DNA of 64,000 nucleotides, from assembly GCF_000743715.1 (NCBI RefSeq), contig NZ_JQEY01000013.1:2443-66442 (forward strand). The letters are read 5' to 3'. Shown here piece by piece: positions 1 through 64,000 of the stretch. Each line of letters begins with the position of its first letter. The stretch's first letter is position 1. A program made the translations under genes and the position numbers. This DNA comes from Palleronia rufa (GTDB lineage: Bacteria; Pseudomonadota; Alphaproteobacteria; Rhodobacterales; Rhodobacteraceae). A model generated the notes under the pieces. That model worked only from the letters and a program-made list of their open reading frames with translations. It was not told the origin of the DNA and searched no databases.

Positions 1-533
1 TCCGGCGCACGGCCTGCGGCCCTCGCGGCCGTGGACGACGCCGCCGCCGCGCTGGCAACCGTCCGGGCCGCGCCCGACGCCGCCCGTGAACGGGACGTTC
101 GACGCCCCCGAAACACCCCGTTCACCCCGCCCGCCACACCGCCCGAGGAGCACCGGCGCGCGCACCGATCCCGACGGCCGCGCCGGATCGACATAGGACC
201 CGGACCCGCGCGCCTTCGCCAGCGACCGGATCGACCGCATGACATTCGCGCAGGTCGCAAACGCCGTGGCCACGTCCCGCCCGCCATCCACGCCTGCCGG
301 ACCCCCCGGCGAAACGCGACCCCCCGATCCCGACCCCATCCGGCGTCGCACCATTCCCGCCAGACGCCGGACCTCCGTCCCCTTCCAGCGACAAACCCAC
401 CGAAACCCGGTGACAAACCCGGTGAAAACACGAAATATTTCGGGAAAGATGAAGCGCCCCCCCCCTTCATCTTTCCCGAAATATCCCGGGGAGCGCGAGG
501 GGCAGCGCCCCTCGCCCGCACGCTTCGCGCGGA
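1..533. other. No supported gene; hairpin near the right end
   Basis: Very GC-rich DNA with open frames in several phases, none with a good ribosome site or recognisable protein. The only structure I see is the inverted repeat at 435-484. A gene to the left of the window could have its promoter or end here, but nothing shows it. Confidence 0.5.
429..484 (-). terminator. Probable terminator of the topoisomerase IB gene
   Basis: Two perfectly complementary 20-base arms (435-454 and 465-484) enclose a 10-base loop that is almost all C on the + strand. Read on the minus strand, the hairpin is followed by TTCGTGTTTTC, a loose U-rich tract, and lies 50 nt past the stop of the topoisomerase gene. 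The stem is longer than most intrinsic terminators, so another role (mRNA stabiliser, palindromic element) is possible. Confidence 0.55.
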
Positions 534-1517
534 TCAATCGTCCAGCAGCGCCAGCACGGCCCGCTCCGTCGCGCGCAGTCCGCGCCGGGCGGGGGCACGC
601 GCGGCGATCCCGCGGCGGTCGGGCAGATCCGTTTCCGTCAGGGCGATGACCTTGGGGTGGATGTAGCTGTTGCGCGCGATGGACGGGGTGTTGCCCAGGG
701 TGAGGGCCGCGGCCTCCGCCATGGCCTTGATGCTGAGGGTCTCCTCCCGCAGGGCCACGTCCATCGCCGCGACGGTGCCGTTCCAGGTGCGGAAGGTCTT
801 GGCGGTGAACCCCTCGTCGCCGGCGATGTCGTGCAGGAAGGCGTTCACCTGGCTCGACGTCACCTCATGGGTGTCGCCGGCGTCGTCCACCCACGACACC
901 AGCGTGGCGCCCGGCAGGTCGTCGAGCTGGTGGAGCACCTGCGCCAGCCGCTTGTCCCTGAGGCTGCGCCGGATCCGCGCCCCGCCCTTGCCGCGGTAGT
1001 CGAGCTTCAGCGCGTCGGGGGTGAGCGACACGTGGCGGGGCCGCAGGGTGGTCGCGCCGTAGGCGTCGTTCTCATCGGCGTAGTCGCGGTTGCCGACGCG
1101 CAGCGACAGCCGGTCGATCATCGCCAGGACGGCGGCGATGGCGAAGCCGCGGTCGCCGGCCTCGCCGTTCAGGTCGCGGCGGATGCGGCGGCGGATGCCG
1201 GGCAGCGCCTCTCCGAAGCGGGGCAGGTCGGCGTATTTCCGCGCCGCGCGGAACGCGGTCCAGGCCTCGTGGTAGCGGTACTGCTTGCGCGAACGGGCGT
1301 CGCGGCCGGTGGCCTGCAGGTGCCCGTCGGCGCGCGGACAGATCCACACATCGTCGTAGGCGGGGGGCACGGCCAGCGCGTCGAGGCGCGCGCGCTCGGC
1401 GGCATCGGCGATGCGCGTGCCGTCGGGCGCGCGGTAGGACCAGCCCCTTCCGGCCCGCCTGCGGGTGATCCCCGGCCGGGTGTCGGGATAATAGACAAGG
1501 TCGGGCGTTTCGGTCAT
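534..1517 (-). CDS. DNA topoisomerase IB
   Basis: A 327-residue type IB topoisomerase of the short bacterial, poxvirus-like class. This family relaxes supercoils by nicking one strand through a 3'-phosphotyrosyl intermediate and needs no ATP. The N-terminal part carries the family segment around GRDARSRKQYRYHEAW and a later catalytic-domain stretch KTFRTWNGT; the likely nucleophile is Tyr285 in RNSYIHPKV, near the C terminus as expected. The ATG at 1517 begins MTETPDLVYY; upstream in-frame starts would run into the promoter of the divergent AMP nucleosidase gene. It is a single-gene unit with a hairpin 50 nt after the stop. Family call is strong; physiological role is not shown by context. 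Confidence 0.93.
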   Translation of the reverse strand: MTETPDLVYYPDTRPGITRRRAGRGWSYRAPDGTRIADAAERARLDALAVPPAYDDVWICPRADGHLQATGRDARSRKQYRYHEAWTAFRAARKYADLPRFGEALPGIRRRIRRDLNGEAGDRGFAIAAVLAMIDRLSLRVGNRDYADENDAYGATTLRPRHVSLTPDALKLDYRGKGGARIRRSLRDKRLAQVLHQLDDLPGATLVSWVDDAGDTHEVTSSQVNAFLHDIAGDEGFTAKTFRTWNGTVAAMDVALREETLSIKAMAEAAALTLGNTPSIARNSYIHPKVIALTETDLPDRRGIAARAPARRGLRATERAVLALLDD

Positions 1518-1615
1518 GGCCGGGGAAAACCGCCCGGCGCGGCGGCGGTTCCGCCCTGCGTCGCTTGTGCGCGGCCGGGCGTTCGGGCTAGTGCGGGGAC
1601 CAAACAGGAGCATCC

Positions 1616-3091
1616 ATGACCGAGACCCTGCCGATCGAGACCCCGGACCTGCCCGCGCCGGAGGCCTTCACCGACGCGGCCGCGGCGGTCCGGCGGCTGC
1701 AGGATCTCTACGGCGCGGCGGTGGCGTTCCTGTCCGACAGGTTCGCCGCCACCCTGTCCGACGGCGCGCCGGGCGTGCGCTATCGCGCCTTCTACCCGGA
1801 GATCCGCCTGACCGCGACCAGCTTCACCCCTGCCGACAGCCGGCTGAGCTTTGGCCATGTGGCGCATCCGGGCCATTATTCGACCACCATCACCCGGCCC
1901 GATCTCTACCGCAACTACCTGATCCAGCAACTGACCCTGCTGCTCAAGACGCAAGGCACCGCCGTTCACGTGGGCGTCTCCGACACGCCGATGCCGCTGC
2001 ATTTCGCGGTGGCGAACGATCCCGGCCTGACGGTGCCCCAGGACGGGGCGATGACGTTCAGCCTGCGCGACGTGTTCGACACGCCGGATCTGAGCACCAC
2101 GCATGACGCCATCGTCAACGGAGAGGGGTTCGCCTTTGCCGACGGCTCGCATCCTCTGGCGCCGTTCACCGCGCAGCGGATCGACTATTCCCTGTCGCGG
2201 CTCAGCCATTACACGGCGACGGATCCCGTGCATTTCCAGAACCACGTGCTGTTCACCAACTACCAGTTCTACGTGGACGAGTTCGAGGTCTATGCCCGCG
2301 CCGCGCTGGGTGATCCGGACTCCGGATACACCGGCTTCGTGGGTCCGGGAAACCAGCGCATCACCGGCCCGGACGACGTTCTGGAGCCGCCGGCCAAGAT
2401 GCCGCAGATGCCCAGCTACCACCTGGAGCGGGAGAACGGCCAAGGCATCACCCTGGTCAACATCGGCGTGGGCCCGTCCAACGCCAAGACCGCCACCGAC
2501 CACATCGCCGTGCTGCGGCCCCATGCCTGGCTGATGGTGGGCCATTGCGCCGGCCTCAGGAATTCCCAGCGGCTGGGGGATTTCGTGCTGGCCCATGCCT
2601 ATCTGCGGGAGGATCACGTGCTCGACGACGATCTGCCGGTCTGGGTGCCGATCCCGGCCCTGGCGGAGGTCCAGATCGCCCTGGAGGAGGCCGTCGAGAG
2701 CGTGACCCAGCTTGAGGGCTATGAGCTCAAGCGGATCATGCGCACCGGCACCGTGGCGACCATCGACAACCGCAACTGGGAGTTGCGCGACCAGTCCGGG
2801 CCGGTGCAGCGCCTCAGCCAGTCGCGCGCCGTGGCGCTGGACATGGAAAGCGCGACCATCGCCGCCAACGGTTTCCGCTTCCGGGTGCCCTACGGCACGC
2901 TGCTGTGCGTGTCCGACAAGCCGCTGCATGGCGAACTGAAGCTGCCGGGCATGGCCACGGACTTCTACCGCACCCAGGTCGCGCGGCACCTGCTGATCGG
3001 GGTCAGGGCGATGGAGGCGATCCGCGAGATGCCGCTGGAGCGCATTCACAGCCGCAAATTGCGCTCGTTCGAGGAAACCGCCTTTCTGTGA
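1616..3091 (+). CDS. amn: AMP nucleosidase
   Basis: A 491-residue protein matching bacterial AMP nucleosidase, which hydrolyses AMP to adenine and ribose 5-phosphate in the cytoplasm and so takes part in purine salvage and adenylate balance. The N-terminal half is the Amn-specific domain (RYRAFYPEIRLTATSF); the C-terminal half is the phosphorylase-like catalytic domain, with GHCAGLRNSQ, RLGDFVLAHAYLREDHVLDD and ALDMESATIAANGFRF. A CAGGAG ribosome site lies 5 nt before the ATG. It is transcribed divergently from topoisomerase IB across a 98-nt spacer. Length is normal for the family and no defect is seen. Confidence 0.96.
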   Translation: MTETLPIETPDLPAPEAFTDAAAAVRRLQDLYGAAVAFLSDRFAATLSDGAPGVRYRAFYPEIRLTATSFTPADSRLSFGHVAHPGHYSTTITRPDLYRNYLIQQLTLLLKTQGTAVHVGVSDTPMPLHFAVANDPGLTVPQDGAMTFSLRDVFDTPDLSTTHDAIVNGEGFAFADGSHPLAPFTAQRIDYSLSRLSHYTATDPVHFQNHVLFTNYQFYVDEFEVYARAALGDPDSGYTGFVGPGNQRITGPDDVLEPPAKMPQMPSYHLERENGQGITLVNIGVGPSNAKTATDHIAVLRPHAWLMVGHCAGLRNSQRLGDFVLAHAYLREDHVLDDDLPVWVPIPALAEVQIALEEAVESVTQLEGYELKRIMRTGTVATIDNRNWELRDQSGPVQRLSQSRAVALDMESATIAANGFRFRVPYGTLLCVSDKPLHGELKLPGMATDFYRTQVARHLLIGVRAMEAIREMPLERIHSRKLRSFEETAFL

Positions 3092-3217
3092 CGGTGAAAA
3101 ACGGCCGATCTGCCTTGTTTTATGGACGGTGATGCACACAAACTGTTGTGAGGCGCGGCAAGATGGCGTTAAGTCCTGCACACAGCCGCATAGGCGAAAA
3201 CTTGAGGAGACAGGCAG

Positions 3218-3508
3218 ATGGCCCAGAAACCGATGACCAAGACGCAGCTTGTCGCGGCGCTTGCCGACAAGATGGATGCCCAGAAGAAAGACGCGTCCGA
3301 GGCGCTCGACGCGATCACCGCGATCATTACCGAAGAAGTGTCGTCCGGCGGGGCCGTGACCCTGCCCGGCGTCGGCAAGATCTACTGCCGCGAGCGTCCC
3401 GAGCGCATGGTGCGCAATCCGGCCACCGGCGAGCAGATGAAAAAGGACGCGGACAAGGTGGTGAAGATGACCATCGCCAAGGCCCTCAAGGACAGTGTGA
3501 ACAACTGA
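3218..3508 (+). CDS. HU family DNA-binding protein
   Basis: A 96-residue histone-like protein. The helical N-terminal dimerisation part (MTKTQLVAALADKM, SEALDAITAII) is followed by the beta-arm region, here GVGKIYCRERPERMVRNPATGEQM, which resembles the HU arm consensus GFGxFxxxxRxxRxGRNPxTG. HU bends and compacts DNA without strong sequence preference. The arm has several substitutions (YCRERPERMV in place of the more basic arm), so affinity may differ from canonical HU. A GAGGAGA ribosome site precedes the ATG. It stands alone, followed by two hairpins. Confidence 0.93.
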   Translation: MAQKPMTKTQLVAALADKMDAQKKDASEALDAITAIITEEVSSGGAVTLPGVGKIYCRERPERMVRNPATGEQMKKDADKVVKMTIAKALKDSVNN

Positions 3509-3533
3509 TCCGGCCCTGACGGGCCAGACGGAA

Positions 3534-3551
3534 GGGCCGCCTTCGCGGCCC
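3534..3551 (+). terminator. Hairpin after the HU gene, no T-tract
   Basis: GGGCCGC and GCGGCCC (7 bp) enclose a 4-base loop 26 nt past the HU stop. No T-run follows, so it is more likely an mRNA 3' structure than a complete terminator; the stronger candidate follows at 3575. Confidence 0.4.
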
Positions 3552-3574
3552 GCCACCGACGGTAGATGTCGATG

Positions 3575-3606
3575 AGCGCCGCCGATCCTTCGGCGGCGCT
3601 CTTTCT
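3575..3606 (+). terminator. Intrinsic terminator of the HU gene
   Basis: Arms AGCGCCGCC (3575-3583) and GGCGGCGCT (3592-3600) form a 9-bp stem with an 8-base loop followed by CTTTCT. It separates the HU gene from the broken acetyltransferase downstream. Confidence 0.75.
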
Positions 3607-3682
3607 CTGGGCCAGGCCGTTCCCCAAGTCGTCTTCGGCGAAAACCCGGAGGATTGTCTTGAGGGAGGTAATCGCCCCGGAT

Positions 3683-4221
3683 GTGCGGCCTCGCGCACCG
3701 GAGCCGTCCGACGCGGCTGCACATTTCGCCCATCCGCCGCAAGCCTCGATCCTTCGGATCTATGGCGGCAGCACCGGTGCGGTCCCCAATCCCGACATGG
3801 GGCGATCGTCAGAACGGCTCAGCCGGCTGACAGCGCAGCCCTTCGGAGCGATGATCGATGCGGACGGCGAACCGTTCGACATATCCGCCTGCAGTCGCTG
3901 AGCGAGGCTGACCGTAAGGCTCGAACTGCGATCGGCTTGTTTTCCGACGCTCAACTCGGCTGCGGTATCGGGCGCCGGGCCATCTCGCCTTGCCTCGGTC
4001 ACGCGTTCGGCCTCATGGCGCTGCATCGTGTCGATCTGCGCGTGCGCGCTTTCAACGCTCGTGCGATCCGCTGCTATCTGTCATGCGGTTTCCGCCATGA
4101 GGGAGTAGGGCGCGAGGCGGCATTGATCGACGGAGAGGGGCACGACGACTGGATCATGGGGGTCCTGGACCACAAGCGCCTTCGTGAGACCGACCGCCGG
4201 CGATCTCAAGACGTCGCGTAA
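3683..4221 (+). pseudogene. GNAT acetyltransferase broken by a one-base frameshift
   Basis: Two frames together make one RimJ/RimL-like N-acetyltransferase of about 179 residues. The first part starts at a GTG at 3683 (ribosome site GGAGGT at 3664) and reads RPRAPEPSDAAAHFAHPP. It hits a stop at 3899-3901. The adjoining frame reads HIRLQSLSEADRKARTAIGL from 3880 and continues through GIGRRAISPCLGHAF and the GNAT hallmark FNARAIRCYLSCGFRHEG to the stop at 4221. Restoring one G near 3878 turns TTCGACAT into TTCGGACAT and gives the usual GNAT reading PFGHI. A sequencing error or a strain-specific mutation would both look like this. Substrate unknown. Confidence 0.8.
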
Positions 4222-4261
4222 GGGGGGCGGGCCTTCGGGGCGGCTCTTTTGCGCCGCGGGG

Positions 4262-5239
4262 TCACCGGGCCGCGTCGTGGCGGTCGCGCAGCGTGCGGAT
4301 GGCCCCGACCACCGGCTCCGCCAGGGCGGCGTCGATCCGGCGGGCCACCTCGCCCCGGTGGGCGGCGATGGCGGTCCGCAGCTCGGCCTCGAACGCGGGG
4401 CGGTTGAGCGCCTCGTCCAGGGTGAGCACCAGCACATCCACGGCGAACCAGGTGCCGATGCCGCCGATCACGCCGCCGACGAACATGCCCGGCGGACCCA
4501 GGGCCGCCCCCAGGGCCGCCCCGGTGCCGGCCCCGGCGAGCAGCTTGCCGATGCCCTTGCCCGCGACCTTCATGCCGCCCTTGACCGCCGCCTTGCCGAT
4601 CGTGGCCGCGGCCAGCTTGCCGCCCGCGGCGGCGCCGGCGCTTCCCGCGATCGCCATGACCGGCAGGCCGACCCGCATCCGGTCCACCGTGTCGTCCAGG
4701 ACGATCCGGGTCACGTCGGCGACGACGGCGCCGGTGCCGATCTCGGCCGAGATCTCGCGGTCCAGTTCGCGGGCGAAGGCCCGTTGCCAGAGCGCGGCGA
4801 TGTCCGCGGTGCCGGCCGCCAGCCGCGCGTCGAAACCGTTGTAGAGCCGGTCCGTCAGCCCGTCCGAGATCGTCCCGAACGCCGCCTGGGACAGTTCGGT
4901 GTATTCGCCGATCACCGAGTAGTGGAAATCGAGATAGGCGGGCACGGCGGCGTTCACGGGGGCGAACAGGGCGGTCAGGATCCGCGCCTTGTCCGAAGCG
5001 ATGCGGTCGTCCGCACGCCGGGCCGCGCGATAGACCATGGCGGCGACCGTGCCCTCTTCTATCACCCTTTCGACCGGGGCGGGCGGTGGCGCGGGCGCGG
5101 CCGCCGACCGCGGGTCGCGCAGCAGCACGGCCGCGATCATGCCGAGGACGACCATCGCCAAGACGACGATGACCGACCAGAAACCGGCCGCCGCCCAGTT
5201 GCGGCGGCGCGGCTGCGATGCGGGCGGGGTGTCAGTCAT
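4262..5239 (-). CDS. Unknown membrane protein with glycine-rich region
   Basis: A 325-residue protein I do not recognise. A short basic N terminus (SQPRRRNW) is followed by one clear membrane helix at about residues 15-37 (FWSVIVVLAMVVLGMIAAVL), then a proline/alanine linker. The middle is soluble and largely helical. The region from about 195 to 265 is rich in Gly and Ala (GKGIGKLLAGAGTGAALGAA, MFVGGVIGGIGTWFAVDVLV) and could be a second membrane-inserting hairpin. The ATG at 5239 overlaps the stop of the upstream gene by 8 nt (ATGACTGA), so the two are probably coupled and may act together. No catalytic motif is visible. Confidence 0.75.
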   Translation of the reverse strand: MTDTPPASQPRRRNWAAAGFWSVIVVLAMVVLGMIAAVLLRDPRSAAAPAPPPAPVERVIEEGTVAAMVYRAARRADDRIASDKARILTALFAPVNAAVPAYLDFHYSVIGEYTELSQAAFGTISDGLTDRLYNGFDARLAAGTADIAALWQRAFARELDREISAEIGTGAVVADVTRIVLDDTVDRMRVGLPVMAIAGSAGAAAGGKLAAATIGKAAVKGGMKVAGKGIGKLLAGAGTGAALGAALGPPGMFVGGVIGGIGTWFAVDVLVLTLDEALNRPAFEAELRTAIAAHRGEVARRIDAALAEPVVGAIRTLRDRHDAAR

Positions 5240-6050
5240 GGCGCGCCGGCCTTTCCGCGACCGGCCTTTCCGCGACCGGCCTTTCCGCGACCGGCCTGCC
5301 CGCGACCGGCCTGCCCGCGACCAGGCAGGCGGCGGCGGCATCCGCGGCGAAGTTGGCGGCGACGCCCTGCACCGCCGCGCCCTTCAGCAGCGCCAGCACC
5401 AGAGGCAGCGGCCCGCCCAGGGCCGGTTGCGCCAGGAGCCATTGCATCAGGGCGTCCACCGCCCGGATCGCCTGGAAGGCGGGCGCGACCGGCCAGGGCG
5501 CGGGCGGCAGCGCGGCCAGCCCGTCCGCGACCGTGCGCGCCAAGCGGTCCGGCGCGACCCAGTGCGGGATCGGCAGGATCGCGTAGGATACCCACATATG
5601 GAGCGGCGCCAGCACGGCGGCCAGCGACAGGACGACCGCCGGCCGCAGGATCGCCAGCCGCAGCGGGGCCCGGATCCGGCCGGCAAGCTGCCGGTCGGCC
5701 ACCGCCAGCGCCATCGCGGTGGACATGGCCGCGATCACGACCAGCAGGACCTCCTGCCGGGCGCCGGTCATGGCCACGTAGCCCAGGGTCGGGACGGTGG
5801 CCAGCGCGGTCGCCGCGGCCCGGGCGGCGGCGCCGATGCGGCCGGTCACGAGCCGCCGGAGCCGCGTGCCGGGGTCGAGCGCCGCGGCGATCAACGTCCG
5901 GCGCACCGCGACGGACACCGCGTAGCTTCCCGTGAAGGACAGGGTCGCCAGGATCGACAGCCAGATCCATGTCCCGGGAAGGGACCGGGCGGCCAGTACG
6001 CTCAGGCAGGCCAGACCGCCGCCCAGAAGGATCAGCCACGCGCGCAACAC
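5232..6050 (-). CDS. Unknown multi-pass membrane protein with repeat tail
   Basis: About 272 residues if translation begins at GTG 6050. That start is chosen because a strong terminator for the upstream gene lies at 6090-6124, which makes the ATG at 6152 unlikely; no good ribosome site is visible. Hydrophobic stretches include LRAWLILLGGGLACLSVLAA, WIWLSILATLSFTGSYAVSV, VLLVVIAAMSTAMALAVA and AVVLSLAAVLAPLHMWVSYA. The C terminus is a pentapeptide repeat, VAGRP twice then VAERP three times, encoded by five tandem 15-bp units. The gene overlaps the following membrane-protein gene by 8 nt. Function unknown; I recognise no family. Confidence 0.65.
   Translation of the reverse strand: MLRAWLILLGGGLACLSVLAARSLPGTWIWLSILATLSFTGSYAVSVAVRRTLIAAALDPGTRLRRLVTGRIGAAARAAATALATVPTLGYVAMTGARQEVLLVVIAAMSTAMALAVADRQLAGRIRAPLRLAILRPAVVLSLAAVLAPLHMWVSYAILPIPHWVAPDRLARTVADGLAALPPAPWPVAPAFQAIRAVDALMQWLLAQPALGGPLPLVLALLKGAAVQGVAANFAADAAAACLVAGRPVAGRPVAERPVAERPVAERPARHD
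5246..5320. repeat. Five tandem 15-bp units at the end of a coding region
   Basis: Three copies of CCGGCCTTTCCGCGA (5246-5290) are followed by two of CCGGCCTGCCCGCGA (5291-5320). The unit length preserves the reading frame and encodes VAERP or VAGRP on the minus strand, so copy number can change without a frameshift. The array ends 7 nt before the start codon of the next gene on that strand. Confidence 0.9.
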
Positions 6051-6089
6051 AGCCGGACACTGGCCCGTCGACACCGGCGTGGCAATCGC

Positions 6090-6124
6090 AAAAAAACCCC
6101 GCGCATCCCAGGGGGATGGCGGGG
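6090..6124 (-). terminator. Intrinsic terminator of ccrM
   Basis: On the minus strand the arms CCCCGC/GCGGGG and CATCC/GGATG, separated by one bulged base, form an 11-bp stem followed by a run of seven T. It sits 64 nt after the ccrM stop. Confidence 0.9.
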
Positions 6125-6187
6125 CAAGGTCGTGCCGTCCGGGCCCGCGCATGTGGCGCGGACGGGAGGCACTGGCGGTAACGCGTG

Positions 6188-8015
<1,828 letters not shown>

Positions 8016-8070
8016 GGACCCGGGCCGGACGGCTGGCAAGTCGCAACGGCGCGTTCCGGCCGGAGGTCTG

Positions 8071-8105
8071 GACAAGAAAATGGGCGGAGGCTGACGCCTC
8101 CGCCC
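8071..8105 (-). terminator. Intrinsic terminator of the exported-protein gene at 8172
   Basis: GGGCGGAGGC (8082-8091) and GCCTCCGCCC (8096-8105) form a perfect 10-bp stem with a 4-base loop. On the minus strand it is followed by ATTTTCTTG. It separates the exported-protein gene from rnhB. Confidence 0.85.
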
Positions 8106-8171
8106 GGCCGGGATCGCGCACGGCGAGATGTGCGGGTTGAATCGGCGCGACCGCGGCGGAGGGGGCCGCAC

Positions 8172-8735
8172 TCAGTCGCGGTGCCGCGCCTCCCTCCATC
8201 CCTTTGCCTCGAGGCAGCGCGCCCCGTAGGAGCCGCGCCAGCGGTTGCCGACCCTTGCCCAGGTCTCGCAGCCGCGCGGCAGGCGCTCGGTGCGCAGGCC
8301 GCGGCGTTCCAGACATCTTTTTCCGTAGACCCGGGACGGGCCGTGGCGCGCGTCAACGGACATGCCGCATCCCGCCGGCAGGGTCCGGTCCCGGCGCGCG
8401 CCGCGGTCGCGATGGCCGTCGCGGCCCCCGTGACGCCCCCGCGCGCGGTCCCAGTCGCGGTCCCAGTCGCGGTCCCGGTCGCGGTCCCAGGCGGGGGCGG
8501 CGCGGTCGCTGGGCCTGGACCGGGCCGCGCGTTCGGCGTCCTTGTCCGCGTCCTTGCGGTCGCGGTAGTCGCCGTAGGCCTTCCCGGCGATCCCCAGAAG
8601 CGCGAGAGCGCCCAGGATCTGGGCAATGTCCGGCTGGGCGATGTCCGGCCGGTCTCCGGCGCGGGCCGGCGCGGCTGAGGCGGGCGCCAAGCCGATGCCG
8701 AGGCTGAGCACGGCAGCCGCAAGCGGTTTGATCAT
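8172..8735 (-). CDS. Exported protein with charged Asp/Arg repeats, unknown function
   Basis: A 187-residue protein. The N terminus MIKPLAAAVLSLGIGLAPAS ending near ASA is a signal peptide, followed by a short hydrophobic stretch (ILGALALLGIAGKAYGDYRD). The middle is an Asp/Arg repeat (WDRDRDRDWDRDWDRARG) and the C-terminal third has four or five Cys in a basic context (LPAGCGMSVDARHG, GKRCLERRGL, LPRGCETWARVG, GARCLEAKGW), which suggests a disulphide-stabilised periplasmic domain with a duplicated motif. The ribosome site AAGGAG precedes ATG 8735. It is transcribed divergently from another exported protein across a spacer with an operator-like repeat cluster. Family not recognised. Confidence 0.8.
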   Translation of the reverse strand: MIKPLAAAVLSLGIGLAPASAAPARAGDRPDIAQPDIAQILGALALLGIAGKAYGDYRDRKDADKDAERAARSRPSDRAAPAWDRDRDRDWDRDWDRARGRHGGRDGHRDRGARRDRTLPAGCGMSVDARHGPSRVYGKRCLERRGLRTERLPRGCETWARVGNRWRGSYGARCLEAKGWREARHRD

Positions 8736-8826
8736 GGTGGTCTCCTTCGGTCGATCGGTATTGCGGAGCCGGTCGGGCAGGGAGGCGCCGCGGTCTGGCC
8801 GGAAGCTGGGGCCGGTGCCGCGGGAC

Positions 8827-8887
8827 AGGCAATGACGGGCGCTTGTCATCGGATGACAGTGCGGATTAGCGTGGGCTGTCATTGCCT
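8827..8887. promoter_or_regulatory. Operator-like cluster of TGTCAT/ATGACA repeats
   Basis: The divergent spacer 8736-8927 holds a perfect 15-nt palindrome TGTCATCGGATGACA (8844-8858) flanked by the inverted arms AGGCAATGAC (8827-8836) and GTCATTGCCT (8878-8887). Four TGTCAT or ATGAC half-sites occur in alternating orientation within 61 bp. This looks like a binding site for a dimeric regulator that could control both divergent units. The regulator is unknown. Confidence 0.5.
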
Positions 8888-8927
8888 CACGGCGGATGAG
8901 AGCGGATCCGGGGAGCGACGTTTCACG

Positions 8928-9233
8928 ATGAAGGACGCAACCGCCATGCCCCGCTTCCTGACGCCGATTCTGGTCGCGCTGGTTCTTGTCCTGGGCGCCG
9001 CTGCGGCCGATGCCGCCTGCCTTGTCGAGTACAAGGCCAAGCGTGACGCCCCGCTGCGGCTCCATTACGGAATCATCGAACTCGCCGATGCCGAATGTGC
9101 GAACCCGGGCCCGGCCGTGGCCGGCCGGATCGCGGCGGACGGCTGGGAACTCCTGACCGTGATGGGCAAGCTGACGCCCCAGCAGGCCGAACAAAGGAGG
9201 TCAGATGCTGGCCCGTTTTACCTCAGGTATTGA
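8928..9233 (+). CDS. Small exported protein, unknown function
   Basis: About 101 residues from ATG 8928; an ATG at 8946 (MPRFLTPILVALVLVLGAAA) may be the true start because the signal peptide begins there. The mature part starts near CLVEYKAKRD and has one further Cys (DAECANPGPA), so one disulphide is possible. No family is recognised. The ribosome site of the next gene (AAAGGAGG) lies inside this gene and the two overlap by 29 nt, so the pair is probably translated together and may work together. Confidence 0.7.
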   Translation: MKDATAMPRFLTPILVALVLVLGAAAADAACLVEYKAKRDAPLRLHYGIIELADAECANPGPAVAGRIAADGWELLTVMGKLTPQQAEQRRSDAGPFYLRY

Positions 9234-9909
9234 CAGCTCGAAGGGAATCGCCCGGCTGATCGCGGCCGGGGTCGTGGGAATCGTGCTGATCCTGGGGCTC
9301 ACGGCAGTGGGCCTGTTCCTGAGCCTGCCCGACGCCAATGCCTTCAACGCGAGGGTCGAGCGAATTTTCGTTGAAAATTCGGACCTGACCGGCGGCCGGT
9401 CGATCCGGCTTCTGGAGATCCTGGCACAATCCGGGACGGCGTTCTCTGAGGTGCTGACCAGCTACCGGGTGGTGATCTTCGTGCTGATGGTGTTCGCCGT
9501 GGCGCTGCTGGTGGCGGCGCTGCTGTTCCTGGTGGCCATGGTCGCGCTCTACCGCCGCATGGGCGAGATCGAGCGCGCCGGCATCCAGGTGTCGTCGCTT
9601 CTGATCAGCCGCGAGGAGCGGACGGTCTATCTCAACAACATGGAGTTCACCCTGACCGAGGCGGCGATCGAGACCCTGTCGGTCCTGGCCGAGGCGCGGA
9701 TGGATGAGGATATCCTGTCGGGCGCGGAGATCGAGGCCATGGTATCGGGCCGCAACGCCGCCGATTGCGACGAGGCGGCGGGGGCGACCCGGATCAAGCG
9801 GCTTCGCGACGCGCTGGGCAACCAGATGGTCAGCGAACTTCTGGTGCGCACCATCGCGCGGCGCGGCTATATGCTGTCCATCGACAAGAACGTGATCCGC
9901 ATGGTGTGA
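9205..9909 (+). CDS. Membrane-anchored protein with winged-helix domain
   Basis: A 234-residue protein. Two membrane helices are visible at about residues 18-40 (LIAAGVVGIVLILGLTAVGL) and 88-114 (VVIFVLMVFAVALLVAALLF), bracketing a loop of about 45 residues. The C-terminal part from about 140 resembles the OmpR/CadC-type winged helix: a short beta start (RTVYLNNMEFTLTEAAIETL), a helix-turn-helix region, then RIKRLRDALG and a terminal hairpin ARRGYMLSIDKNVIRMV. With this topology the DNA-binding part would face the cytoplasm and the loop the periplasm, like an inverted ToxR/CadC. It has a perfect AAAGGAGG ribosome site. Four 60-bp repeats follow the stop. The regulatory role is inferred from the fold only. 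Confidence 0.72.
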   Translation: MLARFTSGIDSSKGIARLIAAGVVGIVLILGLTAVGLFLSLPDANAFNARVERIFVENSDLTGGRSIRLLEILAQSGTAFSEVLTSYRVVIFVLMVFAVALLVAALLFLVAMVALYRRMGEIERAGIQVSSLLISREERTVYLNNMEFTLTEAAIETLSVLAEARMDEDILSGAEIEAMVSGRNAADCDEAAGATRIKRLRDALGNQMVSELLVRTIARRGYMLSIDKNVIRMV

Positions 9910-9910
9910 G

Positions 9911-10150
9911 GAGCGCCCGGAAATCGCTCCAGTGGAGCGATTTCAGCGACGAACGGGCGGAGCCCCCTGCGAGCGCCCGGAAATCGCTCCAGTGGAGCGA
10001 TTTCAGCGACGAACGGGCGGAGCCCCCTGCGAGCGCCCGGAAATCGCTCCAGTGGAGCGATTTCAGCGACGAACGGGCGGAGCCCCCTGCGAGCGCCCGG
10101 AAATCGCTCCAGTGGAGCGATTTCAGCGACGAACGGGCGGAGCCCCCTGC
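9911..10150. repeat. Four perfect tandem 60-bp repeats with internal palindrome
   Basis: Four identical head-to-tail 60-bp units (9911-9970, 9971-10030, 10031-10090, 10091-10150) begin one base after a stop codon. Each unit contains the arms AAATCGCTCC and GGAGCGATTT around AGT, and an outer pair CGCCCG/CGGGCG, so each can fold into a nested hairpin. The unit length is a multiple of three and several frames stay open across the array, giving spurious repetitive proteins. No spacers separate the units, so it is not a CRISPR array. Perfect identity points to recent amplification; a REP/BIME-like origin is my best guess. Confidence 0.95.
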
Positions 10151-10349
10151 GAGCTGAGCGCTTTCAGCTACTTTGTCACCACCCCGAAAAAAGACACATG
10201 AAATCAGTCGCCTGCAATGTGCGTTTCACTGGCTTTGTCACGTGGTGGGGGCCGGGGCGGAATGTTGGGCTCTGATTCCGTAAGAAAATCCAATGAAATC
10301 AGCGTTCGATTTCCCAAGGTGGGGGGCGACGACCCCGCACCCGACAGGC
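10151..10349. other. No gene; short spacer between repeats and IS element
   Basis: About 200 bp with lower GC than the surroundings and short repeated words (CTTTGTCAC twice, GAAATCAG twice). I see no gene. It may be remnant mobile DNA next to the tRNA-Gln locus. Confidence 0.4.
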
Positions 10350-11399
10350 TAGAGCATGATGAGATTAGCTTGAAGCGTATCCAGTATTGGCGAGGTAGTT
10401 CGCGCACTCCTGTGGGCTGAAGCGGTCGAGCAGTGTCCCGATCCTGCGCCACGTTGCCTCCATTGTGCGCTCGGCTGCGTTGCGGAGCATGTGTTTGAGC
10501 TTCGAGAAGACCTGTTCAATCGGGTTCAGGTCGGGGCTGTAGGGCGGCAGAAAAAGTAGATGCGCTTTCGCGTTACGGATCGCCTGCCGCACGGCTTGCC
10601 CTTTGTGGCTGCCCAGATTGTCCATAACCACCACATCGCCCGGGCGCAGGGTTGGGACGAGCACGTGCGCGACATAAGCCCGGAACGCTTCGCCGTTGAC
10701 GGGACCGTCCAAAACAAAGGGCGCGTCGATCCGATCATGACGCAGCGCTGCGATAAAGGTCATGGTGCGCCAGTGACCATGCGGGGCCCGCCCGATCAGG
10801 CGTTCACCTCTGGGAGCCCAGCCGCGCAGCGGGGCCATGTTGGTCTTGGCCCAGGTTTCATCAATGAACACGAGACGACGGGGGTCGATCCGGCCCTGGT
10901 GCCGCTTCCAGCGCACACGGCGGCGGCTCACGTCGGGGCGGTTCTGCTCCTCGGCGAGTTGGGTCTTTTTTTGAACGAGTAGCCCGTGCGGCGCACGAAG
11001 GCCCAGACGGTGCGGTAGTCGACCTTGAGCCCGCGCTCGGCCAGTTCCACCACCAGTCCGCGCAGTGTGAACGGCTCCGTTATCCGCTCCAGAAGCCACG
11101 CCTCATGCCCGCCTGCAATCTTGCGTGGCGGGTGGCCGCCTGTCCCTGCCGGAGCGCAACTCCCGGTCGCACGCAAACGCTGCGACCACTTCACAACACT
11201 GGACGGAGCCACATCCAGGGCCGCTGCGACCTGACGCACGCTCTCGCCCCCCAACAGCCGCGCCATTGCCCTCTCTCGAAGGTCCATTGAAAGTGCTCTA
11301 CCCACTACTCGCCCTCCATCTTGTGGTCGGCAACAGTGAATCACCAAAATGCAGGCCTGTGAATCCTCTATCGATTCAGGCTGATTTCATCCCGCTCTA
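10350..11399 (-). mobile_element. IS630-family insertion sequence
   Basis: The element of about 1046 bp lies between two TA dinucleotides (10350-10351 and 11398-11399), as expected for IS630/Tc1-type insertion with TA duplication. The imperfect terminal inverted repeats are GAGCATGATGAGATTAGC at the left and GAGCGGGATGAAATCAGC read inward from the right. It encodes a two-frame transposase. Joining the flanks through one TA restores an interrupted palindrome (GACAGG...CCTGTC), so the target was probably a hairpin. Both frames and both ends look intact, so the copy may be active. Confidence 0.92.
10365..11290 (-). CDS. IS630 transposase, two frames joined by -1 frameshift
   Basis: The first frame carries the helix-turn-helix DNA-binding part ([35 protein letters not shown]) and ends after YSFKKRPNS at 10928. 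The second frame carries the DDE catalytic domain: FIDETWAK (first Asp), [11 protein letters not shown] (second Asp) and [18 protein letters not shown] (Glu). On the minus strand seven A at 10972-10966 lie exactly where the frames join, giving [16 protein letters not shown], a classic -1 slippery site. Programmed frameshifting is known in this IS family. I place the start at ATG 11290 (MDLRERAM); an ATG at 11347 is upstream. Confidence 0.88.
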
Positions 11400-11571
11400 G
11401 CTACCTGTCCGATTAGCTACCTGTCCGATTTCCTGGGACCACTTCAGATCATCGCTCCGAACAGCTACGGCGGTCACGTCGAGGCCTGTGTAAACGCCTG
11501 TGTAACCTGCGACCCAGCCCTACCAAGCTGGAACAGCTAAAACTCTGAAATAAATACGTTTTTTAAGATGA
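11400..11571. other. Short spacer between IS and tRNA-Gln, tandem 16-bp duplication
   Basis: Immediately after the IS, GCTACCTGTCCGATTA occurs twice in tandem (second copy ends in T). The rest holds the words GCCTGTGTAA twice. No gene is visible; it may be a scar of integration at the tRNA 3' end. Confidence 0.4.
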
Positions 11572-11646
11572 TGGCTGGGGTGGTAGGATTCGAACCTACG
11601 ATACACGGTACCAAAAACCGATGCCTTACCACTTGGCTACACCCCA
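11572..11646 (-). tRNA. tRNA-Gln (anticodon TTG)
   Basis: A 75-nt cloverleaf including the encoded CCA. The acceptor stem TGGGGTG pairs with the CACCCCA end, the D-arm has AGCCAAGTGGTAAGGC, the anticodon loop TTTTGGT gives anticodon TTG, and the T-arm has GGTTCGAATCC. A sigma-70-like promoter lies just upstream. The CCA end faces the IS630-containing accessory stretch. Confidence 0.95.
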
Positions 11647-11658
11647 ACGGTGAGCGGC

Positions 11659-11687
11659 GTTCTAGAGCCCGGGCGCGGGCTGTGCAA
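11659..11687 (-). promoter_or_regulatory. Promoter of tRNA-Gln
   Basis: On the minus strand TTGCAC (11687-11682) is followed after 17 bp by TAGAAC (11664-11659), a plausible -35/-10 pair. Transcription would start about 6 nt before the mature tRNA. Confidence 0.5.
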
Positions 11688-11725
11688 GGGGAGGCCGAGC
11701 GATTTTCGACCGTCCCCTCGCCGGG

Positions 11726-13405
11726 TCAACTGGATACCTGTTCGCGCAGGATAGAGGCCGTCAGCGACATCATCAGGTAGGCGCCCGAGAAGATCAGGAA
11801 GGCCAGCAAGGTGTTCTCGAACGCGCGCGGATAGGTAGGCTCATCCGGGGGGATCGGGGACACGCCCAGGGAAAGATAACGCACCTGACGATTGGCTTCG
11901 ATCCGCGCAGTCTCAAGCTGCTGGAGCGCCTGCTGCATCAGTGCGGTGCGGGTCTGGAGTTCTGTCTCGGCGATGCGCAGCTGGGCGGTGACCCGCGCCA
12001 GGGACGCCGCGTCCCCGGAACCGTCGGTCATCTGTCCGCGCAACTCCTGCACGGCCTGCTGCAGGCGGGCGATGTCTCCCTGGACGCCGGCGACGCGCGC
12101 CTCGCTCGGACGGCGGTTCGACAGAAGCTGCTGAAGCTCCAGCTGCTTCTGGCGCAACTGGATCTCGAAATTGGTCACCTGACTCATGACGGAGCCGGAT
12201 TCCGCGACCGGATCGAGCACGCCCAACCGTTCCTGAAGCTCCAGAACCTTGCGCTGGGCGTCCAGCATCTTGGTTTCCGCTTCCTCGTAGCTGGCCCGCG
12301 CGCCGGACATCTGGTCCTCTCTGAGCCGCTGGGTCAGGTCGTCCACGCGTTCTTCGGCGTAGTCGAGAAGCAGGCGGGAGTACCGCGACGAGGTTTCCGG
12401 ATCGGCGGCCACGACCTCCATTTTCATGATGCCCTCCGTGGGATCGTAGCCGATCTGCACGTTGTCGGCGTAGATGGAATAGGCGTCTTCATTCGTGGCG
12501 TCGGCCGGCAGGCGCTTGATGGGATCTATCTCCGGCTGGCTGAAATGCGCCTTGAAGCCCGCGTCGCGATCCAGGCGGAGCATTGCATCGCGGGAGGTCA
12601 GATAGGACTGCACCGTGATGGAATCCTGGCTTGTTGCGAAGCCGGTGCCCGAGAAGAGGCCGCCCAGCGCCGTGCCGCCGGTTTCCGCCTGCTGGATCAC
12701 GAATTCGGTGTTGGTCGCGTACATGGGCGTCGCGACCTCATAGTAGTAGTAGCCCGCGATCGCGGTGGGCAGCCCCACGAAGAACGCCAGCCGCGCGAAG
12801 AGGAGCGCGAGCTTGCGGCGCCGGCGCCTGGCGATGTCGCGCTGGATCTCTTTAAGCTGGCTCACCTGGTAGGTGGGGTCCGGCGGTGGCGGCGCGGCCA
12901 CCTGGGGGGCCGGAACGCTGTCCCCGGCCACGGTCTGGGGCAGCATGGCGCGGTCCGGCGGATCGTCCGATCCTTGGGCGTCCGGCACCACGAGTTCGAG
13001 CATGTTGGAGCGTTCGAACGGGTCGGTGCCGTTCAACCGCAACTGGCGCACCGCGTCGAAATCCGACTCGACGGTCAGGCCGTTCTTCTGCGCCAGCCTG
13101 CGCGCCATGCGAAGCTGGCGGCCGGTCAGCCCCTCACGCCGGATGTCGGCAAGGTCCGTGCTGCCGACGTCGCGGGGCGGGTCGCCACGGTCCTCTGGCT
13201 CCGCGTCGAACGCGTCCGGGGCGATCCGGAACGCGGCCGATCCGCCGTCCGTGCCGGCGCCGTCCGCCAAGTCGTCGGCCCCGACGTCGGACGGGGACGG
13301 TGTGAACGGCGCATCTGAGCCGCCGGCATCGCGGGGCCCGGTGGCGCCGGCCAGCGGGCTCGACGTGCGGATGCGAAACTTCCTAGGCTTGGAGTTCGTA
13401 GTCAT
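11726..13405 (-). CDS. kpsE: Capsule polysaccharide export inner-membrane protein (KpsE/RkpR type)
   Basis: A 559-residue polysaccharide co-polymerase-like protein of ABC-dependent capsule export, which bridges the inner-membrane transporter to the outer-membrane channel. A long Pro/Asp/Gly-rich cytoplasmic N terminus (about 1-190) precedes the first membrane helix at about 199-222 (FFVGLPTAIAGYYYYEV). The periplasmic part has the family segment SITVQSYLTSRDAMLRLD and long coiled coils (about 370-500), and a second membrane helix lies at about 531-551. The extended N terminus is larger than in E. coli KpsE. The start overlaps the kpsT stop by 23 nt, so both are one operon. No kpsM, kpsD or kpsCS is in the window. 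Confidence 0.88.
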   Translation of the reverse strand: MTTNSKPRKFRIRTSSPLAGATGPRDAGGSDAPFTPSPSDVGADDLADGAGTDGGSAAFRIAPDAFDAEPEDRGDPPRDVGSTDLADIRREGLTGRQLRMARRLAQKNGLTVESDFDAVRQLRLNGTDPFERSNMLELVVPDAQGSDDPPDRAMLPQTVAGDSVPAPQVAAPPPPDPTYQVSQLKEIQRDIARRRRRKLALLFARLAFFVGLPTAIAGYYYYEVATPMYATNTEFVIQQAETGGTALGGLFSGTGFATSQDSITVQSYLTSRDAMLRLDRDAGFKAHFSQPEIDPIKRLPADATNEDAYSIYADNVQIGYDPTEGIMKMEVVAADPETSSRYSRLLLDYAEERVDDLTQRLREDQMSGARASYEEAETKMLDAQRKVLELQERLGVLDPVAESGSVMSQVTNFEIQLRQKQLELQQLLSNRRPSEARVAGVQGDIARLQQAVQELRGQMTDGSGDAASLARVTAQLRIAETELQTRTALMQQALQQLETARIEANRQVRYLSLGVSPIPPDEPTYPRAFENTLLAFLIFSGAYLMMSLTASILREQVSS

Positions 13406-14042
13406 AGAGCCGTTTCGCTTCTTCCAGTGTGTCGAACATGTGCAGATGACCGTTGTGCAGCACGGCCGCAGAGCGGCAGAACTTCTCCAGCGTTTCCGGC
13501 TGGTGTGACACGATCACCAGGGTCGATGTCTCAAGCCGCTCGCGCAGGATGTGGCCTGCCTTCTTGTTGAATTCGACATCCGCGGTGGCGGGCATCCCCT
13601 CATCGATGAGGTAGATGTCGAAATCCAGCGCCAGCAGCAGCGCAAAGCTGAGCCGCGCGCGCATGCCGCTGGAATACGTGCCGACGGGTCTGTCGAAGTA
13701 CTCATCGAGGCCGCAGACCCAGCGGCAGAACGATTCGATGTAATCGGGGTCGAGCCCGTAGAGGCGGGCGATGAAGCGTGAATTCTCCGTTGCCGAGAGC
13801 TTGCCCAGCACACCCCCCATGAAGCCCAGCGGAAAGGAGATACGACAGGTGCGCCGGATCTCTCCGTCATCCGGCTTCTCCAGTCCCGCCATCATATTCA
13901 CCAGCGTCGTCTTGCCAGTCCCGTTGGGCGCCAAAATCCCCAGGGAATTGCCCAGCGTCACGCGAAACGATGCCCGGTTCAGGATGACCTTGCGCTGGGT
14001 TCCGGTCCAGAAGGACTTGGAGACGGTGTCGAATTCGATCAT
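13383..14042 (-). CDS. kpsT: Capsule polysaccharide ABC transporter ATP-binding protein
   Basis: A 219-residue ABC ATPase of the KpsT/Wzt class that powers export of capsular polysaccharide. Walker A APNGTGKTT is at about 38-46, signature SSGMRARLS at 124-132 and Walker B IYLIDEGM at 143-150, followed by the switch His in VIVSHQPE. The first residue of Walker A is Ala rather than Gly. The length fits KpsT-type subunits without the C-terminal carbohydrate-binding domain of O-antigen Wzt. The cognate permease (KpsM) would be required and is not adjacent: the next gene is a divergent unrelated one. Confidence 0.92.
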   Translation of the reverse strand: MIEFDTVSKSFWTGTQRKVILNRASFRVTLGNSLGILAPNGTGKTTLVNMMAGLEKPDDGEIRRTCRISFPLGFMGGVLGKLSATENSRFIARLYGLDPDYIESFCRWVCGLDEYFDRPVGTYSSGMRARLSFALLLALDFDIYLIDEGMPATADVEFNKKAGHILRERLETSTLVIVSHQPETLEKFCRSAAVLHNGHLHMFDTLEEAKRLYDYELQA

Positions 14043-14324
14043 CGGGCCATGGACTATTCGCCGGGGTCACTGCGCGGAACGGAGATGAAACAACACAACC
14101 GCACCGCGAGGCGGCCTAGCACTGCAATCTGACTACATTAAGGCCATATTTTCCCTGTTGGGACAAGCTTGGGCCTCTCCGGGCGCATTTGCGGCACCGG
14201 ACCGGCAGCATCGCCGGCCTTCGCGGCGCCGCAACCGCGCGGCATTCGCGTATCGCGGTAGCGGCCCGCCGCGGCGACCTTGCCGCGCTTGCAGGTGCTC
14301 CGGCGGGGCCATATCTGCGGCACC

Positions 14325-14921
14325 ATGGACGATCTGACCGCGCGCCTGGGCGCCTGCACCATCTGCTCGGCGCGCTTCGCGGCGACCGCCACGGCGCATC
14401 GCCCCAACCCGGTGATCTGGTTCCGCCCCGGCGCGCGGCTTCTGATCGCCAGCCAGGCGCCGGGGATCCGCGTGCATCGGGCGAACACGCCGTTCTGGGA
14501 CCAGTCGGGCAAGCGGCTGCGCGACTGGCTGGGACTGGACGAGGCCGCATTCTACGACCGGTCCCGCGTGGCGATCGTGCCGATGGCGTTCTGCTTTCCG
14601 GGCTACGACGCCAAAGGGTCCGACCTGCCGCCGCCGCCGGTCTGCGCAAAGACCTGGCGGGCGCCGATCCTGGAGGGGCTGTCGTCGGTCCGGTTGCGGA
14701 TCCTGATCGGCGGCTATGCCCAGAGATGGCATCTGGGCACCCGCGCGGGCGTGACCGACACGGTACGCGCCTGGCGCGACCATGCGCCCGGCATCTTCCC
14801 CTTGCCGCACCCGTCGTGGCGCAATACCGCGTGGCTGAAGAAGAACCCCTGGTTCGAGGACGCGCTTCTGCCCGACCTCAGGGCCCGCGTCCGTGAGGTG
14901 ATGGATGACGACGCCGCTTGA
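14325..14921 (+). CDS. Uracil-DNA glycosylase family protein
   Basis: A 198-residue protein of the uracil-DNA glycosylase superfamily (COG1573-like). It has the N-terminal paired cysteines (LGACTICSARF), the motif LLIASQAPGIRVHRANTPFW and FWDQSGKRLRDWLGL in place of the usual GExPG active-site loop, and the C-terminal LPHPSWRNT motif. Three further Cys are present, but the four-Cys iron-sulphur pattern of families 4 and 5 is not evident, so I do not assert a cluster. Because the catalytic loop is SQAPG, actual glycosylase activity is uncertain. It starts at ATG 14325 and overlaps the next gene by 17 nt. Confidence 0.85.
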   Translation: MDDLTARLGACTICSARFAATATAHRPNPVIWFRPGARLLIASQAPGIRVHRANTPFWDQSGKRLRDWLGLDEAAFYDRSRVAIVPMAFCFPGYDAKGSDLPPPPVCAKTWRAPILEGLSSVRLRILIGGYAQRWHLGTRAGVTDTVRAWRDHAPGIFPLPHPSWRNTAWLKKNPWFEDALLPDLRARVREVMDDDAA

Positions 14922-15687
14922 CGACGCCCATGCCGCGATGACCGCCGCCCCGGACGACGACGGGCTGCGGCTGGCGTTCCACGACCGCCTCGCCTCGGCA
15001 GAGTTGTTCCTGCTGCTCAACGCCGAGCCGGAAGGGGGCGACCGGCTGGATCCGCGGCTCTTCGAGACCTCCCAGGGAAGCTTCGTGCTGGCGTTCGACG
15101 ACCCCGAACGGCTGGCCCGGTTCGCGGAGGGAGAGGCACCCTATGCCGCGCTGTCGGGCCGGGTGCTGGCGGCCATGCTGGCCGGGCGGGGGATTGGGCT
15201 GGCGCTGAACCCCGGCGTGGCCCCGTCGAGCCACCTGATGCCGCCCGATGCCGTGTCATGGCTGGCCGACGCGCTTTCCGGTGCCCCGGACGAGCTGGAA
15301 GCCCGTCCGGCCGAACTCCGCGCGCCCGGCGCGCTGCCGGACGCCCTGCTGACCGCGCTGGACGCCAAGCTTGCCTCGGCCCGTGGTCTGGCGCGGATGG
15401 CGTATCTGTCCGGCGTCACCTGGGACACGGGCGCCCGGGGGCATCTTCTGGCGTTCGTGGATGCCGCGCCGGGGGCAGAGGGGGCGCTGGCCCGCGCGGT
15501 GCGTGAGGCGCTTGTCTTCTCGGGGCTGGAGGCCGGGGCCCTGGACGTCGCGTTCTTCCGCGCGGCGGACCCGGTGTCGGCCCGTCTGGCAAAGGCGGGG
15601 TTGCGGTTCGACCTGCCGGCATTCGCCCCTGCGTCCCAGCCCGCGGCGCCCGGCATGGATCCCGACAAGCCGCCGCGCTTGCGCTGA
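14905..15687 (+). CDS. SseB-like protein
   Basis: A 260-residue acidic protein with an N-terminal SseB-type domain (about 20-130: LFLLLNAEPEGG, SFVLAFDDPERLARFAEG, GIGLALNPG). SseB-domain proteins in E. coli are linked to serine sensitivity or enhanced sulphurtransferase activity but their molecular role is not settled. The C-terminal half (LAYLSGVTWDTGARGHLLAF region) corresponds to the SseB C-terminal domain. It overlaps the end of the uracil-DNA-glycosylase-like gene, suggesting coupled translation. Confidence 0.75.
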   Translation: MTTPLDDAHAAMTAAPDDDGLRLAFHDRLASAELFLLLNAEPEGGDRLDPRLFETSQGSFVLAFDDPERLARFAEGEAPYAALSGRVLAAMLAGRGIGLALNPGVAPSSHLMPPDAVSWLADALSGAPDELEARPAELRAPGALPDALLTALDAKLASARGLARMAYLSGVTWDTGARGHLLAFVDAAPGAEGALARAVREALVFSGLEAGALDVAFFRAADPVSARLAKAGLRFDLPAFAPASQPAAPGMDPDKPPRLR

Positions 15688-15733
15688 GCCCCCGCCGCGC
15701 CCTATGGCGGTGTCGGACAAGGGAGGAGCGCCA

Positions 15734-16084
15734 ATGATCGCCGTCATCTTCGAAGTCGAGCCTGCCGAAGGGCAGCGCGGTGCGTATCTCGATCTGGCGG
15801 CGGAGATGCGGCCCCTGGTCGAGAGCATGGACGGATTCGTTTCCGTCGAGCGGTTCGAGAGTCTGACCACCCCCGGCAAGCTGCTGTCCCTGTCGGTGTT
15901 CCGCGACGAGGCCGCGCTGGAGGCGTGGCGCAAGCTGGCCAAGCACCGGCTGATGCAGGCCAAGGGGCGCGGCGGGGTGTTCGCCGGCTACCGCCTGCGG
16001 GTGGCCAGCGTCATCCGCGACTACGGCATGTTCGAGCGGGACGAGGCGCCCGAGGACAGCAAGGCCCATCACGACGCGGCCTGA
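15734..16084 (+). CDS. Antibiotic biosynthesis monooxygenase (ABM) domain protein
   Basis: A 116-residue single-domain ferredoxin-like protein of the ABM family. The pattern MIAVIFEVEPAEGQRGAYLD, then FVSVERFESLTTPGKLLSLS and LEAWRKLAKHRLMQAKGRG is typical. Members range from heme-degrading or quinone monooxygenases to proteins of unknown role; nothing here fixes the substrate. A GGGAGGAG ribosome site precedes ATG 15734. It ends 77 nt before the convergent ghrA stop. Confidence 0.87.
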   Translation: MIAVIFEVEPAEGQRGAYLDLAAEMRPLVESMDGFVSVERFESLTTPGKLLSLSVFRDEAALEAWRKLAKHRLMQAKGRGGVFAGYRLRVASVIRDYGMFERDEAPEDSKAHHDAA

Positions 16085-16161
16085 GCGGCCCTGACACGCC
16101 GGCACGCGGCGATCCTGGCGCGGCCGTCGCGGGCCCGTCGCGGCGCAGGCCGGACGGACGC

Positions 16162-17090
<929 letters not shown>

Positions 17091-17094
<4 letters not shown>

Positions 17095-18236
17095 CGACCG
17101 CGCGGCCTGTGGACATGGGCCGATTGCGCAAGGCCGAAGGCGATCATCAGCACCAGCATGGCCGATCCGCCGTAGCTGACCAGCGGCAGGGGCACGCCGA
17201 CGACCGGGGCAAGGCCCATGACCATCGCCATGTTCACGGAGAAGAACAGAAAGAACGTGGCCCCGACGCCCAGCGTCAGCAGCGATCCGAACCGGTCCCG
17301 GTTGGTGATCGCCGAAAACACGCAGAACGCCACGATGCCAACGTAAAGCGCCAGAAGCGACACCCCCCCGACGAAGCCGAATTCCTCTGCCAGGGTTGTG
17401 AAGATGAAGTCGGTCTGCTTTTCGGGCAGGAAGTTCAGCCGCGACTGGGTGCCTTGCATGAACCCGCGCCCCGTCCAGCCGCCCGATCCCAGGGCGATCT
17501 TGGACTGGGTGATGTGGTAACCCGCACCCAGCGGATCGCTGGCGGGGTCCAGGAAGGTGTCGATCCGCCGGTACTGGTAGTCCTTGAGAAGCTGCCAATC
17601 CGTCCCGCGGGACGACAGCACCGCCGACACCGCGCCGACACCCGCGCCCAGGACGACGATGAAGTACCACCAGGAGACGCCGGCCAGAAACATCACGATG
17701 CCGCCCCCGGCGATCAGCAGGATCGCGGTTCCAAGGTCGGGCTGCTTGAGGACCAGAAAGGTCGGCACCGCGATCAGGATCAGCGGCAGCAGCACCCAGA
17801 AGGGGCGGGAGACCTTGCCGATGTCGAGCCAGTCGTAATAGGCCGCAAGCATCATCACCAGCGCGATCTTCATCAGTTCCGACGGCTGGAGGCGGATGAA
17901 CCCCAGGTCGATCCATCGCTGGGCCCCCATCCCCATGGAGCCTGCGACCTCTACCGCGACCAGGAGGGCCAGGGCGATGCCGTAGATGACGCCCGCCATG
18001 TTGCGCCAGAACCAGATCGGGACCATGGCGGTGGCGAACATCAGCACCGCACCGAGCGCGAAGCGCTTCATCTGCGGCTCTGCCCAGGGTTGCAGGGAGC
18101 CGCCGGCGACGGAAAACAGCATCCCGAAGCCCACCGCGGCCACGGCGCAGATCAGCAGAAACAGCGGCCAGTTGAGATAGAGGATCTTGACCAGACCCGT
18201 CGGCACCCGCTTGACGTTGTGTTCGAGATAGCTCAT
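17091..18236 (-). CDS. rodA: Rod-shape determining glycosyltransferase RodA
   Basis: A 381-residue SEDS-family polytopic membrane protein, the peptidoglycan polymerase of the elongasome, which works with PBP2. It has about ten hydrophobic segments and the SEDS motifs AQRWIDLGFIRLQPSELMKI, TFLVLKQPDLGTA and VVGVPLPLVSYGGSAML. It overlaps mrdA by 4 nt upstream and ghrA by 4 nt downstream. Confidence 0.97.
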
Positions 18237-20158
18237 GCGCGGCTCCGTCCCGAACGCGAGGGGCGGAAATCCCGGCGCAGGTCAAGAGACGCGAAGAGGT
18301 CCTCGATCTCGCCGCGCTGGTCGGACGGATAGCTGTCCAGCGGCGGCAGCGATCCATTGAGCGCGAAAAGCAGGATGTCGCGCGCCACCGGGGCCGCGGC
18401 GGTCGATCCACCGCCGCCGTGCTCGACGATCACGCTGACCGCGTAGCGCGGGGCCGCGTAGGGCGCGAAGGCCACGAAAAGCGCATGGTCGCGCTCTTCC
18501 CATGGTACGTCCTGGTTCGACACCACGACCGAGCGGACCTGGCTTGTGCCGGTCTTGCCCGCCATGGTCCGACCGTCCAGATCGACGCGCGATCTGTAGG
18601 CCGTGCCCCGATTGGAGTTGACGACGGCATCCATGCCGTTGCGGACCAGCCGCAGGTGGTTCTCGTTCAGGTCCAGGGGCTCCGCGCCGACGACCGGCGT
18701 CTCCACCCCGTCCACGGAGCGGACCAGGCGCGGCTGGATCGACGTGCCGCTCGCCAGCCGCGCGGCCATCACCGCCAACTGCAACGGCGACGCCAGCACA
18801 TAGCCCTGGCCGATCGCCGCGTTCAGGCTGTCGCCCACGCGCCATTCCTTGCCGTATCTTTCGGCGATCCAGCCCTTGTCCGGCATGACACCGGCGGTGA
18901 CCGCGGACATCGGCAGGTCGAACTGTTGCCCGATGCCGAACTTGCGGGCCATCGCGGCGATCCGGTCGATGCCGACGCGCTGCGCCAGCTCATAGTAGTA
19001 CACGTCGCAGCTTTGCTGGAGGCTTTTTTCCAGATTCACGTTGCCGTGGCCGCCGCGTTTCCAGCAGCGGAACCGGCGGTTGCCCAGCGTCACATATCCG
19101 CGGCAGTAGACGGTTTCGGCCGACGACAGCAGCCCCGCGTCGAGTGCCGCCAGGGCCACCAGCATCTTGAAGGTGGAGCCCGGCGGATACGCGCCCTGCA
19201 CGGCCTTGTTGGCCAGGGGCCGGTAGATGTTGTTGGTCAGCTCACCGTAATCGGAGACGGAAATCCCGCGCACGAATTTGTTGGGATCGAAGGACGGTGC
19301 GTTGCCCACGGCCAGAAGGTCCCCGTTGCGCACGTCCATGACCACTGCGGCGGCAGACAGCCCCAGCGCCAGCCGCGCCTCGGTGAAGTTCTGCAGGCGG
19401 CTTTCCACGGTCAGCTGCAGATCCGCGCCGGGAATGCCGTCGTCGCGGCCCAGCTCGCGCATGACCCGACCGGCGGCGTTGACTTCGATCCGGCGGGCCC
19501 CCGCCTTGCCGCGCAGGTCGCGTTCGTATTTCTGCTCGACCCCGGTCTTGCCGATCTGGAACTTCGGGATCTGCAGCAGCGGATCGTCGTCGTCGAGCCG
19601 GGACAGGTCGTAGTCGGAGACCGGTCCGACATAGCCGATCACATGGGCGAAATCCTGGTCCAGAGGATAGTTACGGGTCAGGCCCACATCCGGCGTGATG
19701 CCGGGCAGGGCGGGCGCATTCACCGACACGGCGGCGATGTCCTCCCAGCTGCGGTTTTCGGTGACGGTGACGGGAACGAAGGGAGAGCGGCGGCCGATCT
19801 CTTTCAGCGCACGCTCCAGCTCCGTGTCGTCGATGAAGATGATCCGGCGGAGCCGGTCGAGCGCGTCCTCAACATCGCCCGCGTCCTCGCGCACGATGAC
19901 GATGCGGTAGTTCTGCGCGTTCTCGGCCAGAGGCACGCCGTTGCGGTCGAAGACAAGGCCCCGCGCCGGGGCGATGAGGCGCATGTTGATGCGGTTTTCC
20001 TCGGCCAGAAAGCGGAACTCCTCGGCCTGCTCGACCTGCATCTGGCGCATCCGCCAGCCGAGCAGGCCGGCAACCCCCAGCTGCGCGCCGCCCAGCACCA
20101 GTGAGCGGCGGCCGATCAGGGCCAGCGATGCCTCGGTATCCTTCTGGTCACGCTTCAT
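18233..20158 (-). CDS. mrdA: Penicillin-binding protein 2
   Basis: A 641-residue class B penicillin-binding protein, the transpeptidase that crosslinks peptidoglycan during cell elongation. One N-terminal membrane anchor (SLVLGGAQLGVAGLLGWRMR) is followed by the PBP dimer domain with RGLVFDRNGVPLAEN, then the transpeptidase domain with AYPPGSTFKMLVALAAL (SxxK nucleophile), SCDVYYY and AGKTGTSQVR (KTG). ATG 20158 overlaps the mreD stop by 4 nt. Sequence length and all motifs are intact. Confidence 0.97.
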   Translation of the reverse strand: MKRDQKDTEASLALIGRRSLVLGGAQLGVAGLLGWRMRQMQVEQAEEFRFLAEENRINMRLIAPARGLVFDRNGVPLAENAQNYRIVIVREDAGDVEDALDRLRRIIFIDDTELERALKEIGRRSPFVPVTVTENRSWEDIAAVSVNAPALPGITPDVGLTRNYPLDQDFAHVIGYVGPVSDYDLSRLDDDDPLLQIPKFQIGKTGVEQKYERDLRGKAGARRIEVNAAGRVMRELGRDDGIPGADLQLTVESRLQNFTEARLALGLSAAAVVMDVRNGDLLAVGNAPSFDPNKFVRGISVSDYGELTNNIYRPLANKAVQGAYPPGSTFKMLVALAALDAGLLSSAETVYCRGYVTLGNRRFRCWKRGGHGNVNLEKSLQQSCDVYYYELAQRVGIDRIAAMARKFGIGQQFDLPMSAVTAGVMPDKGWIAERYGKEWRVGDSLNAAIGQGYVLASPLQLAVMAARLASGTSIQPRLVRSVDGVETPVVGAEPLDLNENHLRLVRNGMDAVVNSNRGTAYRSRVDLDGRTMAGKTGTSQVRSVVVSNQDVPWEERDHALFVAFAPYAAPRYAVSVIVEHGGGGSTAAAPVARDILLFALNGSLPPLDSYPSDQRGEIEDLFASLDLRRDFRPSRSGRSRA

Positions 20159-20691
20159 GCGCGCATCTCCCCGTCGCGTTCTGCCGGGCTGGCCGGTCGG
20201 ATACCCAGGCCGAAGGCGGTGGCGGCCACGACCAGCGGATAGGCCAGAACACTGATGAGCAGCCGCAACCCGGTCGCCCCCACGGGCGGTTGCGGTACCA
20301 GCAAGATCCCCAGGATCAACGTCTGGCCCAGGTGCATGGCCAGAAGAACAAGGGACACCGTCAGCCATTCGATCGGAAAGGGCTGCCCGGCCGTGGCGTG
20401 ATGGCGGCGCCGCAAGAAGTCCGCGCCAAGCACCGTCAGCAGGGTCCAGAGCCCCAGCGGCTGGACGAACACCACATCCGCGAAGAGACCTGTCAGCGCG
20501 ATCAGCCAGACCGGCGCGTAATCGGGGCGGCGGAGCACCCAGGCGAAGGTCAGCAGCACCAGAAGATCCGGGGCGGGCCAGTTATCCTCGCCCACGTGAT
20601 AGGGCAGGATCCGCACGAAGATCACCAGGAGCGCGAGGGCCGCGAAGAGCGCGCGAAAGCTCCAGCGGCGCAGGGTCAGCGGATCAACCAT
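20155..20691 (-). CDS. mreD: Rod-shape determining protein MreD
   Basis: A 178-residue polytopic membrane protein of the elongasome, with about five hydrophobic segments (LFAALALLVIFVRILPYH, PDLLVLLTFAWVLRRPDY, LIALTGLFADVVFVQPLG). MreD sequence is poorly conserved, so the call rests on PDLLVLLTFAWVLRRP, the size and the fixed position between mreC and mrdA. Overlaps mreC by 8 nt. Confidence 0.93.
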   Translation of the reverse strand: MVDPLTLRRWSFRALFAALALLVIFVRILPYHVGEDNWPAPDLLVLLTFAWVLRRPDYAPVWLIALTGLFADVVFVQPLGLWTLLTVLGADFLRRRHHATAGQPFPIEWLTVSLVLLAMHLGQTLILGILLVPQPPVGATGLRLLISVLAYPLVVAATAFGLGIRPASPAERDGEMRA

Positions 20692-21595
20692 CGGCGGGCG
20701 TCTCCGGAAGGGCGACGGTCTGCGGCTCCCGCATCGGTGGGACCAGCCCGCCGGGATCGTCGATCGCGGCCTGCGGGGCAGAGCGCAGCACCCGGAGAAA
20801 TTCCAGCCGTTCGTAATCCGCGGCCAGACGGACCCGCATCCGCCGGTCCGCGCCCAGCACCACCTGGCCGACCAGAAGGCCCGCGGGCAACATGCCGCCA
20901 TCGCCGGAACTGACCACCCGATCGCCGGGGCGCACCTGCTCGCGCGTTTCCAGGAAGTCCAGGGGGGGCAGCTTGGCGTTGTCGCCGGCCAGGATCGCGC
21001 GCTGGCCTGAGGGCTGGATGGTGACGGGGACACGACTGTTGCTGTCGGTCAGCAGGATCACCCGGCTCGACGTGTCGCCGACGCCGGAAATCCGTCCGAC
21101 AAGGCCCAGCCCGTCCGTTGTCGCCCAGCCGTCGCGGATGCCGTCGCGCCCACCGATGTTGAGAAGCACCGATTTGCGGAACGGGCCGCCCGCGTCGGCA
21201 AGCACCACCCCGGTGATGAAGGTCAGCTTGGGATCCAGCCGGACCTTGTTCAGGTCCAGCAGCTTGGCGTTTTCCTGTTCCAGTTGCAGGGCCGCCTCTT
21301 TCCAGGCCTTCATTTGCTGAAGCTCACGGCGCAGCTCCTGGTTCTGCTCGTAGATGCGGCTGTAGCTCTGGAAGTCCTCGACCATGCCGACGACCTTGGT
21401 CACCGGCAGCAGCGCCCAGTCCATGGGGGGCACCACCCGGTCGACGATCTGGGCGCGGAACCGCTCTGCCCGGGGGCTGTCGATCCGCCAGAACAGCAGG
21501 ATCGCGACCAGCCCGACCAGGATGCAGCCCACCACGATCCGCCTGGCGGGCCGGGTGTATTCCTCGCTCGTCTGTCTGTTTCGCGCCATGGACAT
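20684..21595 (-). CDS. mreC: Rod-shape determining protein MreC
   Basis: A 303-residue bitopic scaffold protein of the elongasome. A single membrane helix (about 19-37: RIVVGCILVGLVAILLFW) is followed by a coiled coil (about 70-112, ELRRELQQMKAWKEAALQLE) and the two beta-barrel periplasmic part with GRISGVGDTSSRVILLTDSN and VSSGDGGMLPAGLLVGQV. It follows mreB after 19 nt. Confidence 0.96.
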   Translation of the reverse strand: MSMARNRQTSEEYTRPARRIVVGCILVGLVAILLFWRIDSPRAERFRAQIVDRVVPPMDWALLPVTKVVGMVEDFQSYSRIYEQNQELRRELQQMKAWKEAALQLEQENAKLLDLNKVRLDPKLTFITGVVLADAGGPFRKSVLLNIGGRDGIRDGWATTDGLGLVGRISGVGDTSSRVILLTDSNSRVPVTIQPSGQRAILAGDNAKLPPLDFLETREQVRPGDRVVSSGDGGMLPAGLLVGQVVLGADRRMRVRLAADYERLEFLRVLRSAPQAAIDDPGGLVPPMREPQTVALPETPADG

Positions 21596-21614
21596 CCCCG
21601 GAGGCCGGGAGGGG

Positions 21615-22981
<1,367 letters not shown>

Positions 22982-23293
22982 CTAGCGACGGGCCTTTTCC
23001 TCCAGGCCCGATTCACGCGCGCGGCGGTCCAGCTCTGTGCAGATGTCGGCCAGGGTCACGTCGCGTGCGGCGCACATCACCAGCAGATGATAGAGCACAT
23101 CGGCCGCCTCGGCGGTCAGGCGCGCACGGTCGCCCCGCACGGCCTCTATCACCGCCTCGACGGCCTCTTCGCCGAATTTCTCGGCGGCTTTCTCCGGGCC
23201 TTTCGCCAGCAGCTTCGCGGTCCAGCTATCGTCCGGAGAGGCGTTTCTGCGGGCGTCTATGGTGGCGGCAAGGCGGGTCAGCGTGTCGTTCAT
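22982..23293 (-). CDS. hisE: Phosphoribosyl-ATP pyrophosphatase
   Basis: A 103-residue all-alpha NTP pyrophosphatase that converts phosphoribosyl-ATP to phosphoribosyl-AMP, step two of histidine biosynthesis. The metal-binding acidic helices are visible in [17 protein letters not shown] and [22 protein letters not shown] 23293 overlaps the hisF stop by 4 nt, so the order hisF-hisE is coupled. Confidence 0.95.
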
Positions 23294-24051
23294 GCGGGTC
23301 TCACCGGGATGCCGGCCGCGGCCATGTGGGCCTTGGCCTCCTGGATCGTGAAGTCGCCGAAGTGGAAGATCGACGCGGCCAGGACCGCACTTGCGCCGCC
23401 CTTGGTCACGCCCTCGACCAGATGGTCGAGCGTGCCGACCCCGCCGGACGCGATCACCGGCACCGGTACCGCGTCCGAGATGGCGCGGGTCAGCGGCAGG
23501 TTGAACCCCGCCCGCGTCCCGTCGCGGTCCATGGATGTCAGCAGGATTTCCCCCGCGCCCTTGGCCACCACGGTCCGGGCGAAGGCGACCGCGTCGATGC
23601 CGGTGGGCTTGCGGCCGCCATGGGTGAAGACCTCCCACCGGCCGGGGGCGACGGTCTTGGCGTCGATGGCGACCACGATGCATTGCGACCCGAACCGGTC
23701 GGCGGCGCGCGCCACCACATCCGGGTCGGCCACGGCGGCGGAATTGAACGACACCTTGTCGGCGCCCGCCAGAAGCAGCGCGCGCACGTCGTCGGCGCTG
23801 CGCACCCCGCCGCCGATGGTCAGCGGCATGAAACACTGCTCGGCCGTGCGGGTGGCCAGATCGAACATGGTGCCGCGGTTCTCATGGGTCGCGTGGATGT
23901 CCAGAAAGCACAGCTCATCCGCGCCGGCCGCGTCATAGGCGCGCGCGGCCTCCACCGGATCGCCCGCGTCGCGCAGGTCCACGAAGTTCACGCCCTTGAC
24001 CACGCGCCCGTCGGCCACGTCGAGGCAGGGGATGATGCGGGTCTTCAGCAT
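23290..24051 (-). CDS. hisF: Imidazole glycerol phosphate synthase cyclase subunit
   Basis: A 253-residue (beta/alpha)8 barrel that uses ammonia from HisH to close the imidazole ring in histidine biosynthesis, giving IGP and AICAR. The catalytic Asp are in [18 protein letters not shown] (Asp11) and [15 protein letters not shown] (about Asp130); phosphate-binding loops LTIGGGVRS and VIASGGVG are present. Transcribed with hisE; the DUF302 gene is divergent. Confidence 0.97.
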
Positions 24052-24138
24052 GGCCCCGCTCTATCGCGCGCCATGCGCAAGGGGAAGGGGAACCGCCGCC
24101 GGGCTCTGGCGCTTGGGTAGGGAAAGGGAGGACCGCTC

Positions 24139-24573
24139 ATGAAATACGTCGCACTCGCCGCCTGTCTCGTCGCCACGCCCGCGCTCGCCGATTTCGAGAG
24201 GATGGAGGCCGAGGGTTCGGTGGACGACGCCTTCGCCCGTCTCGAAACCGCCGTCGAGGGCACCGGGGCGACCATCTTCGCCACCATCGACCACGGTCAG
24301 GGCGCGGTCGATGCCGGGATGGAGCTTGGAGCCTCCCGGCTTCTGATCTTCGGCAACCCGGACCTCGGCACGCCGGTGATGCAGGAGGACATGCTTGCCG
24401 GTCTGGTCCTGCCGCTGAAGATGCTGGTCTATAGCGATGGCGAACAGACCTGGGTCGCCTATGAAGAGGTCGAAGAGACGATCGACGATCTCGACGTGGA
24501 TGACGACCTGGAGGTGCTGGACAAGATGGAAAGCGCGTTGGAGACCTTCGCCAAGGCGGCCGCGGGCGGCTAG
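24139..24573 (+). CDS. Exported DUF302 domain protein
   Basis: A 144-residue protein. The signal peptide MKYVALAACLVATPALA is followed by a DUF302 domain, recognisable from SVDDAFARLETAVEGTGATI, TIDHGQGAVDAGMELGASRL, IFGNPDLGTPVMQEDMLAGL and LPLKMLVYSDGEQTWVAYEE. The domain's biochemical role is unknown. Good ribosome site (GGGAGG) before ATG 24139. Divergent from hisF over 87 nt. Confidence 0.9.
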   Translation: MKYVALAACLVATPALADFERMEAEGSVDDAFARLETAVEGTGATIFATIDHGQGAVDAGMELGASRLLIFGNPDLGTPVMQEDMLAGLVLPLKMLVYSDGEQTWVAYEEVEETIDDLDVDDDLEVLDKMESALETFAKAAAGG

Positions 24574-24645
24574 GATCGCTTGCCCGCCCGGGGTCCGGGG
24601 ACCTGCGGTCGGCCGGTCCGGGCGGTTGGTGCATCCGGAGGACAG

Positions 24646-24831
24646 ATGTTCAAGTTCCGGAAGCTTCAGATGTATATCCACGCCCCCGAGACCGCCGGGG
24701 GCGTGGATTATTCCGACTACCGCCGGTGTGCGGAACCCGCTTGGTGCGACATGCCCCAGCCGCACCCCCGAGACCTGCCTGCCGCCAAGTCGCGGCTGCC
24801 CCACTACGCGGTGCCGTTTGACGTGCTTTGA
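24646..24831 (+). CDS. Small protein of 61 residues, unknown
   Basis: Starts MFKFRKLQMYIHAPETAGG behind a CCGGAGG ribosome site at good spacing, and contains two Cys (RRCAEPAWCDMPQP). No family is recognised. Probably real because of the ribosome site and non-random composition, but the evidence is modest. Confidence 0.45.
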   Translation: MFKFRKLQMYIHAPETAGGVDYSDYRRCAEPAWCDMPQPHPRDLPAAKSRLPHYAVPFDVL

Positions 24832-25023
24832 ATGCGCCGTTCCCGCACCGCGTGGATGCGCCGATAGCCCGTCCGACGTCGCGTGCCGGCGACAACGTCT
24901 ATCGCCGCCCGAACCCCGTCACCACCCAGATGTGCCCGGTGACGCGCGCCGGGGTGATCCCCGGCCGGGTCGGGGTTTCACGCTGGCAACGATGCGCGCC
25001 TCAACGCTGCCGGACTGCCCGCG

Positions 25024-25057
25024 CAAAGAGTCCGGGCGGCGAGAGGTCCCGCCGCCC
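25024..25057 (-). terminator. Terminator after rpmE
   Basis: GGGCGGCG (25034-25041) and CGCCGCCC (25050-25057) pair around an 8-base loop; on the minus strand GACTCTTTGCG follows. It lies 25 nt after the rpmE stop and would end the ribosomal-protein transcript. Confidence 0.6.
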
Positions 25058-25081
25058 GTGTCCTGAAATCCGTCCGGCGGT

Positions 25082-25303
25082 CTAGAACCCCAGGCCCTTG
25101 TACTTGTTCTTGAACTTCGACACGCGCCCGCCGGTGTCCATGAGGCGGGTCGAGCCGCCCGTCCAGGCGGGGTGAACCGAAGGATCGATGTCGAGCGACA
25201 TCTGATCGCCGTCCTTACCCCAGGTCGAGCGCATCTGCACCACATCGCCGTTGACCAGCTTGACGTCGACAACGTGGTAATCGGGATGAATGTCCTTTTT
25301 CAT
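25082..25303 (-). CDS. rpmE: Ribosomal protein L31
   Basis: A 73-residue L31. [20 protein letters not shown] and [18 protein letters not shown] are typical. There is no Cys, so this is the zinc-independent form. It follows rplS after 11 nt. Confidence 0.97.
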
Positions 25304-25314
25304 CGGCTCTCTCC

Positions 25315-25704
25315 TCAGGCCTGTGCGCCGCTGCCCGAAGGCGCGCGATAATTGGTCTTTTCGGCGATGCGGGCGGATTTCCCGCGGCGGGCGCGAAGAT
25401 AGTAGAGCTTCGAGCGGCGGACCTTGCCGCGGCGCACGACGGTGATCGAATCGATATTGGTCGAAAACAGCGGGAACACCCGCTCGACCCCCTCACCGAA
25501 GCTGATCTTGCGCACCGTGAACGATCCGGCGATGCCCTTGCCGTTCTTGCGGCTGATGCACACGCCTTCGTAGTTCTGCACGCGGGTGCGGGTGCCCTCT
25601 GTCACCTTGTAGCCGACGCGGATGGTGTCGCCCGCCCTGAAATCGGGGATGTCCCGGTTGAGCTCTTCGATCTGCTCGGCTTCGATCTGTGCGATCAGGT
25701 CCAT
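25315..25704 (-). CDS. rplS: Ribosomal protein L19
   Basis: A 129-residue large-subunit protein at the 30S-50S interface. [55 protein letters not shown] and [15 protein letters not shown] are diagnostic. ATG 25704 is the start; the upstream in-frame extension has no matching sequence. Confidence 0.98.
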
Positions 25705-25756
25705 GCCTGTCACTCCTGTTCTGCCCGCGGTTTTCCCGCAGAGATGTCGTGGAACC

Positions 25757-26590
25757 TCAGAGCTCTCGGTCTTCGTCCGGGTCCATGCCACGCGATGCGC
25801 GATATGCCCGCCAGAGATCAGGTCGCCGCTCTTTCGTCAGCCTTTCGGCCCGGTCCCGCCGCCAGTCCTCTATCCTGCCGTGATGTCCCGAAAGAAGAAC
25901 CTCGGGTATGTCGCGGCCGGACCAACGGGCAGGTTTCGTGTACTGGGGATGCTCCAGCAGGTGTCCGGAGAACGACTCCTCCTGCGTGCTGGCCTGATTC
26001 CCGAGCACGCGCGGTATAAGTCGGACGGTCGCGTCAATCAAGGCTTGCGCGGCGATCTCTCCGCCGGTCAGAACATAGTCCCCCAGGCTGATCTCCTCGA
26101 CGTCATGGGCGTCGAGCACGCGCTGGTCCACCCCCTCGAACCGGCCGCAGAGCAACGTAAGGCCGCGCGCCCGCGACAGCCGCTCCGCTGCCGCCTGGTC
26201 GAAAGGCGTCCCGCGCGGGCTGAGGTAGATCACCGGCCAGTCGGCGCGGACCTGCGGCGTGGCGCGGGCAGCATGGCGAAGGGCGCGGTCCACGACGTCG
26301 GCACGCAGAACCATGCCGGCGCCGCCGCCCGCGGGGGTGTCGTCCACCGTGCGGTGGCGCCCCTCTCCGAAGCTGCGCAGGTCGATGGGGGTGAGGCGCC
26401 AGAGCCCCTCTTGCAGCGCCTTGCCGGTCAGGCTGAGGCCGAGCGTGCCGGGAAAGGCCTGCGGGAACAGGGTGACGACGCGGGCTTCCCATGCGCCGGC
26501 GACGGTGGGGCGCTCCTCCAGCAGGTCGCGCGGGCGGGCGGAGGGGGCGATCGACAGGCGTCCGTGGGACCGGGCGGGCGGATCAGCCAT
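25757..26590 (-). CDS. trmD: tRNA (guanine37-N1)-methyltransferase
   Basis: A 277-residue SPOUT methyltransferase that makes m1G37 in tRNAs and so prevents +1 frameshifting. The trefoil-knot SAM site is seen in [30 protein letters not shown] and [20 protein letters not shown]; the C-terminal domain has [20 protein letters not shown]. The protein has about 38 residues before [11 protein letters not shown], longer than E. coli TrmD; such an N-terminal extension is, as far as I recall, usual in Rhodobacterales. ATG 26590 overlaps the rimM stop by 8 nt. Confidence 0.97.
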
Positions 26591-27104
26591 CGTCCGTGTC
26601 CGGCAGCAGACCGTCCGGCGGATCGGCGACGATCCGGCCGGACGCCAGGTCCACGGTCGGCACCATCGCGCGGGTGAACGGCACGAGGGCTGCCTCTGCC
26701 CGGCCGGGCAGCGCGATCTCCAGCAGCTCGCCGCCGCCTTGCTCGACCACCGCACTGACGGTGCCGATAGGGCTGCCACCGGTGTCCACGACGGTAAGAC
26801 CGATGAGGTCCACGTGGTAGAACTCGTCCTCCTCCGGCTCGGGCAGCCGGTCCCGCGGCACATGCAGTCGCAGGCCCCTGAGCGCCTCGGCCTCCGCCCT
26901 GGTGCGGATACCCGAAAGCCGCGCCGCAAAGCCGTTCTTGACCTGCACACCAAGCGAAAGATCGAAGCTGCGGGCGCCGTCCTCGGTCAGGAGCGGGCCG
27001 TATGCGGCGATGTCGGAGGGCTCCGCGCAGAAGCTCTTGAGGCGCACCTCTCCGCGGGTCCCGTAGGCGCCGGCGACGGCGCCGATGCAGATGAGATCGG
27101 TCAT
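26583..27104 (-). CDS. rimM: 16S rRNA processing protein RimM
   Basis: A 173-residue two-domain 30S maturation factor that binds S19 and helps assemble the 30S head. The N-terminal barrel starts ICIGAVAGAYGTRGEVRLKS; the PRC-barrel part carries DEFYHVDLIGLTVVDTGG and LEIALPGRAEAALVPFTRAM. Overlaps trmD by 8 nt. Confidence 0.95.
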   Translation of the reverse strand: MTDLICIGAVAGAYGTRGEVRLKSFCAEPSDIAAYGPLLTEDGARSFDLSLGVQVKNGFAARLSGIRTRAEAEALRGLRLHVPRDRLPEPEEDEFYHVDLIGLTVVDTGGSPIGTVSAVVEQGGGELLEIALPGRAEAALVPFTRAMVPTVDLASGRIVADPPDGLLPDTDDG

Positions 27105-27189
27105 GGGCGGCCCCTTCGGTGGGTGACGGCACGCAGCACGGGGAGTCCGTGCCCGCCCGATCCGCGGGGTGGGGCATAGCGGGCGAGGC

Positions 27190-27600
27190 TCATGCGCCCC
27201 CCGGGAGCGCGCGTGCGATGCGCCCGTTGTCCGCGGCGCCGATAGGGAACTTTCCGGACCGGAACCGACGGCCCCGGTCCGCCGGGTCGGTCACGAAGTC
27301 CAGCGCCTCCTGGAACGGGCGGACCGGGGTTTCGGTCACCGCGTCGAAGGCAGCACCGCGCACCAAGGCGGTGAAATCCGGGCGCCGGCCCTTCTGATAG
27401 GGCGCGGCGGCGGTGACGGTGGCGTGTCCGGCGAAAGCCTGGACGGGGCCTCCGTCCATCTCCGAACGCGACGGGTCGTAGATTACCCGGTCCCCGGGTA
27501 CGCGCACCGCCGACTCGCGGCCATGGCCAGAGGCGACGGCACCCGCGTGCCGCGCCTCCAGCACCTGTTTTCGGTGAGCCACGGCGAGAAAGGACGCCAT
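27190..27600 (-). CDS. EVE (PUA-like) domain protein
   Basis: A 136-residue protein. MASFLAVAHRKQVLEARHAG, PGDRVIYDPSR, VQAFAGHATVTAAAPYQKG, then RPFQEALDFV and FRSGKFPIGAADNGRIARAL match the spaced hydrophobic/aromatic pattern of the EVE/UPF0310 family, whose members are related to modified-base readers. No DNA-modification system is near, so the ligand is unknown. It starts 1 nt after the bluB stop, inside the ribosomal operon. Confidence 0.72.
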   Translation of the reverse strand: MASFLAVAHRKQVLEARHAGAVASGHGRESAVRVPGDRVIYDPSRSEMDGGPVQAFAGHATVTAAAPYQKGRRPDFTALVRGAAFDAVTETPVRPFQEALDFVTDPADRGRRFRSGKFPIGAADNGRIARALPGGA

Positions 27601-27601
27601 G

Positions 27602-28243
27602 CTACCGCTCCCAGAGGGGCAGATGGCCGCGGGGCGCATCCCACCCGGCACGGGCCAGTTCGGGGGTATCGTCCTCCGCCTCTGGCCAGCCGACGCAGAG
27701 ATAGCCGACAAGACGCCAGGCATCGGGCAGGGCAAGGTCGCGCAGCAGGCGTTCGGGGTCGAGGATCGACACCCAGCCGACGCCCAGCCCATGCGTCCGG
27801 GCCGCCAGCCAGAACTGGGTGATCGCCGCGACAACGGAGTAGCGGCGCATCTCCGGCATGGTGCGCGCGCCGAGCCCGCTGCCCTTCGCGGTGCTGTCGT
27901 CGCAGCAGACGACGAGGTGCACGGGCGCCCGCTCCATTCCAGATAATTTCAAGCGGGCGTAGGCGGTTGCGCGCTCTTCCTCATAGCTTTCCAGAGCCTC
28001 GGCATTGGCGGCGCGGAAGTTCGCCAGGGCCGCCGCGCGGGCGGATCCGGAGGTCACGCGAACCACGCGCCAGGGCTCGGAAAGGCCCACGGAGGGGGCC
28101 GTCAGAAAGGCGTCGAGGCACTCCGACAGGAGTGCCTCGTCCACCGGATCGGTGCGAAAGGCGCGGACGTCGCGGCGCCAGTGCAGCAGCGCCGCGAAGT
28201 CGGACCGGAAGGCGTCGGAAAAGGTCCGCACCCCGCAGGTCAC
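27602..28243 (-). CDS. bluB: 5,6-dimethylbenzimidazole synthase
   Basis: A 213-residue flavin-destructase of the nitroreductase fold that cleaves FMNH2 with O2 to make 5,6-dimethylbenzimidazole, the lower ligand of vitamin B12. Diagnostic stretches are LLHWRRDVRAFRTDPVD, APSVGLSEPWRVVRV, EERATAYARLKLSGMERAP, VGWVSILDP and AWRLVGYLCVGWPEAE. No other cobalamin gene is nearby: it sits between rpsP (2 nt gap) and the EVE gene, so its expression is likely tied to ribosomal-protein transcription. Confidence 0.95.
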   Translation of the reverse strand: MTCGVRTFSDAFRSDFAALLHWRRDVRAFRTDPVDEALLSECLDAFLTAPSVGLSEPWRVVRVTSGSARAAALANFRAANAEALESYEEERATAYARLKLSGMERAPVHLVVCCDDSTAKGSGLGARTMPEMRRYSVVAAITQFWLAARTHGLGVGWVSILDPERLLRDLALPDAWRLVGYLCVGWPEAEDDTPELARAGWDAPRGHLPLWER

Positions 28244-28245
28244 TG

Positions 28246-28644
28246 TTATTCCGCGGTTTCTTCCGCCGGAGTCTCGGCGGCCGGCGCATTGGCGGCTGCG
28301 GACGCGGCGGCGGCCTTGTCGGCGCGTTCCTTCGCGCGCTCTTCGGCCTTCTTGCCGGGCTTGGCCTTTTGCATGTTGGCGCGCTCCTTTTTCTCGATGA
28401 CCCCGGCGGCTTCGAGGAAGCGGGACACCCGGTCGGTGGGCTGGGCGCCGTGGCCCAGCCAGTACTGCACGCGCTCCACGTCCATCTTCACCCGGTCCTC
28501 GCTGTCCTTGGGCAGAAGCGGATTGTAGGTGCCGAGCTTCTCGGCAAAGCGGCCGTCGCGGGCGTAGCGGCTGTCGGCGGCGACGATGGAATAGTGCGGA
28601 CGCTTCTTGGAGCCGCCGCGGGACAGACGGATTTTCATGGCCAT
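28246..28644 (-). CDS. rpsP: Ribosomal protein S16
   Basis: A 132-residue S16. The core [40 protein letters not shown] and [15 protein letters not shown] is canonical; from about residue 85 a Lys/Ala/Glu-rich tail ([30 protein letters not shown]) extends it beyond the usual 80-90 residues. Such tails occur in alphaproteobacteria. One nt separates it from the chorismate mutase gene. Confidence 0.97.
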
Positions 28645-28645
28645 G

Positions 28646-28924
28646 TTATTGATCTCCTGAGATTTTACGATGGTTTTCTTTGACCTGATCGACGATCAGG
28701 CCGTGGATCTTCCGGGCGAATTCGGGGTCGAGACCCGCGTCCTTTGCCAGGGAGTCGATGCGGGCGCGCTGGGCGCTTTCGCGGTCGGCGTCGCGCGGGG
28801 GCAGACCTTCGGCGGCCTTGAGCGCGCCGACCCGGGCCGTCTGGCGGAACCGTTCGGCCAGGGTGTGGACGAGGATCGCGTCGAGCTGGTCGATGCGGTC
28901 GCGCAGGGCGGACAGATCGCTCAT
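28646..28924 (-). CDS. Chorismate mutase, AroQ class
   Basis: A 92-residue all-helical protein. [38 protein letters not shown] and [20 protein letters not shown] fit the stand-alone AroQ fold that converts chorismate to prephenate for Phe and Tyr synthesis. Overlaps the upstream acetyltransferase gene by 4 nt. Confidence 0.93.
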
Positions 28925-29511
28925 CGGGGCGGGTTTCCGGGATGAGCGTTCCGTCGGAGTTCCGTAAGAGTTCCGTAAGAGGTCTCCGCGCCCCGGTGAC
29001 GGAACACGAGGTCCGCCGCCTCGGGGCGCGGCGCCTCCGGGTCCGGTTGCCCGCCCAGCCGGCGGGCCACCGCGGCAGAGGCCGGATTGTCGGCGCCGAC
29101 GTAGCTGACCAGCGTTTCGGGCCGCACCGTGTCCAGGGTCCAGTCGAGCAGGGCGGCGGCCGCCTCTGCGGCGTAGCGGCGGCCCTCATGGCCGGGATAG
29201 GTCATCCAGCCGAGCTCCAGCTCCGGAAAGGACGGCAGGTCGTTGAGGCCGACCTGCCCGACGATCCCGCCGGCGCGGGTCTCGACCGTCAGGGCACCGG
29301 CGCCGGTCAGATCCCAGCCGCAGACGTCGGAGCAGAAGAAGCCCCAGGCGATGGCCAGCGGGTAGGGCCCGCCCATGTGGCGCGCGTGGGGCCCGGTCAT
29401 GGCGTCGCGGTAGGGCGGCCAGTCGGCCAGCCGCATGGGCCTGAGGCGCAGGCGGTCCGTCTCGATCGTGGGGGCGGGAGCGGGGCGGGCGATGCGGGGA
29501 AATCCGGTCAT
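28921..29511 (-). CDS. GNAT family N-acetyltransferase (RimJ/RimL-like)
   Basis: A 196-residue acetyltransferase. TIETDRLRLRPMRLADWPPY is the typical N-terminal strand-helix, GIVGQVGLNDLP the central strands, ELELGWMTYPGHEGRRYAAE the acetyl-CoA loop region and LVSYVGADNPASAAVARRLG the C-terminal hallmark. Substrate unknown. ATG 29511 was chosen because upstream residues are low-complexity. Confidence 0.9.
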   Translation of the reverse strand: MTGFPRIARPAPAPTIETDRLRLRPMRLADWPPYRDAMTGPHARHMGGPYPLAIAWGFFCSDVCGWDLTGAGALTVETRAGGIVGQVGLNDLPSFPELELGWMTYPGHEGRRYAAEAAAALLDWTLDTVRPETLVSYVGADNPASAAVARRLGGQPDPEAPRPEAADLVFRHRGAETSYGTLTELRRNAHPGNPPR

Positions 29512-29656
29512 GCGGCCCTCCCGGGGAGCGCGGGACAAGGCGCGGCCGTCCGCGCGGCCGCCGCCGCCGCCGGGCCGCGCCGGTCGCCCGGCGGGGTGGC
29601 GAGAGGCGGCCGCGCAACGCGGACGGCGCCGCGACGGCAATGGGTGCGGCGGCGGG

Positions 29657-31156
29657 TCATTTCTTCTTGCCGAAACCCGACAGGCCCGGCGGCAGGGACG
29701 CGCCGCCGCCGAACGGGTTCTGCCCGCCCAGGCCGGGCATCCCGCCCATGCCGCCGCCCATCTTGCCCATCTGGGCCTGTGCCGCGGCCATGTCCGCTTC
29801 TGACGGGCCGCCTTTGCCGAACATCGCGCCCATGGCCTTCTTGAGCATCCCGCCCTTGCCCATTTTCTTCATCATGTCGGACATTTGGCGGTGCATCTTG
29901 AGAAGCTTGTTGAGCTCGGACACTTCCAGGCCGGACCCTTTGGCGATGCGTTTCTTGCGGCTGGCCTGCAGCAGTTGCGGGTTGGCGCGCTCCTTCTTGG
30001 TCATCGACTGGATCAGCGCGATCTGCCGCTTGAGGATGCGGTCGTCGAAGCCTGCGTCCGAGACCTGCTTGGCCATCTTGCCCATGCCGGGCATCATCCC
30101 CATCACGCCCTCCATGCCGCCCATCTTGAGCATCTGCTCAAGCTGCATCCGAAGGTCGTTCATGTTGAACTGGCCCTTCTGGAAGCGCTTCATCATGCGC
30201 TCGGCCTGCTCGGCCTCGATGGTGGCTTGCGCCTTCTCGACCAGCGCCACGATATCGCCCATCCCGAGGATCCGGCCGGCGATGCGGCTGGCCTCGAAGG
30301 TTTCGAGCGCGTCCATCTTCTCGCCCAGGCCGACGAACTTGATCGGCTTGCCGGTGACGGCGCGCATGGACAGCGCCGCGCCGCCGCGCCCGTCGCCGTC
30401 CATCCGGGTCAGCACCACGCCGGTCACGCCGATCTTGTCGTCGAATTCGGTGGCGACGTTCACCGCGTCCTGTCCGGTCAGCCCGTCCACCACCAGCAGC
30501 GTCTCACGCGGGTTGGCCACGTCGCGCACCTCGGCCGCCTGGGCGATGAGGTCCGCGTCGATGTGCAGCCGCCCGGCGGTGTCGAGCAGATAGACGTCAT
30601 AGCCGCCCATGGACGCCTGGGTGCGCGCGCGCCTGGCGATCTGGACCGGGGTTTCGCCCTTGAAGATGGGCAGGGTGTCGACGCCGATCTGGGTGCCCAG
30701 GATCTGCAGCTGCTCCATGGCGGCAGGGCGGCTGGTGTCGAGCGACGCCATCAGCACGCGCTTGCCGTCGCGGTCCTTGAGCCGTTTCGCCAGCTTGGCG
30801 GTGGTCGTGGTCTTGCCCGAGCCTTGCAGGCCGACCATCAGGATCGGCGCCGGCGGGCTGTCGACGCGCAGCGCGGCGCCGTCCTCGGCATCGCCGGAAA
30901 GGACATGGACAAGCTCGTCATGGACGATCTTGACGACCTGCTGGCCGGGGGTGACGGACCGGGTGACGGCCTGTCCGGTGGCCTTTTCCTGCACCGCCTT
31001 GACGAAATCGCGCGCCACGGTAAGGGAAACGTCCGCCTCCAGCAGCGCCACGCGGACCTCGCGCAGCGCGGTCTTCACGTCCTCGTCCGACAGCGCGCCC
31101 TGCTTGGTGAGGCGGTCGAAGACGCCGGACAGGCGTTCTGACAGATTCTCGAACAT
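29657..31156 (-). CDS. ffh: Signal recognition particle GTPase Ffh
   Basis: A 499-residue SRP54-type GTPase that binds signal peptides and SRP RNA and targets ribosomes to FtsY at the membrane. The N domain starts MFENLSERLSGVFDRLTKQG; the G domain has GLQGSGKTTTTAKLAKRL (G1), DTAGRLHID (G3), TRMDGDGRGGAALS (G4) and GLGEKMDALETF; the M domain is methionine-rich (GGMEGVMGMMPGMGKMAKQV). The C terminus adds a Gly/Met-rich tail (GKMGGGMGGMPGLGG) and ends in GFGKKK. Confidence 0.98.
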   Translation of the reverse strand: MFENLSERLSGVFDRLTKQGALSDEDVKTALREVRVALLEADVSLTVARDFVKAVQEKATGQAVTRSVTPGQQVVKIVHDELVHVLSGDAEDGAALRVDSPPAPILMVGLQGSGKTTTTAKLAKRLKDRDGKRVLMASLDTSRPAAMEQLQILGTQIGVDTLPIFKGETPVQIARRARTQASMGGYDVYLLDTAGRLHIDADLIAQAAEVRDVANPRETLLVVDGLTGQDAVNVATEFDDKIGVTGVVLTRMDGDGRGGAALSMRAVTGKPIKFVGLGEKMDALETFEASRIAGRILGMGDIVALVEKAQATIEAEQAERMMKRFQKGQFNMNDLRMQLEQMLKMGGMEGVMGMMPGMGKMAKQVSDAGFDDRILKRQIALIQSMTKKERANPQLLQASRKKRIAKGSGLEVSELNKLLKMHRQMSDMMKKMGKGGMLKKAMGAMFGKGGPSEADMAAAQAQMGKMGGGMGGMPGLGGQNPFGGGASLPPGLSGFGKKK

Positions 31157-31319
31157 GGGCGGACCCCCGCGACTGGTGGCACCCCGCAGGGTGGGCGGCA
31201 CAGAACGAACGCCCCCGTGGGCGAACGCTCGCTGACGGGGGGCGATCCCGGACGATCCGGGACCGGAAGCCTGGGACTCCCGGAATTGCGCGGTTAGCTA
31301 GGCGGCCGGGGCGGCGCTG

Positions 31320-31655
31320 TCAAGCCACGCGGCGGTCCAGGATCAGCAGGACCAGCGCGCCCAGTCCGAGTGCCGCGATATGGATCACGGGCGGGCCGAC
31401 CAGCACCGCCTTGGCGGTGAAGCCCACGGCCATGGTGGCGATGAGCGCCAGCGCGGCCAGCGGCGCGGCGGCGGTCCACAGAAGGACCGCGGCCAGCGTC
31501 TCGACCGTGCCGGTGACGTAGCGCGGCCACTGCCCGAAGCCGAGCGCGTCGTAAAGGGCAACGGCGCCGGGCAGGCCCAGCAGTTTCTCCAGCCCGAACC
31601 ACACGAAGGCCAGGCTGAGGACCGTGCGCAGGCCGAGGCGGAGAACGTTAGTCAT
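31320..31655 (-). CDS. DoxX-like small membrane protein
   Basis: A 111-residue protein with four hydrophobic segments (LGLRTVLSLAFVWFGLEKLL, VTGTVETLAAVLLWTAAAPL, LALIATMAVGFTAKAVL, IHIAALGLGALVLLILDRRV). FVWFGLEKLLGLPGAVALYD resembles the DoxX/DoxD-like signature. Role unknown. Overlaps the upstream gene by 8 nt. Confidence 0.75.
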   Translation of the reverse strand: MTNVLRLGLRTVLSLAFVWFGLEKLLGLPGAVALYDALGFGQWPRYVTGTVETLAAVLLWTAAAPLAALALIATMAVGFTAKAVLVGPPVIHIAALGLGALVLLILDRRVA

Positions 31656-32154
31656 CCGTCTGCGCGGCGGCGGTCACGCTGTCGAAGGCGTCGTCGCGCT
31701 GGCGGTCGAGATCGGCGGTGAGGGTCTCCAGCCGCTCCGAGACGCGGGAGAGTTCCTCGTCCACCTCGTCGTCCAGATCGGGATCCGCATCGTCGCGGAA
31801 CGTGCCCGCCGCGCGGTCGCGGGCGGCGCGGATCCGGCCGGGGGCGAAGATCGCCGTCAGGGCGGCGGGGATGACCAGGGCGGCGGCGACACCGGCGGCG
31901 ATCAGCGCGCCGGGAGAGATCCCCGGCGTGCTCTGCCGGGTGTGCAGATCCAGATTGTCGGTCAGGGCCTGGAGCCGGGCAAGGGTGCGGCGGATCTGCG
32001 TGTCGGTATCGTCGCCGTCCAGCACGTCCCTGGCGGTGTCGGCGATGCGTCCGGGCAGGGCGCGCGCGCGGTCGGGATAGATGGCGGCGGCGATGGCCGC
32101 CGGGATGAGCGTGGCGGCGGCGGCGATGGCAGCGTTGCGCGCGGTGGGGGTCAT
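31648..32154 (-). CDS. Unknown membrane protein with C-terminal coiled coil
   Basis: A 168-residue protein with an N-terminal hydrophobic segment (AAIAAAATLIPAAIAAAIYP), a predicted coiled coil (TDTQIRRTLARLQALTDNLD), a second hydrophobic segment (ALIAAGVAAALVIPAALTAI) and a charged C-terminal coil (DEVDEELSRVSERLETLTAD). Start ATG 32154 has GGAG upstream; an in-frame ATG at 32166 is the alternative. No family recognised. Coupled to the DoxX-like gene. Confidence 0.72.
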   Translation of the reverse strand: MTPTARNAAIAAAATLIPAAIAAAIYPDRARALPGRIADTARDVLDGDDTDTQIRRTLARLQALTDNLDLHTRQSTPGISPGALIAAGVAAALVIPAALTAIFAPGRIRAARDRAAGTFRDDADPDLDDEVDEELSRVSERLETLTADLDRQRDDAFDSVTAAAQTDD

Positions 32155-32367
32155 CGGACTCTCCATGTCATTTGCCGGGGCAATGCGCCACGGGGCGCAG
32201 AGGTTCCGGACCGGCCGCCGGCCGGATCGGCGCGGGGGGGTATGCCGGGGCGCGATTGCCCGGCGCCCGGGGCCCGGGGCCCTTTCCATCGCGGTCCGTG
32301 GCCTTGAGGCTGGAAGTGTGAACACGGCACGCGTAGAAGCGGGAAGATTGTTCGGAGGTGCACAGTC

Positions 32368-33249
32368 ATGAGCATCGAGACATGGGACGAGGTGCGCACC
32401 GCCTATCAGGTGGCGCGGGTGGGCACGGTGAGCGGCGCGGCCGAGGTGCTGGGCGTCCATCACGCCACGGTGATCCGCCATATCGACGCGCTGGAGACGC
32501 AGCTGGGCGTGAAGCTCTTCCAGCGCCACGCGCGCGGCTACACGGCGACGGAGGCGGGCCAGGACCTGCTGCAGGTCGCCCGGGCCACCGACGACCAGTT
32601 CGCGCAATTGGCCGGGCGGCTCAGGGGCCAGGGCGAGGGCATGTCGGGGCCGCTGGTCGTCACCTACCTGGACGAGCTTTCGCCGATGATGACCCCGGCG
32701 CTGGTGCGGTTCCGCGCCCGCCACCCGGACCTTCTGGTGCGCGCGATCACCGGGGCACGGGTGTTCCGCCTGGAATACGGTGAGGCGCATCTGGCGGTCC
32801 GCGCCGGCGCCGCGCCGCAGGAGCCCGACAACGTCGTCCAGCCGCTCGGCGCGCTGCAGGTCGGGCTGTTTGCCGCCACGGCGTATCTGGACCGGCGCGG
32901 ACGGCCCCGGACGGATGCCGATCTGGCCGCCCATGACTTCATCGGCCCCGAAACGCCGGAGAACCGCGCACCGTTCTACCAGTGGCTGGCCCGGTCGATC
33001 CCGCCCGAACGGGTCTGTTTCCGCGCGCGGGAAAGCCGCGTCCTGGCGGATGCGGTCCGCGCCGGCGCCGGGCTGGGATTCGTCTCGCTGGCCAGCGCCG
33101 CGCAGATGGACGGGGTCGAGGCGGTGATGCCCCCGCGAGAGGCCTGGGCGCCGCGCCTGTGGCTGGTCACCCATGTCGATCTGCACCGCAGCGCGAAGGT
33201 GCAGGCGCTGTTGGGGTTCCTCAAGGAAGAGGCGAAATCCTGGCCCTGA
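32368..33249 (+). CDS. LysR family transcriptional regulator
   Basis: A 293-residue regulator with the N-terminal winged helix-turn-helix (YQVARVGTVSGAAEVLGVHH, ATVIRHIDALETQLGVKLFQ) and a C-terminal LysR substrate domain (SGPLVVTYLDELSPMMTPAL to ADAVRAGAGLGFVSLASAAQ). Ligand and target are not evident: the neighbouring minus-strand membrane gene lies 213 nt upstream and divergent, so it is the first candidate target. GGAGGT ribosome site before ATG 32368. Confidence 0.93.
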   Translation: MSIETWDEVRTAYQVARVGTVSGAAEVLGVHHATVIRHIDALETQLGVKLFQRHARGYTATEAGQDLLQVARATDDQFAQLAGRLRGQGEGMSGPLVVTYLDELSPMMTPALVRFRARHPDLLVRAITGARVFRLEYGEAHLAVRAGAAPQEPDNVVQPLGALQVGLFAATAYLDRRGRPRTDADLAAHDFIGPETPENRAPFYQWLARSIPPERVCFRARESRVLADAVRAGAGLGFVSLASAAQMDGVEAVMPPREAWAPRLWLVTHVDLHRSAKVQALLGFLKEEAKSWP

Positions 33250-33416
33250 CGCCCGGCGAATGGGCTGTTATTCCACGGTTTCGTCCCGTTGATGCAAAAT
33301 CACAACATCCTTGACGTGACGGCGGATTTCCGCAGCTTTGCGTCACTGCGGGATTGCGCTTGGACCGCGCTGCCCGTAGACGGAATTAAAGCCGCTAACC
33401 TGATTGGAGAAGTCCC

Positions 33417-33707
33417 ATGTCCTACCGTGCTGTCCTTGCCGCTGCCTCTTCGGCCGCCATCCTGTCCGCCCAGGTCGCCTCTGCCGGCGGCATCGCGCCG
33501 GCCGTGGATTGCGACGTGACCCCCGACGCGCCGCAGTGCGCGACGGTCGTGTTCGCCCCCGAAGCCGCGGGCGGTTCCGGTCTGTCCGGTCTGGGCACCG
33601 CGGGCACTGCCGCTGCCGTCGTCGGTGGCGTCGCCGCCCTGGCGCTGCTGGCCGCCGCCCTGGACGATGACGACGACGACTCGTCCTCTACCACGACCAC
33701 CGAGTAA
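33417..33707 (+). CDS. Small exported protein with Gly/Ala helix and Asp/Ser/Thr tail
   Basis: A 96-residue protein: signal peptide (about 1-23, SSAAILSAQVASA), a short loop with two Cys (VDCDVTPDAPQCATVVFAPE), a Gly/Ala-rich hydrophobic helix (about 58-82, TAAAVVGGVAALALLAAALD) and a tail of six Asp then SSSTTTTE. The architecture resembles YjbE-like exopolysaccharide-associated proteins, but similarity is of layout only. TTGGAGAAG precedes the ATG, and a terminator follows. Confidence 0.7.
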   Translation: MSYRAVLAAASSAAILSAQVASAGGIAPAVDCDVTPDAPQCATVVFAPEAAGGSGLSGLGTAGTAAAVVGGVAALALLAAALDDDDDDSSSTTTTE

Positions 33708-33753
33708 CGCATCGCACCGGGATCAGGCGGCTCGCCCGGTCCCGGACGCGATA

Positions 33754-33794
33754 GGTCCCGCGGGACCGGCACGGGCCTCTTCGGGGGCCCTTTT
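33754..33794 (+). terminator. Terminator after the small exported protein
   Basis: A first hairpin GGTCCC/GGGACC (33754-33767) is followed by a second with arms GGGCCTC and GGGGCCC (33773-33790) and TTTT. The second is a standard intrinsic terminator about 65 nt past the stop. Confidence 0.75.
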
Positions 33795-33828
33795 GCCGTT
33801 CCGCCCCCGGCCCGGCCGGCAGGGGCCG

Positions 33829-34179
33829 TCAGTCGGCCCCGGGCAGGAGTCGCTGGGCCACCAGGAACCTCTCATAGGCATCCAGCTCCACGGGGTCGAA
33901 CTGGCCGAAGCCCTGCATCCAGACCGACGCGCCGCGCAGGGCGTCGGGCTGCAGCTTGCACCAGACCACCCGTCCGCGCCGCTCCTGCTGGATCAGCCCG
34001 GCCCGGGTCAGCACGCCCAGATGCTTCGAGATCGCCGCCAGAGAGATGTCGAAAGGCTGGGCCACGTCGGTCACGGCCATGTCGTCCTCTAGCAGCAGGC
34101 GCAGGATCGCGCGGCGCGTCGGGTCGGCCAGCGCCTGGAACACGGTGTCGAGCGGATCGGGCGGGGGGCGCGGCGTCAT
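33829..34179 (-). CDS. ArsR family transcriptional regulator
   Basis: A 116-residue winged-helix repressor-type protein. VFQALADPTRRAILRLLLED and DISLAAISKHLGVLTRAGLI, QQERRGRVVWCKLQP define the ArsR fold. The one Cys is in the wing and no CxC metal site is present, so it is not a classical arsenic sensor; the sequence resembles the ArsR type often paired with SRPBCC (AHSA1) genes, but no such gene is adjacent. An inverted repeat at 34219 is its likely operator. Confidence 0.92.
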   Translation of the reverse strand: MTPRPPPDPLDTVFQALADPTRRAILRLLLEDDMAVTDVAQPFDISLAAISKHLGVLTRAGLIQQERRGRVVWCKLQPDALRGASVWMQGFGQFDPVELDAYERFLVAQRLLPGAD

Positions 34180-34218
34180 GGCCGCGGGGTGCGCCGAAAT
34201 CCCGCCCCGGTCAAGTCG

Positions 34219-34236
34219 TTCAACCGTTCCGTTGAA
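34219..34236. promoter_or_regulatory. Likely ArsR operator
   Basis: TTCAAC (34219-34224) and GTTGAA (34231-34236) form an inverted repeat with a 6-bp centre, 39 nt upstream of the arsR start. Position and symmetry suit autoregulation by a dimeric winged-helix protein. Confidence 0.55.
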
Positions 34237-34304
34237 TGTGGCCGGCGCGCGGGCCCCCACCGCGCGATCCGGTAAGGCATTGATCGACAACGAGTTTTGT
34301 CGCC

Positions 34305-34333
34305 TTGACCCGGTTTCGCCCCGCGCCTAGGGT
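34305..34333 (+). promoter_or_regulatory. Candidate promoter of the ATP synthase F0 operon
   Basis: TTGACC (34305-34310) and TAGGGT (34328-34333) are separated by 17 bp and lie 28 nt before the atpI start. The -35 is good and the -10 moderate. Confidence 0.45.
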
Positions 34334-34360
34334 CCGCGCAGCCGTCGAAGGGTCAATCCC

Positions 34361-34720
34361 ATGGTGGACGAGGACACGCGCGCCCGGATGCGGGCGCTCG
34401 AGGAGAAGCTCGCCAGGCGAAAGCGCGCCGACGCGCCGACGCCGAAGACGGGGCAGGGCTATTCGGGGGCGGAACTCGCCTGGCGGATGGTGATCGAACT
34501 TGTTTCGGGCCTGGGGATCGGGTTCGGCATCGGATACGGCATCGACAGCCTCATGGGCACGATGCCGATCTTTCTGGTGCTGTTCGTGTTCCTGGGGTTC
34601 GCCGCGGGCATCAAGGTGATGATGAACACCGCAAAAAGCGTGTATCCGGGCGACGAGACGCCCGACGGGAAGTCCGGCGGCACCAGCGCCGGTGACGGGA
34701 AGAGGGACGGACATGGCTGA
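34361..34720 (+). CDS. atpI: ATP synthase accessory protein AtpI
   Basis: A 119-residue small membrane protein, first gene of the F0 operon. A charged N terminus (about 1-35) precedes two membrane helices ([20 protein letters not shown] and [18 protein letters not shown]). AtpI is thought to help assemble the c-ring and carry Mg2+. Its stop overlaps the atpB start by 8 nt. Confidence 0.92.
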
Positions 34721-35480
34721 GACCGGAGCGGAAGCTGGCGCAGGGGGCGGCGGGCTGGAAATCAAGCCGATGGACCAGTTCGTGGTCCAGCCGCTGTTTT
34801 CGGACGGGCCTGTCGGCATGTTCACCGTGACCAATGCGACCCTGTGGATGGCACTTGCCGTGGCCTGCACCGCCTTGCTGCTGGTCATGGGCACCCGGGG
34901 CCGCGCGGTCGTCCCGTCCCGCGCCCAGTCGGTGGCCGAGCTGGCCTACGGTTTCGTCTACAAGATGGTCGAGGACGTGTCGGGCCGCGAGGGGCTGAAA
35001 TACTTTCCCTATATCATGACGCTGTTCATGTTCATCCTGATGGCCAACAGCCTGGCGCTGCTGCCCATGTCCTTTGCGACCACCAGCCATATCGCGGTCA
35101 CGGCGCTGCTGGCGGCCTTCGTGTTCTTCGGGGTCACGATCCTGGGGTTCGTGAAGCACGGGGCGGGGTTTCTGGGCCTCTTCTGGGTGTCGTCCGCGCC
35201 GCTGGCGCTGCGTCCGATCCTGGCGATCATCGAGCTGATCTCCTATTTCGTGCGCCCGGTGAGCCACTCCATCCGACTGGCCGGCAACATCATGGCCGGG
35301 CACGCGGTGTTCAAGGTCTTCGCGGGGTTCGCCGGCGCGCTGGGTCTGTTCGCTTTCGTGCCGATCCTGGCGATCACGGCGATCTACGCGCTGGAGGTGC
35401 TGGTGGCCTTCATCCAGGCCTATGTCTTCACGATCCTGACCTGCGTGTACCTCAAGGACGCGCTGCACCCGTCGCACTGA
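34713..35480 (+). CDS. atpB: ATP synthase F0 subunit a
   Basis: A 255-residue stator subunit that forms the proton half-channels with the c-ring. It has about six hydrophobic segments; the essential Arg is in the helix [17 protein letters not shown], and the C-terminal channel helix is [19 protein letters not shown]. It starts at ATG 34713 ([11 protein letters not shown]). Confidence 0.97.
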
Positions 35481-35539
35481 CACCGGCGGGCCGCGCGCCC
35501 GCCTACTTACGCTGAACTTCCAATTCAAGGAGAGAGATC

Positions 35540-35776
35540 ATGGAAGGCGATATCGCAAGCATGGGTCAATTCATCGGGGCGGGCCTTGCGGCCATCGGCT
35601 CCGGCGTTTCGGCCATCGGTGTGGGCCATGTGGCCGGCAACTTCCTGTCGGGAGCGCTGCGCAACCCGTCGGCCGCCGCGGGCCAGACCGCCACGCTGTT
35701 CATCGGCATCGCATTCGCCGAAGCCCTGGGGATCTTCTCGTTCCTCGTGGCGCTTCTGCTGATGTTCGCCGTCTGA
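35540..35776 (+). CDS. atpE: ATP synthase F0 subunit c
   Basis: A 78-residue proteolipid, a helical hairpin forming the rotor ring. The polar loop is RNPSAAAGQ, and the proton-carrying carboxylate lies in the second helix as [20 protein letters not shown] (Glu). GGAGAGA ribosome site before ATG. Confidence 0.98.
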
Positions 35777-35844
35777 GACCTGCCTGACCTCTCCGAGGCC
35801 GGGGGCATCGTCCCCGGCCGACCGATCCGCAAGGGGACGCGCGC

Positions 35845-36390
35845 ATGGCGACCGAGACGACCGAATCCGTTCTGGGCGAGGGCGACGCCGCTGCCAGCGG
35901 GATGCCGCAGCTCGACTTCGCCACATATCCGAACCAGATCTTCTGGCTGCTGATCGCGCTGGTCGCGATCTACTTCCTGCTGAGCCGCGTGGCGCTGCCG
36001 CGCATCGGCGCGGTCCTGGCCGAACGGCAGGGGACGATCACCAACGATGTCGCCGCCGCCGAAGAGCTGAAGCTGAAGGCCGCGGAGGCCGAGCGCGCCT
36101 ACGACAAGGCGCTGGCCGACGCCCGCGCCGAGGCGGCGCGCATCGCCGACGAGAACAAGGCCGCGCTGCAGGAGGATCTGGACAAGGCCATGGAGAAGGC
36201 CGATGCCGAGATCGCCGCGCAGCAGGAAGAAAGCGAGAGCCGCATCGCCGAGATCCGCGACCAGGCCGCCGCCAATGTCGAGCAGGTCGCGCGCGAGACC
36301 GCGGGCGCCATCGTCGCCGCCATGGGCGGCAACCCCGAGGAGGCCGACATGGATGCGGCCGTGTCCTCGAAGCTGGGAGGGCGCGCGTGA
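35845..36390 (+). CDS. atpX: ATP synthase F0 subunit b'
   Basis: A 181-residue peripheral stalk subunit, one of two b-type genes as usual in alphaproteobacteria and photosynthetic lineages. One N-terminal membrane helix ([20 protein letters not shown], about 32-52) is followed by a long amphipathic helix ([20 protein letters not shown]). Overlaps the next b gene by 4 nt. Confidence 0.93.
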
Positions 36391-36944
36391 TGCTGAGGCT
36401 GTTCGTGATCGCCGCCGCGGTTCCCGTCCCGGCGCTGGCCGCGACGGGGCCGTTCTTTTCGCTCAACAACACGGATTTCGTGGTCGCGCTGGCGTTCCTG
36501 ATCTTCTTGGCCGTGCTGGTCTATTACAAGATCCCGCGTACGCTGATGGGAATGCTGGACAAGCGCGCCGAGGGCATCAAGGCCGATCTGGCCGAGGCGC
36601 GGGAATTGCGCGAGGAGGCGCAGACGCTGCTGGCCTCCTACGAGCGCAAGCAGAAGGAGGTGCAGTCCCAGGCAGACCGGATCGTGGCATCCGCCAGGGA
36701 GGACGCCGAGGCCCATGCCGAGAAGGCGCGCGAGGATCTGCAGCGCTCCGTCGAGCGCCGCGTCCAGGCCGCGCGCGAACAGATCGCCCAGGCCGAGGAC
36801 GACGCCAAGCGCCGCGTCCGCAACCGGGCCGTGGAGGTCGCGGTGGCCGCCGCGCGCGACGTGCTGAGGACGCAGATGGACGGCGCCCGCCAGGACAGGT
36901 TGCTGGACAGTTCCATCGCGACGGTGCGCGAAAAGATGCACTGA
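36387..36944 (+). CDS. atpF: ATP synthase F0 subunit b
   Basis: A 185-residue stalk subunit with a signal-like N terminus ([20 protein letters not shown]), a membrane segment ([20 protein letters not shown]) and a long charged helix (RREEAQ-type, e.g. [20 protein letters not shown]). Last gene of the F0 operon; F1 genes are elsewhere. Confidence 0.95.
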
Positions 36945-37289
36945 TCCGGCCCGCCGGCCGGACCGGACGGGGCCCGTGGCGGATGCCGCGGGCCTTTCTC
37001 CTGTGCCGGGACGGACCTCCGGGCCGGACATCCGCGCTCCTGCGGGGGACTATTCGGGGGGAAGATGAAAGAGGCAGCGTCGTCGGCCCCGGGGTCGCGC
37101 TGCCGCGCGGCGGACCGTGCAAGGGCCGCGGGGTGGGACGGGAAAGCGACCGGCGGGGGCGGGCATCCATTCCGGAACGCAGGACACGGGCGGCAGACGA
37201 CTGCCGCCCACCCCCTTTAGAGGGCCTCGGAAAACCGCCTTGCCATGCGTGATTCCCATCAGGACGAACGCCTATGGCGTTTCCGACGC
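36945..37289. other. Spacer with ATP synthase terminator, no other gene seen
   Basis: The first 60 nt hold the operon terminator. The remaining 280 nt show no supported gene; a minor inverted repeat (GGGCGGCAG/CTGCCGCCC near 37187-37210) is present. Confidence 0.5.
36971..36999 (+). terminator. Terminator of the F0 operon
   Basis: GGCCCGTGGC (36971-36980) pairs with GCCGCGGGCC (36985-36994) with one G-U pair and a 4-base loop; TTTCTC follows. It is 26 nt past the atpF stop. Confidence 0.85.
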
Positions 37290-37715
37290 TCAGTCTTTGG
37301 TAAACTCCATCCGATAGATCACGTCCTCTCCGGTGGCCGGGTCGGTTCCGGGAGCTCCGCTGATGACCAGTCGGTCGCCATCGAGCGTGAAGGGACGGTC
37401 GAGCGCCCCCCGCCACTTCGGGTTCCAGGAGCCATCGACCTCGTGAATGACCCGGTTCCCCTCCAGACGGAAAGAGGCGACATAGGCGAGCATGTCGTCG
37501 AACAGCGCCGCTTTCTCCTCAATCGTCCATGACCGATCCTGCGGCGCGCGCCGATCGCGACGGAACACGGTTGCCATCATCCGTCCACAACGATGGTATG
37601 CGATGTAGCCGATCGGCGAGGGGCCCAAGGCGTCAGTGGTCTCTCCGGTCGATGTCGATGTCCGGGTCCACGCATCCATGCGCCACGATCCGATCAATGC
37701 CTCGATGTCAGCCAT
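37290..37715 (-). CDS. Lipocalin-like domain protein
   Basis: A 141-residue cytoplasmic protein with a lipocalin-like beta-barrel pattern: IEALIGSWRMDAWTRTSTST, GPSPIGYIAYHRCGRMMATV, ALFDDMLAYVASFRLEGNRV, VDGSWNPKWRGALDRPFTLD. Such proteins are often of unknown ligand. An AGGAGG ribosome site precedes ATG 37715. It has no operon partner. Confidence 0.78.
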   Translation of the reverse strand: MADIEALIGSWRMDAWTRTSTSTGETTDALGPSPIGYIAYHRCGRMMATVFRRDRRAPQDRSWTIEEKAALFDDMLAYVASFRLEGNRVIHEVDGSWNPKWRGALDRPFTLDGDRLVISGAPGTDPATGEDVIYRMEFTKD

Positions 37716-37898
37716 ACATGCCTCCTTCGGCCAATGCCCATCCGGACCCTGCGCGTTTCCCGGCGCGACGACCAGCGCGCTGATCCACGGGACGATCGGC
37801 TTTGGACGACCTCTCGGCATCCGGGATGCCTGAGGCTCACGGTCATTGGCCCGCTACCGGGGGCAGGTCGGACCTTTCGCCGTTCTGTCGCCATGGGC

Positions 37899-37936
37899 GG
37901 AAAACAGAAGCCTGCCGACCTCTCGGTCGGCAGGCT
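37899..37936 (-). terminator. Terminator of the OmpA-like lipoprotein gene
   Basis: AGCCTGCCGACC (37909-37920) and GGTCGGCAGGCT (37925-37936) form a perfect 12-bp stem with a 4-base loop, followed on the minus strand by TCTGTTTTCC, 77 nt after the stop. Confidence 0.88.
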
Positions 37937-38012
37937 GGTCGGACGCATGTCCGAGAGTGCGGAATGGCTCACGGGTGCGACCGGGCCCTTTCTTGATGCG
38001 TGCCGTCGTTCG

Positions 38013-38675
38013 CTAGGTGGTCGGGCGGATGACGATCTGCACGCGGCGGTTCTGCGCGCGGCCCTCCGGGGTCAGGTTCGAGGAGATCGGCCGGTTCTCA
38101 CCGTAGCCGACGGTCCGCAGCCGCGCCGCCGGCACGCCGTTCTGGATCAGCGCGGAGGTCACGGACTGGGCGCGCCGTTCCGAAAGGTCCTGGTTGTAGG
38201 CGGCCGAGCCGGTGTTGTCGGTGTGGCCCTGGATCTCGACCGTGGAGGCGTTGTACTTGTTCAGCGACGCGGCCAGCAGGCGCAGGTCGCCGGAGAGGCC
38301 GGGGTTCAGGCTGGCGCTGTCGGTGGCGAAGAGGATGTCCTGCGGCATCCGCACGATCAGCTCTGACCCGGTGTTCTGGATCACGATGCCGTTGCCCAGC
38401 TGGGCGCGCAGTTCCGCCTCCTGCCGGTCGAGGAACGAGCCAACGGCGGCGCCCGATCCCGCGCCGAGCGCGGCACCGACCAGGATGTTGCGATTGCGGT
38501 CGCCCGCGTCTCCGTCGCTGTCGCGCGCGGCCCCCGCCAGGGCGCCCGCGACACCGCCCACGATCGCGCCCGTGCGGGTGCGGTTGGGATCGTTCATCGG
38601 ATCGGTGCTGACGCAGGCGCTGAGGCCCAGTGTGCCGGCCAAGGCCAGCAGGAGCGGTGTCTTGGTGAAAGTCAT
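38013..38675 (-). CDS. OmpA-family outer-membrane lipoprotein
   Basis: A 220-residue lipoprotein. The signal ends in the lipobox LSAC (Cys about residue 21); a Gly-rich segment (AIVGGVAGALAGAARD, ILVGAALGAGSGAAVGSFLD) resembles the glycine-zipper domain of Pal/OmpA-like proteins; the C-terminal OmpA peptidoglycan-binding domain has VEIQGHTDNTGSAAYNQDLS and SERRAQSVTSALIQNGVPAA. It tethers the outer membrane to peptidoglycan. Confidence 0.92.
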   Translation of the reverse strand: MTFTKTPLLLALAGTLGLSACVSTDPMNDPNRTRTGAIVGGVAGALAGAARDSDGDAGDRNRNILVGAALGAGSGAAVGSFLDRQEAELRAQLGNGIVIQNTGSELIVRMPQDILFATDSASLNPGLSGDLRLLAASLNKYNASTVEIQGHTDNTGSAAYNQDLSERRAQSVTSALIQNGVPAARLRTVGYGENRPISSNLTPEGRAQNRRVQIVIRPTT

Positions 38676-38790
38676 GGTGTCCTCTGTCTGTTCGAGACGC
38701 ACATCTCGGGCGCGAGGAATAGGGCATCGCGCGCCACCCCAAAAGCACATCCCCACGATGGGCGCTTTTCCGCCGGTGGCCCAAGGTGGC

Positions 38791-39627
38791 TCAGAACCCG
38801 GTGCGTGCCGCCTCGTCGGCCAGCAGCGCCCGTTTCACCGGCAGGCCCCAGTGGTATCCCCCGAGGCCACCGCTGGCGCGCAGCGCACGGTGGCAGGGCA
38901 CCAGCCACGACACCGGGTTGCGCCCGACGGCGGTGCCCACAGCGCGGTGCGCCCGGGGGTGGCCGATGGCGCGGGCGATGTCGGAATAGGTGGTCACATG
39001 GCCGTCCGGGATCCTCAGGAGGGCCTCCCAGACCTTGATCTGGAACGGCCCGCCCATGAGGTGCAGCCGTGCCGCGCCGCCCCGGGCGAGTGCGGCGGCA
39101 TGGGGGGCGATGGCGGCCGGGTCGCGGGTATACCGCGCCCTGGGCCAGCGCGCGGTGAGGTCTGTCAGGGCGGCCTCGGTGCCCACGGACTCCGAAAACG
39201 CCAGACCGGCGATGCCACGGGGACTGGCCATGAGGATCATCGGGCCGAACGGTCCCGGCACCTCGTCCCAGGTCAGGGCAAGCCCCGCGCCGCGGCGGGC
39301 GTAGTCGCCGGGGCTCATCGCCTCCCAGCGCAGGAACAGATCGTGCAGCCGGCCCGATCCCGACAGCCCCACCGCATCGGCCGTGGCCAGCGTGGTGTGG
39401 CGCGACTCCAGCAGCGCCTTGGCATGGCCCAGCGTCAGGTACTGCTGGAACCGCTTGGGCGACACGCCCGCCCAGCGCGAGAACAGGCGCTGGAAATGGG
39501 CCGGGCTGAGGCCCATCTCGGCGGCGATGTCCTCAAGGCTCAGGTCGCGGCCCCGGTCGAGCCGGTCGATGGCGCGGCGCATGAGCTGCCAGTGATAGCG
39601 GGTGTCGGGATCCGGTGTCATGTCCAT
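38791..39627 (-). CDS. AraC-type HTH fused to methylated-DNA-protein cysteine methyltransferase
   Basis: A 278-residue two-domain protein. The N-terminal part (about 15-110) is an AraC HTH (LSLEDIAAEMGLSPAHFQRL, FSRWAGVSPKRFQQYL), the C-terminal part (about 125-278) the Ada/Ogt methyltransferase with PFQIKVWEALLRIP, GHVTTYSDIARAIGHPRAHR and the acceptor Cys about 245 in SWLVPCHRALRASGG. It lacks the zinc-binding phosphotriester domain of E. coli Ada, so it repairs O6-alkylguanine and may regulate, but the classical Ada switch is absent. Confidence 0.93.
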   Translation of the reverse strand: MDMTPDPDTRYHWQLMRRAIDRLDRGRDLSLEDIAAEMGLSPAHFQRLFSRWAGVSPKRFQQYLTLGHAKALLESRHTTLATADAVGLSGSGRLHDLFLRWEAMSPGDYARRGAGLALTWDEVPGPFGPMILMASPRGIAGLAFSESVGTEAALTDLTARWPRARYTRDPAAIAPHAAALARGGAARLHLMGGPFQIKVWEALLRIPDGHVTTYSDIARAIGHPRAHRAVGTAVGRNPVSWLVPCHRALRASGGLGGYHWGLPVKRALLADEAARTGF

Positions 39628-39735
39628 GCCGTCGACCCTATTATGCGGCGCGCGCACGCGCGACCCGAAGCTTGCGCAATCGGGACCCGGCGACCGGCTT
39701 GCCAGGGGGCGACGCCGCGGGCAAGAGGGACCGCG

Positions 39736-40380
39736 ATGGCCAAGCCGCTTCCATACCAGACCCAGGTCGAGGTCTTCCGACGCTTTCACGCCGCCGCGCC
39801 GGAGCCCGAAGGCGAGCTGGAGCACGTCAACGCCTATACGCTGGTGGTGGCCGTGGCCCTGTCGGCCCAGGCGACGGACGCGGGCGTGAACAAGGCCACG
39901 CGCGCGCTCTTCCAGGTGGCCGACACGCCGCAGAAGATGCTGGCGCTGGGAGAGGACGGGCTGACCGCGCATATCAAGACCATCGGCCTGTTCCGCCAGA
40001 AGGCGAAGAACGTCATCCGGCTCAGCCGGATCCTGGTCGACGAGCACGCCGGAGAGGTGCCCGCGTCGCGCGCCGCGCTGGAGGCGCTGCCGGGGGTGGG
40101 GCGCAAGACCGCCAACGTGGTGCTGAACATGTGGTGGCGGCATCCAGCGCAGGCCGTGGACACGCATATCTTTCGCGTCGGCAACCGCACCCGGATCGCG
40201 CCCGGCCGGGATGTGGTGGCGGTGGAGCGCGCGCTGGAGGACAACGTGCCGGCGCCCTACCAGCTTCATGCCCATCACTGGCTGATCCTGCACGGGCGCT
40301 ACGTCTGCACCGCCCGCAAACCGAAATGCCCGGTCTGTCTGATCCGGGACCTGTGCCCCTATCCGGAGAAGACCGAATGA
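39736..40380 (+). CDS. nth: Endonuclease III
   Basis: A 214-residue bifunctional DNA glycosylase/AP lyase for oxidised pyrimidines. It has the helix-hairpin-helix LEALPGVGRKTANVVLNMWW with catalytic Lys/Asp (AVDTHIFRVGNR), and the iron-sulphur pattern C-x6-C-x2-C-x5-C in CTARKPKCPVCLIRDLC. Its stop overlaps the adenosine kinase ATG. Confidence 0.96.
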   Translation: MAKPLPYQTQVEVFRRFHAAAPEPEGELEHVNAYTLVVAVALSAQATDAGVNKATRALFQVADTPQKMLALGEDGLTAHIKTIGLFRQKAKNVIRLSRILVDEHAGEVPASRAALEALPGVGRKTANVVLNMWWRHPAQAVDTHIFRVGNRTRIAPGRDVVAVERALEDNVPAPYQLHAHHWLILHGRYVCTARKPKCPVCLIRDLCPYPEKTE

Positions 40381-41357
40381 CCAAGGTAATCGGCATCGGC
40401 AATGCCATCGTCGATGTGATCGCGCGGGCCGAGGATACGTTCCTCGACCACATGGGGATCGAGAAAGGGATCATGCAGCTGATCGAGCGCGAGCGGGCGG
40501 AACTGCTCTATGCCGCCATGGACGGCCGGGTGGAGACGCCCGGCGGGTCCGTCGCCAACACCATCGCCGGTCTGGGGCGTCTCGGGGTGGATGCGGCGTT
40601 CGTCGGCAAGGTCCGGGACGACGCGCTGGGCCGCGGCTATGCGCAGGGCATGGAGGCGGACGGGATCGGTTTTCCCAACCCGCCCGTGAAAGGCGCGCCG
40701 CTGCCCACCTCCCGCAGCATGATCTTCGTCTCCCCGGACGGCGAGCGCTCGATGAACACCTATCTCGGGGCCGGCGCGGATCTGGGCGCGGAGGACGTGG
40801 CGCCGGACACGTTCGCAGAGGGCGGGCTGGTGTTCCTCGAAGGGTATCTCTTCGACAAGGAGGAGGGCAAGTCGGCGTTCCGCCATGCCGCGCGGCTGAT
40901 GCACGCGGCGGGCGGGCAGGCGGCGATCACCCTTTCGGACCCGTTCTGCACCGAGCGTCACCGCGACGATTTCCAGGCCCTCATCGCCGGTGAGATGGAC
41001 GTGACGATCGGCAACCAGGAGGAATGGACGACGCTCTACGGGACCGACCTGGATGACGCGCTGGCCCGCGCGGCCCGGGCCTGCCGGACCGTGGTCTGCA
41101 CCCGCTCCGGCGCCTCCGTCGTGATCGTCCGGGACGGCGCGCGGGTCGAGGTGCCGGTGAACCGGGTGGTGCCGGTGGATGCGACCGGGGCGGGAGATCA
41201 GTTCGCCGCCGGGTTCCTTTACGGGCTGGTCACGGGCCGCGACATGGAGACCGCGGGGCGCATGGGCGTGGCCTGCGCGGCAGAGGTGATCGGTCACATG
41301 GGACCGCGCCCAGAGGCCGACATGGCCGCGCGGTTCCGCGACATGGGACTGGTCTGA
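40377..41357 (+). CDS. Adenosine kinase, PfkB family
   Basis: A 326-residue ribokinase-fold kinase. N-terminal GIGNAIVDVIARAEDTFLDH, substrate loop GGSVANTIAGLGRLG and the C-terminal catalytic PVDATGAGDQFAAGFLYGL (DxTGAGD) identify it; the GNAIVDV start is typical of the adenosine kinase branch. It makes AMP from adenosine, so links to the AMP nucleosidase at 1.6 kb in purine salvage, by function only. Overlaps nth by 4 nt. Confidence 0.92.
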   Translation: MTKVIGIGNAIVDVIARAEDTFLDHMGIEKGIMQLIERERAELLYAAMDGRVETPGGSVANTIAGLGRLGVDAAFVGKVRDDALGRGYAQGMEADGIGFPNPPVKGAPLPTSRSMIFVSPDGERSMNTYLGAGADLGAEDVAPDTFAEGGLVFLEGYLFDKEEGKSAFRHAARLMHAAGGQAAITLSDPFCTERHRDDFQALIAGEMDVTIGNQEEWTTLYGTDLDDALARAARACRTVVCTRSGASVVIVRDGARVEVPVNRVVPVDATGAGDQFAAGFLYGLVTGRDMETAGRMGVACAAEVIGHMGPRPEADMAARFRDMGLV

Positions 41358-41870
41358 CAGCGGCCGGCCGCATTCCGGTCCGGGCCGATGGCCTGTCGCC
41401 GGGTGCCCTGACAGCGTGCGCGGCAGGTTGGGTGGCGGCATCGCAGAGCCGGCGCGCCCGCCGGCCCGGGCGCCGATGGACGCCCCGCACGCGGACGCCG
41501 AAGGCTGGAGCCTTGCCCTCCGGCGCAGGCAAGGCGGAGCGTGGAGATCGGCGGCCCCATCGCCGCGACACGGCAGGCGGGGCTTCGCAAGGGTCGGCCC
41601 TGAGAAGGCCCGCGCGTGCTCCTGCGACCCCGGCACCTGTTCGCCGGGGCCGGCCGGACCCGATATTCCGCGCGGGGAAGAGCCCGAAGCGGCGCACCCG
41701 CGCCGGCACTTCGTCCGGACACGCCAGGATCCGCCGCAGCCGCGGTGACCGTCGAGGCGCCTCCCAACTCGAACTCTCGGCCACCGCTCCTGGATCCGAT
41801 GCGCGGGACGGCCGTCGGACCGGTGCGGGGCCTGCGCCGCAATCGCCTTACCCGGGCGGGATGGGCCCGG
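41358..41870. other. Gene-free stretch of about 510 bp between convergent genes
   Basis: The adenosine kinase and pxpA genes converge here. Several frames are open because of GC content but none has a ribosome site or recognisable protein. A small inverted repeat CCTTGCC/GGCAAGG lies near 41512-41535. I see nothing else. Confidence 0.5.
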
Positions 41871-42626
41871 TCAGAACCGCGCGATCGTCACCCCGTCGCG
41901 TTCCAGCCGCGCGCGGAGGGTGCGGGCGGCGGCGACGGCCGACGGCTCGTCGCCGTGCAGGCAGATCGTGTCGATCCGGGTCTCGATGCGGGTGCCTCTC
42001 GCGGTGACGATGGCACCCTCCCGGACCATGGTGGACATCCGCTCGGCGGCCTCGTCGGCATCGGTGATCATGGCGCCCGGCAGGCCGCGCGGGATCAGCG
42101 TGCCGTCCTCGGCATAGCCCCGGTCGGCGAAGATCTCGGCGGCATAGGCGCACCCCAGCGCCTTCGCGGCCTCTTCCATGGGGGTCGCGGCCAGGACCAT
42201 GATGATGAGGTCGGGATCGACCTCCAGCGCCGCGGCATAGGCGGCGCGGGCCATCTCCGCATCGGCCATCGCCATGTTCGACAGCGCGCCGTGCAGCTTG
42301 AGATGGCGGACCGTTCCGCCCGCCGCCCGCGCCATGCCCTGAGCCGCGCCCAGCTGGTACTGGACCATGCGCGCCATGCTGGCGGTCTCCATCCTCATCT
42401 GCCGGCGGCCGAAGCCCTGCAGGTCGGGAAATCCCGGATGCGCGCCGATGCCGACGCCATTCGCCACCGCGCGGGCCATCGTCGCGGCCATGGTGTCCCA
42501 GTCGCCGGCGTGGAAGCCGCAGGCGATGTTGGCCGAGGTCACCACGTCGAGAAGCGCTGCGTCGTCGCCCATGCGCCAGGGGCCGAATCCCTCTCCCATG
42601 TCCGAGTTCAGATCGACGCTGGTCAT
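41871..42626 (-). CDS. pxpA: 5-oxoprolinase subunit A (LamB/YcsF family)
   Basis: A 251-residue protein. VDLNSDMGEGFGPW, SANIACGFHAGDWDTM, GIGAHPGFPDLQGFGRRQM and VRHLKLHGALSNMA are diagnostic. PxpABC together hydrolyse 5-oxoproline to glutamate with ATP. ATG 42626 overlaps the pxpC stop by 4 nt, placing it third in the pxpB-pxpC-pxpA unit. Confidence 0.96.
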   Translation of the reverse strand: MTSVDLNSDMGEGFGPWRMGDDAALLDVVTSANIACGFHAGDWDTMAATMARAVANGVGIGAHPGFPDLQGFGRRQMRMETASMARMVQYQLGAAQGMARAAGGTVRHLKLHGALSNMAMADAEMARAAYAAALEVDPDLIIMVLAATPMEEAAKALGCAYAAEIFADRGYAEDGTLIPRGLPGAMITDADEAAERMSTMVREGAIVTARGTRIETRIDTICLHGDEPSAVAAARTLRARLERDGVTIARF

Positions 42627-43642
42627 GGGTCGGGCTCCTGTCCTTCTGGGCGGCCGGCGGTGACGCCGGAGATGAGCTGGTAGCGGCCGAGGTCGCGGAT
42701 GTCGCGCGGGTCGCGGGTCAGGCGGCGGACCTTGCCGCGCAGCGCCGCCAGCAGGCGGTCGTCGGACAGGTGGTCGCGCATCGCCTCTTCGCGGGTCACG
42801 AAGCGGAACCGCAGCGCGGCGCCCGGCGGGGCCTGGAGCGCGCGCGGCAGGTCCATGGGCACGACGGCGCCGATCCGGGGATAGCCGCCGGTGGTCTGGC
42901 ATTCCGGCCCCAGCAGGTAGGGCCTGCCCTCGCCGGTCATCTGGATGTCGCCGGGGCGGGCGATCTCGGACAGCAGCGACAGCTGCCCGTCGGTGGCGAA
43001 GGGCGCGCCGTCGTGATCGAGGCGCACGCCCTGGCGGTTGCCCTGCGGCGCGCGGACGAAGGCGGTGTCCTGGAACCGCGCGATGTCCTTGGCCGAGAAC
43101 AGCGCGGTATGGGCCGACGGCAGGATGCGCAGCGTGCCGCCCGCAAAGCGCGCCCCGGCGTCCAGCACCCGGTCCGTCCGTCCGGCGGTGTCGTCGCCGA
43201 GCGGCAGGTCGTCGCCGCTGTCGAGCGCGCGTCCCAGGCCGGCGGCAAGATGCGCGGCGCGGCTGCCCAGGCGGATCGCGGTGTCGATGCCGCCCCCGAA
43301 CGACAGATAGCCGTAGCCGCCCCCGGCAGGGCTGACCGACAGGGTCTGCCCCTGCGCGACAGCGTGCACGGCGTGCCAGGTCAGCGGGTCACCGTCGAGC
43401 CTGGCGGTCATCGGCGTGCCGGTCAGCGCCAGCCGGGCGGGCCGGTCGAAGCGGATCGTGGCCGGAACGGGCGGCAGCTCGATCGCGGCGGTGGGGTCCT
43501 GGTCCAGAAGCGCCGCGGCCTCCAGGATCGCCAGCCGGTCGGCGGCACCGCCCCGCGACAGGCCCTGCGCGATATAGCCGCCCCGGCCCAGATCCTGGAC
43601 CGTGGCGCCGGGACCGATGCGGGCGACGGTCAGGCCGGTCAT
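42623..43642 (-). CDS. pxpC: 5-oxoprolinase subunit C (biotin-dependent carboxyltransferase-like)
   Basis: A 339-residue KipA-like protein. VARIGPGATVQDLGRGGYIA, GLSRGGAADRLAILEAAALL, YGYLSFGGGIDTAIRLGSRA and GYPRIGAVVPMDLPRAL match. Overlaps pxpB by 4 nt. Confidence 0.95.
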   Translation of the reverse strand: MTGLTVARIGPGATVQDLGRGGYIAQGLSRGGAADRLAILEAAALLDQDPTAAIELPPVPATIRFDRPARLALTGTPMTARLDGDPLTWHAVHAVAQGQTLSVSPAGGGYGYLSFGGGIDTAIRLGSRAAHLAAGLGRALDSGDDLPLGDDTAGRTDRVLDAGARFAGGTLRILPSAHTALFSAKDIARFQDTAFVRAPQGNRQGVRLDHDGAPFATDGQLSLLSEIARPGDIQMTGEGRPYLLGPECQTTGGYPRIGAVVPMDLPRALQAPPGAALRFRFVTREEAMRDHLSDDRLLAALRGKVRRLTRDPRDIRDLGRYQLISGVTAGRPEGQEPDP

Positions 43643-44457
43643 TCCGCGATCTCCACGATCTCGACGCCGCCATCCGGGGGCGAAAGCGCGTCCAGATCCG
43701 CCGCGGACACGGGCCGCAGCCGGATCTCATCGCCCGGCGCGATGGCGATGGGGCGGTCGGGATCGTCGGGGCGGAAGCCGTGGAACCGGGTCATGGCGAC
43801 CTGGTTCCAGCCGGTGGGCCCGGACGTGGCGAAGACGATGGCCTGCCGCACCGCGACCACCACCGCACCGGTCGGCACCCGGGTCAGGTCCGTCCGGCGG
43901 GCGATGTCCCAGGCCGGCGGCAGGTCCCCCAGATAGGCCTGGCCCGGCGCGTAGCCCAGCGCGAGCGCGCGCAGCGGGTCGGCGCAGAGCTGCGCGATGG
44001 CCGCATCGCGGGATATCCCAACGGCTGCGGCCACGTCGTCCAGGCGCGGGGCGTGGTCGCCGTCGAAACAGGCGGGAATGGTGAAGCGGCGGCGGCCGGC
44101 GGGCAGGGGGGCGTCGCGCCAGTCGCGGCTGTCCAGCAGGTCGGCCGCGCGGTCGCGGAGCCCGTCATAGGCGGTCCGCCCGGGATCGAAGGTCAGGTAG
44201 GCCGAGGCGAGCGAGGTCGCCGTCTCCGTCACCCCGTCCCAGCCTTCGGCATCCACCGCCGCGCGGAACGCCAGGGCGGCGCGGTTCGCCGCCTCGTCCA
44301 GCGAATCGGCGAAGGTGACCAGCAGGCCGTCCAGCCCCAGCGGCGTCAGGCGCGGCGGGGCGGACGGGCCGGAAAGGGCCGAAGGATCGGGCAAGGGACG
44401 CTCCGGGCGCGGAGGATTTGACTTGCCAAGGGTTTCTCCGTCACGTGGGATTGTCAA
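43639..44457 (-). CDS. pxpB: 5-oxoprolinase subunit B (KipI-like)
   Basis: A protein of up to 272 residues. TPLGLDGLLVTFADSLDEAA, PACFDGDHAPRLDDVAAAVG, LALGYAPGQAYLGDLPPAWD and AVVVAVRQAIVFATSGPTGW match KipI/PxpB. The first 40 or so residues are low-complexity; the true start may be internal (for example TTG 44394). First gene of the pxpBCA unit, divergent from the TRAP transporter. Confidence 0.93.
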   Translation of the reverse strand: MTIPRDGETLGKSNPPRPERPLPDPSALSGPSAPPRLTPLGLDGLLVTFADSLDEAANRAALAFRAAVDAEGWDGVTETATSLASAYLTFDPGRTAYDGLRDRAADLLDSRDWRDAPLPAGRRRFTIPACFDGDHAPRLDDVAAAVGISRDAAIAQLCADPLRALALGYAPGQAYLGDLPPAWDIARRTDLTRVPTGAVVVAVRQAIVFATSGPTGWNQVAMTRFHGFRPDDPDRPIAIAPGDEIRLRPVSAADLDALSPPDGGVEIVEIAE

Positions 44458-44534
44458 ACGGGAATGCCCCGGCCAGTCCGGACGCAGCCCGCAACAGCCG
44501 AACCAACCGGCGCCACACGAAGGGAGACCACCCC

Positions 44535-45497
44535 ATGAGCCTTACCGTAAGACTGGCCGCACTGGCCGCCTGCCTTGCCGTTCCCGCCACCGCCCAGACC
44601 TGGGACATGCCGACGCCCTATGGCGACGGCATCTTCCACACCCAGAACGCGCGCGCGTTCGCCGCCGACGTCAAGGAGGCCACCGGAGGCGCGCTGGAAC
44701 TGACCGTCCATTCGGCCGGATCGCTGTTCCCGCACGAAGAGATCAAGGGCGCGGTGCGCTCCATGCAGGTGCCGATCGGGGAATTCTTCCTGTCCCGCCT
44801 GTCGAACGAGGATCCGGCCTACGGGCTCGACAGCCAGCCGTTCCTGGCCACCTCCTACGAGCAGGCCGAGGCGCTGTGGCAGGCGCAGAAACCCGTCATC
44901 ACCGACCTTCTGGCCGAGCAGGGGCTGATGCCGCTCTACGCGGTGCCATGGCCGCCCCAGGGGCTCTATACCAACGGCGAGATCGCCACCGTGGCGGATC
45001 TGAACGGTCTGCGGTTCCGCGCCTACAACGCCCAGCTGGAAGAGTTCGCCGGCGCCGCCGGCGCCTCCCCCGTGCAGGTCGAGGCGCCCGACATCCCGCA
45101 GGCGTTCTCCACCGGCCAGGTGGAGGCGATGATCACCTCGCCCTCCACGGGCGTGAATTCCAAGGCATGGGATTTCCTGACCCATTACACGCCGATCAAC
45201 GCCTGGCTGCCGAAGAACATCGTGGTGGTGAACCAGCGCATGTTCGACCGCCTGCCGCAGGACCAGCAGCAGGCGCTTCTGGACGCCGCCGCGGCCGCCG
45301 AGACGCGCGGCCGCGAGATGTCGATGCGGGAGGCCGAGGAGATGACCCAGGCGCTGGCCGACAACGGCATCACCGTCTACGAGCCGTCCGATGAGCTGCT
45401 GTCCGGGCTGCAGCAGATCGGCGACCAGATGCTGTCCGAGCTGCGGGCGAATGCCGGGCAAGAGACCGTCGCGATCCTCGACAGCTTCCAGAACTGA
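44535..45497 (+). CDS. dctP: TRAP transporter substrate-binding protein, DctP type
   Basis: A 320-residue periplasmic binding protein. Signal peptide MSLTVRLAALAACLAVPATA, then DctP-family landmarks HTQNARAFAADVKEATGGAL, FLSRLSNEDPAYGLDSQPFL, LNGLRFRAYNAQLEEFAGAA (carboxylate-binding Arg region) and QAFSTGQVEAMITSPST. Its divergence from pxpBCA suggests 5-oxoproline as ligand. AGGGAG ribosome site. Confidence 0.95.
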   Translation: MSLTVRLAALAACLAVPATAQTWDMPTPYGDGIFHTQNARAFAADVKEATGGALELTVHSAGSLFPHEEIKGAVRSMQVPIGEFFLSRLSNEDPAYGLDSQPFLATSYEQAEALWQAQKPVITDLLAEQGLMPLYAVPWPPQGLYTNGEIATVADLNGLRFRAYNAQLEEFAGAAGASPVQVEAPDIPQAFSTGQVEAMITSPSTGVNSKAWDFLTHYTPINAWLPKNIVVVNQRMFDRLPQDQQQALLDAAAAAETRGREMSMREAEEMTQALADNGITVYEPSDELLSGLQQIGDQMLSELRANAGQETVAILDSFQN

Positions 45498-46021
45498 TGC
45501 GGCGCGCGCTGGACGCGACCTATGCGGCGGCCGGGTGGGCCGCCGCGCTGTGCATCCTGGGGATCGCGGTGATCGTGTCGGCGCAGGTGGCGCTGAACGC
45601 GACCGCCCGGCTGCTGGGGCCGCAGGCCACGGCGACGATCCCCTCCTACGCGGATTTCTCCGGCTTCGCGCTGGCGGCGGCGACGTTCCTGGCGCTGGCG
45701 CCCACGCTTCGGGCGGGGGTGCATATCCGGGTCAATCTGATGATCCGGCGGCTGGGTCCGCGTGCGGCGCGGGCGCTGGAGCTTCCGACCCTGCTTCTGG
45801 CGGCCGCCGTGGCGGGCTATGCGACCTGGTACGCGGGCGTGACCACGTGGGAAAGCTGGCGCTACGGCGACACCTCTCCGGGCATGGTGCCGGTGCCGCT
45901 GTGGATCCCGCAGGTCTTCATGGTGGCCGGGCTGGGGCTGCTCTGCGTGGCGCTCATCGACACGTTCATCGAGGCGCTTTCGTCCGACGGCCCGGTCGTG
46001 TCGGACGCCGGGGACATGTGA
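45497..46021 (+). CDS. dctQ: TRAP transporter small permease, DctQ type
   Basis: A 174-residue, four-helix membrane subunit (LCILGIAVIVSAQVALNATA, FSGFALAAATFLALAPTLRA, LELPTLLLAAAVAGYATWYA, VPLWIPQVFMVAGLGLLCVA). It begins in the stop codon of dctP (1-nt overlap), a sign of tight coupling. Confidence 0.93.
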   Translation: MRRALDATYAAAGWAAALCILGIAVIVSAQVALNATARLLGPQATATIPSYADFSGFALAAATFLALAPTLRAGVHIRVNLMIRRLGPRAARALELPTLLLAAAVAGYATWYAGVTTWESWRYGDTSPGMVPVPLWIPQVFMVAGLGLLCVALIDTFIEALSSDGPVVSDAGDM

Positions 46022-46024
46022 GCC

Positions 46025-47326
46025 ATGGGCGATCCGGCGATCTTCGGCATCCTGCTGACCGTGCTCATCGTGCTGCTGGCCTCCGGTCTCTGGGTGGCGC
46101 TGTCGCTTCTGGTCATGGCGCTGACGGCGATGGTGTTCTTCACCAACGCGCCGGCGGGGCTGGTCATGGCGACCACGCTCTGGGGCAATTCGCACAGCTG
46201 GCCGCTGGCGGCGCTGCCGCTGTTCATCCTGATGGGAGAGATCCTGCTGCGCTCCAGGCTGTCGGACGACATGTTCTCCGGGCTGGCCCCCTGGCTCACC
46301 CGCGCGCCGGGGCGGCTGCTGCACGTCAACATCCTGGGCTGCGCGATCTTCGCCGCGGTCTCCGGCTCTTCCGCCGCGACGGCGGCGACCATCGGCAAGA
46401 TGAGCGTGCCGGAACTGACTTCGCGCGGCTACCCCGAAAGCCTGGTGCTGGGCACGCTGGCGGGATCGGCCACGCTGGGTCTGCTGATCCCGCCGTCGAT
46501 CATCCTGATCGTCTATGGCGTGGCGACCGAGCAATCCATCGCCCGGCTGTTCGTGGCGGGCATCCTGCCCGGAGCGATGCTGGTGGCGATGTTCGCCGGC
46601 TACGTGGCGATCCGGGCATGGATGGACCCCGACCTGATCCCGGGAGAGGCGGGCGAATACACCTTGCGCGAAAAGCTGGTCGCCGCGCGCCGGCTGATCC
46701 CGGTGTTCCTGCTGATCCTGGGGGTGATCGGGTCGATCTATTCGGGCATCGCGTCGCCCACCGATGCGGCGGCGGTGGGGGTCGTGCTGTCGGTGATCCT
46801 GGCGGCCTCCACCGGCGGCTTCGGGTTCGCCGATTTCCGCGACGCGCTCATGGGGGCGACCATGACCTCGTGCATGATCGCCTTCATCCTGCTGGGCGCG
46901 GCCTATCTGTCCATCGCCATGGGCTTCACCGGCATCCCGCGCAACCTGGCCGCCTGGATCGGCACGTTCGAGCTGGGCCGCTACGGGCTTCTGGCGGTGC
47001 TGATGGTGTTCTTCGTGATCCTGGGCTGCTTTCTGGACGGGATCAGCCTGGTGGTGCTGACCACCTCCATCGTCCTGCCCATGGTCGAGGCGCAGGGGAT
47101 CGACCCGTTGTGGTTCGGCATCTTCCTGGTGCTGGTGGTGGAGATGAGCCAGATCACCCCCCCCGTGGGGTTCAACCTCTTCGTCATCCAGGGTCTGACC
47201 GGCATCGACATCCTGCGCGTGGCCCGCGCGGCGCTGCCGTTCTTCCTGCTGCTGCTGCTGGGCGCCGCGCTCATCACCGTGTTTCCGTCCATCGTCACCG
47301 TCCTGCCGGACGCGATGGGCAACTGA
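46025..47326 (+). CDS. dctM: TRAP transporter large permease, DctM type
   Basis: A 433-residue polytopic permease. GNSHSWPLAALPLFILMGEI, SGSSAATAATIGKMSVPELT, GLLIPPSIILIVYGVATEQS and QITPPVGFNLFVIQGLTG are typical DctM motifs. It is preceded by dctQ after 3 nt and followed by bciA with a TGATG overlap. Confidence 0.96.
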   Translation: MGDPAIFGILLTVLIVLLASGLWVALSLLVMALTAMVFFTNAPAGLVMATTLWGNSHSWPLAALPLFILMGEILLRSRLSDDMFSGLAPWLTRAPGRLLHVNILGCAIFAAVSGSSAATAATIGKMSVPELTSRGYPESLVLGTLAGSATLGLLIPPSIILIVYGVATEQSIARLFVAGILPGAMLVAMFAGYVAIRAWMDPDLIPGEAGEYTLREKLVAARRLIPVFLLILGVIGSIYSGIASPTDAAAVGVVLSVILAASTGGFGFADFRDALMGATMTSCMIAFILLGAAYLSIAMGFTGIPRNLAAWIGTFELGRYGLLAVLMVFFVILGCFLDGISLVVLTTSIVLPMVEAQGIDPLWFGIFLVLVVEMSQITPPVGFNLFVIQGLTGIDILRVARAALPFFLLLLLGAALITVFPSIVTVLPDAMGN

Positions 47327-48270
47327 TGGCGCGCGTCCTGCTGCTGGGGGCCACCGGGACCATCGGGCGTGCCGCGGCCACCGCCCTTGCGGGGGCCGGG
47401 CACGATGTCGTCTGCGCGCTGCGCCGCGATCCGGGCGACCTGCCGGCAGAGGTCCGCCTGGCCGACGTGACCCGGCCGGGCGGCCTGGCAGAGGCGATGG
47501 GGCGCGACGGGGCGGATGCGGTGGTGTCCTGCCTGGGATCCCGCACCGGGCTGCCGCAGGACGCCTGGGCGGTGGATTTCGACGCCAACCGCCACGCGCT
47601 CGACTGGGCCGAGGCGGCGGGAGCGGCGCGCATGGTGTATCTGTCTGCGATCTGCGTGCAGAAACCGCGGCTGGTGTTTCAGCACGCCAAGATGACCATG
47701 GAGGCGACGCTGCGGGCATCCCGGCTGGAGCACGTGATCCTGCGCCCCACGGCCTTCTTCAAGTCGCTGTCCGGGCAGATCGCGCGGGTCAGGGCGGGGC
47801 GGCGGTTCCTGCTGTTCGGCGACGGGCGGCTCACGGCGTGCAAGCCGATCTCCGACCGCGATCTGGGGGCCGTTCTGGCCCGCGCGGTGACCGAGCCCGG
47901 ATGGGCGCGGCGCACCCTGCCCGTGGGCGGTCCGGGACCGGCGCTGACCCCGTTGGACCAGGCAGAGACGCTGTTCTCCCTTCTGGACCGCGCGCCGGCC
48001 GTCCGGCATGTGCCGCCCGGTCTGCTGTCGGGCGCCGCGCGGGCGCTGGACGTGGCCGGACGCCTGTCGCCGGGGCTGGCCGCCCGCGCCGAACTGGCGC
48101 GGATCGGCCACTATTACGCGACGGAGTCGATGCTGGTCTGGGACGCCGCGGCGGGCCGCTACGATGCGGAGGCCACGCCCGAATACGGCGCCGACACGCT
48201 GCGGGACCATTACGCCCGCGTGCTGCGCGGCGAGGTCGCCGTCGATCTGGGCGACCACGCGATGTTCTGA
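47326..48270 (+). CDS. bciA: Divinyl (bacterio)chlorophyllide 8-vinyl reductase, BciA type
   Basis: A 314-residue NAD(P)H-dependent reductase of the extended SDR/NmrA-like class. Rossmann motif LLLGATGTIGRAAATAL; then stretches that I recognise as BciA: PRLVFQHAKMTMEATLRAS, LRPTAFFKSLSGQIARVRAG, FGDGRLTACKPISDRDLGAV, IGHYYATESMLVWDAA and YGADTLRDHYARVL. BciA reduces the C8 vinyl group of divinyl chlorophyllide in bacteriochlorophyll synthesis. No other photosynthesis gene lies in the window, and the coupling to dctM is odd. A related oxidoreductase of different substrate cannot be excluded from sequence alone. Confidence 0.85.
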   Translation: MARVLLLGATGTIGRAAATALAGAGHDVVCALRRDPGDLPAEVRLADVTRPGGLAEAMGRDGADAVVSCLGSRTGLPQDAWAVDFDANRHALDWAEAAGAARMVYLSAICVQKPRLVFQHAKMTMEATLRASRLEHVILRPTAFFKSLSGQIARVRAGRRFLLFGDGRLTACKPISDRDLGAVLARAVTEPGWARRTLPVGGPGPALTPLDQAETLFSLLDRAPAVRHVPPGLLSGAARALDVAGRLSPGLAARAELARIGHYYATESMLVWDAAAGRYDAEATPEYGADTLRDHYARVLRGEVAVDLGDHAMF

Positions 48271-48274
48271 TCCG

Positions 48275-48946
48275 TCAGCGGCGCGCCAGCCAGATCACGT
48301 GCCGGGGGCCGCGGCGTCCGCTGCCGGCCCGCACCGCGGTCTCTGTCACCTCGAACCCCGCGGTCCGCAGCCGCCGCGCGAAGGCGGGGGCCGGATGCGC
48401 CGACCACACCGCCAGCACGCCGCCCGGCCGCAGCGCCGCGCGGGCTCCGGCCAGCCCGGCCGCCGAATAGAGCGCGTCGTTTGCCGGCCGCGTCAGCCCG
48501 TCGGGGCCGTTGTCGACATCGAGCAGGATCGCGTCATAGGCGGCCGGGCGGGCGGCGATCAGGGCGCCCACGTCGCCGATCCGGACCCGGACGCGCGGAT
48601 CGTCCAGGCAGTCGCGGAAGACCGGCGCCATGGGGCCGCGCGCCCAGTCCAGCAGCTCCGGCACGATTTCGGACACGACAAAGACCGCGTCCCGCGGCGC
48701 CGCCTCCTGCGCGGCGCGCAGCGTGAACCCCATGCCCAGCCCGCCGATCAGCACCACGGGGGCGGCGCGGTCGGTCAGCCGGGCAAGCGCCAGGGCGGCC
48801 AGTGCCGCCTCGGACCCGCCGAGGCGACTGTTCATCAGCTCGTTGCCGGTGGACAGGCGGATCGAGAATTCCGCGCCCCGCCGCCAGAGGCGCAGGATGT
48901 CGCCATCCGGTGCGGTGGCGGCGGCAAGGGCGACCCAGGGAATCAT
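48275..48946 (-). CDS. Spermidine synthase-like methyltransferase-fold protein
   Basis: A 223-residue Rossmann-fold protein. VVLIGGLGMGFTLRAAQEAA is the SAM-type glycine loop, VFVVSEIVPELLDWARG the acidic strand and YDAILLDVDNGPDGLTRPAN the catalytic-site strand of spermidine-synthase-like proteins. The N-terminal substrate domain is short (about 60 residues), so polyamine synthesis is not assured. Convergent with bciA, divergent from the DUF4212 gene. Confidence 0.75.
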   Translation of the reverse strand: MIPWVALAAATAPDGDILRLWRRGAEFSIRLSTGNELMNSRLGGSEAALAALALARLTDRAAPVVLIGGLGMGFTLRAAQEAAPRDAVFVVSEIVPELLDWARGPMAPVFRDCLDDPRVRVRIGDVGALIAARPAAYDAILLDVDNGPDGLTRPANDALYSAAGLAGARAALRPGGVLAVWSAHPAPAFARRLRTAGFEVTETAVRAGSGRRGPRHVIWLARR

Positions 48947-49137
48947 GCCGCCGTTCTCTGCGCCCGGCCGGGCGCGGGCAAGGGGAAGGGGACGGGACGG
49001 GTGGACGGGTTTACGACTTTAGACATATTGTCGCGCGGTGCCCCTAGGGTATGTGGTGGCGGACGGCCCTGCAGTGCGGCGGAGGCCGGCCGCCGGCACG
49101 CCGGTGCGAACGATCGGGACAAGCGGGAGGACAGCGA

Positions 49138-49410
49138 ATGACCGATGAAGACAGGATACCGACGGATGCCGTCGGATATTGGAAGGCGAACATCAGGATC
49201 ATCCTGGGCTGCCTGGTGATCTGGGCGCTGGTGAGCTTCGGCTTCGCCATCCTGCTGCGTCCGCTTCTGGCGGGGATCACCGTGGGCGGCACCGATCTGG
49301 GCTTCTGGTTCGCGCAGCAGGGGTCGATCATCGTCTTCCTGTGCCTGATCTTCTTCTACGCGTGGCGGATGAACAGGCTGGACCGGCAATACGGCGTGGA
49401 TGAGGAGTAG
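49138..49410 (+). CDS. DUF4212 small subunit of a sodium/solute symporter
   Basis: A 90-residue protein with two membrane helices (IILGCLVIWALVSFGFAILL and IIVFLCLIFFYAWRMNRLDR) and a charged C terminus. The pattern YWKANIRIILGCLVIWALVS is diagnostic for DUF4212, which always precedes a large symporter gene. GGGAGGA ribosome site; the symporter begins 5 nt later. Confidence 0.93.
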   Translation: MTDEDRIPTDAVGYWKANIRIILGCLVIWALVSFGFAILLRPLLAGITVGGTDLGFWFAQQGSIIVFLCLIFFYAWRMNRLDRQYGVDEE

Positions 49411-49415
49411 ACGCG

Positions 49416-51203
49416 ATGGACCAGTATTATCTCAACCTTTTCTTCATCGGCGGATCCTTCCTGCTCTATATCGGCATCGCCGTCTGGGCGCGGGCCGGAT
49501 CCACGTCGGAATTCTACACCGCCGGGCGGGGGATCCACCCGGTCACCAACGGCATGGCCACGGCGGCGGACTGGATGTCGGCGGCGTCGTTCATCTCCAT
49601 GGCGGGGCTGATCGCGTTCTCCGGCTATTCCGCTTCGGCCTACCTGATGGGCTGGACCGGGGGCTATGTGCTGCTGGCGCTGTGCCTGGCGCCCTACCTG
49701 CGCAAGTTCGGCTCGTTCACGGTGCCCGAATTCATCGGCGACCGCTATTACAGCCGCACCGCGCGGCTGGTGGCGGTGCTGTGCCTGATCATCGCCTCCC
49801 TGACCTACGTGATCGGCCAGATGACCGGCGTGGGTGTCGCGTTCTCGCGGTTCCTGCAGGTGTCCAACACCACCGGCCTGTTCATCGGCGCGGCGGTCGT
49901 GTTCTTCTACGCCGTTCTCGGCGGCATGAAGGGGATCACCTACACACAGGTCGCGCAGTACATCGTCCTGGTGTTCGCCTATACGGTCCCGGCGATCTTC
50001 ATCTCGCTCCAGCTGACCGGCAATCCGATCCCGGGACTCGGCCTGTTTTCCAACTACGAAGGCACCGGAGAGCCGCTCCTGGTGACGCTGAACCAGACGC
50101 TCGCCGATCTCGGCTTCGCGTCCTACACCGCGCAGGACACGACCCCGTCGGCGGTGATCAACATGTTCCTGTTCACCCTGACGCTGATGATCGGCACGGC
50201 GGGTCTGCCCCATGTCATCATCCGCTTCTTCACGGTGCCCAAGGTGTCGGACGCGCGCCTGTCGGCGGGCTGGGCGCTGGTGTTCATCGCCATCGTGTAT
50301 CTGACCGCCCCCGCGGTGGGGGCCATGGCGCGGCTCAACATCATGACGACGATCTGGCCGGGCGGCACCGGCGAAGGGGCGCAGGCCATGCAGATCGACG
50401 AGGCTCCCGCCTGGTTCGAGAACTGGGCGACCACGGGCCTTCTGGGATGGGAGGATCAGAACGCGGACGGTCGGCTGCAGTACTACAACGACGAGGGCGA
50501 CGGCCTGCCCGCCGTGGCCCAGGCCTCCGGTTCCCAGGCCAATGAGCTGACCAACTTCAACCGCGACATCCTGGTGCTGGCCAATCCTGAGATCGCCCAG
50601 CTTCCGGGCTGGGTCGTCGCGCTGGTGGCGGCGGGCGGGATGGCCGCGGCGCTGTCCACCGCGGCTGGCCTGCTGCTGGCGATCTCGTCAGCGGTCAGCC
50701 ACGACCTGGTGAAACGCTCCATCAATCCCGGCATCTCCGAGTCGGCAGAGCTTTGGTGGGCGCGCGGGTCCATGGCCGCGTCGATCGCGGTGGCCACATG
50801 GCTGGGCCTGAACCCGCCGGGCTTTGCCGCGCAGACCGTGGCGCTGGCCTTCGGCATCGCGGCGGCGACGATCTTCCCGGCGCTGATGATGGGAATCTTC
50901 TCGCGGCGGGTGAACAATACCGGCGCCGTGGCGGGGATGCTGACCGGCCTGACCTTCACCGTGGTCTATATCTTCCTGCACAAGGGCTGGTTCTTCATCC
51001 CCGGCACCGAGAGCTTTCCCGACACGATCGAGGGCTCTTTGCTGGGGATCCAGTCCACGGCGATCGGCTCCATCGGCGCGGTGCTGAACTTCGCGGTGGC
51101 GTTCTTCGTCGCCGGCCGCACGGCGGAGACGCCCGAAAAGGTGCAGCAGATGATCGACAGCGTTCGGGTGCCGCGCGGCGTCTCGGCCGCGCAGTCGCAC
51201 TGA
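49416..51203 (+). CDS. Sodium/solute symporter (SSS family, VC_2705-like)
   Basis: A 595-residue polytopic transporter with about 13 membrane helices, including FYTAGRGIHPVTNGMATAAD, MSAASFISMAGLIAFSGYSA, GLPHVIIRFFTVPKVSDAR and AAALSTAAGLLLAISSAVSH (sodium site). Its pairing with DUF4212 marks the subfamily related to acetate permease ActP. Substrate is likely a small organic acid; not shown by context. Confidence 0.92.
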   Translation: MDQYYLNLFFIGGSFLLYIGIAVWARAGSTSEFYTAGRGIHPVTNGMATAADWMSAASFISMAGLIAFSGYSASAYLMGWTGGYVLLALCLAPYLRKFGSFTVPEFIGDRYYSRTARLVAVLCLIIASLTYVIGQMTGVGVAFSRFLQVSNTTGLFIGAAVVFFYAVLGGMKGITYTQVAQYIVLVFAYTVPAIFISLQLTGNPIPGLGLFSNYEGTGEPLLVTLNQTLADLGFASYTAQDTTPSAVINMFLFTLTLMIGTAGLPHVIIRFFTVPKVSDARLSAGWALVFIAIVYLTAPAVGAMARLNIMTTIWPGGTGEGAQAMQIDEAPAWFENWATTGLLGWEDQNADGRLQYYNDEGDGLPAVAQASGSQANELTNFNRDILVLANPEIAQLPGWVVALVAAGGMAAALSTAAGLLLAISSAVSHDLVKRSINPGISESAELWWARGSMAASIAVATWLGLNPPGFAAQTVALAFGIAAATIFPALMMGIFSRRVNNTGAVAGMLTGLTFTVVYIFLHKGWFFIPGTESFPDTIEGSLLGIQSTAIGSIGAVLNFAVAFFVAGRTAETPEKVQQMIDSVRVPRGVSAAQSH

Positions 51204-51230
51204 CGGCGGCATCTTCGCCGACCGGCAGTC

Positions 51231-51264
51231 ACGCCCCGTCCGGATTTCCGGGCGGGGCGTTTTC
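51231..51264 (+). terminator. Terminator of the symporter operon
   Basis: ACGCCCCG (51231-51238) pairs with CGGGGCGT (51253-51260), extended inward by CCGG/CCGG; TTTT follows on the + strand. It lies between convergent symporter and metG genes. Confidence 0.85.
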
Positions 51265-51275
51265 GCGTGCGGTGG

Positions 51276-53000
51276 CTAGTCGCGGGTGCCGGAGAAGCGC
51301 GCGGCCCAGTCGTCGCGCTGGTCGTCGGTGATCTTGGCGAAAAGGTTTTCCGGCACCTCGAAGCCGTGCCCCGCCGGCAGGGCGGCAAGGGCGGCGGCGG
51401 CGGAACCTGGCCAGGCCGCGTCGGTGCGCATCGCCCCCAGCATCGCGGCGGCGGCGTCCGGGACGAAAGGGGCCGACAGGATGCCGTAGAGCCGCACCAG
51501 GTTCAGCGACAGGCGAATGATCGCCGCGGCGCGGGCGGGATCCTCCCTGATGGCGGACCAGGGTGCTGCGGCTTGCAGGTACTCGTTGCCGACGACCCAG
51601 ATCGCCCGCAACTCCGCCGCGGCCTTGCGGATGTCGATGGCGTCCATGTGCCGCTCATAGGTCCTGAGGCGGGTTTCCAGATCCGCGATCAAGGCCTCTT
51701 CGGCGGGACCGTAGGCGCCGCCGTCCGGCACCGTCTCACCGAACTTCGAACGGCAGAACTTGGTGACGCGGCTGACGAAATTGCCCAGCACATCCGCCAG
51801 ATCGCGGTTCGAGGCCTGCTGGAACGTCTCCCAGGTGAACTCGCTGTCGCCGTTTTCCGGCGCGTTTCGCAGCAGATACCAGCGCCAGTAGTCCGCCGGC
51901 AGGATCGACAGCGCCTGGTCCATGAACACGCCCCGCCCCTGGCTGGTCGAGAACTGCCCGCCGTCATAGTTGAGATAGTTGAACGACTTGACGTAATCGA
52001 CCAGCTTCCAGTCCTCGCCGGTGGAATTGGCGCCCATGATCGTGACCGGAAAGGACAGGGTGTGGAACGGCACGTTGTCCTTGCCCATGAACTGCACGTA
52101 GCGGACGTCCGCCGCGCCCCGTTCGGTGCGCCACCAGCGCTCCCAGTCGGCATCGGGGCGGCCGTCCGCGTCGGTCCATTCCTTGGCCGATGCGATGTAT
52201 TCGATCGGCGCGTCGAACCAGACGTAGAACACCTTGCCCTCCATGCCGGGCCAGGGCGCGTCGCCCTTCCGCACCGGCACGCCCCAGTCCAGATCGCGGG
52301 TGATGCCCCGGTCGCGCAGCCCGTCTCCGTCGTCGAGCCATTTTCGAGCGATGGAGGTGGTCAGCACCGGCCAGTCGGTCCGCGTGTCGATCCAGTCGCG
52401 CAAGGTGTCGCGCATCAGGCTCTGTCGCAGGTACAGGTGCTTGGTCTCGCGCCGCTCCAGGTCCGTGGCGCCGGAAATGGCCGAGCGCGGGTCGATCAGG
52501 TCCACCGGGTCGAGCTGCTTGGTACAGTTCTCGCACTGGTCGCCCCGGGCGCGGTCGTAGCCGCAGTTGGGGCAGGTCCCCTCGATATAGCGGTCGGGCA
52601 GGAAGCGGCCGTCGGCGGGGGAATAGACCTGCGTCTCATCCCTCTCCTCGATCAGCCCGGCGGCATCCAGACGGCCCGCGAAATGCTGGGTCAGGGCGTG
52701 GTTCTGCGGGCTGGAGGACCGCCCGAACCAGTCGAAGGACAGGCGGAACCCGGCGCTGAGGTCCCTTTGCAGCGCCCACATCTCCGCGCAGTACTCCGCG
52801 ACCGGTTTGCCCGCTTTCTGGGCGGCGATCTCGGCGGGCGTGCCATGCTCGTCCGTGGCGCAGAGAAACAGCACCTCCGCGCCCCGCCCGCGCCGGTAGC
52901 GGGCATAAAGATCGGCCGGAAGCTGGGAACCGACCAGATTCCCGAGATGCTTGATGCCGTTGATATAGGGAATGGCAGAGGTGATCAGGACGCGGGACAT
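51276..53000 (-). CDS. metG: Methionyl-tRNA synthetase
   Basis: A 574-residue class Ia synthetase. The HIGH-type motif is in [20 protein letters not shown], the zinc knuckles in [20 protein letters not shown], the KMSKS region near [16 protein letters not shown] (KFSTS-like), and the anticodon-binding helical domain follows. It lacks the C-terminal dimerisation domain. The upstream 930 nt carry no clear leader element such as a T-box. Confidence 0.97.
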
Positions 53001-53933
53001 GGGGACCTTCCGGGGACTGTGTCGCGCGCCTCATAGCCGCCGCGCACGGTGAGTTCCAGCGCGCGGCACCTGCGGCGCCGGGACAGCGCATCAGGTATCC
53101 GCAGGCACCGGAACGTCGATCCGGTGAACCCGGGGGCTTGCGCCGTCTCGCGCCGACGGCGGCGTTGCGCGTTGGCTGCGGCATCGCCCGCCATCCGGTG
53201 CCGGCCATGAAAAAGGCGGCAAGCTGTCGGTCGTCCGGGCGATCCGCTGGCATTTCCGTCAGGGTGGAGTCAGGCCCCGTAGGCCGCGGCCGGGCGGCTG
53301 TGGTGGTTGTGCCGGGACGGGCGTCGGTTTTTACCGTGCCGGACGAGGAGGGCCGCAGATCCGAACGGGCCGACGATGGGGCGCGACCGCACCTTCTGCG
53401 GCGCGCCGGCGGCGCATGACCCGGACGGAACATCGCGCACCCGCCAGAAGGCAGGACGCCGGCCCTTCGGCATGTGTCACACCGCGTCCCTTGATCTCTG
53501 ATGTCGCGCGGTGCAAACTCGAAGCGCGCGCCTGAACCAGACGGAGTGCCGGTCATGTGCCGGGAGGGATACGTTCCGCCCCTCCAGGCGCGTCACTTTC
53601 CGAACCGCCCGGAATGTCGGCGGGTCCTGCCGAAAGGGCCTCGTCTTCCCCCGCCATCTCCCCGACCTGCTGGCGCATCATCCGGACTGCGGGCCCCGTG
53701 GGCCGGCCGAACCGCCCGCCGCACCCCGGCCGTCTTCCTGTGACATGCTGATGGACGCGGCGAAGCCGTACCCATGGCCGTGCCGGCGCTCTCTCCGGCG
53801 TGGTCCGGACCCGGGGCGCCTTGCCAAGGCGGTGCGGCTGGCGTTTGGTGCCGGACATGACCCGTCTGCCGATCCTCGGGCGCGACCCAAGCGCCGCACC
53901 GCCGGTTCCCGCCCGTCCGCGCAAGGTCCGCGG
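53001..53933. other. Gene-free stretch of about 930 bp
   Basis: Between divergent metG and the lipocalin gene. Frames are open on both strands but with Arg/Pro/Gly-rich composition and no ribosome sites. Promoters for both neighbours should be here; I cannot define them. An eroded gene is possible. Confidence 0.5.
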
Positions 53934-54464
53934 ATGAGGCGCCTGATCCTTGCCGCGCTCCTGGCGGGATGCTCCACCGAATCGCCGCTGATCCCGGCCG
54001 AGAGCTACCGCGACACCGACGCGCCCATCGCTTCCATCGCGTCCTTCGATCCCGCGCGTTTCCAGGGCCGATGGTACGAGATCGCCTCCTACCCGGTCCC
54101 GTTCCAGTCCGGCTGCCGCAATACGCAGGCGCTCTACGGTCCGGCGCCGCAGGGCATCAGCGTGACCAACACCTGCCTGAAATCGGGCCGCACGCTGCGC
54201 ATCGACGGCACCGCGCGCGTCACCGGCCCCGGCCGGCTGGAGGTGCGTCTGGACGGCGTGCCGCTGGTCGCGCCCTATTGGGTGCTCTGGGTGGATGAAG
54301 GCTACCGCACCGCCGTGGTGGGCGTGCCGTCGGGCCGCGCGGGCTGGATCCTGAACCGGGAGCCCGCGATTCCCGCCGACCGGCTGGAGGCCGCGCGCCG
54401 GATCCTGGCCTTTTACGGCTACGACCTGTCGCGGCTGCGCGCGACCCCGCAGAACGCCGGATGA
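53934..54464 (+). CDS. Lipocalin family lipoprotein (Blc-like)
   Basis: A 176-residue outer-membrane lipoprotein. Signal MRRLILAALLAGCSTESPLI has a lipobox LLAGC (Cys about 13); the lipocalin signature FDPARFQGRWYEIASYPVPF holds the conserved GxW. Cys residues SGCRNTQ and VTNTCLKSG may form a disulphide. The barrel ends early compared with Blc (about 160 mature residues), normal. Overlaps the next gene by 4 nt. Confidence 0.9.
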   Translation: MRRLILAALLAGCSTESPLIPAESYRDTDAPIASIASFDPARFQGRWYEIASYPVPFQSGCRNTQALYGPAPQGISVTNTCLKSGRTLRIDGTARVTGPGRLEVRLDGVPLVAPYWVLWVDEGYRTAVVGVPSGRAGWILNREPAIPADRLEAARRILAFYGYDLSRLRATPQNAG

Positions 54465-55468
54465 CCCTGACCCTGGCCGCGATCGGCTGCCCGGACTGGG
54501 CGGCACGGGGGGCGGTCATGGGCGCGGCCGTGCGCCATACCGGCCGGATCGACCCGGACCTTCTGGCCCGGGTCCGGCGGGCGCTTCCGGGCCTTTACGA
54601 CCGGACGCCCCCCCGGGGGTCGCTGACGGCGGTGGCGGAGCCGGAGGCGGCCGTTCGCGGCGCGGATCTGGTGCTGGCCGCGCCGGGGACGCTTGCCGCC
54701 GCTCCCCGCGCGCTCATGGTGGCGGTGGGCGGGCCGGACCCGCTGGCGGGGGCCACGCTCGGGTCCGCGCAGCCCGCCTATCTGATGCCGGAGGTCACCC
54801 TTGCCGGCCCGGAGGCGTCCGCCGCCGCCGCGCTGCTGGCCCCGCTGGGCGTCGCCCGGGTGGCGGAACTCACGCCTGTCGCCACGGACGGCGCGCCCGA
54901 TGCCGACGCCGCCCTGGTCGGCCTGCTGCGTGCGCTGCGCGCCGCCGACCACGGGCCGGGCCGCATCATCGCGGCGACCGACGCCGCCTGGCCCCGCCCC
55001 GTCCCCGACTGGTCCGGCCCGGTCGAGACCGCGGACCGCGCCATCCCGCTCGACTGGACGGATTACAACGGCCACATGACCGAGGCGCGCTATCTCCACG
55101 CCTTCGGCGACGCCACCGACCGGCTGATGGCGATGCTGGGCTGCGGACCGGCCTACATCGCCGCCGGCCATTCGTTTTTCACCGCAGAGACCCATATCCG
55201 CCATCTGGGGGAGTGTCATGCCGGCGACCGCATCCGCGTGCTGACGCAAGCCATCGCGGTGTCCGGCCCCAAGATGCGCTTCTTTCACACCATGTGGCGT
55301 GACGGCGTCCCGGTCGCGACGGGAGAGCACTTCATGCTGCATGTCTCCCTGGCGACGCGCCGGCCCGCCGCGCCGCTGCCGCCGCTCGACGCCGGCATGG
55401 CGCGGTTCGGCGCCGCGGGCCTGCCGATCCCGCCGGGCGCGGGCCGCGCGGTGGGCCAGCCGCGGTGA
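54461..55468 (+). CDS. Degenerate dehydrogenase-like domain fused to betainyl-CoA-thioesterase-like domain
   Basis: A 335-residue protein. The C-terminal half (about 185-320) is a hotdog thioesterase: IPLDWTDYNGHMTEARYLHA, GHSFFTAETHIRHLGECHAG, IRVLTQAIAVSGPKMRFFHT. It resembles the thioesterase half of bifunctional carnitine dehydrogenase/betainyl-CoA thioesterase. The N-terminal 170 residues keep only weak echoes of a 3-hydroxyacyl-CoA dehydrogenase (VRRALPGLYDRTPPRGSLTA, EAAVRGADLVLAAP, PAYLMPEVTLAGPEASAAAA) and lack the NAD-binding glycine loop and catalytic His. So the thioesterase may be active while the dehydrogenase part is dead. Substrate uncertain. Confidence 0.75.
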   Translation: MTLTLAAIGCPDWAARGAVMGAAVRHTGRIDPDLLARVRRALPGLYDRTPPRGSLTAVAEPEAAVRGADLVLAAPGTLAAAPRALMVAVGGPDPLAGATLGSAQPAYLMPEVTLAGPEASAAAALLAPLGVARVAELTPVATDGAPDADAALVGLLRALRAADHGPGRIIAATDAAWPRPVPDWSGPVETADRAIPLDWTDYNGHMTEARYLHAFGDATDRLMAMLGCGPAYIAAGHSFFTAETHIRHLGECHAGDRIRVLTQAIAVSGPKMRFFHTMWRDGVPVATGEHFMLHVSLATRRPAAPLPPLDAGMARFGAAGLPIPPGAGRAVGQPR

Positions 55469-56349
55469 TCGCGCCCTGGATCGCCGTCACGCTGATCGCG
55501 GCCCTGGCGCAGACGTTCCGCTTCCTGCTGCAGCGCCATCTCAAGCGCACGCGCCTGTCCACCGCCGGCGCCACCTTTTCGCGCTTCCTCTTTTCCGCGC
55601 CGCTGGTGGCGCTGCTGCTGCTCGCGGGCGCGGCGTTCACCGGCACCGCGCTGCCGGAACCGTCGCCCGCCTTCTGGCGCTTCGTGCTTTCCGGGGGCGT
55701 GGCCCAGATCCTCGCCACCGCCTGCGTCATCGCCCTGTTCGGGTTGCGCAATTTCGCGGTCGGCATCACCTTCAAGAAGTCCGAGACGATCCTGACCGCC
55801 ATCGTCGGCTTCGTCCTGCTGGGCGAGGTCGTGTCCGCCGGCGCCGCCGGCGCCATCGCCCTGGGCGTGATTGCGGTGATCGTTCTTTCGGGAGAGGCCG
55901 GGCGCTGGAACCCGCGTGCGGTGGCGCTGGGGCTCGGATCCGGCGCGCTCTTCGCGGTGTCGGCGGTGTGCTTTCGGGGGGCGGCGCTGTCGCTGGGCGA
56001 CGCGCCGGTGCTGATCCGCTCGGGCAGCACGCTTGCGGTGGCGACGCTCTGGCAAACGCTGATCCTGGGCGCCTGGCTCATCTGGCGCGAACCCGGCCAG
56101 CTGGCCGCCGTCGCCCGCGCCTGGCGGATCGCGGGGCTGGCGGGGCTGTTCTCGATGGTCGGTTCCATGGGCTGGTTCACCGCCTTCGCCCTGCAGAACG
56201 CGGCCTATGTCAAGGCGCTGGGCCAGGTCGAGGTGGTGTTCTCCATCCTCGCCACGACCCTGTTCCTGGGCGAGACGATCTCGCGCCGCGAGGTTCTGGG
56301 GATCGGCCTGCTGACGCTGTCGATCGTCGCTCTGATCCTGGCGGTGTAG
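55465..56349 (+). CDS. EamA/DMT-family transporter
   Basis: A 294-residue polytopic protein with ten membrane helices in two EamA repeats (AGATFSRFLFSAPLVALLLL, GVAQILATACVIALFGLRNF, GFVLLGEVVSAGAAGAIALG and GLFSMVGSMGWFTAFALQNA, ILATTLFLGETISRREVLGI). Starts at GTG 55465, overlapping the previous stop by 4 nt. Substrate unknown. Confidence 0.9.
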   Translation: MIAPWIAVTLIAALAQTFRFLLQRHLKRTRLSTAGATFSRFLFSAPLVALLLLAGAAFTGTALPEPSPAFWRFVLSGGVAQILATACVIALFGLRNFAVGITFKKSETILTAIVGFVLLGEVVSAGAAGAIALGVIAVIVLSGEAGRWNPRAVALGLGSGALFAVSAVCFRGAALSLGDAPVLIRSGSTLAVATLWQTLILGAWLIWREPGQLAAVARAWRIAGLAGLFSMVGSMGWFTAFALQNAAYVKALGQVEVVFSILATTLFLGETISRREVLGIGLLTLSIVALILAV

Positions 56350-56350
56350 C

Positions 56351-56510
56351 GCCGAAGGCGCTCATCCCGACAGCGCGATGCCGAAGGCGCTCATCCCGAC
56401 AGCGCGATGCCGAAGGCGCTCATCCTGACAGCGCGATACCGAAGGCGCTCATCCTGACAGCGCGATGCCGGAGGCGCTCATCCTGACAGCGCGATGCCGA
56501 AGGCGCTCAT
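56351..56510. repeat. Five and a half tandem 29-bp repeats
   Basis: Units at 56351-56379, 56380-56408, 56409-56437, 56438-56466 and 56467-56495, plus 15 bp of a sixth, differ at only a few bases. The array fills the space between convergent EamA and NUDIX genes; the final partial unit contains the NUDIX stop codon, and every unit carries the same TGAGCGCC on the minus strand. This suggests that the 3' end of the NUDIX gene was amplified. No spacers, so not CRISPR. Confidence 0.95.
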
Positions 56511-57205
56511 CCCTGCGGTGCCGCGTCGTCGAGTACCGCCCAGGCGGCGTCGTTGCGGAAATAGGGCACCCTGGCGGGCGGGGTGAGGTCGGGCAGGCGG
56601 TCCTCGACCTCTCCCAGCACCACGGAGGTGATGAACGGCAGGTCCAGCGCACGGGCGCGGCGCAGATCGACCCAGTGCAGATGTCCCAGCTCGTCCGTGG
56701 CCGCGTCGAAATCGTCCGGATCGGAGGCCAGCGCCTCGGCCGGCATGACGAAGAACCGCGCGTCGAACCGGCGCGGCCGTCCCGGCGGCGTCACCGCGCG
56801 AAACATGTACGACAGGCTCTGCGCGTCGGGACGGTGGCCGGTGGCGGCGAACCGCGCCCAGTCCGGCGGCGCGTCGGGCCAGTCGCCCGCGATCCCCGCG
56901 ACCTGGCCGGTCTCTTCCCAAAGTTCGCGGATCGCTGCGGCCGCCAGCGCCCCGGCAGGGCAGTCGCCGCGCAGGGCAAGCCGCGCGGCGCAGGTGGCAC
57001 TGGGACCGCGGGCCAGCGGCACGGCGGCGTCGCCGGGGTCCACGGCCCCGCCCGGAAACACGTATTTGCTGGGCATGAAGGCCGCGGAATGCCCGCGCTG
57101 GCCCATCAGCACCGACGGCGTGCCCGCGGCGTCGCGCACGACGATCACGCTGGCCGCGTCGCGGATCGCGGGACCGGTCAGAACCCGTGCATCCGTTTGG
57201 CCCAT
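56507..57205 (-). CDS. NUDIX hydrolase
   Basis: A 232-residue phosphohydrolase. FPGGAVDPGD begins the Nudix region, with REWEETG replaced by RELWEETG (IRELWEETGQVAG), so the box GxGx..REUxEExGU is recognisable with a long insert between its halves (AAVPLARGPSATCAARLALR). Related to CoA/NADH-pyrophosphatase-like NUDT proteins with such inserts; substrate unknown. Start ATG 57205 overlaps the DUF983 gene by 28 nt. Confidence 0.88.
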   Translation of the reverse strand: MGQTDARVLTGPAIRDAASVIVVRDAAGTPSVLMGQRGHSAAFMPSKYVFPGGAVDPGDAAVPLARGPSATCAARLALRGDCPAGALAAAAIRELWEETGQVAGIAGDWPDAPPDWARFAATGHRPDAQSLSYMFRAVTPPGRPRRFDARFFVMPAEALASDPDDFDAATDELGHLHWVDLRRARALDLPFITSVVLGEVEDRLPDLTPPARVPYFRNDAAWAVLDDAAPQG

Positions 57206-57567
57206 TGGAATCCCACCACCATGCCCTTGATCCGGGGCAGCAGGTACAGCGACAGCCCCACGCAGACGGTACAGAAGATCGTGGCAAGCACCAGGGGCTC
57301 GGGGCGGAAGGCGACGAAGACCCAGTGCATGAACGGGACCATCAGATGACCGACCAGAAGGATGGTGAGATAGGCGGGCGCGTCGTCGGCGCGGGCATGG
57401 GTCAGATCCTCGCCGCAGACGTTGCATTGCTCGCGCAGGGTCAGGTAGCCGCGCAGCAGGGGACCGGCACCGCAGTTGGGACAGCAGCGGCGGAAGCCGC
57501 GGGCCAGTGCGGGCCGCATCGCGCGGTCCCCGGCCGCCAGGCCGTACTGCGTCGTCTCGTCGAACAT
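57178..57567 (-). CDS. DUF983 membrane protein
   Basis: A 129-residue protein. An N-terminal zinc-ribbon-like pair (RCCPNCGAGPLLRGYL, EQCNVCGEDLTHA) precedes two membrane helices (AYLTILLVGHLMVPFMHWVF, VLATIFCTVCVGLSLYLLPR). DUF983 genes are common next to cytochrome oxidase or NUDIX genes; role unknown. Confidence 0.9.
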   Translation of the reverse strand: MFDETTQYGLAAGDRAMRPALARGFRRCCPNCGAGPLLRGYLTLREQCNVCGEDLTHARADDAPAYLTILLVGHLMVPFMHWVFVAFRPEPLVLATIFCTVCVGLSLYLLPRIKGMVVGFQWAKRMHGF

Positions 57568-57667
57568 GCCGCTCTCCCCGACCCCCGTTCAGCGCCTTCT
57601 AGCCCGGGACTCCTCGGGCCCGAAAGGCCCCGGGTCTCGATTGCGCGGCTTTGTCGCGTGAATGTCG

Positions 57668-59074
57668 TCAGCCGCGCAAGGATGCCGCGGCGATGGCGGC
57701 AGGCGCCGCGGCGGGGTGGAGCGGCCTCGGCGCCTCTCCCAGACGTGTGCAGTCCCGCCCCGCGGCCTTGGCCGAATAGAGTGCGGCATCGGCGATCTGC
57801 AGGGCCATGTCCGGCGACGCGTCGCTGCTGCAGGCGATCCCAAGGCTCACGGTGATGCGCTGCGCTTCTCCGGCGGCATAGATCGGCCGGCTGGAAATCG
57901 CCTCGCGCAGACGTTCGGCGGCGATCAGCGCCTGGGCGGGGGTGGTGTCGGGCAGGGCGATGAGGAACTCCTCCCCCCCGATCCGGGCCACCATGTCATG
58001 TCCGCGCAGGTTCGATTGCAGCCTTGCGGCGACTTCGGCCAAAATGGCGTCGCCGGCGGCATGGCCGAGCCGGTCGTTGACCCGCTTGAAATGGTCCACA
58101 TCGGCGATGATGACACCGTAGCCGCGCCCGTCCGCCCGGGTGCGTCCGGCCAGATCGGCGAGGTGCTGCATGGCGTAGCGGCGGTTGTAGAGGCCGGTCA
58201 GGTGGTCGCGCGCGGCCATTCTGAGATTGGCGTCGAGCTGGTGAACCAGCCTGTCGAGCTCCAGCTTCTGGGCCAGCGCGCGGCGGATGATCGCCGCGCG
58301 CTCGCGCGGGCCGGCATCGCGGCGCAGCAGGGCGTTGGCGCCCAGATCCAGCGCCCGGGTGCCGCGCGGACCGTCGTCTGCAGCGTTCTCCACCAGGATC
58401 GCGGCGCGCTTCAGCCCGGGATGCGAGCGCAATTCCGACAGCAGCCAGAGCGAATCCTCGCCCTCGTCGGCCAGAACCACCAGGTCGCGCCGGCCGGTAC
58501 TTTCGCTTCCGCCCAGGATCTGGTCGGGGGTGAGCGCCTCCAGCCGCGCGCCCAGCCGCGTATCGAGCCCGCGGCGGACCCGCCCAGCGGCGGCGCGGTC
58601 GTTGGCGACCACCGCCATGACCGGCGCGCGCTCGAACGTGGCCGGCGATTCGGCAAAGCCCATGCGCGCCGCGGTCGCCACCTGGCGCGACAGTTCGGCA
58701 TAGGCTTCCCGCGCGCGAAGAAGCGCGCGCAGATGGGTCAGCAGCCAGGGCCGGTCCACCGGGCGCAGGAGCACGCCCGCCGCACCGCGCTCGATCCAGG
58801 AGGCGCGGATATCGGTGCTGTCGTCATCCACCGCGACAAGGCAGGGGGGTGTCGCATGGGGGCGGGCGGCCAGAAGCCGGGTCAGGCCGGAGGCGTCCAG
58901 ATCCGCCAGGCCGCCGTCCACGATCGCCAGATCGTCGCGGCCGAGCGCAAGCTCCGCCACGGCCTCGGCCGCGCTGGCCACGGCGGTCACCTCGTACCGG
59001 GCGGCGGCAAGGGCGGCCTTGAACGCGATCCGATTCGTTGCAATTCCGTCAGCGATGAGGACGCGTCGGGCCAT
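57668..59074 (-). CDS. PleD-like diguanylate cyclase with two receiver-like domains
   Basis: A 468-residue protein: receiver 1 (about 1-120, phospho-acceptor candidate Asp53 in LAIVDGGLADLD), a receiver-like domain 2 (about 155-275) and a GGDEF domain (about 300-450). The active motif is VARIGGEEFLIALPD; the inhibitory I-site RGHD lies five residues before it. In receiver 1 the usual acidic pair is LIADG (one Asp missing) and the conserved Lys is Arg (LLRPVD), so phosphorylation may be impaired. It would make cyclic di-GMP. Divergent from the DUF3572 gene over 107 nt. Confidence 0.92.
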   Translation of the reverse strand: MARRVLIADGIATNRIAFKAALAAARYEVTAVASAAEAVAELALGRDDLAIVDGGLADLDASGLTRLLAARPHATPPCLVAVDDDSTDIRASWIERGAAGVLLRPVDRPWLLTHLRALLRAREAYAELSRQVATAARMGFAESPATFERAPVMAVVANDRAAAGRVRRGLDTRLGARLEALTPDQILGGSESTGRRDLVVLADEGEDSLWLLSELRSHPGLKRAAILVENAADDGPRGTRALDLGANALLRRDAGPRERAAIIRRALAQKLELDRLVHQLDANLRMAARDHLTGLYNRRYAMQHLADLAGRTRADGRGYGVIIADVDHFKRVNDRLGHAAGDAILAEVAARLQSNLRGHDMVARIGGEEFLIALPDTTPAQALIAAERLREAISSRPIYAAGEAQRITVSLGIACSSDASPDMALQIADAALYSAKAAGRDCTRLGEAPRPLHPAAAPAAIAAASLRG

Positions 59075-59181
59075 TCCGTCTCCAAAGTCACGGGTCGCGA
59101 GCGACCGATCCATCGGGTCTGTGTTTTCTCAGTGCGCGAACAATGTTAACAAAGTCTTTCCGATCTTAGGACAACCGCAGG

Positions 59182-59460
59182 ATGCGGCAAGAACACGCTC
59201 AATCATTGGCTCGTGATGTGGTTCTCTGGCTCGTCGCCGAGGAAGATCTGCTGGGCATCTTCATGGGGGCGACGGGCTGCGACGCCTCGGCGATCCGCGC
59301 CGGGGTCGAGTCGCCCGATTTTCTGGCTTCGGTGCTGGATTTCGTGCTGATGGACGACCGCTGGATCCTGGCGTTCTGTGCGCAGTCGGGCACCCCGCCC
59401 GAGCGGGTCCGGCAGGCGCGTCAGGCCCTTCCCGGTGGGGAGGAGGTGCATTGGACCTGA
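59182..59460 (+). CDS. DUF3572 protein
   Basis: A 92-residue protein. ALARDVVLWL-type start (SLARDVVLWLVAEEDLLGIF), then FMGATGCDASAIRAGVESPD and FLASVLDFVLMDDRWILAFC match DUF3572, an alphaproteobacterial family without known function. Confidence 0.9.
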   Translation: MRQEHAQSLARDVVLWLVAEEDLLGIFMGATGCDASAIRAGVESPDFLASVLDFVLMDDRWILAFCAQSGTPPERVRQARQALPGGEEVHWT

Positions 59461-59524
59461 GCGCGGTTACCGTTCGTTAACGTTTCCCTGTCAGAACACG
59501 CGGGCGCCAACCGGAGTCCGCCCC

Positions 59525-60112
59525 TTGTCCGCAAACCTCGCCCGCGCCATGGAAAGCTTCGTCACGGACACCTACGGGCGCACGGTCTGGCAGGATATGG
59601 TCCGCGCCGCACGACTCGACTTCGACAGTTTCGAACTGCTCTTCGAGTATCCGCACACGGTGACGGAGCCGGTGCTCGACGCCGCCGCGGACCGCCTGCA
59701 ACGCACCCGCGCGGATCTGATGGAGGATTTGGGCACCTATCTGGTGTCGCATCCGCGGATGGTCGGGATCCGGCGGCTCCTGCGCTTCGGCGGAGACGAT
59801 TTCGAGACGTTCCTCGACTCGCTGCGCGAGCTTCCCGACCGCGCGCGGCTGGTCCTGCCGGACCTGCAGTTGCCCAGCCTGCGCCTGAAGGATGAGGGCA
59901 ACGGCGCCTATGCGCTCGACTGCTCCAAAGCCAGCGCCGATCTCTGCGGCGTGCTGGTCGGCGGGATCCGCGCCATGGCGGACGATTACGGCGCGCTCGT
60001 CACCACGGAACTGAAGACTGGCCCGGGGAACGCCTGCCGGATCGAGATCGTGGTGCTGTCCTCCCGCTTCACGCCGGGCCGCGCGTTCGAGCTTGCGGAG
60101 CGTTCGACGTGA
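59525..60112 (+). CDS. H-NOX-like (heme NO-binding domain) protein
   Basis: A 195-residue protein from TTG 59525: the reading SANLARAMESFVTDTYGRTV aligns with the H-NOX start MxGLxNRALExFVRDTYG, and GGAG lies 8 nt upstream. ATG 59549 would lose this start. H-NOX landmarks follow (LLFEYPHTVTEPVLDAAADR, EDLGTYLVSHP, GIRRLLRFGG, FLDSLRELPD, LPSLRLKDEG). The proximal heme His that should follow FLDSL is Arg here, and the Y-x-S-x-R propionate-clamp motif is not recognisable (DCSKASADL). So heme binding is doubtful. Overlaps the diguanylate cyclase by 4 nt; H-NOX proteins usually regulate such partners. Confidence 0.82.
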   Translation: MSANLARAMESFVTDTYGRTVWQDMVRAARLDFDSFELLFEYPHTVTEPVLDAAADRLQRTRADLMEDLGTYLVSHPRMVGIRRLLRFGGDDFETFLDSLRELPDRARLVLPDLQLPSLRLKDEGNGAYALDCSKASADLCGVLVGGIRAMADDYGALVTTELKTGPGNACRIEIVVLSSRFTPGRAFELAERST

Positions 60113-61086
60113 CAGTGACCCTTGCCGACGGAATGCTGGACCTGGCGATGCCCATGCACCTGCGGCTCGACGCCGGGGGACGGATCGTCGGCGCCGGTCC
60201 CGCGATGCGCAAGACCGCACACACGCGCGCGCTGGTGGGACAGGTCCTGCTGGACGTCTTCGCGGTCCATCGCCCGGCGGGGCTGCGCACGTTCGCCCAG
60301 ATGTCGGCCCGCCCCGGCCGCCGTCTGGTGCTGGGCTTCCGCGAGGGCCGCAACGTCGAGTTCCGGGGGCATATCCTGGACGCGGCCGGGGACGGTGCCT
60401 TTGTGCTCAACCTTACCTTCGGTCTGGCGGATCTGCCGGATCTGGGCGGCGCGGGTCTCACCGCCGCCGATTTCGCACCCACCGACCCGACCGTGGACAC
60501 GCTCTACCTTCTGGAGGCCAAGCAGATGGCTTTCTCGGAGATGCGCCGCCTGGTCGAACGCCTGCGCGGGGCGAAATCCGTGGCCGAAGAGCAGGCCTTC
60601 ACCGACACGCTGACGGGGCTGCGCAACCGTCGCGCGCTCGACCAGGTGATGGCGCAATCGCGGGAGCGGGCCGAACCCTTCGCGCTCTGCCAGGTCGATC
60701 TGGACCATTTCAAACAGGTCAACGACACCCATGGCCATGCCGCGGGGGATGCGGTGCTGCGCGCGGTGGCCGCGCGCCTGTCTCATTCGGTGCGGGCGGC
60801 GGATACGGTGGCAAGGGTGGGCGGGGATGAGTTCATCCTGATCCTGCCAGGCATGACGGATGAGGCCACGCTGGCCCGCATAGCCCGGCGGATCGTCACT
60901 GATATAGAGGGTCCGGTCCGGTTCGAGGGGCGCGACCACCGCGTTTCGGCGAGTATCGGGATTACCGTCTCGACCGACTACGACGATCCCGATCCGGTCC
61001 GCATGTTCGCCGATGCCGATGCGGCCCTCTACCGGTCGAAATCCGCCGGGCGCGCCACCCATTGCTTCCACGGCCAGCCGGCATGA
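60109..61086 (+). CDS. Diguanylate cyclase with H-NOX-associated N-terminal domain
   Basis: A 325-residue protein. The N-terminal part (about 1-130: LDLAMPMHLRLDAGGRIVGA, LLDVFAVHRPAGLRTFAQMS) is the HNOB-associated, PAS-like domain; a coiled linker (about 135-165) leads to the GGDEF domain with TDTLTGLRNRRALDQVM, VDLDHFKQVNDTHGHAAGD and VGGDEFILILPG. An I-site RAAD lies five residues before GGDEF, so product inhibition is likely. Coupled to the H-NOX-like gene. Confidence 0.95.
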   Translation: MTVTLADGMLDLAMPMHLRLDAGGRIVGAGPAMRKTAHTRALVGQVLLDVFAVHRPAGLRTFAQMSARPGRRLVLGFREGRNVEFRGHILDAAGDGAFVLNLTFGLADLPDLGGAGLTAADFAPTDPTVDTLYLLEAKQMAFSEMRRLVERLRGAKSVAEEQAFTDTLTGLRNRRALDQVMAQSRERAEPFALCQVDLDHFKQVNDTHGHAAGDAVLRAVAARLSHSVRAADTVARVGGDEFILILPGMTDEATLARIARRIVTDIEGPVRFEGRDHRVSASIGITVSTDYDDPDPVRMFADADAALYRSKSAGRATHCFHGQPA

Positions 61087-61926
61087 GGAGCGGCAGCCGT
61101 CGGACCGTTCGACCGGGCGCGTCGGGGCAACGGCAGGATGGTTTTCAACGGTCCGGGGCGGTACGGCCTTTGCGCCAACGGATCGGCGCATGCCCATTTC
61201 GGCGGGAAATCAGCGAGTTGCCGCCCCACTCATGGCCCCGCGGCGCAGCTCAGCTCCGCTGTCGGACTGCCTGATCCTGCGCATGGGGGCGCGGCCGGAC
61301 GGCGGTCGGTCCGCGCGGGCCTGGGTTGGACGGTGTCGATCCTGGGATATGCGCCCGTCCACTCCGGATCGGCATTCCGCCCGTCCCGACGGAAGCCGTG
61401 ACGCGCCGGACGACGCTGCTGCCGCTGCCTGAGGCCGCCCGACCCGCCGGCCGTGCCGATCTGCGTCGCGGCGGAGGGATTCGGCTGCACCGCCGCCTCT
61501 TGCGGACGAACGCGCGGCGCGGCGATCGTCGGCAGGGAATGTGGATCCGGCACCGTGAGGGGGCGCGCCACGCGCGGCGTGCAGTTTTAACGCTTACGTA
61601 CGGCGGGTAGACGCGGCCCCCCCCGGCCTCGCCGGCACGCCGACCAGGCGCGGCTGGAAGGCGTCCGGGGAGGGACACGCCGTCCCGGTGCCGTGGAACG
61701 CAAGAACGGCGCTCAGCCTGGCCGGCCACGCGGCCGGACCACGCAAGGGCCGGTTCGCGCGCGGGATGCGGTATCTCTATGCGCCCGTCCGGCGCGATCC
61801 TAGCGCGCCGATCCTCCAAGCGCCGGCGCTGCAGGGCGGGTCCGTGCCGCGATCTTCTGGTCTGCGTCCCGCCGCGCGCGACACTGAGGACGACCGCGCG
61901 ACGCACGCCCGACCGGACCGCGGCGC
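61087..61926. other. Gene-free stretch of about 840 bp
   Basis: Between the diguanylate cyclase and the convergent lytic transglycosylase. Open frames in several phases have no ribosome site or recognisable sequence. I see nothing here; an eroded gene is possible. Confidence 0.5.
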
Positions 61927-62727
61927 CTAGCCGTCGATCCGCGCGGCCATGAGCGCGATGGCCTTCTGGTACACGGTCGCGGCGTTCCACGCCTCGATCA
62001 CGCGGAAATTCGGCTGACCCTGCTGATAGCCTGCGCCCGGCTGCCAGCCCATCTGGCGCAGGAAATTCGCGGTAGAGGCAAGCGCATCGGTCTGGTTGGT
62101 CAGGTCAAGCCGGCCGTTGCCGTCGCCATCGACCCCGTAGCGCAGCACATTGCCCGGCAGGAACTGCGTGTGACCCCATTCGCCGTGCTTTGCGCCCGTG
62201 GAACTGGCCGACAGCACGCCGCGGTCCACCAGTTGCAATGCCGCCAGCGCATGGGGGGTGAAAAACGCCGACCGGCGGCAATCATATGCCAGCGTCAGGA
62301 TCGACGACACCACGCGGCTGTCGCCCATGAACCCGCCGAAACCGGTCTCCATCCCGTGGATCGCCAGCAGCACGCCGGCCGGCACGCCGTAGCGCGCCTC
62401 CAGCGCCCGGTAAAAGCCCGGGTTCGCGGCCTTGCGGCTGCGGCCCTGGGCCACGATGGTCTCTGCCCCGCGGACCTGCATGAATTTGTCGAGCGTGTAG
62501 TTGAAGCTCTTCTGGTTGCGATCGGCATTGATCGTGGCCTGGGAATAGCCGCTGGACATCAGCGCCTGGATGCCGCTCTGGCCGATGCCGGCGGCGCGGG
62601 CCTCTGCGGCGAACTGGGATTTCCATTGCTCGTACTGGCCGCCGGAATCCGAACAGGGGGCGGCGACGCCCGTGGCAGGAAGCAAAACAAGACAAAGCGC
62701 GGCCAGCGCGCGGCGGGGGGAAACCAT
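61927..62727 (-). CDS. Lytic murein transglycosylase, MltB-like
   Basis: A 266-residue exported enzyme. Signal MVSPRRALAALCLVLLPATG, then the SLT_2 domain: FYRALEARYGVPAGVLLAIH, the catalytic Glu in HGMETGFGGFMGDSR, AYDCRRSAFFTPHALAALQL, and GEWGHTQFLPGNVLRYG. It cleaves peptidoglycan with 1,6-anhydro-MurNAc formation. Shorter than E. coli MltB and lacking a lipobox. Confidence 0.93.
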   Translation of the reverse strand: MVSPRRALAALCLVLLPATGVAAPCSDSGGQYEQWKSQFAAEARAAGIGQSGIQALMSSGYSQATINADRNQKSFNYTLDKFMQVRGAETIVAQGRSRKAANPGFYRALEARYGVPAGVLLAIHGMETGFGGFMGDSRVVSSILTLAYDCRRSAFFTPHALAALQLVDRGVLSASSTGAKHGEWGHTQFLPGNVLRYGVDGDGNGRLDLTNQTDALASTANFLRQMGWQPGAGYQQGQPNFRVIEAWNAATVYQKAIALMAARIDG

Positions 62728-62825
62728 CGGTGAACTCCTGAAAACCGTTTGACGGCAGGTTAGCGCGACCGGCGCGATCCGCCAACCGCTTGGATCGCCA
62801 CCCATACAGGCTAGATTGCGCCCGC

Positions 62826-63146
62826 ATGAGGGATGCGGCGATCATCGGGGCGGGGCTTGCCGGACTGGCCGCGGCGGCGCGGCTGGCGCGGGACGGGCGC
62901 GACGTCGCCGTGTTCGACAAGAGCCGCGGCACCGGCGGGCGCCTGGCGACGCGGCGCGGCGCGGCCGGCGCGTTCGACCATGGCGCCCCCGCCGCCCATG
63001 GCGACGCCGGTTTCGACGCCGCCATGGGCGCGATCGGCGCCGAGCGCCACGGCGACGGCTGGCGCGGCCGTCCGGGCGGCGGAACGGGCGTCAGCGCGTC
63101 CGACGGCCCCGAGATCGTCGGCGCGGAACCCGGCCCCGCGCGCGGA
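62826..63146 (+). pseudogene. Truncated FAD/NAD(P)-dependent oxidoreductase
   Basis: The first 107 residues of a COG3380-like (renalase-type) oxidoreductase: AAIIGAGLAGLAAAARLARD (Rossmann FAD loop), VFDKSRGTGGRLATRRG and AFDHGAPAAHGD. After DGWRGRPGGGTGV the family sequence stops; the frame runs on into the antisense of ssb without a natural end. About two thirds of the gene is missing, evidently by deletion next to ssb. Confidence 0.75.
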
Positions 63147-63620
63147 TCAGAACGGGATCTCGTCATCCATGTCGTTGCCGTAGCTGCCGCGCCCGCCTCC
63201 GCCGCCACGCTCGTCGGAGCCGCCATAGCCGCCACGGTCGCCGTCCTGCCCGCCACCGCCGCCGCCTTCACGGCCGTCCAGCATGGTCAGAGTGCCACCG
63301 TAGCCTTGCAGCACGACCTCGGTCGAGTAGCGGTCGGCACCGGACTGGTCCTGCCACTTGCGGGTCTGCAACTGGCCCTCGATATACACCTTCGAGCCCT
63401 TCTTGAGATACTGCTCGGCGATGCGCACCAGCCCCTCCTGAAAGATCGCGACCGAATGCCATTCGGTCTTTTCGCGCCGCTCGCCGGTGTTCTTGTCCTT
63501 CCAGGTCTCCGAGGTCGCGATTCGCAAGTTGCAGACCTTGCCGCCGTTCGAGAACGTCCGCGTCTCGGGGTCGCGCCCCAGGTTTCCGATCAAGATGACC
63601 TTGTTCACCGATCCCGCCAT
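63147..63620 (-). CDS. ssb: Single-stranded DNA-binding protein
   Basis: A 157-residue SSB. The OB-fold ([60 protein letters not shown]) is followed by a Gly-rich linker ([10 protein letters not shown] region, [10 protein letters not shown]) and the acidic tip DMDDEIPF for partner binding. The start is ATG 63620. Confidence 0.97.
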
Positions 63621-63781
63621 GGTGCTCGCTCCTTCGTTCCGCCCGATTCCCGGTGCGCCAGAAGCTGGCATAGCGGCGGGTCGGATGACAGGGCGAAAAC
63701 CGGCTTCAAAAACGGTGCCGGTGCGGCTAGGGTCGCAGGGTGAGTTCTGCCTGCTCCCTGCGCCATTCGGAGACTGCCTTG

Positions 63782-64000
63782 GTGATTTCGCCGCTCCGCT
63801 TCCTTGCCGTGATCCTTGTCGTTCTTGGCCTCCCCGCAGAGGCCGACACGCTGTTCTCCAGCCGCGGAAAAAGTGCGTTTTCGTCCAAGCTGGGCGTTCT
63901 GGACGGGCGCGCGGCATCGCAATATGCCGGGTCGCGCAGGCTCCAGCCGGAGGTCAAGCCGGGACCCGAGCGCCGCGCCGCCGCGGTCCCGACGGTGGCC
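63782..64000 (+). CDS. Start of an exported protein, probably a lytic transglycosylase (partial)
   Basis: From GTG 63782 (GGAG 9 nt upstream; TTG 63779 and GTG 63740 are alternatives) the frame reads [20 protein letters not shown], a signal peptide, then a low-complexity mature start and runs out of the window. Rhodobacteraceae commonly have an SLT transglycosylase divergent from ssb, and this start looks like one, but the catalytic part is not in the window. Confidence 0.6.

Follow-up and report, generated by a model that had tools for sequence, protein, structure and literature searches.

A REP-like, probably mobile palindromic element of Rhodobacterales, amplified in tandem behind a gene of Palleronia rufa

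Four identical 60-bp units stand head-to-tail at positions 9911-10150 of the stretch of DNA analysed here (the window; 64,000 nucleotides of Palleronia rufa). The array is best explained as a single copy of a small REP-like palindromic element that has been amplified locally in tandem; the element is probably mobile and forms a family in Rhodobacterales. This is our favoured reading of sequence comparisons, against which it must be said that transposition itself was not seen. The element would move as a unit, with single DNA strands that fold into hairpins taking part, and would insert 3' of G-rich sequence (RGGG / GGTGA) with no target duplication and seemingly with the loss of a few target bases. 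Copies are found where they do little harm: after the stop codons of genes, in spacers of other kinds, and within IS genes, of which some look broken and others intact. Arrays would then grow, probably because replication slips or exchange is unequal at short direct repeats, which in the window array would be GAGC.

Results

Four identical units directly behind a stop codon

Tandem Repeats Finder placed the array at 9911-10154 (period 60, 4.1 copies, 100% matches, score 488), and at a lag of 60 the window matched itself unbroken over 184 bases, as against a longest run of 15 in 40 shuffles in 200-base blocks (lags 20-200). The units, all on the plus strand, occupy 9911-9970, 9971-10030, 10031-10090 and 10091-10150, the last being followed by GAGC, the four bases with which a fifth unit would begin. 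A gap of 1 nt separates the array from the TGA stop codon (9907-9909) of the gene at 9205-9909 (plus strand). Relatives place the true start of the element at the GTGA at 9906-9909, a tag that directly precedes the outer stem (P1) at most sites of the family (counts below), and the stop codon of the upstream gene belongs to this tag of the first element. Every unit contains a 25-nt inverted repeat (GAAATCGCTCC / AGT / GGAGCGATTTC). The sequence-only reading that drew attention to the array had described four perfect repeats with hairpin-forming palindromes placed right after a stop codon, and this was borne out.

Read against the family structure, unit 1 carries on the plus strand a decayed 5' strand of P1 (GGAGC, 9910-9914), the P3 hairpin with an 11-bp stem and an AGT tip (9920-9944; match of covariance model R1 at C13:12352-12408), the 3' strand of P1 (GCGAC, 9946-9950) and a conserved module of GAAC, the P4 hairpin GGGC-GGA-GCCC and C (9951-9966), an exact 16-mer that occurs four times in the array. 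Three of the five P1 pairs are left in unit 1 (9910-9914 with 9946-9950) and two of five in units 2-4. Both P1 mismatches are common to all four units; a unit of the shorter type (type I, below) at the same gene in a related genome (L102 in G013) pairs fully. Since the mismatches are present in all four units, the multiplication probably took place after P1 had decayed. The comparison points to passive tandem duplication of the window copies and not to repeated insertion, for which the GAGC at the array end would be a fitting slippage point. The copy number is taken from a draft assembly and its exact value is uncertain, as are the counts for the arrays L103 and L207 of two relatives, which contain runs of N.

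Exact matches to the P4 module and to the P3 core in the window are the four array copies, and looser searches of the window found no enrichment of either the P4 module (up to 3 mismatches: 7 matches, 4.55 expected, 7 reached in 17 of 100 shuffles) or the P3 core (up to 2 mismatches: 8 matches, 6.8 expected, 8 reached in 38 of 100 shuffles). The product of the upstream gene, which we take to be a membrane protein, has a C-terminal match to PF00486 (winged-helix, transcriptional-regulator) of 22.7 bits, below the cut-off of 26.2, and an orthologue is found in 13 of the 14 genomes of the genus. Further on, some 200 bp beyond the array, lies an IS630-type transposase gene in two overlapping frames (10365-11347, minus strand; DDE_3 + HTH).

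Copies elsewhere share a common plan

BLAST with the window array found a second array in the same genome (C3:214433), and pattern searches found further arrays. Three arrays of the same plan stand directly behind stop codons in this genome, namely the 4 x 60 bp array of the window, one of 5 x 71 bp adjoining a gene that we take to be purU, and one of 5.3 x 61 bp adjoining a presumably hydrolase-like gene, the gene names at these sister arrays being assigned from their translated ends. A degenerate pair of elements lies at C22:29299. The array had also been called frame-preserving; this holds for the 60-bp period, and for inserts in IS3 that keep the orfB frame (below), but it is no rule for arrays, because the periods of the two sister arrays described above are 61 and 71 bp.

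The anatomy was worked out from 31 loci, two further pattern matches (L112 and L113, of 33) having been judged chance matches inside genes. The plan reads [GGG]GTGA - P1 (~5 bp) - linker or P2 - P3 - P1' - GAAC - P4 (GSGC GGA GCSC) - C, where P3 is a variable hairpin of ~10 bp, mostly with a TCC/NNN/GGA tip. Type I units are ~60 bp long with a linker of ~6 nt, and type II units of ~70 bp carry an extra small hairpin, P2. The hairpin arms differ widely among copies, yet they are complementary, and P4 occurs as GGGC/GCCC and as GCGC/GCGC; members of the family are alike in anatomy more than in sequence. In 27 of 58 type I-like sites, CGTC is found a little ahead of P3, where P1 ends and in the linker, a position internal to the element and not at its end.

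The two covariance models, R1 and R2, whose E-values are rough, were run on 146 genomes. R1 matched 55 of them. Of these, 54 belong to the window's family, represented by 89 genomes (G000-G088), and one (G095, with 7% contamination) belongs to the 57 genomes outside it. R2 matched 40 of the 146. There were between 1 and 23 R1 matches per genome, the window's genome having 23 at E <= 0.001, of which the weakest (E > ~1e-5) may be false. The description of the repeats as REP-like thus stands, the element being interspersed and palindromic, with a tag at one end, and present in more than half of the family genomes. A consensus query on named plasmids found the element in 15 records, among them plasmids of Rhodobacter capsulatus SB 1003, Cereibacter azotoformans, Rhodovulum sulfidophilum, Sagittula stellata, Ruegeria and Leisingera, and no phage record matched. 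Another of the 15 is labelled as a Bacillus velezensis plasmid from sea water (NZ_CP061940.1, copy at 18524-18587), which may reflect mislabelling or transfer.

Occupied and empty sites

We parsed 145 of 146 matches into a set of 98 sites, a non-random sample drawn from the best listed matches, in which several sites are copies of one IS. TGA (69 sites) or TAA (4 sites) immediately precedes P1 in 73 of the 98, the TGA often serving as stop codon of the upstream gene, and the tag at this place is GTGA in 66 and GTAA in 4. By a crude test (an open frame of at least 70 codons with high third-position G+C), 35 of the 98 sites are in-frame gene ends in the same orientation; this test wrongly included L188 and L202, which are antisense in IS genes, and missed the window site and some others where P1 was misplaced.

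The site behind the window gene was read in 11 of the 13 genomes that have the gene. It is occupied in G000, G004, G008 and G013, where the stop is GTG-TGA followed by the elements, and empty in G002, G003, G006, G007, G010, G011 and G012, where the stop lies at the same codon; the native stop has therefore been kept and the site is patchily occupied. The occupants differ, with four type I units in G000, type II in G004 and mixed type I and II in G008 and G013. Different unit types at one site were also found in G008, G011 and G013 at a second gene, presumably uvrC. A unit that occurred nowhere else and in constant number had been named as the finding that would speak against a REP-like element; instead, relatives of the unit stand elsewhere, and unit type and number vary between species.

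Empty-site homologues were compared at three IS sites. In IS5 the native ATGAAGGTG-CTGTTC contrasts with the occupied ATGAAGG-GTGA...GCCCCGGG-CTGTTC; in IS3 the native AAAGGGA-AACTAC-TGAGCCCC contrasts with AAAGGGA-GTGA...GAGCCCC-TGAGCCCC; and in IS256 the native CTCGATGGGGTTCGAC-GTCCGCAGG contrasts with CTCGACCGGGGTGA...GCCCCGGGTA-GTCCGCAGG, one IS256 empty-site homologue being 90.9% identical over the matched pieces. At none of the three sites can a target duplication be seen. About 1 to 10 target bases are missing from the occupied sites, a provisional estimate because the homologues are ~72-91% identical and the difference could be divergence. A non-autonomous element of IS200/IS605 type would insert cleanly 3' of a tetranucleotide that the empty site already has. 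GTGTGA is present in one empty window-gene site (G010), and the IS5, IS3 and IS256 homologues have no GTGA at the site.

On three Ruegeria plasmids the element stands between gcvH and gcvP in reverse sense. In this spacer (L371/L375/L377/L379) it is seemingly inserted at the G-run of a terminator-like stretch that resembles one at ~1960-2025 of L002 (..CTCCCCCGGGATATTTTGGGAAAGATGAAG). L170 and L202 each contain a pair of oppositely oriented copies separated by 0.7-2.3 kb; the arrays that were read are head-to-tail.

Pairing is conserved, with a mild RNA signal at most

Conservation of pairing was measured in two alignments, A5 (11 type I rows) and A6 (12 type II rows), the rows of which had been picked for regular length, a choice that favours structure. 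Pairs are kept in 94.3% of the cells of A5 and 98.6% of those of A6, and cells with double changes number 27 as against 8.3 in shuffles (A5) and 29 as against 7.5 (A6). When partners were slid by 1-3 columns, pairing fell to 31-51% (A5) and 38-48% (A6). The number of further pair types in A5, a weak measure, was matched by 15 of 500 shuffles. In a larger set of 118 distinct rows, fitted from 146 matches to the covariance model, Watson-Crick pairs fill 1127 of 1170 cells of P3, 455 of 467 of P4 and 477 of 575 of P1, the last figure being an underestimate because the type I model misreads type II copies at P1.

Such pairing could reflect a selected RNA element, in which hairpins of the mRNA would stall terminating ribosomes or protect 3' ends and selection would keep the arms matched. 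We regard this as unlikely, though it is the most serious alternative and partly compatible with a mobile element. REPs that lie no more than 15 nt from a stop codon are reported to stall ribosomes (PMC12306157), and the in-frame gene ends counted above by the crude test agree with a role at such places. If selection on RNA kept the pairing, G-T cells should far outnumber A-C cells, whereas the two should be about equal without it. Among 71 distinct P3 arm pairs (700 cells) there are 16 G-T and 6 A-C cells (p = 0.05), which leans towards RNA; however, 16 of 700 cells is a small share, and the RNA signal in P3 is at most mild, double changes being dominant. The antisense copies in IS5 and IS256 genes, the reverse sense at gcvH-gcvP, the patchy presence at the window gene within the genus and the lack of a T-run also argue against the RNA reading. 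On the favoured reading, too, hairpins behind a stop codon may hold back ribosomes or 3' exonucleases, as has been reported for E. coli REPs near stop codons, and the 3' ends of mRNAs or the termination of translation could be affected.

The suggestion that the units are stacked transcript-end hairpins failed as far as the usual intrinsic terminators are concerned, with 0 terminator-like sites (G+C hairpin + U-run) in 9700-10420. Single-sequence RNA folding of five sequences formed P3 in all five and the family's P1, P2 and P3 jointly for L002 alone. The lowest-energy fold of the window unit by itself differs from the family fold: P3 forms, while CGCCCG pairs with CGGGCG and P4 opens. Rfam gave no match at gathering score for 13 loci, and for 9000-11500 of the window all matches fell below threshold (best E 0.062).

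In E. coli and yeast, imperfect palindromes in DNA are reported to be corrected in a self-templated way (PMC7202029, PMC3820800, PMC8604942). We infer that such correction probably keeps the arms of the element matched, at least in part; it is favoured because the changes in pairing go nearly all from Watson-Crick to Watson-Crick.

The window's genome has no match to a RAYT

Where REP-type repeats have been studied best, a RAYT enzyme accounts for them, and mobilisation by a RAYT-type transposase elsewhere had been proposed for the window array. A search with PF01797 (Y1_Tnp / RAYT) that does find matches in E. coli found none in the window's genome, and among the 54 element-bearing genomes of the family 6 have a Y1_Tnp match and 48 have none. 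A classical REP or BIME moved by a RAYT (a Y1 tyrosine transposase) would account for the one-sided tag, the hairpins and the placement behind genes, and GTAG-tagged REPs, too, often supply the stop codon (PMC3733652). Besides the absence of PF01797, however, the tag is mostly GTGA and not GTAG/GTRG, the arrays read are head-to-tail and a genome has 1-23 matches, so we consider this explanation very improbable.

Searches of the window's genome with PF00078 (reverse transcriptase) and PF04986 (Y2) also found no match, and a reverse transcriptase or a Y2/IS91 enzyme as the required mover is thus unsupported. The Y2 search matched 0 of 14 control genomes, which leaves its sensitivity without demonstration by controls, and 19 of 146 relatives. 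None of Y1, reverse transcriptase and Y2 was found in 22 of the 54 element-bearing family genomes, though genes can be missed in drafts. These are only three kinds of mover, and the mover may have been lost from genomes. Spread of the palindromes without a dedicated enzyme is a tentative reading that we rate a little below selection on RNA: template-switching during replication would copy hairpins onto G-rich targets with loss of a few target bases, and the arms would be kept perfect by self-templated correction. If true, one family, which brings or uses a stop codon and enters IS genes, would link the genome-wide spread of hairpins, the remodelling of 3' ends and the evolution of IS across a bacterial family.

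Copies in IS genes

Inserts after residue 63 of an IS5 transposase were found in L165-L168, L172-L177, L196, L362, L369 and L370, those in L165, L175, L177, L362 and L370 being out of frame. Copies at the IS3 orfA/orfB junction were found in L169-L171, L184, L185 and L364, and antisense copies in IS5 genes (L092, L093, L094, L096, L188, L205, L374) and in IS256 genes (L368, and L202 by BLAST to an annotated IS256). In L169 (G082; 2056-2001) orfA is complete and gains ~20 residues from the element, while the open frame of orfB runs through the element for 320 codons, 18 more than the 302 aligned residues, so that the insert can be read in frame; judged from its sequence, this element may belong to a working transposase. 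The orfB of L170 and L171 is likewise open through the element and shifts frame further on. Stops inside the gene were counted in L092 (5), L205 (2) and L364 (9), L192 has no gene start and L196 has two elements. The IS carriers are thus a mixture of intact-looking and broken copies. Several IS copies in each of G010, G001 and G082 bear the same or nearly the same element, and copies in IS genes could hitch-hike with their IS. The IS5 copies of L172, L174, L175, L176 and L196 contain, besides the element and no more than 100 bp behind it, a second kind of small hairpin-like insert (..GCGCCATTGGTCCGAG.. and a relative).

Translational bypass, for which T4 gene 60 and the yeast mitochondrial byps are precedents, would let ribosomes skip the insert so that the interrupted transposases stay active. 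The insert follows residue 63 of IS5 in many copies, in several of them between two Gly codons, and in L175 and L176 (G001, where several such IS copies exist) the transposase is open for 243 codons after the insert, in another frame. A second small insert in these two copies shifts the frame again, and one skip would therefore be insufficient. Moreover, other carriers are broken, as listed above, the IS3 insert is read through in frame, and bypass leaves the antisense and behind-stop copies unexplained. Several IS5 contigs (G010 and part of G001) end within 160 bp, and those carriers cannot be judged. We think bypass even less probable than movement by a RAYT. A purely local tandem duplication without a wider family, to which the confinement of the exact 60-bp unit to this array in its genome would be suited, is refuted by the structure-conserving relatives at other sites and in the other genomes of the family.

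Discussion

A REP-like mobile element thus remains the best account of the array. Di Nocera et al. (2013), in their survey of REPs, set out 24 GTAG families, which are RAYT-associated, and 4 CGTC families, and Rhodobacter, Roseobacter and Paracoccus do not occur in its text (PMC3733652). Compared with these descriptions, the element resembles the GTAG REPs in being a short palindrome with an unpaired motif at one end and complementary variation of its stems, in standing mostly downstream of genes, in a tag that can supply the stop codon, and in having some intragenic copies. Unlike the GTAG REPs, which are palindromes of 20-40 bp with a RAYT, it is tagged GTGA or GTAA in place of a terminal GTAG (or the variants GYRG/GTGG) beside the stem, measures ~60-70 bp, has three or four helices, stands in head-to-tail arrays, is low in copy number and has no RAYT.

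The CGTC REPs of the same survey (PMC3733652) occur mainly in Alphaproteobacteria without a dedicated transposase; the element, too, is alphaproteobacterial and palindromic with no known mover, and has CGTC near P3, though inside the element, in the type I-like sites counted above. CGTC REPs have a stem of 8-9 bp, a loop of 4-5 nt and a CCA tail and are mostly head-to-head dimers, whereas the element has a stem of ~10 bp, a 3-nt tip, P1 and P4 in addition, and head-to-tail arrays. In view of these CGTC motifs, the P3 core may conceivably descend from such a REP.

Rickettsia palindromic elements, small palindromic inserts within alphaproteobacterial genes (PMC3733652), resemble the IS3 copies (L169, L170, L171), which are open in-frame inserts; unlike them, most copies of the element follow a stop codon, lie in a spacer or in antisense orientation, or, in IS5, are out of frame. 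In BIMEs the orientation of neighbouring REPs alternates; the arrays read here are head-to-tail, and pairs in opposite orientation were seen in L170 and L202. MITEs and the enterobacterial RU-type repeats are small, interspersed and hairpin-forming, like the element. Unlike them, the element showed no target duplication, and no more than 4-5 bp could form between its ends, GGGGTGA and GCCCC. Searches of the open-licence PMC literature listed no description of the element, which is no proof of absence. We file it as an element of REP kind outside the REP families described in the survey, because of its tag, its length, its build of several helices, its head-to-tail arrays and the lack of a RAYT.

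A family-wide, structurally defined element in genomes with no match to a RAYT, a reverse transcriptase or Y2 makes it possible to test how such palindromes spread, and its diverse yet matching arms offer a record, left by nature, of how palindromes in DNA are corrected. In Rhodobacterales, unusual reading frames between genes or at C-termini, as well as variants of IS, may be due to the element, which can be annotated with the two covariance models.

Other tandem repeats were noted beside the element. The window holds a 29-bp repeat at 56351-56513 (5.6 copies, 95% matches) and a 15-bp repeat at 5242-5322 (5.5 copies, 95% matches) inside overlapping reading frames. Elsewhere in the same genome (G000) a 16-bp tandem hairpin repeat was found at C7:11605-11764 (L050), C3:94307-94370 (L051) and C11:39066 (L053). 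It stands behind a CTTCATCTTTCC..ATATCCCGGGG stretch, and its unit on C7, GAACGGGCAGCGCCCC, present in 11.7 copies, is identical to the GAAC-P4 module of the element at 14 of 16 positions.
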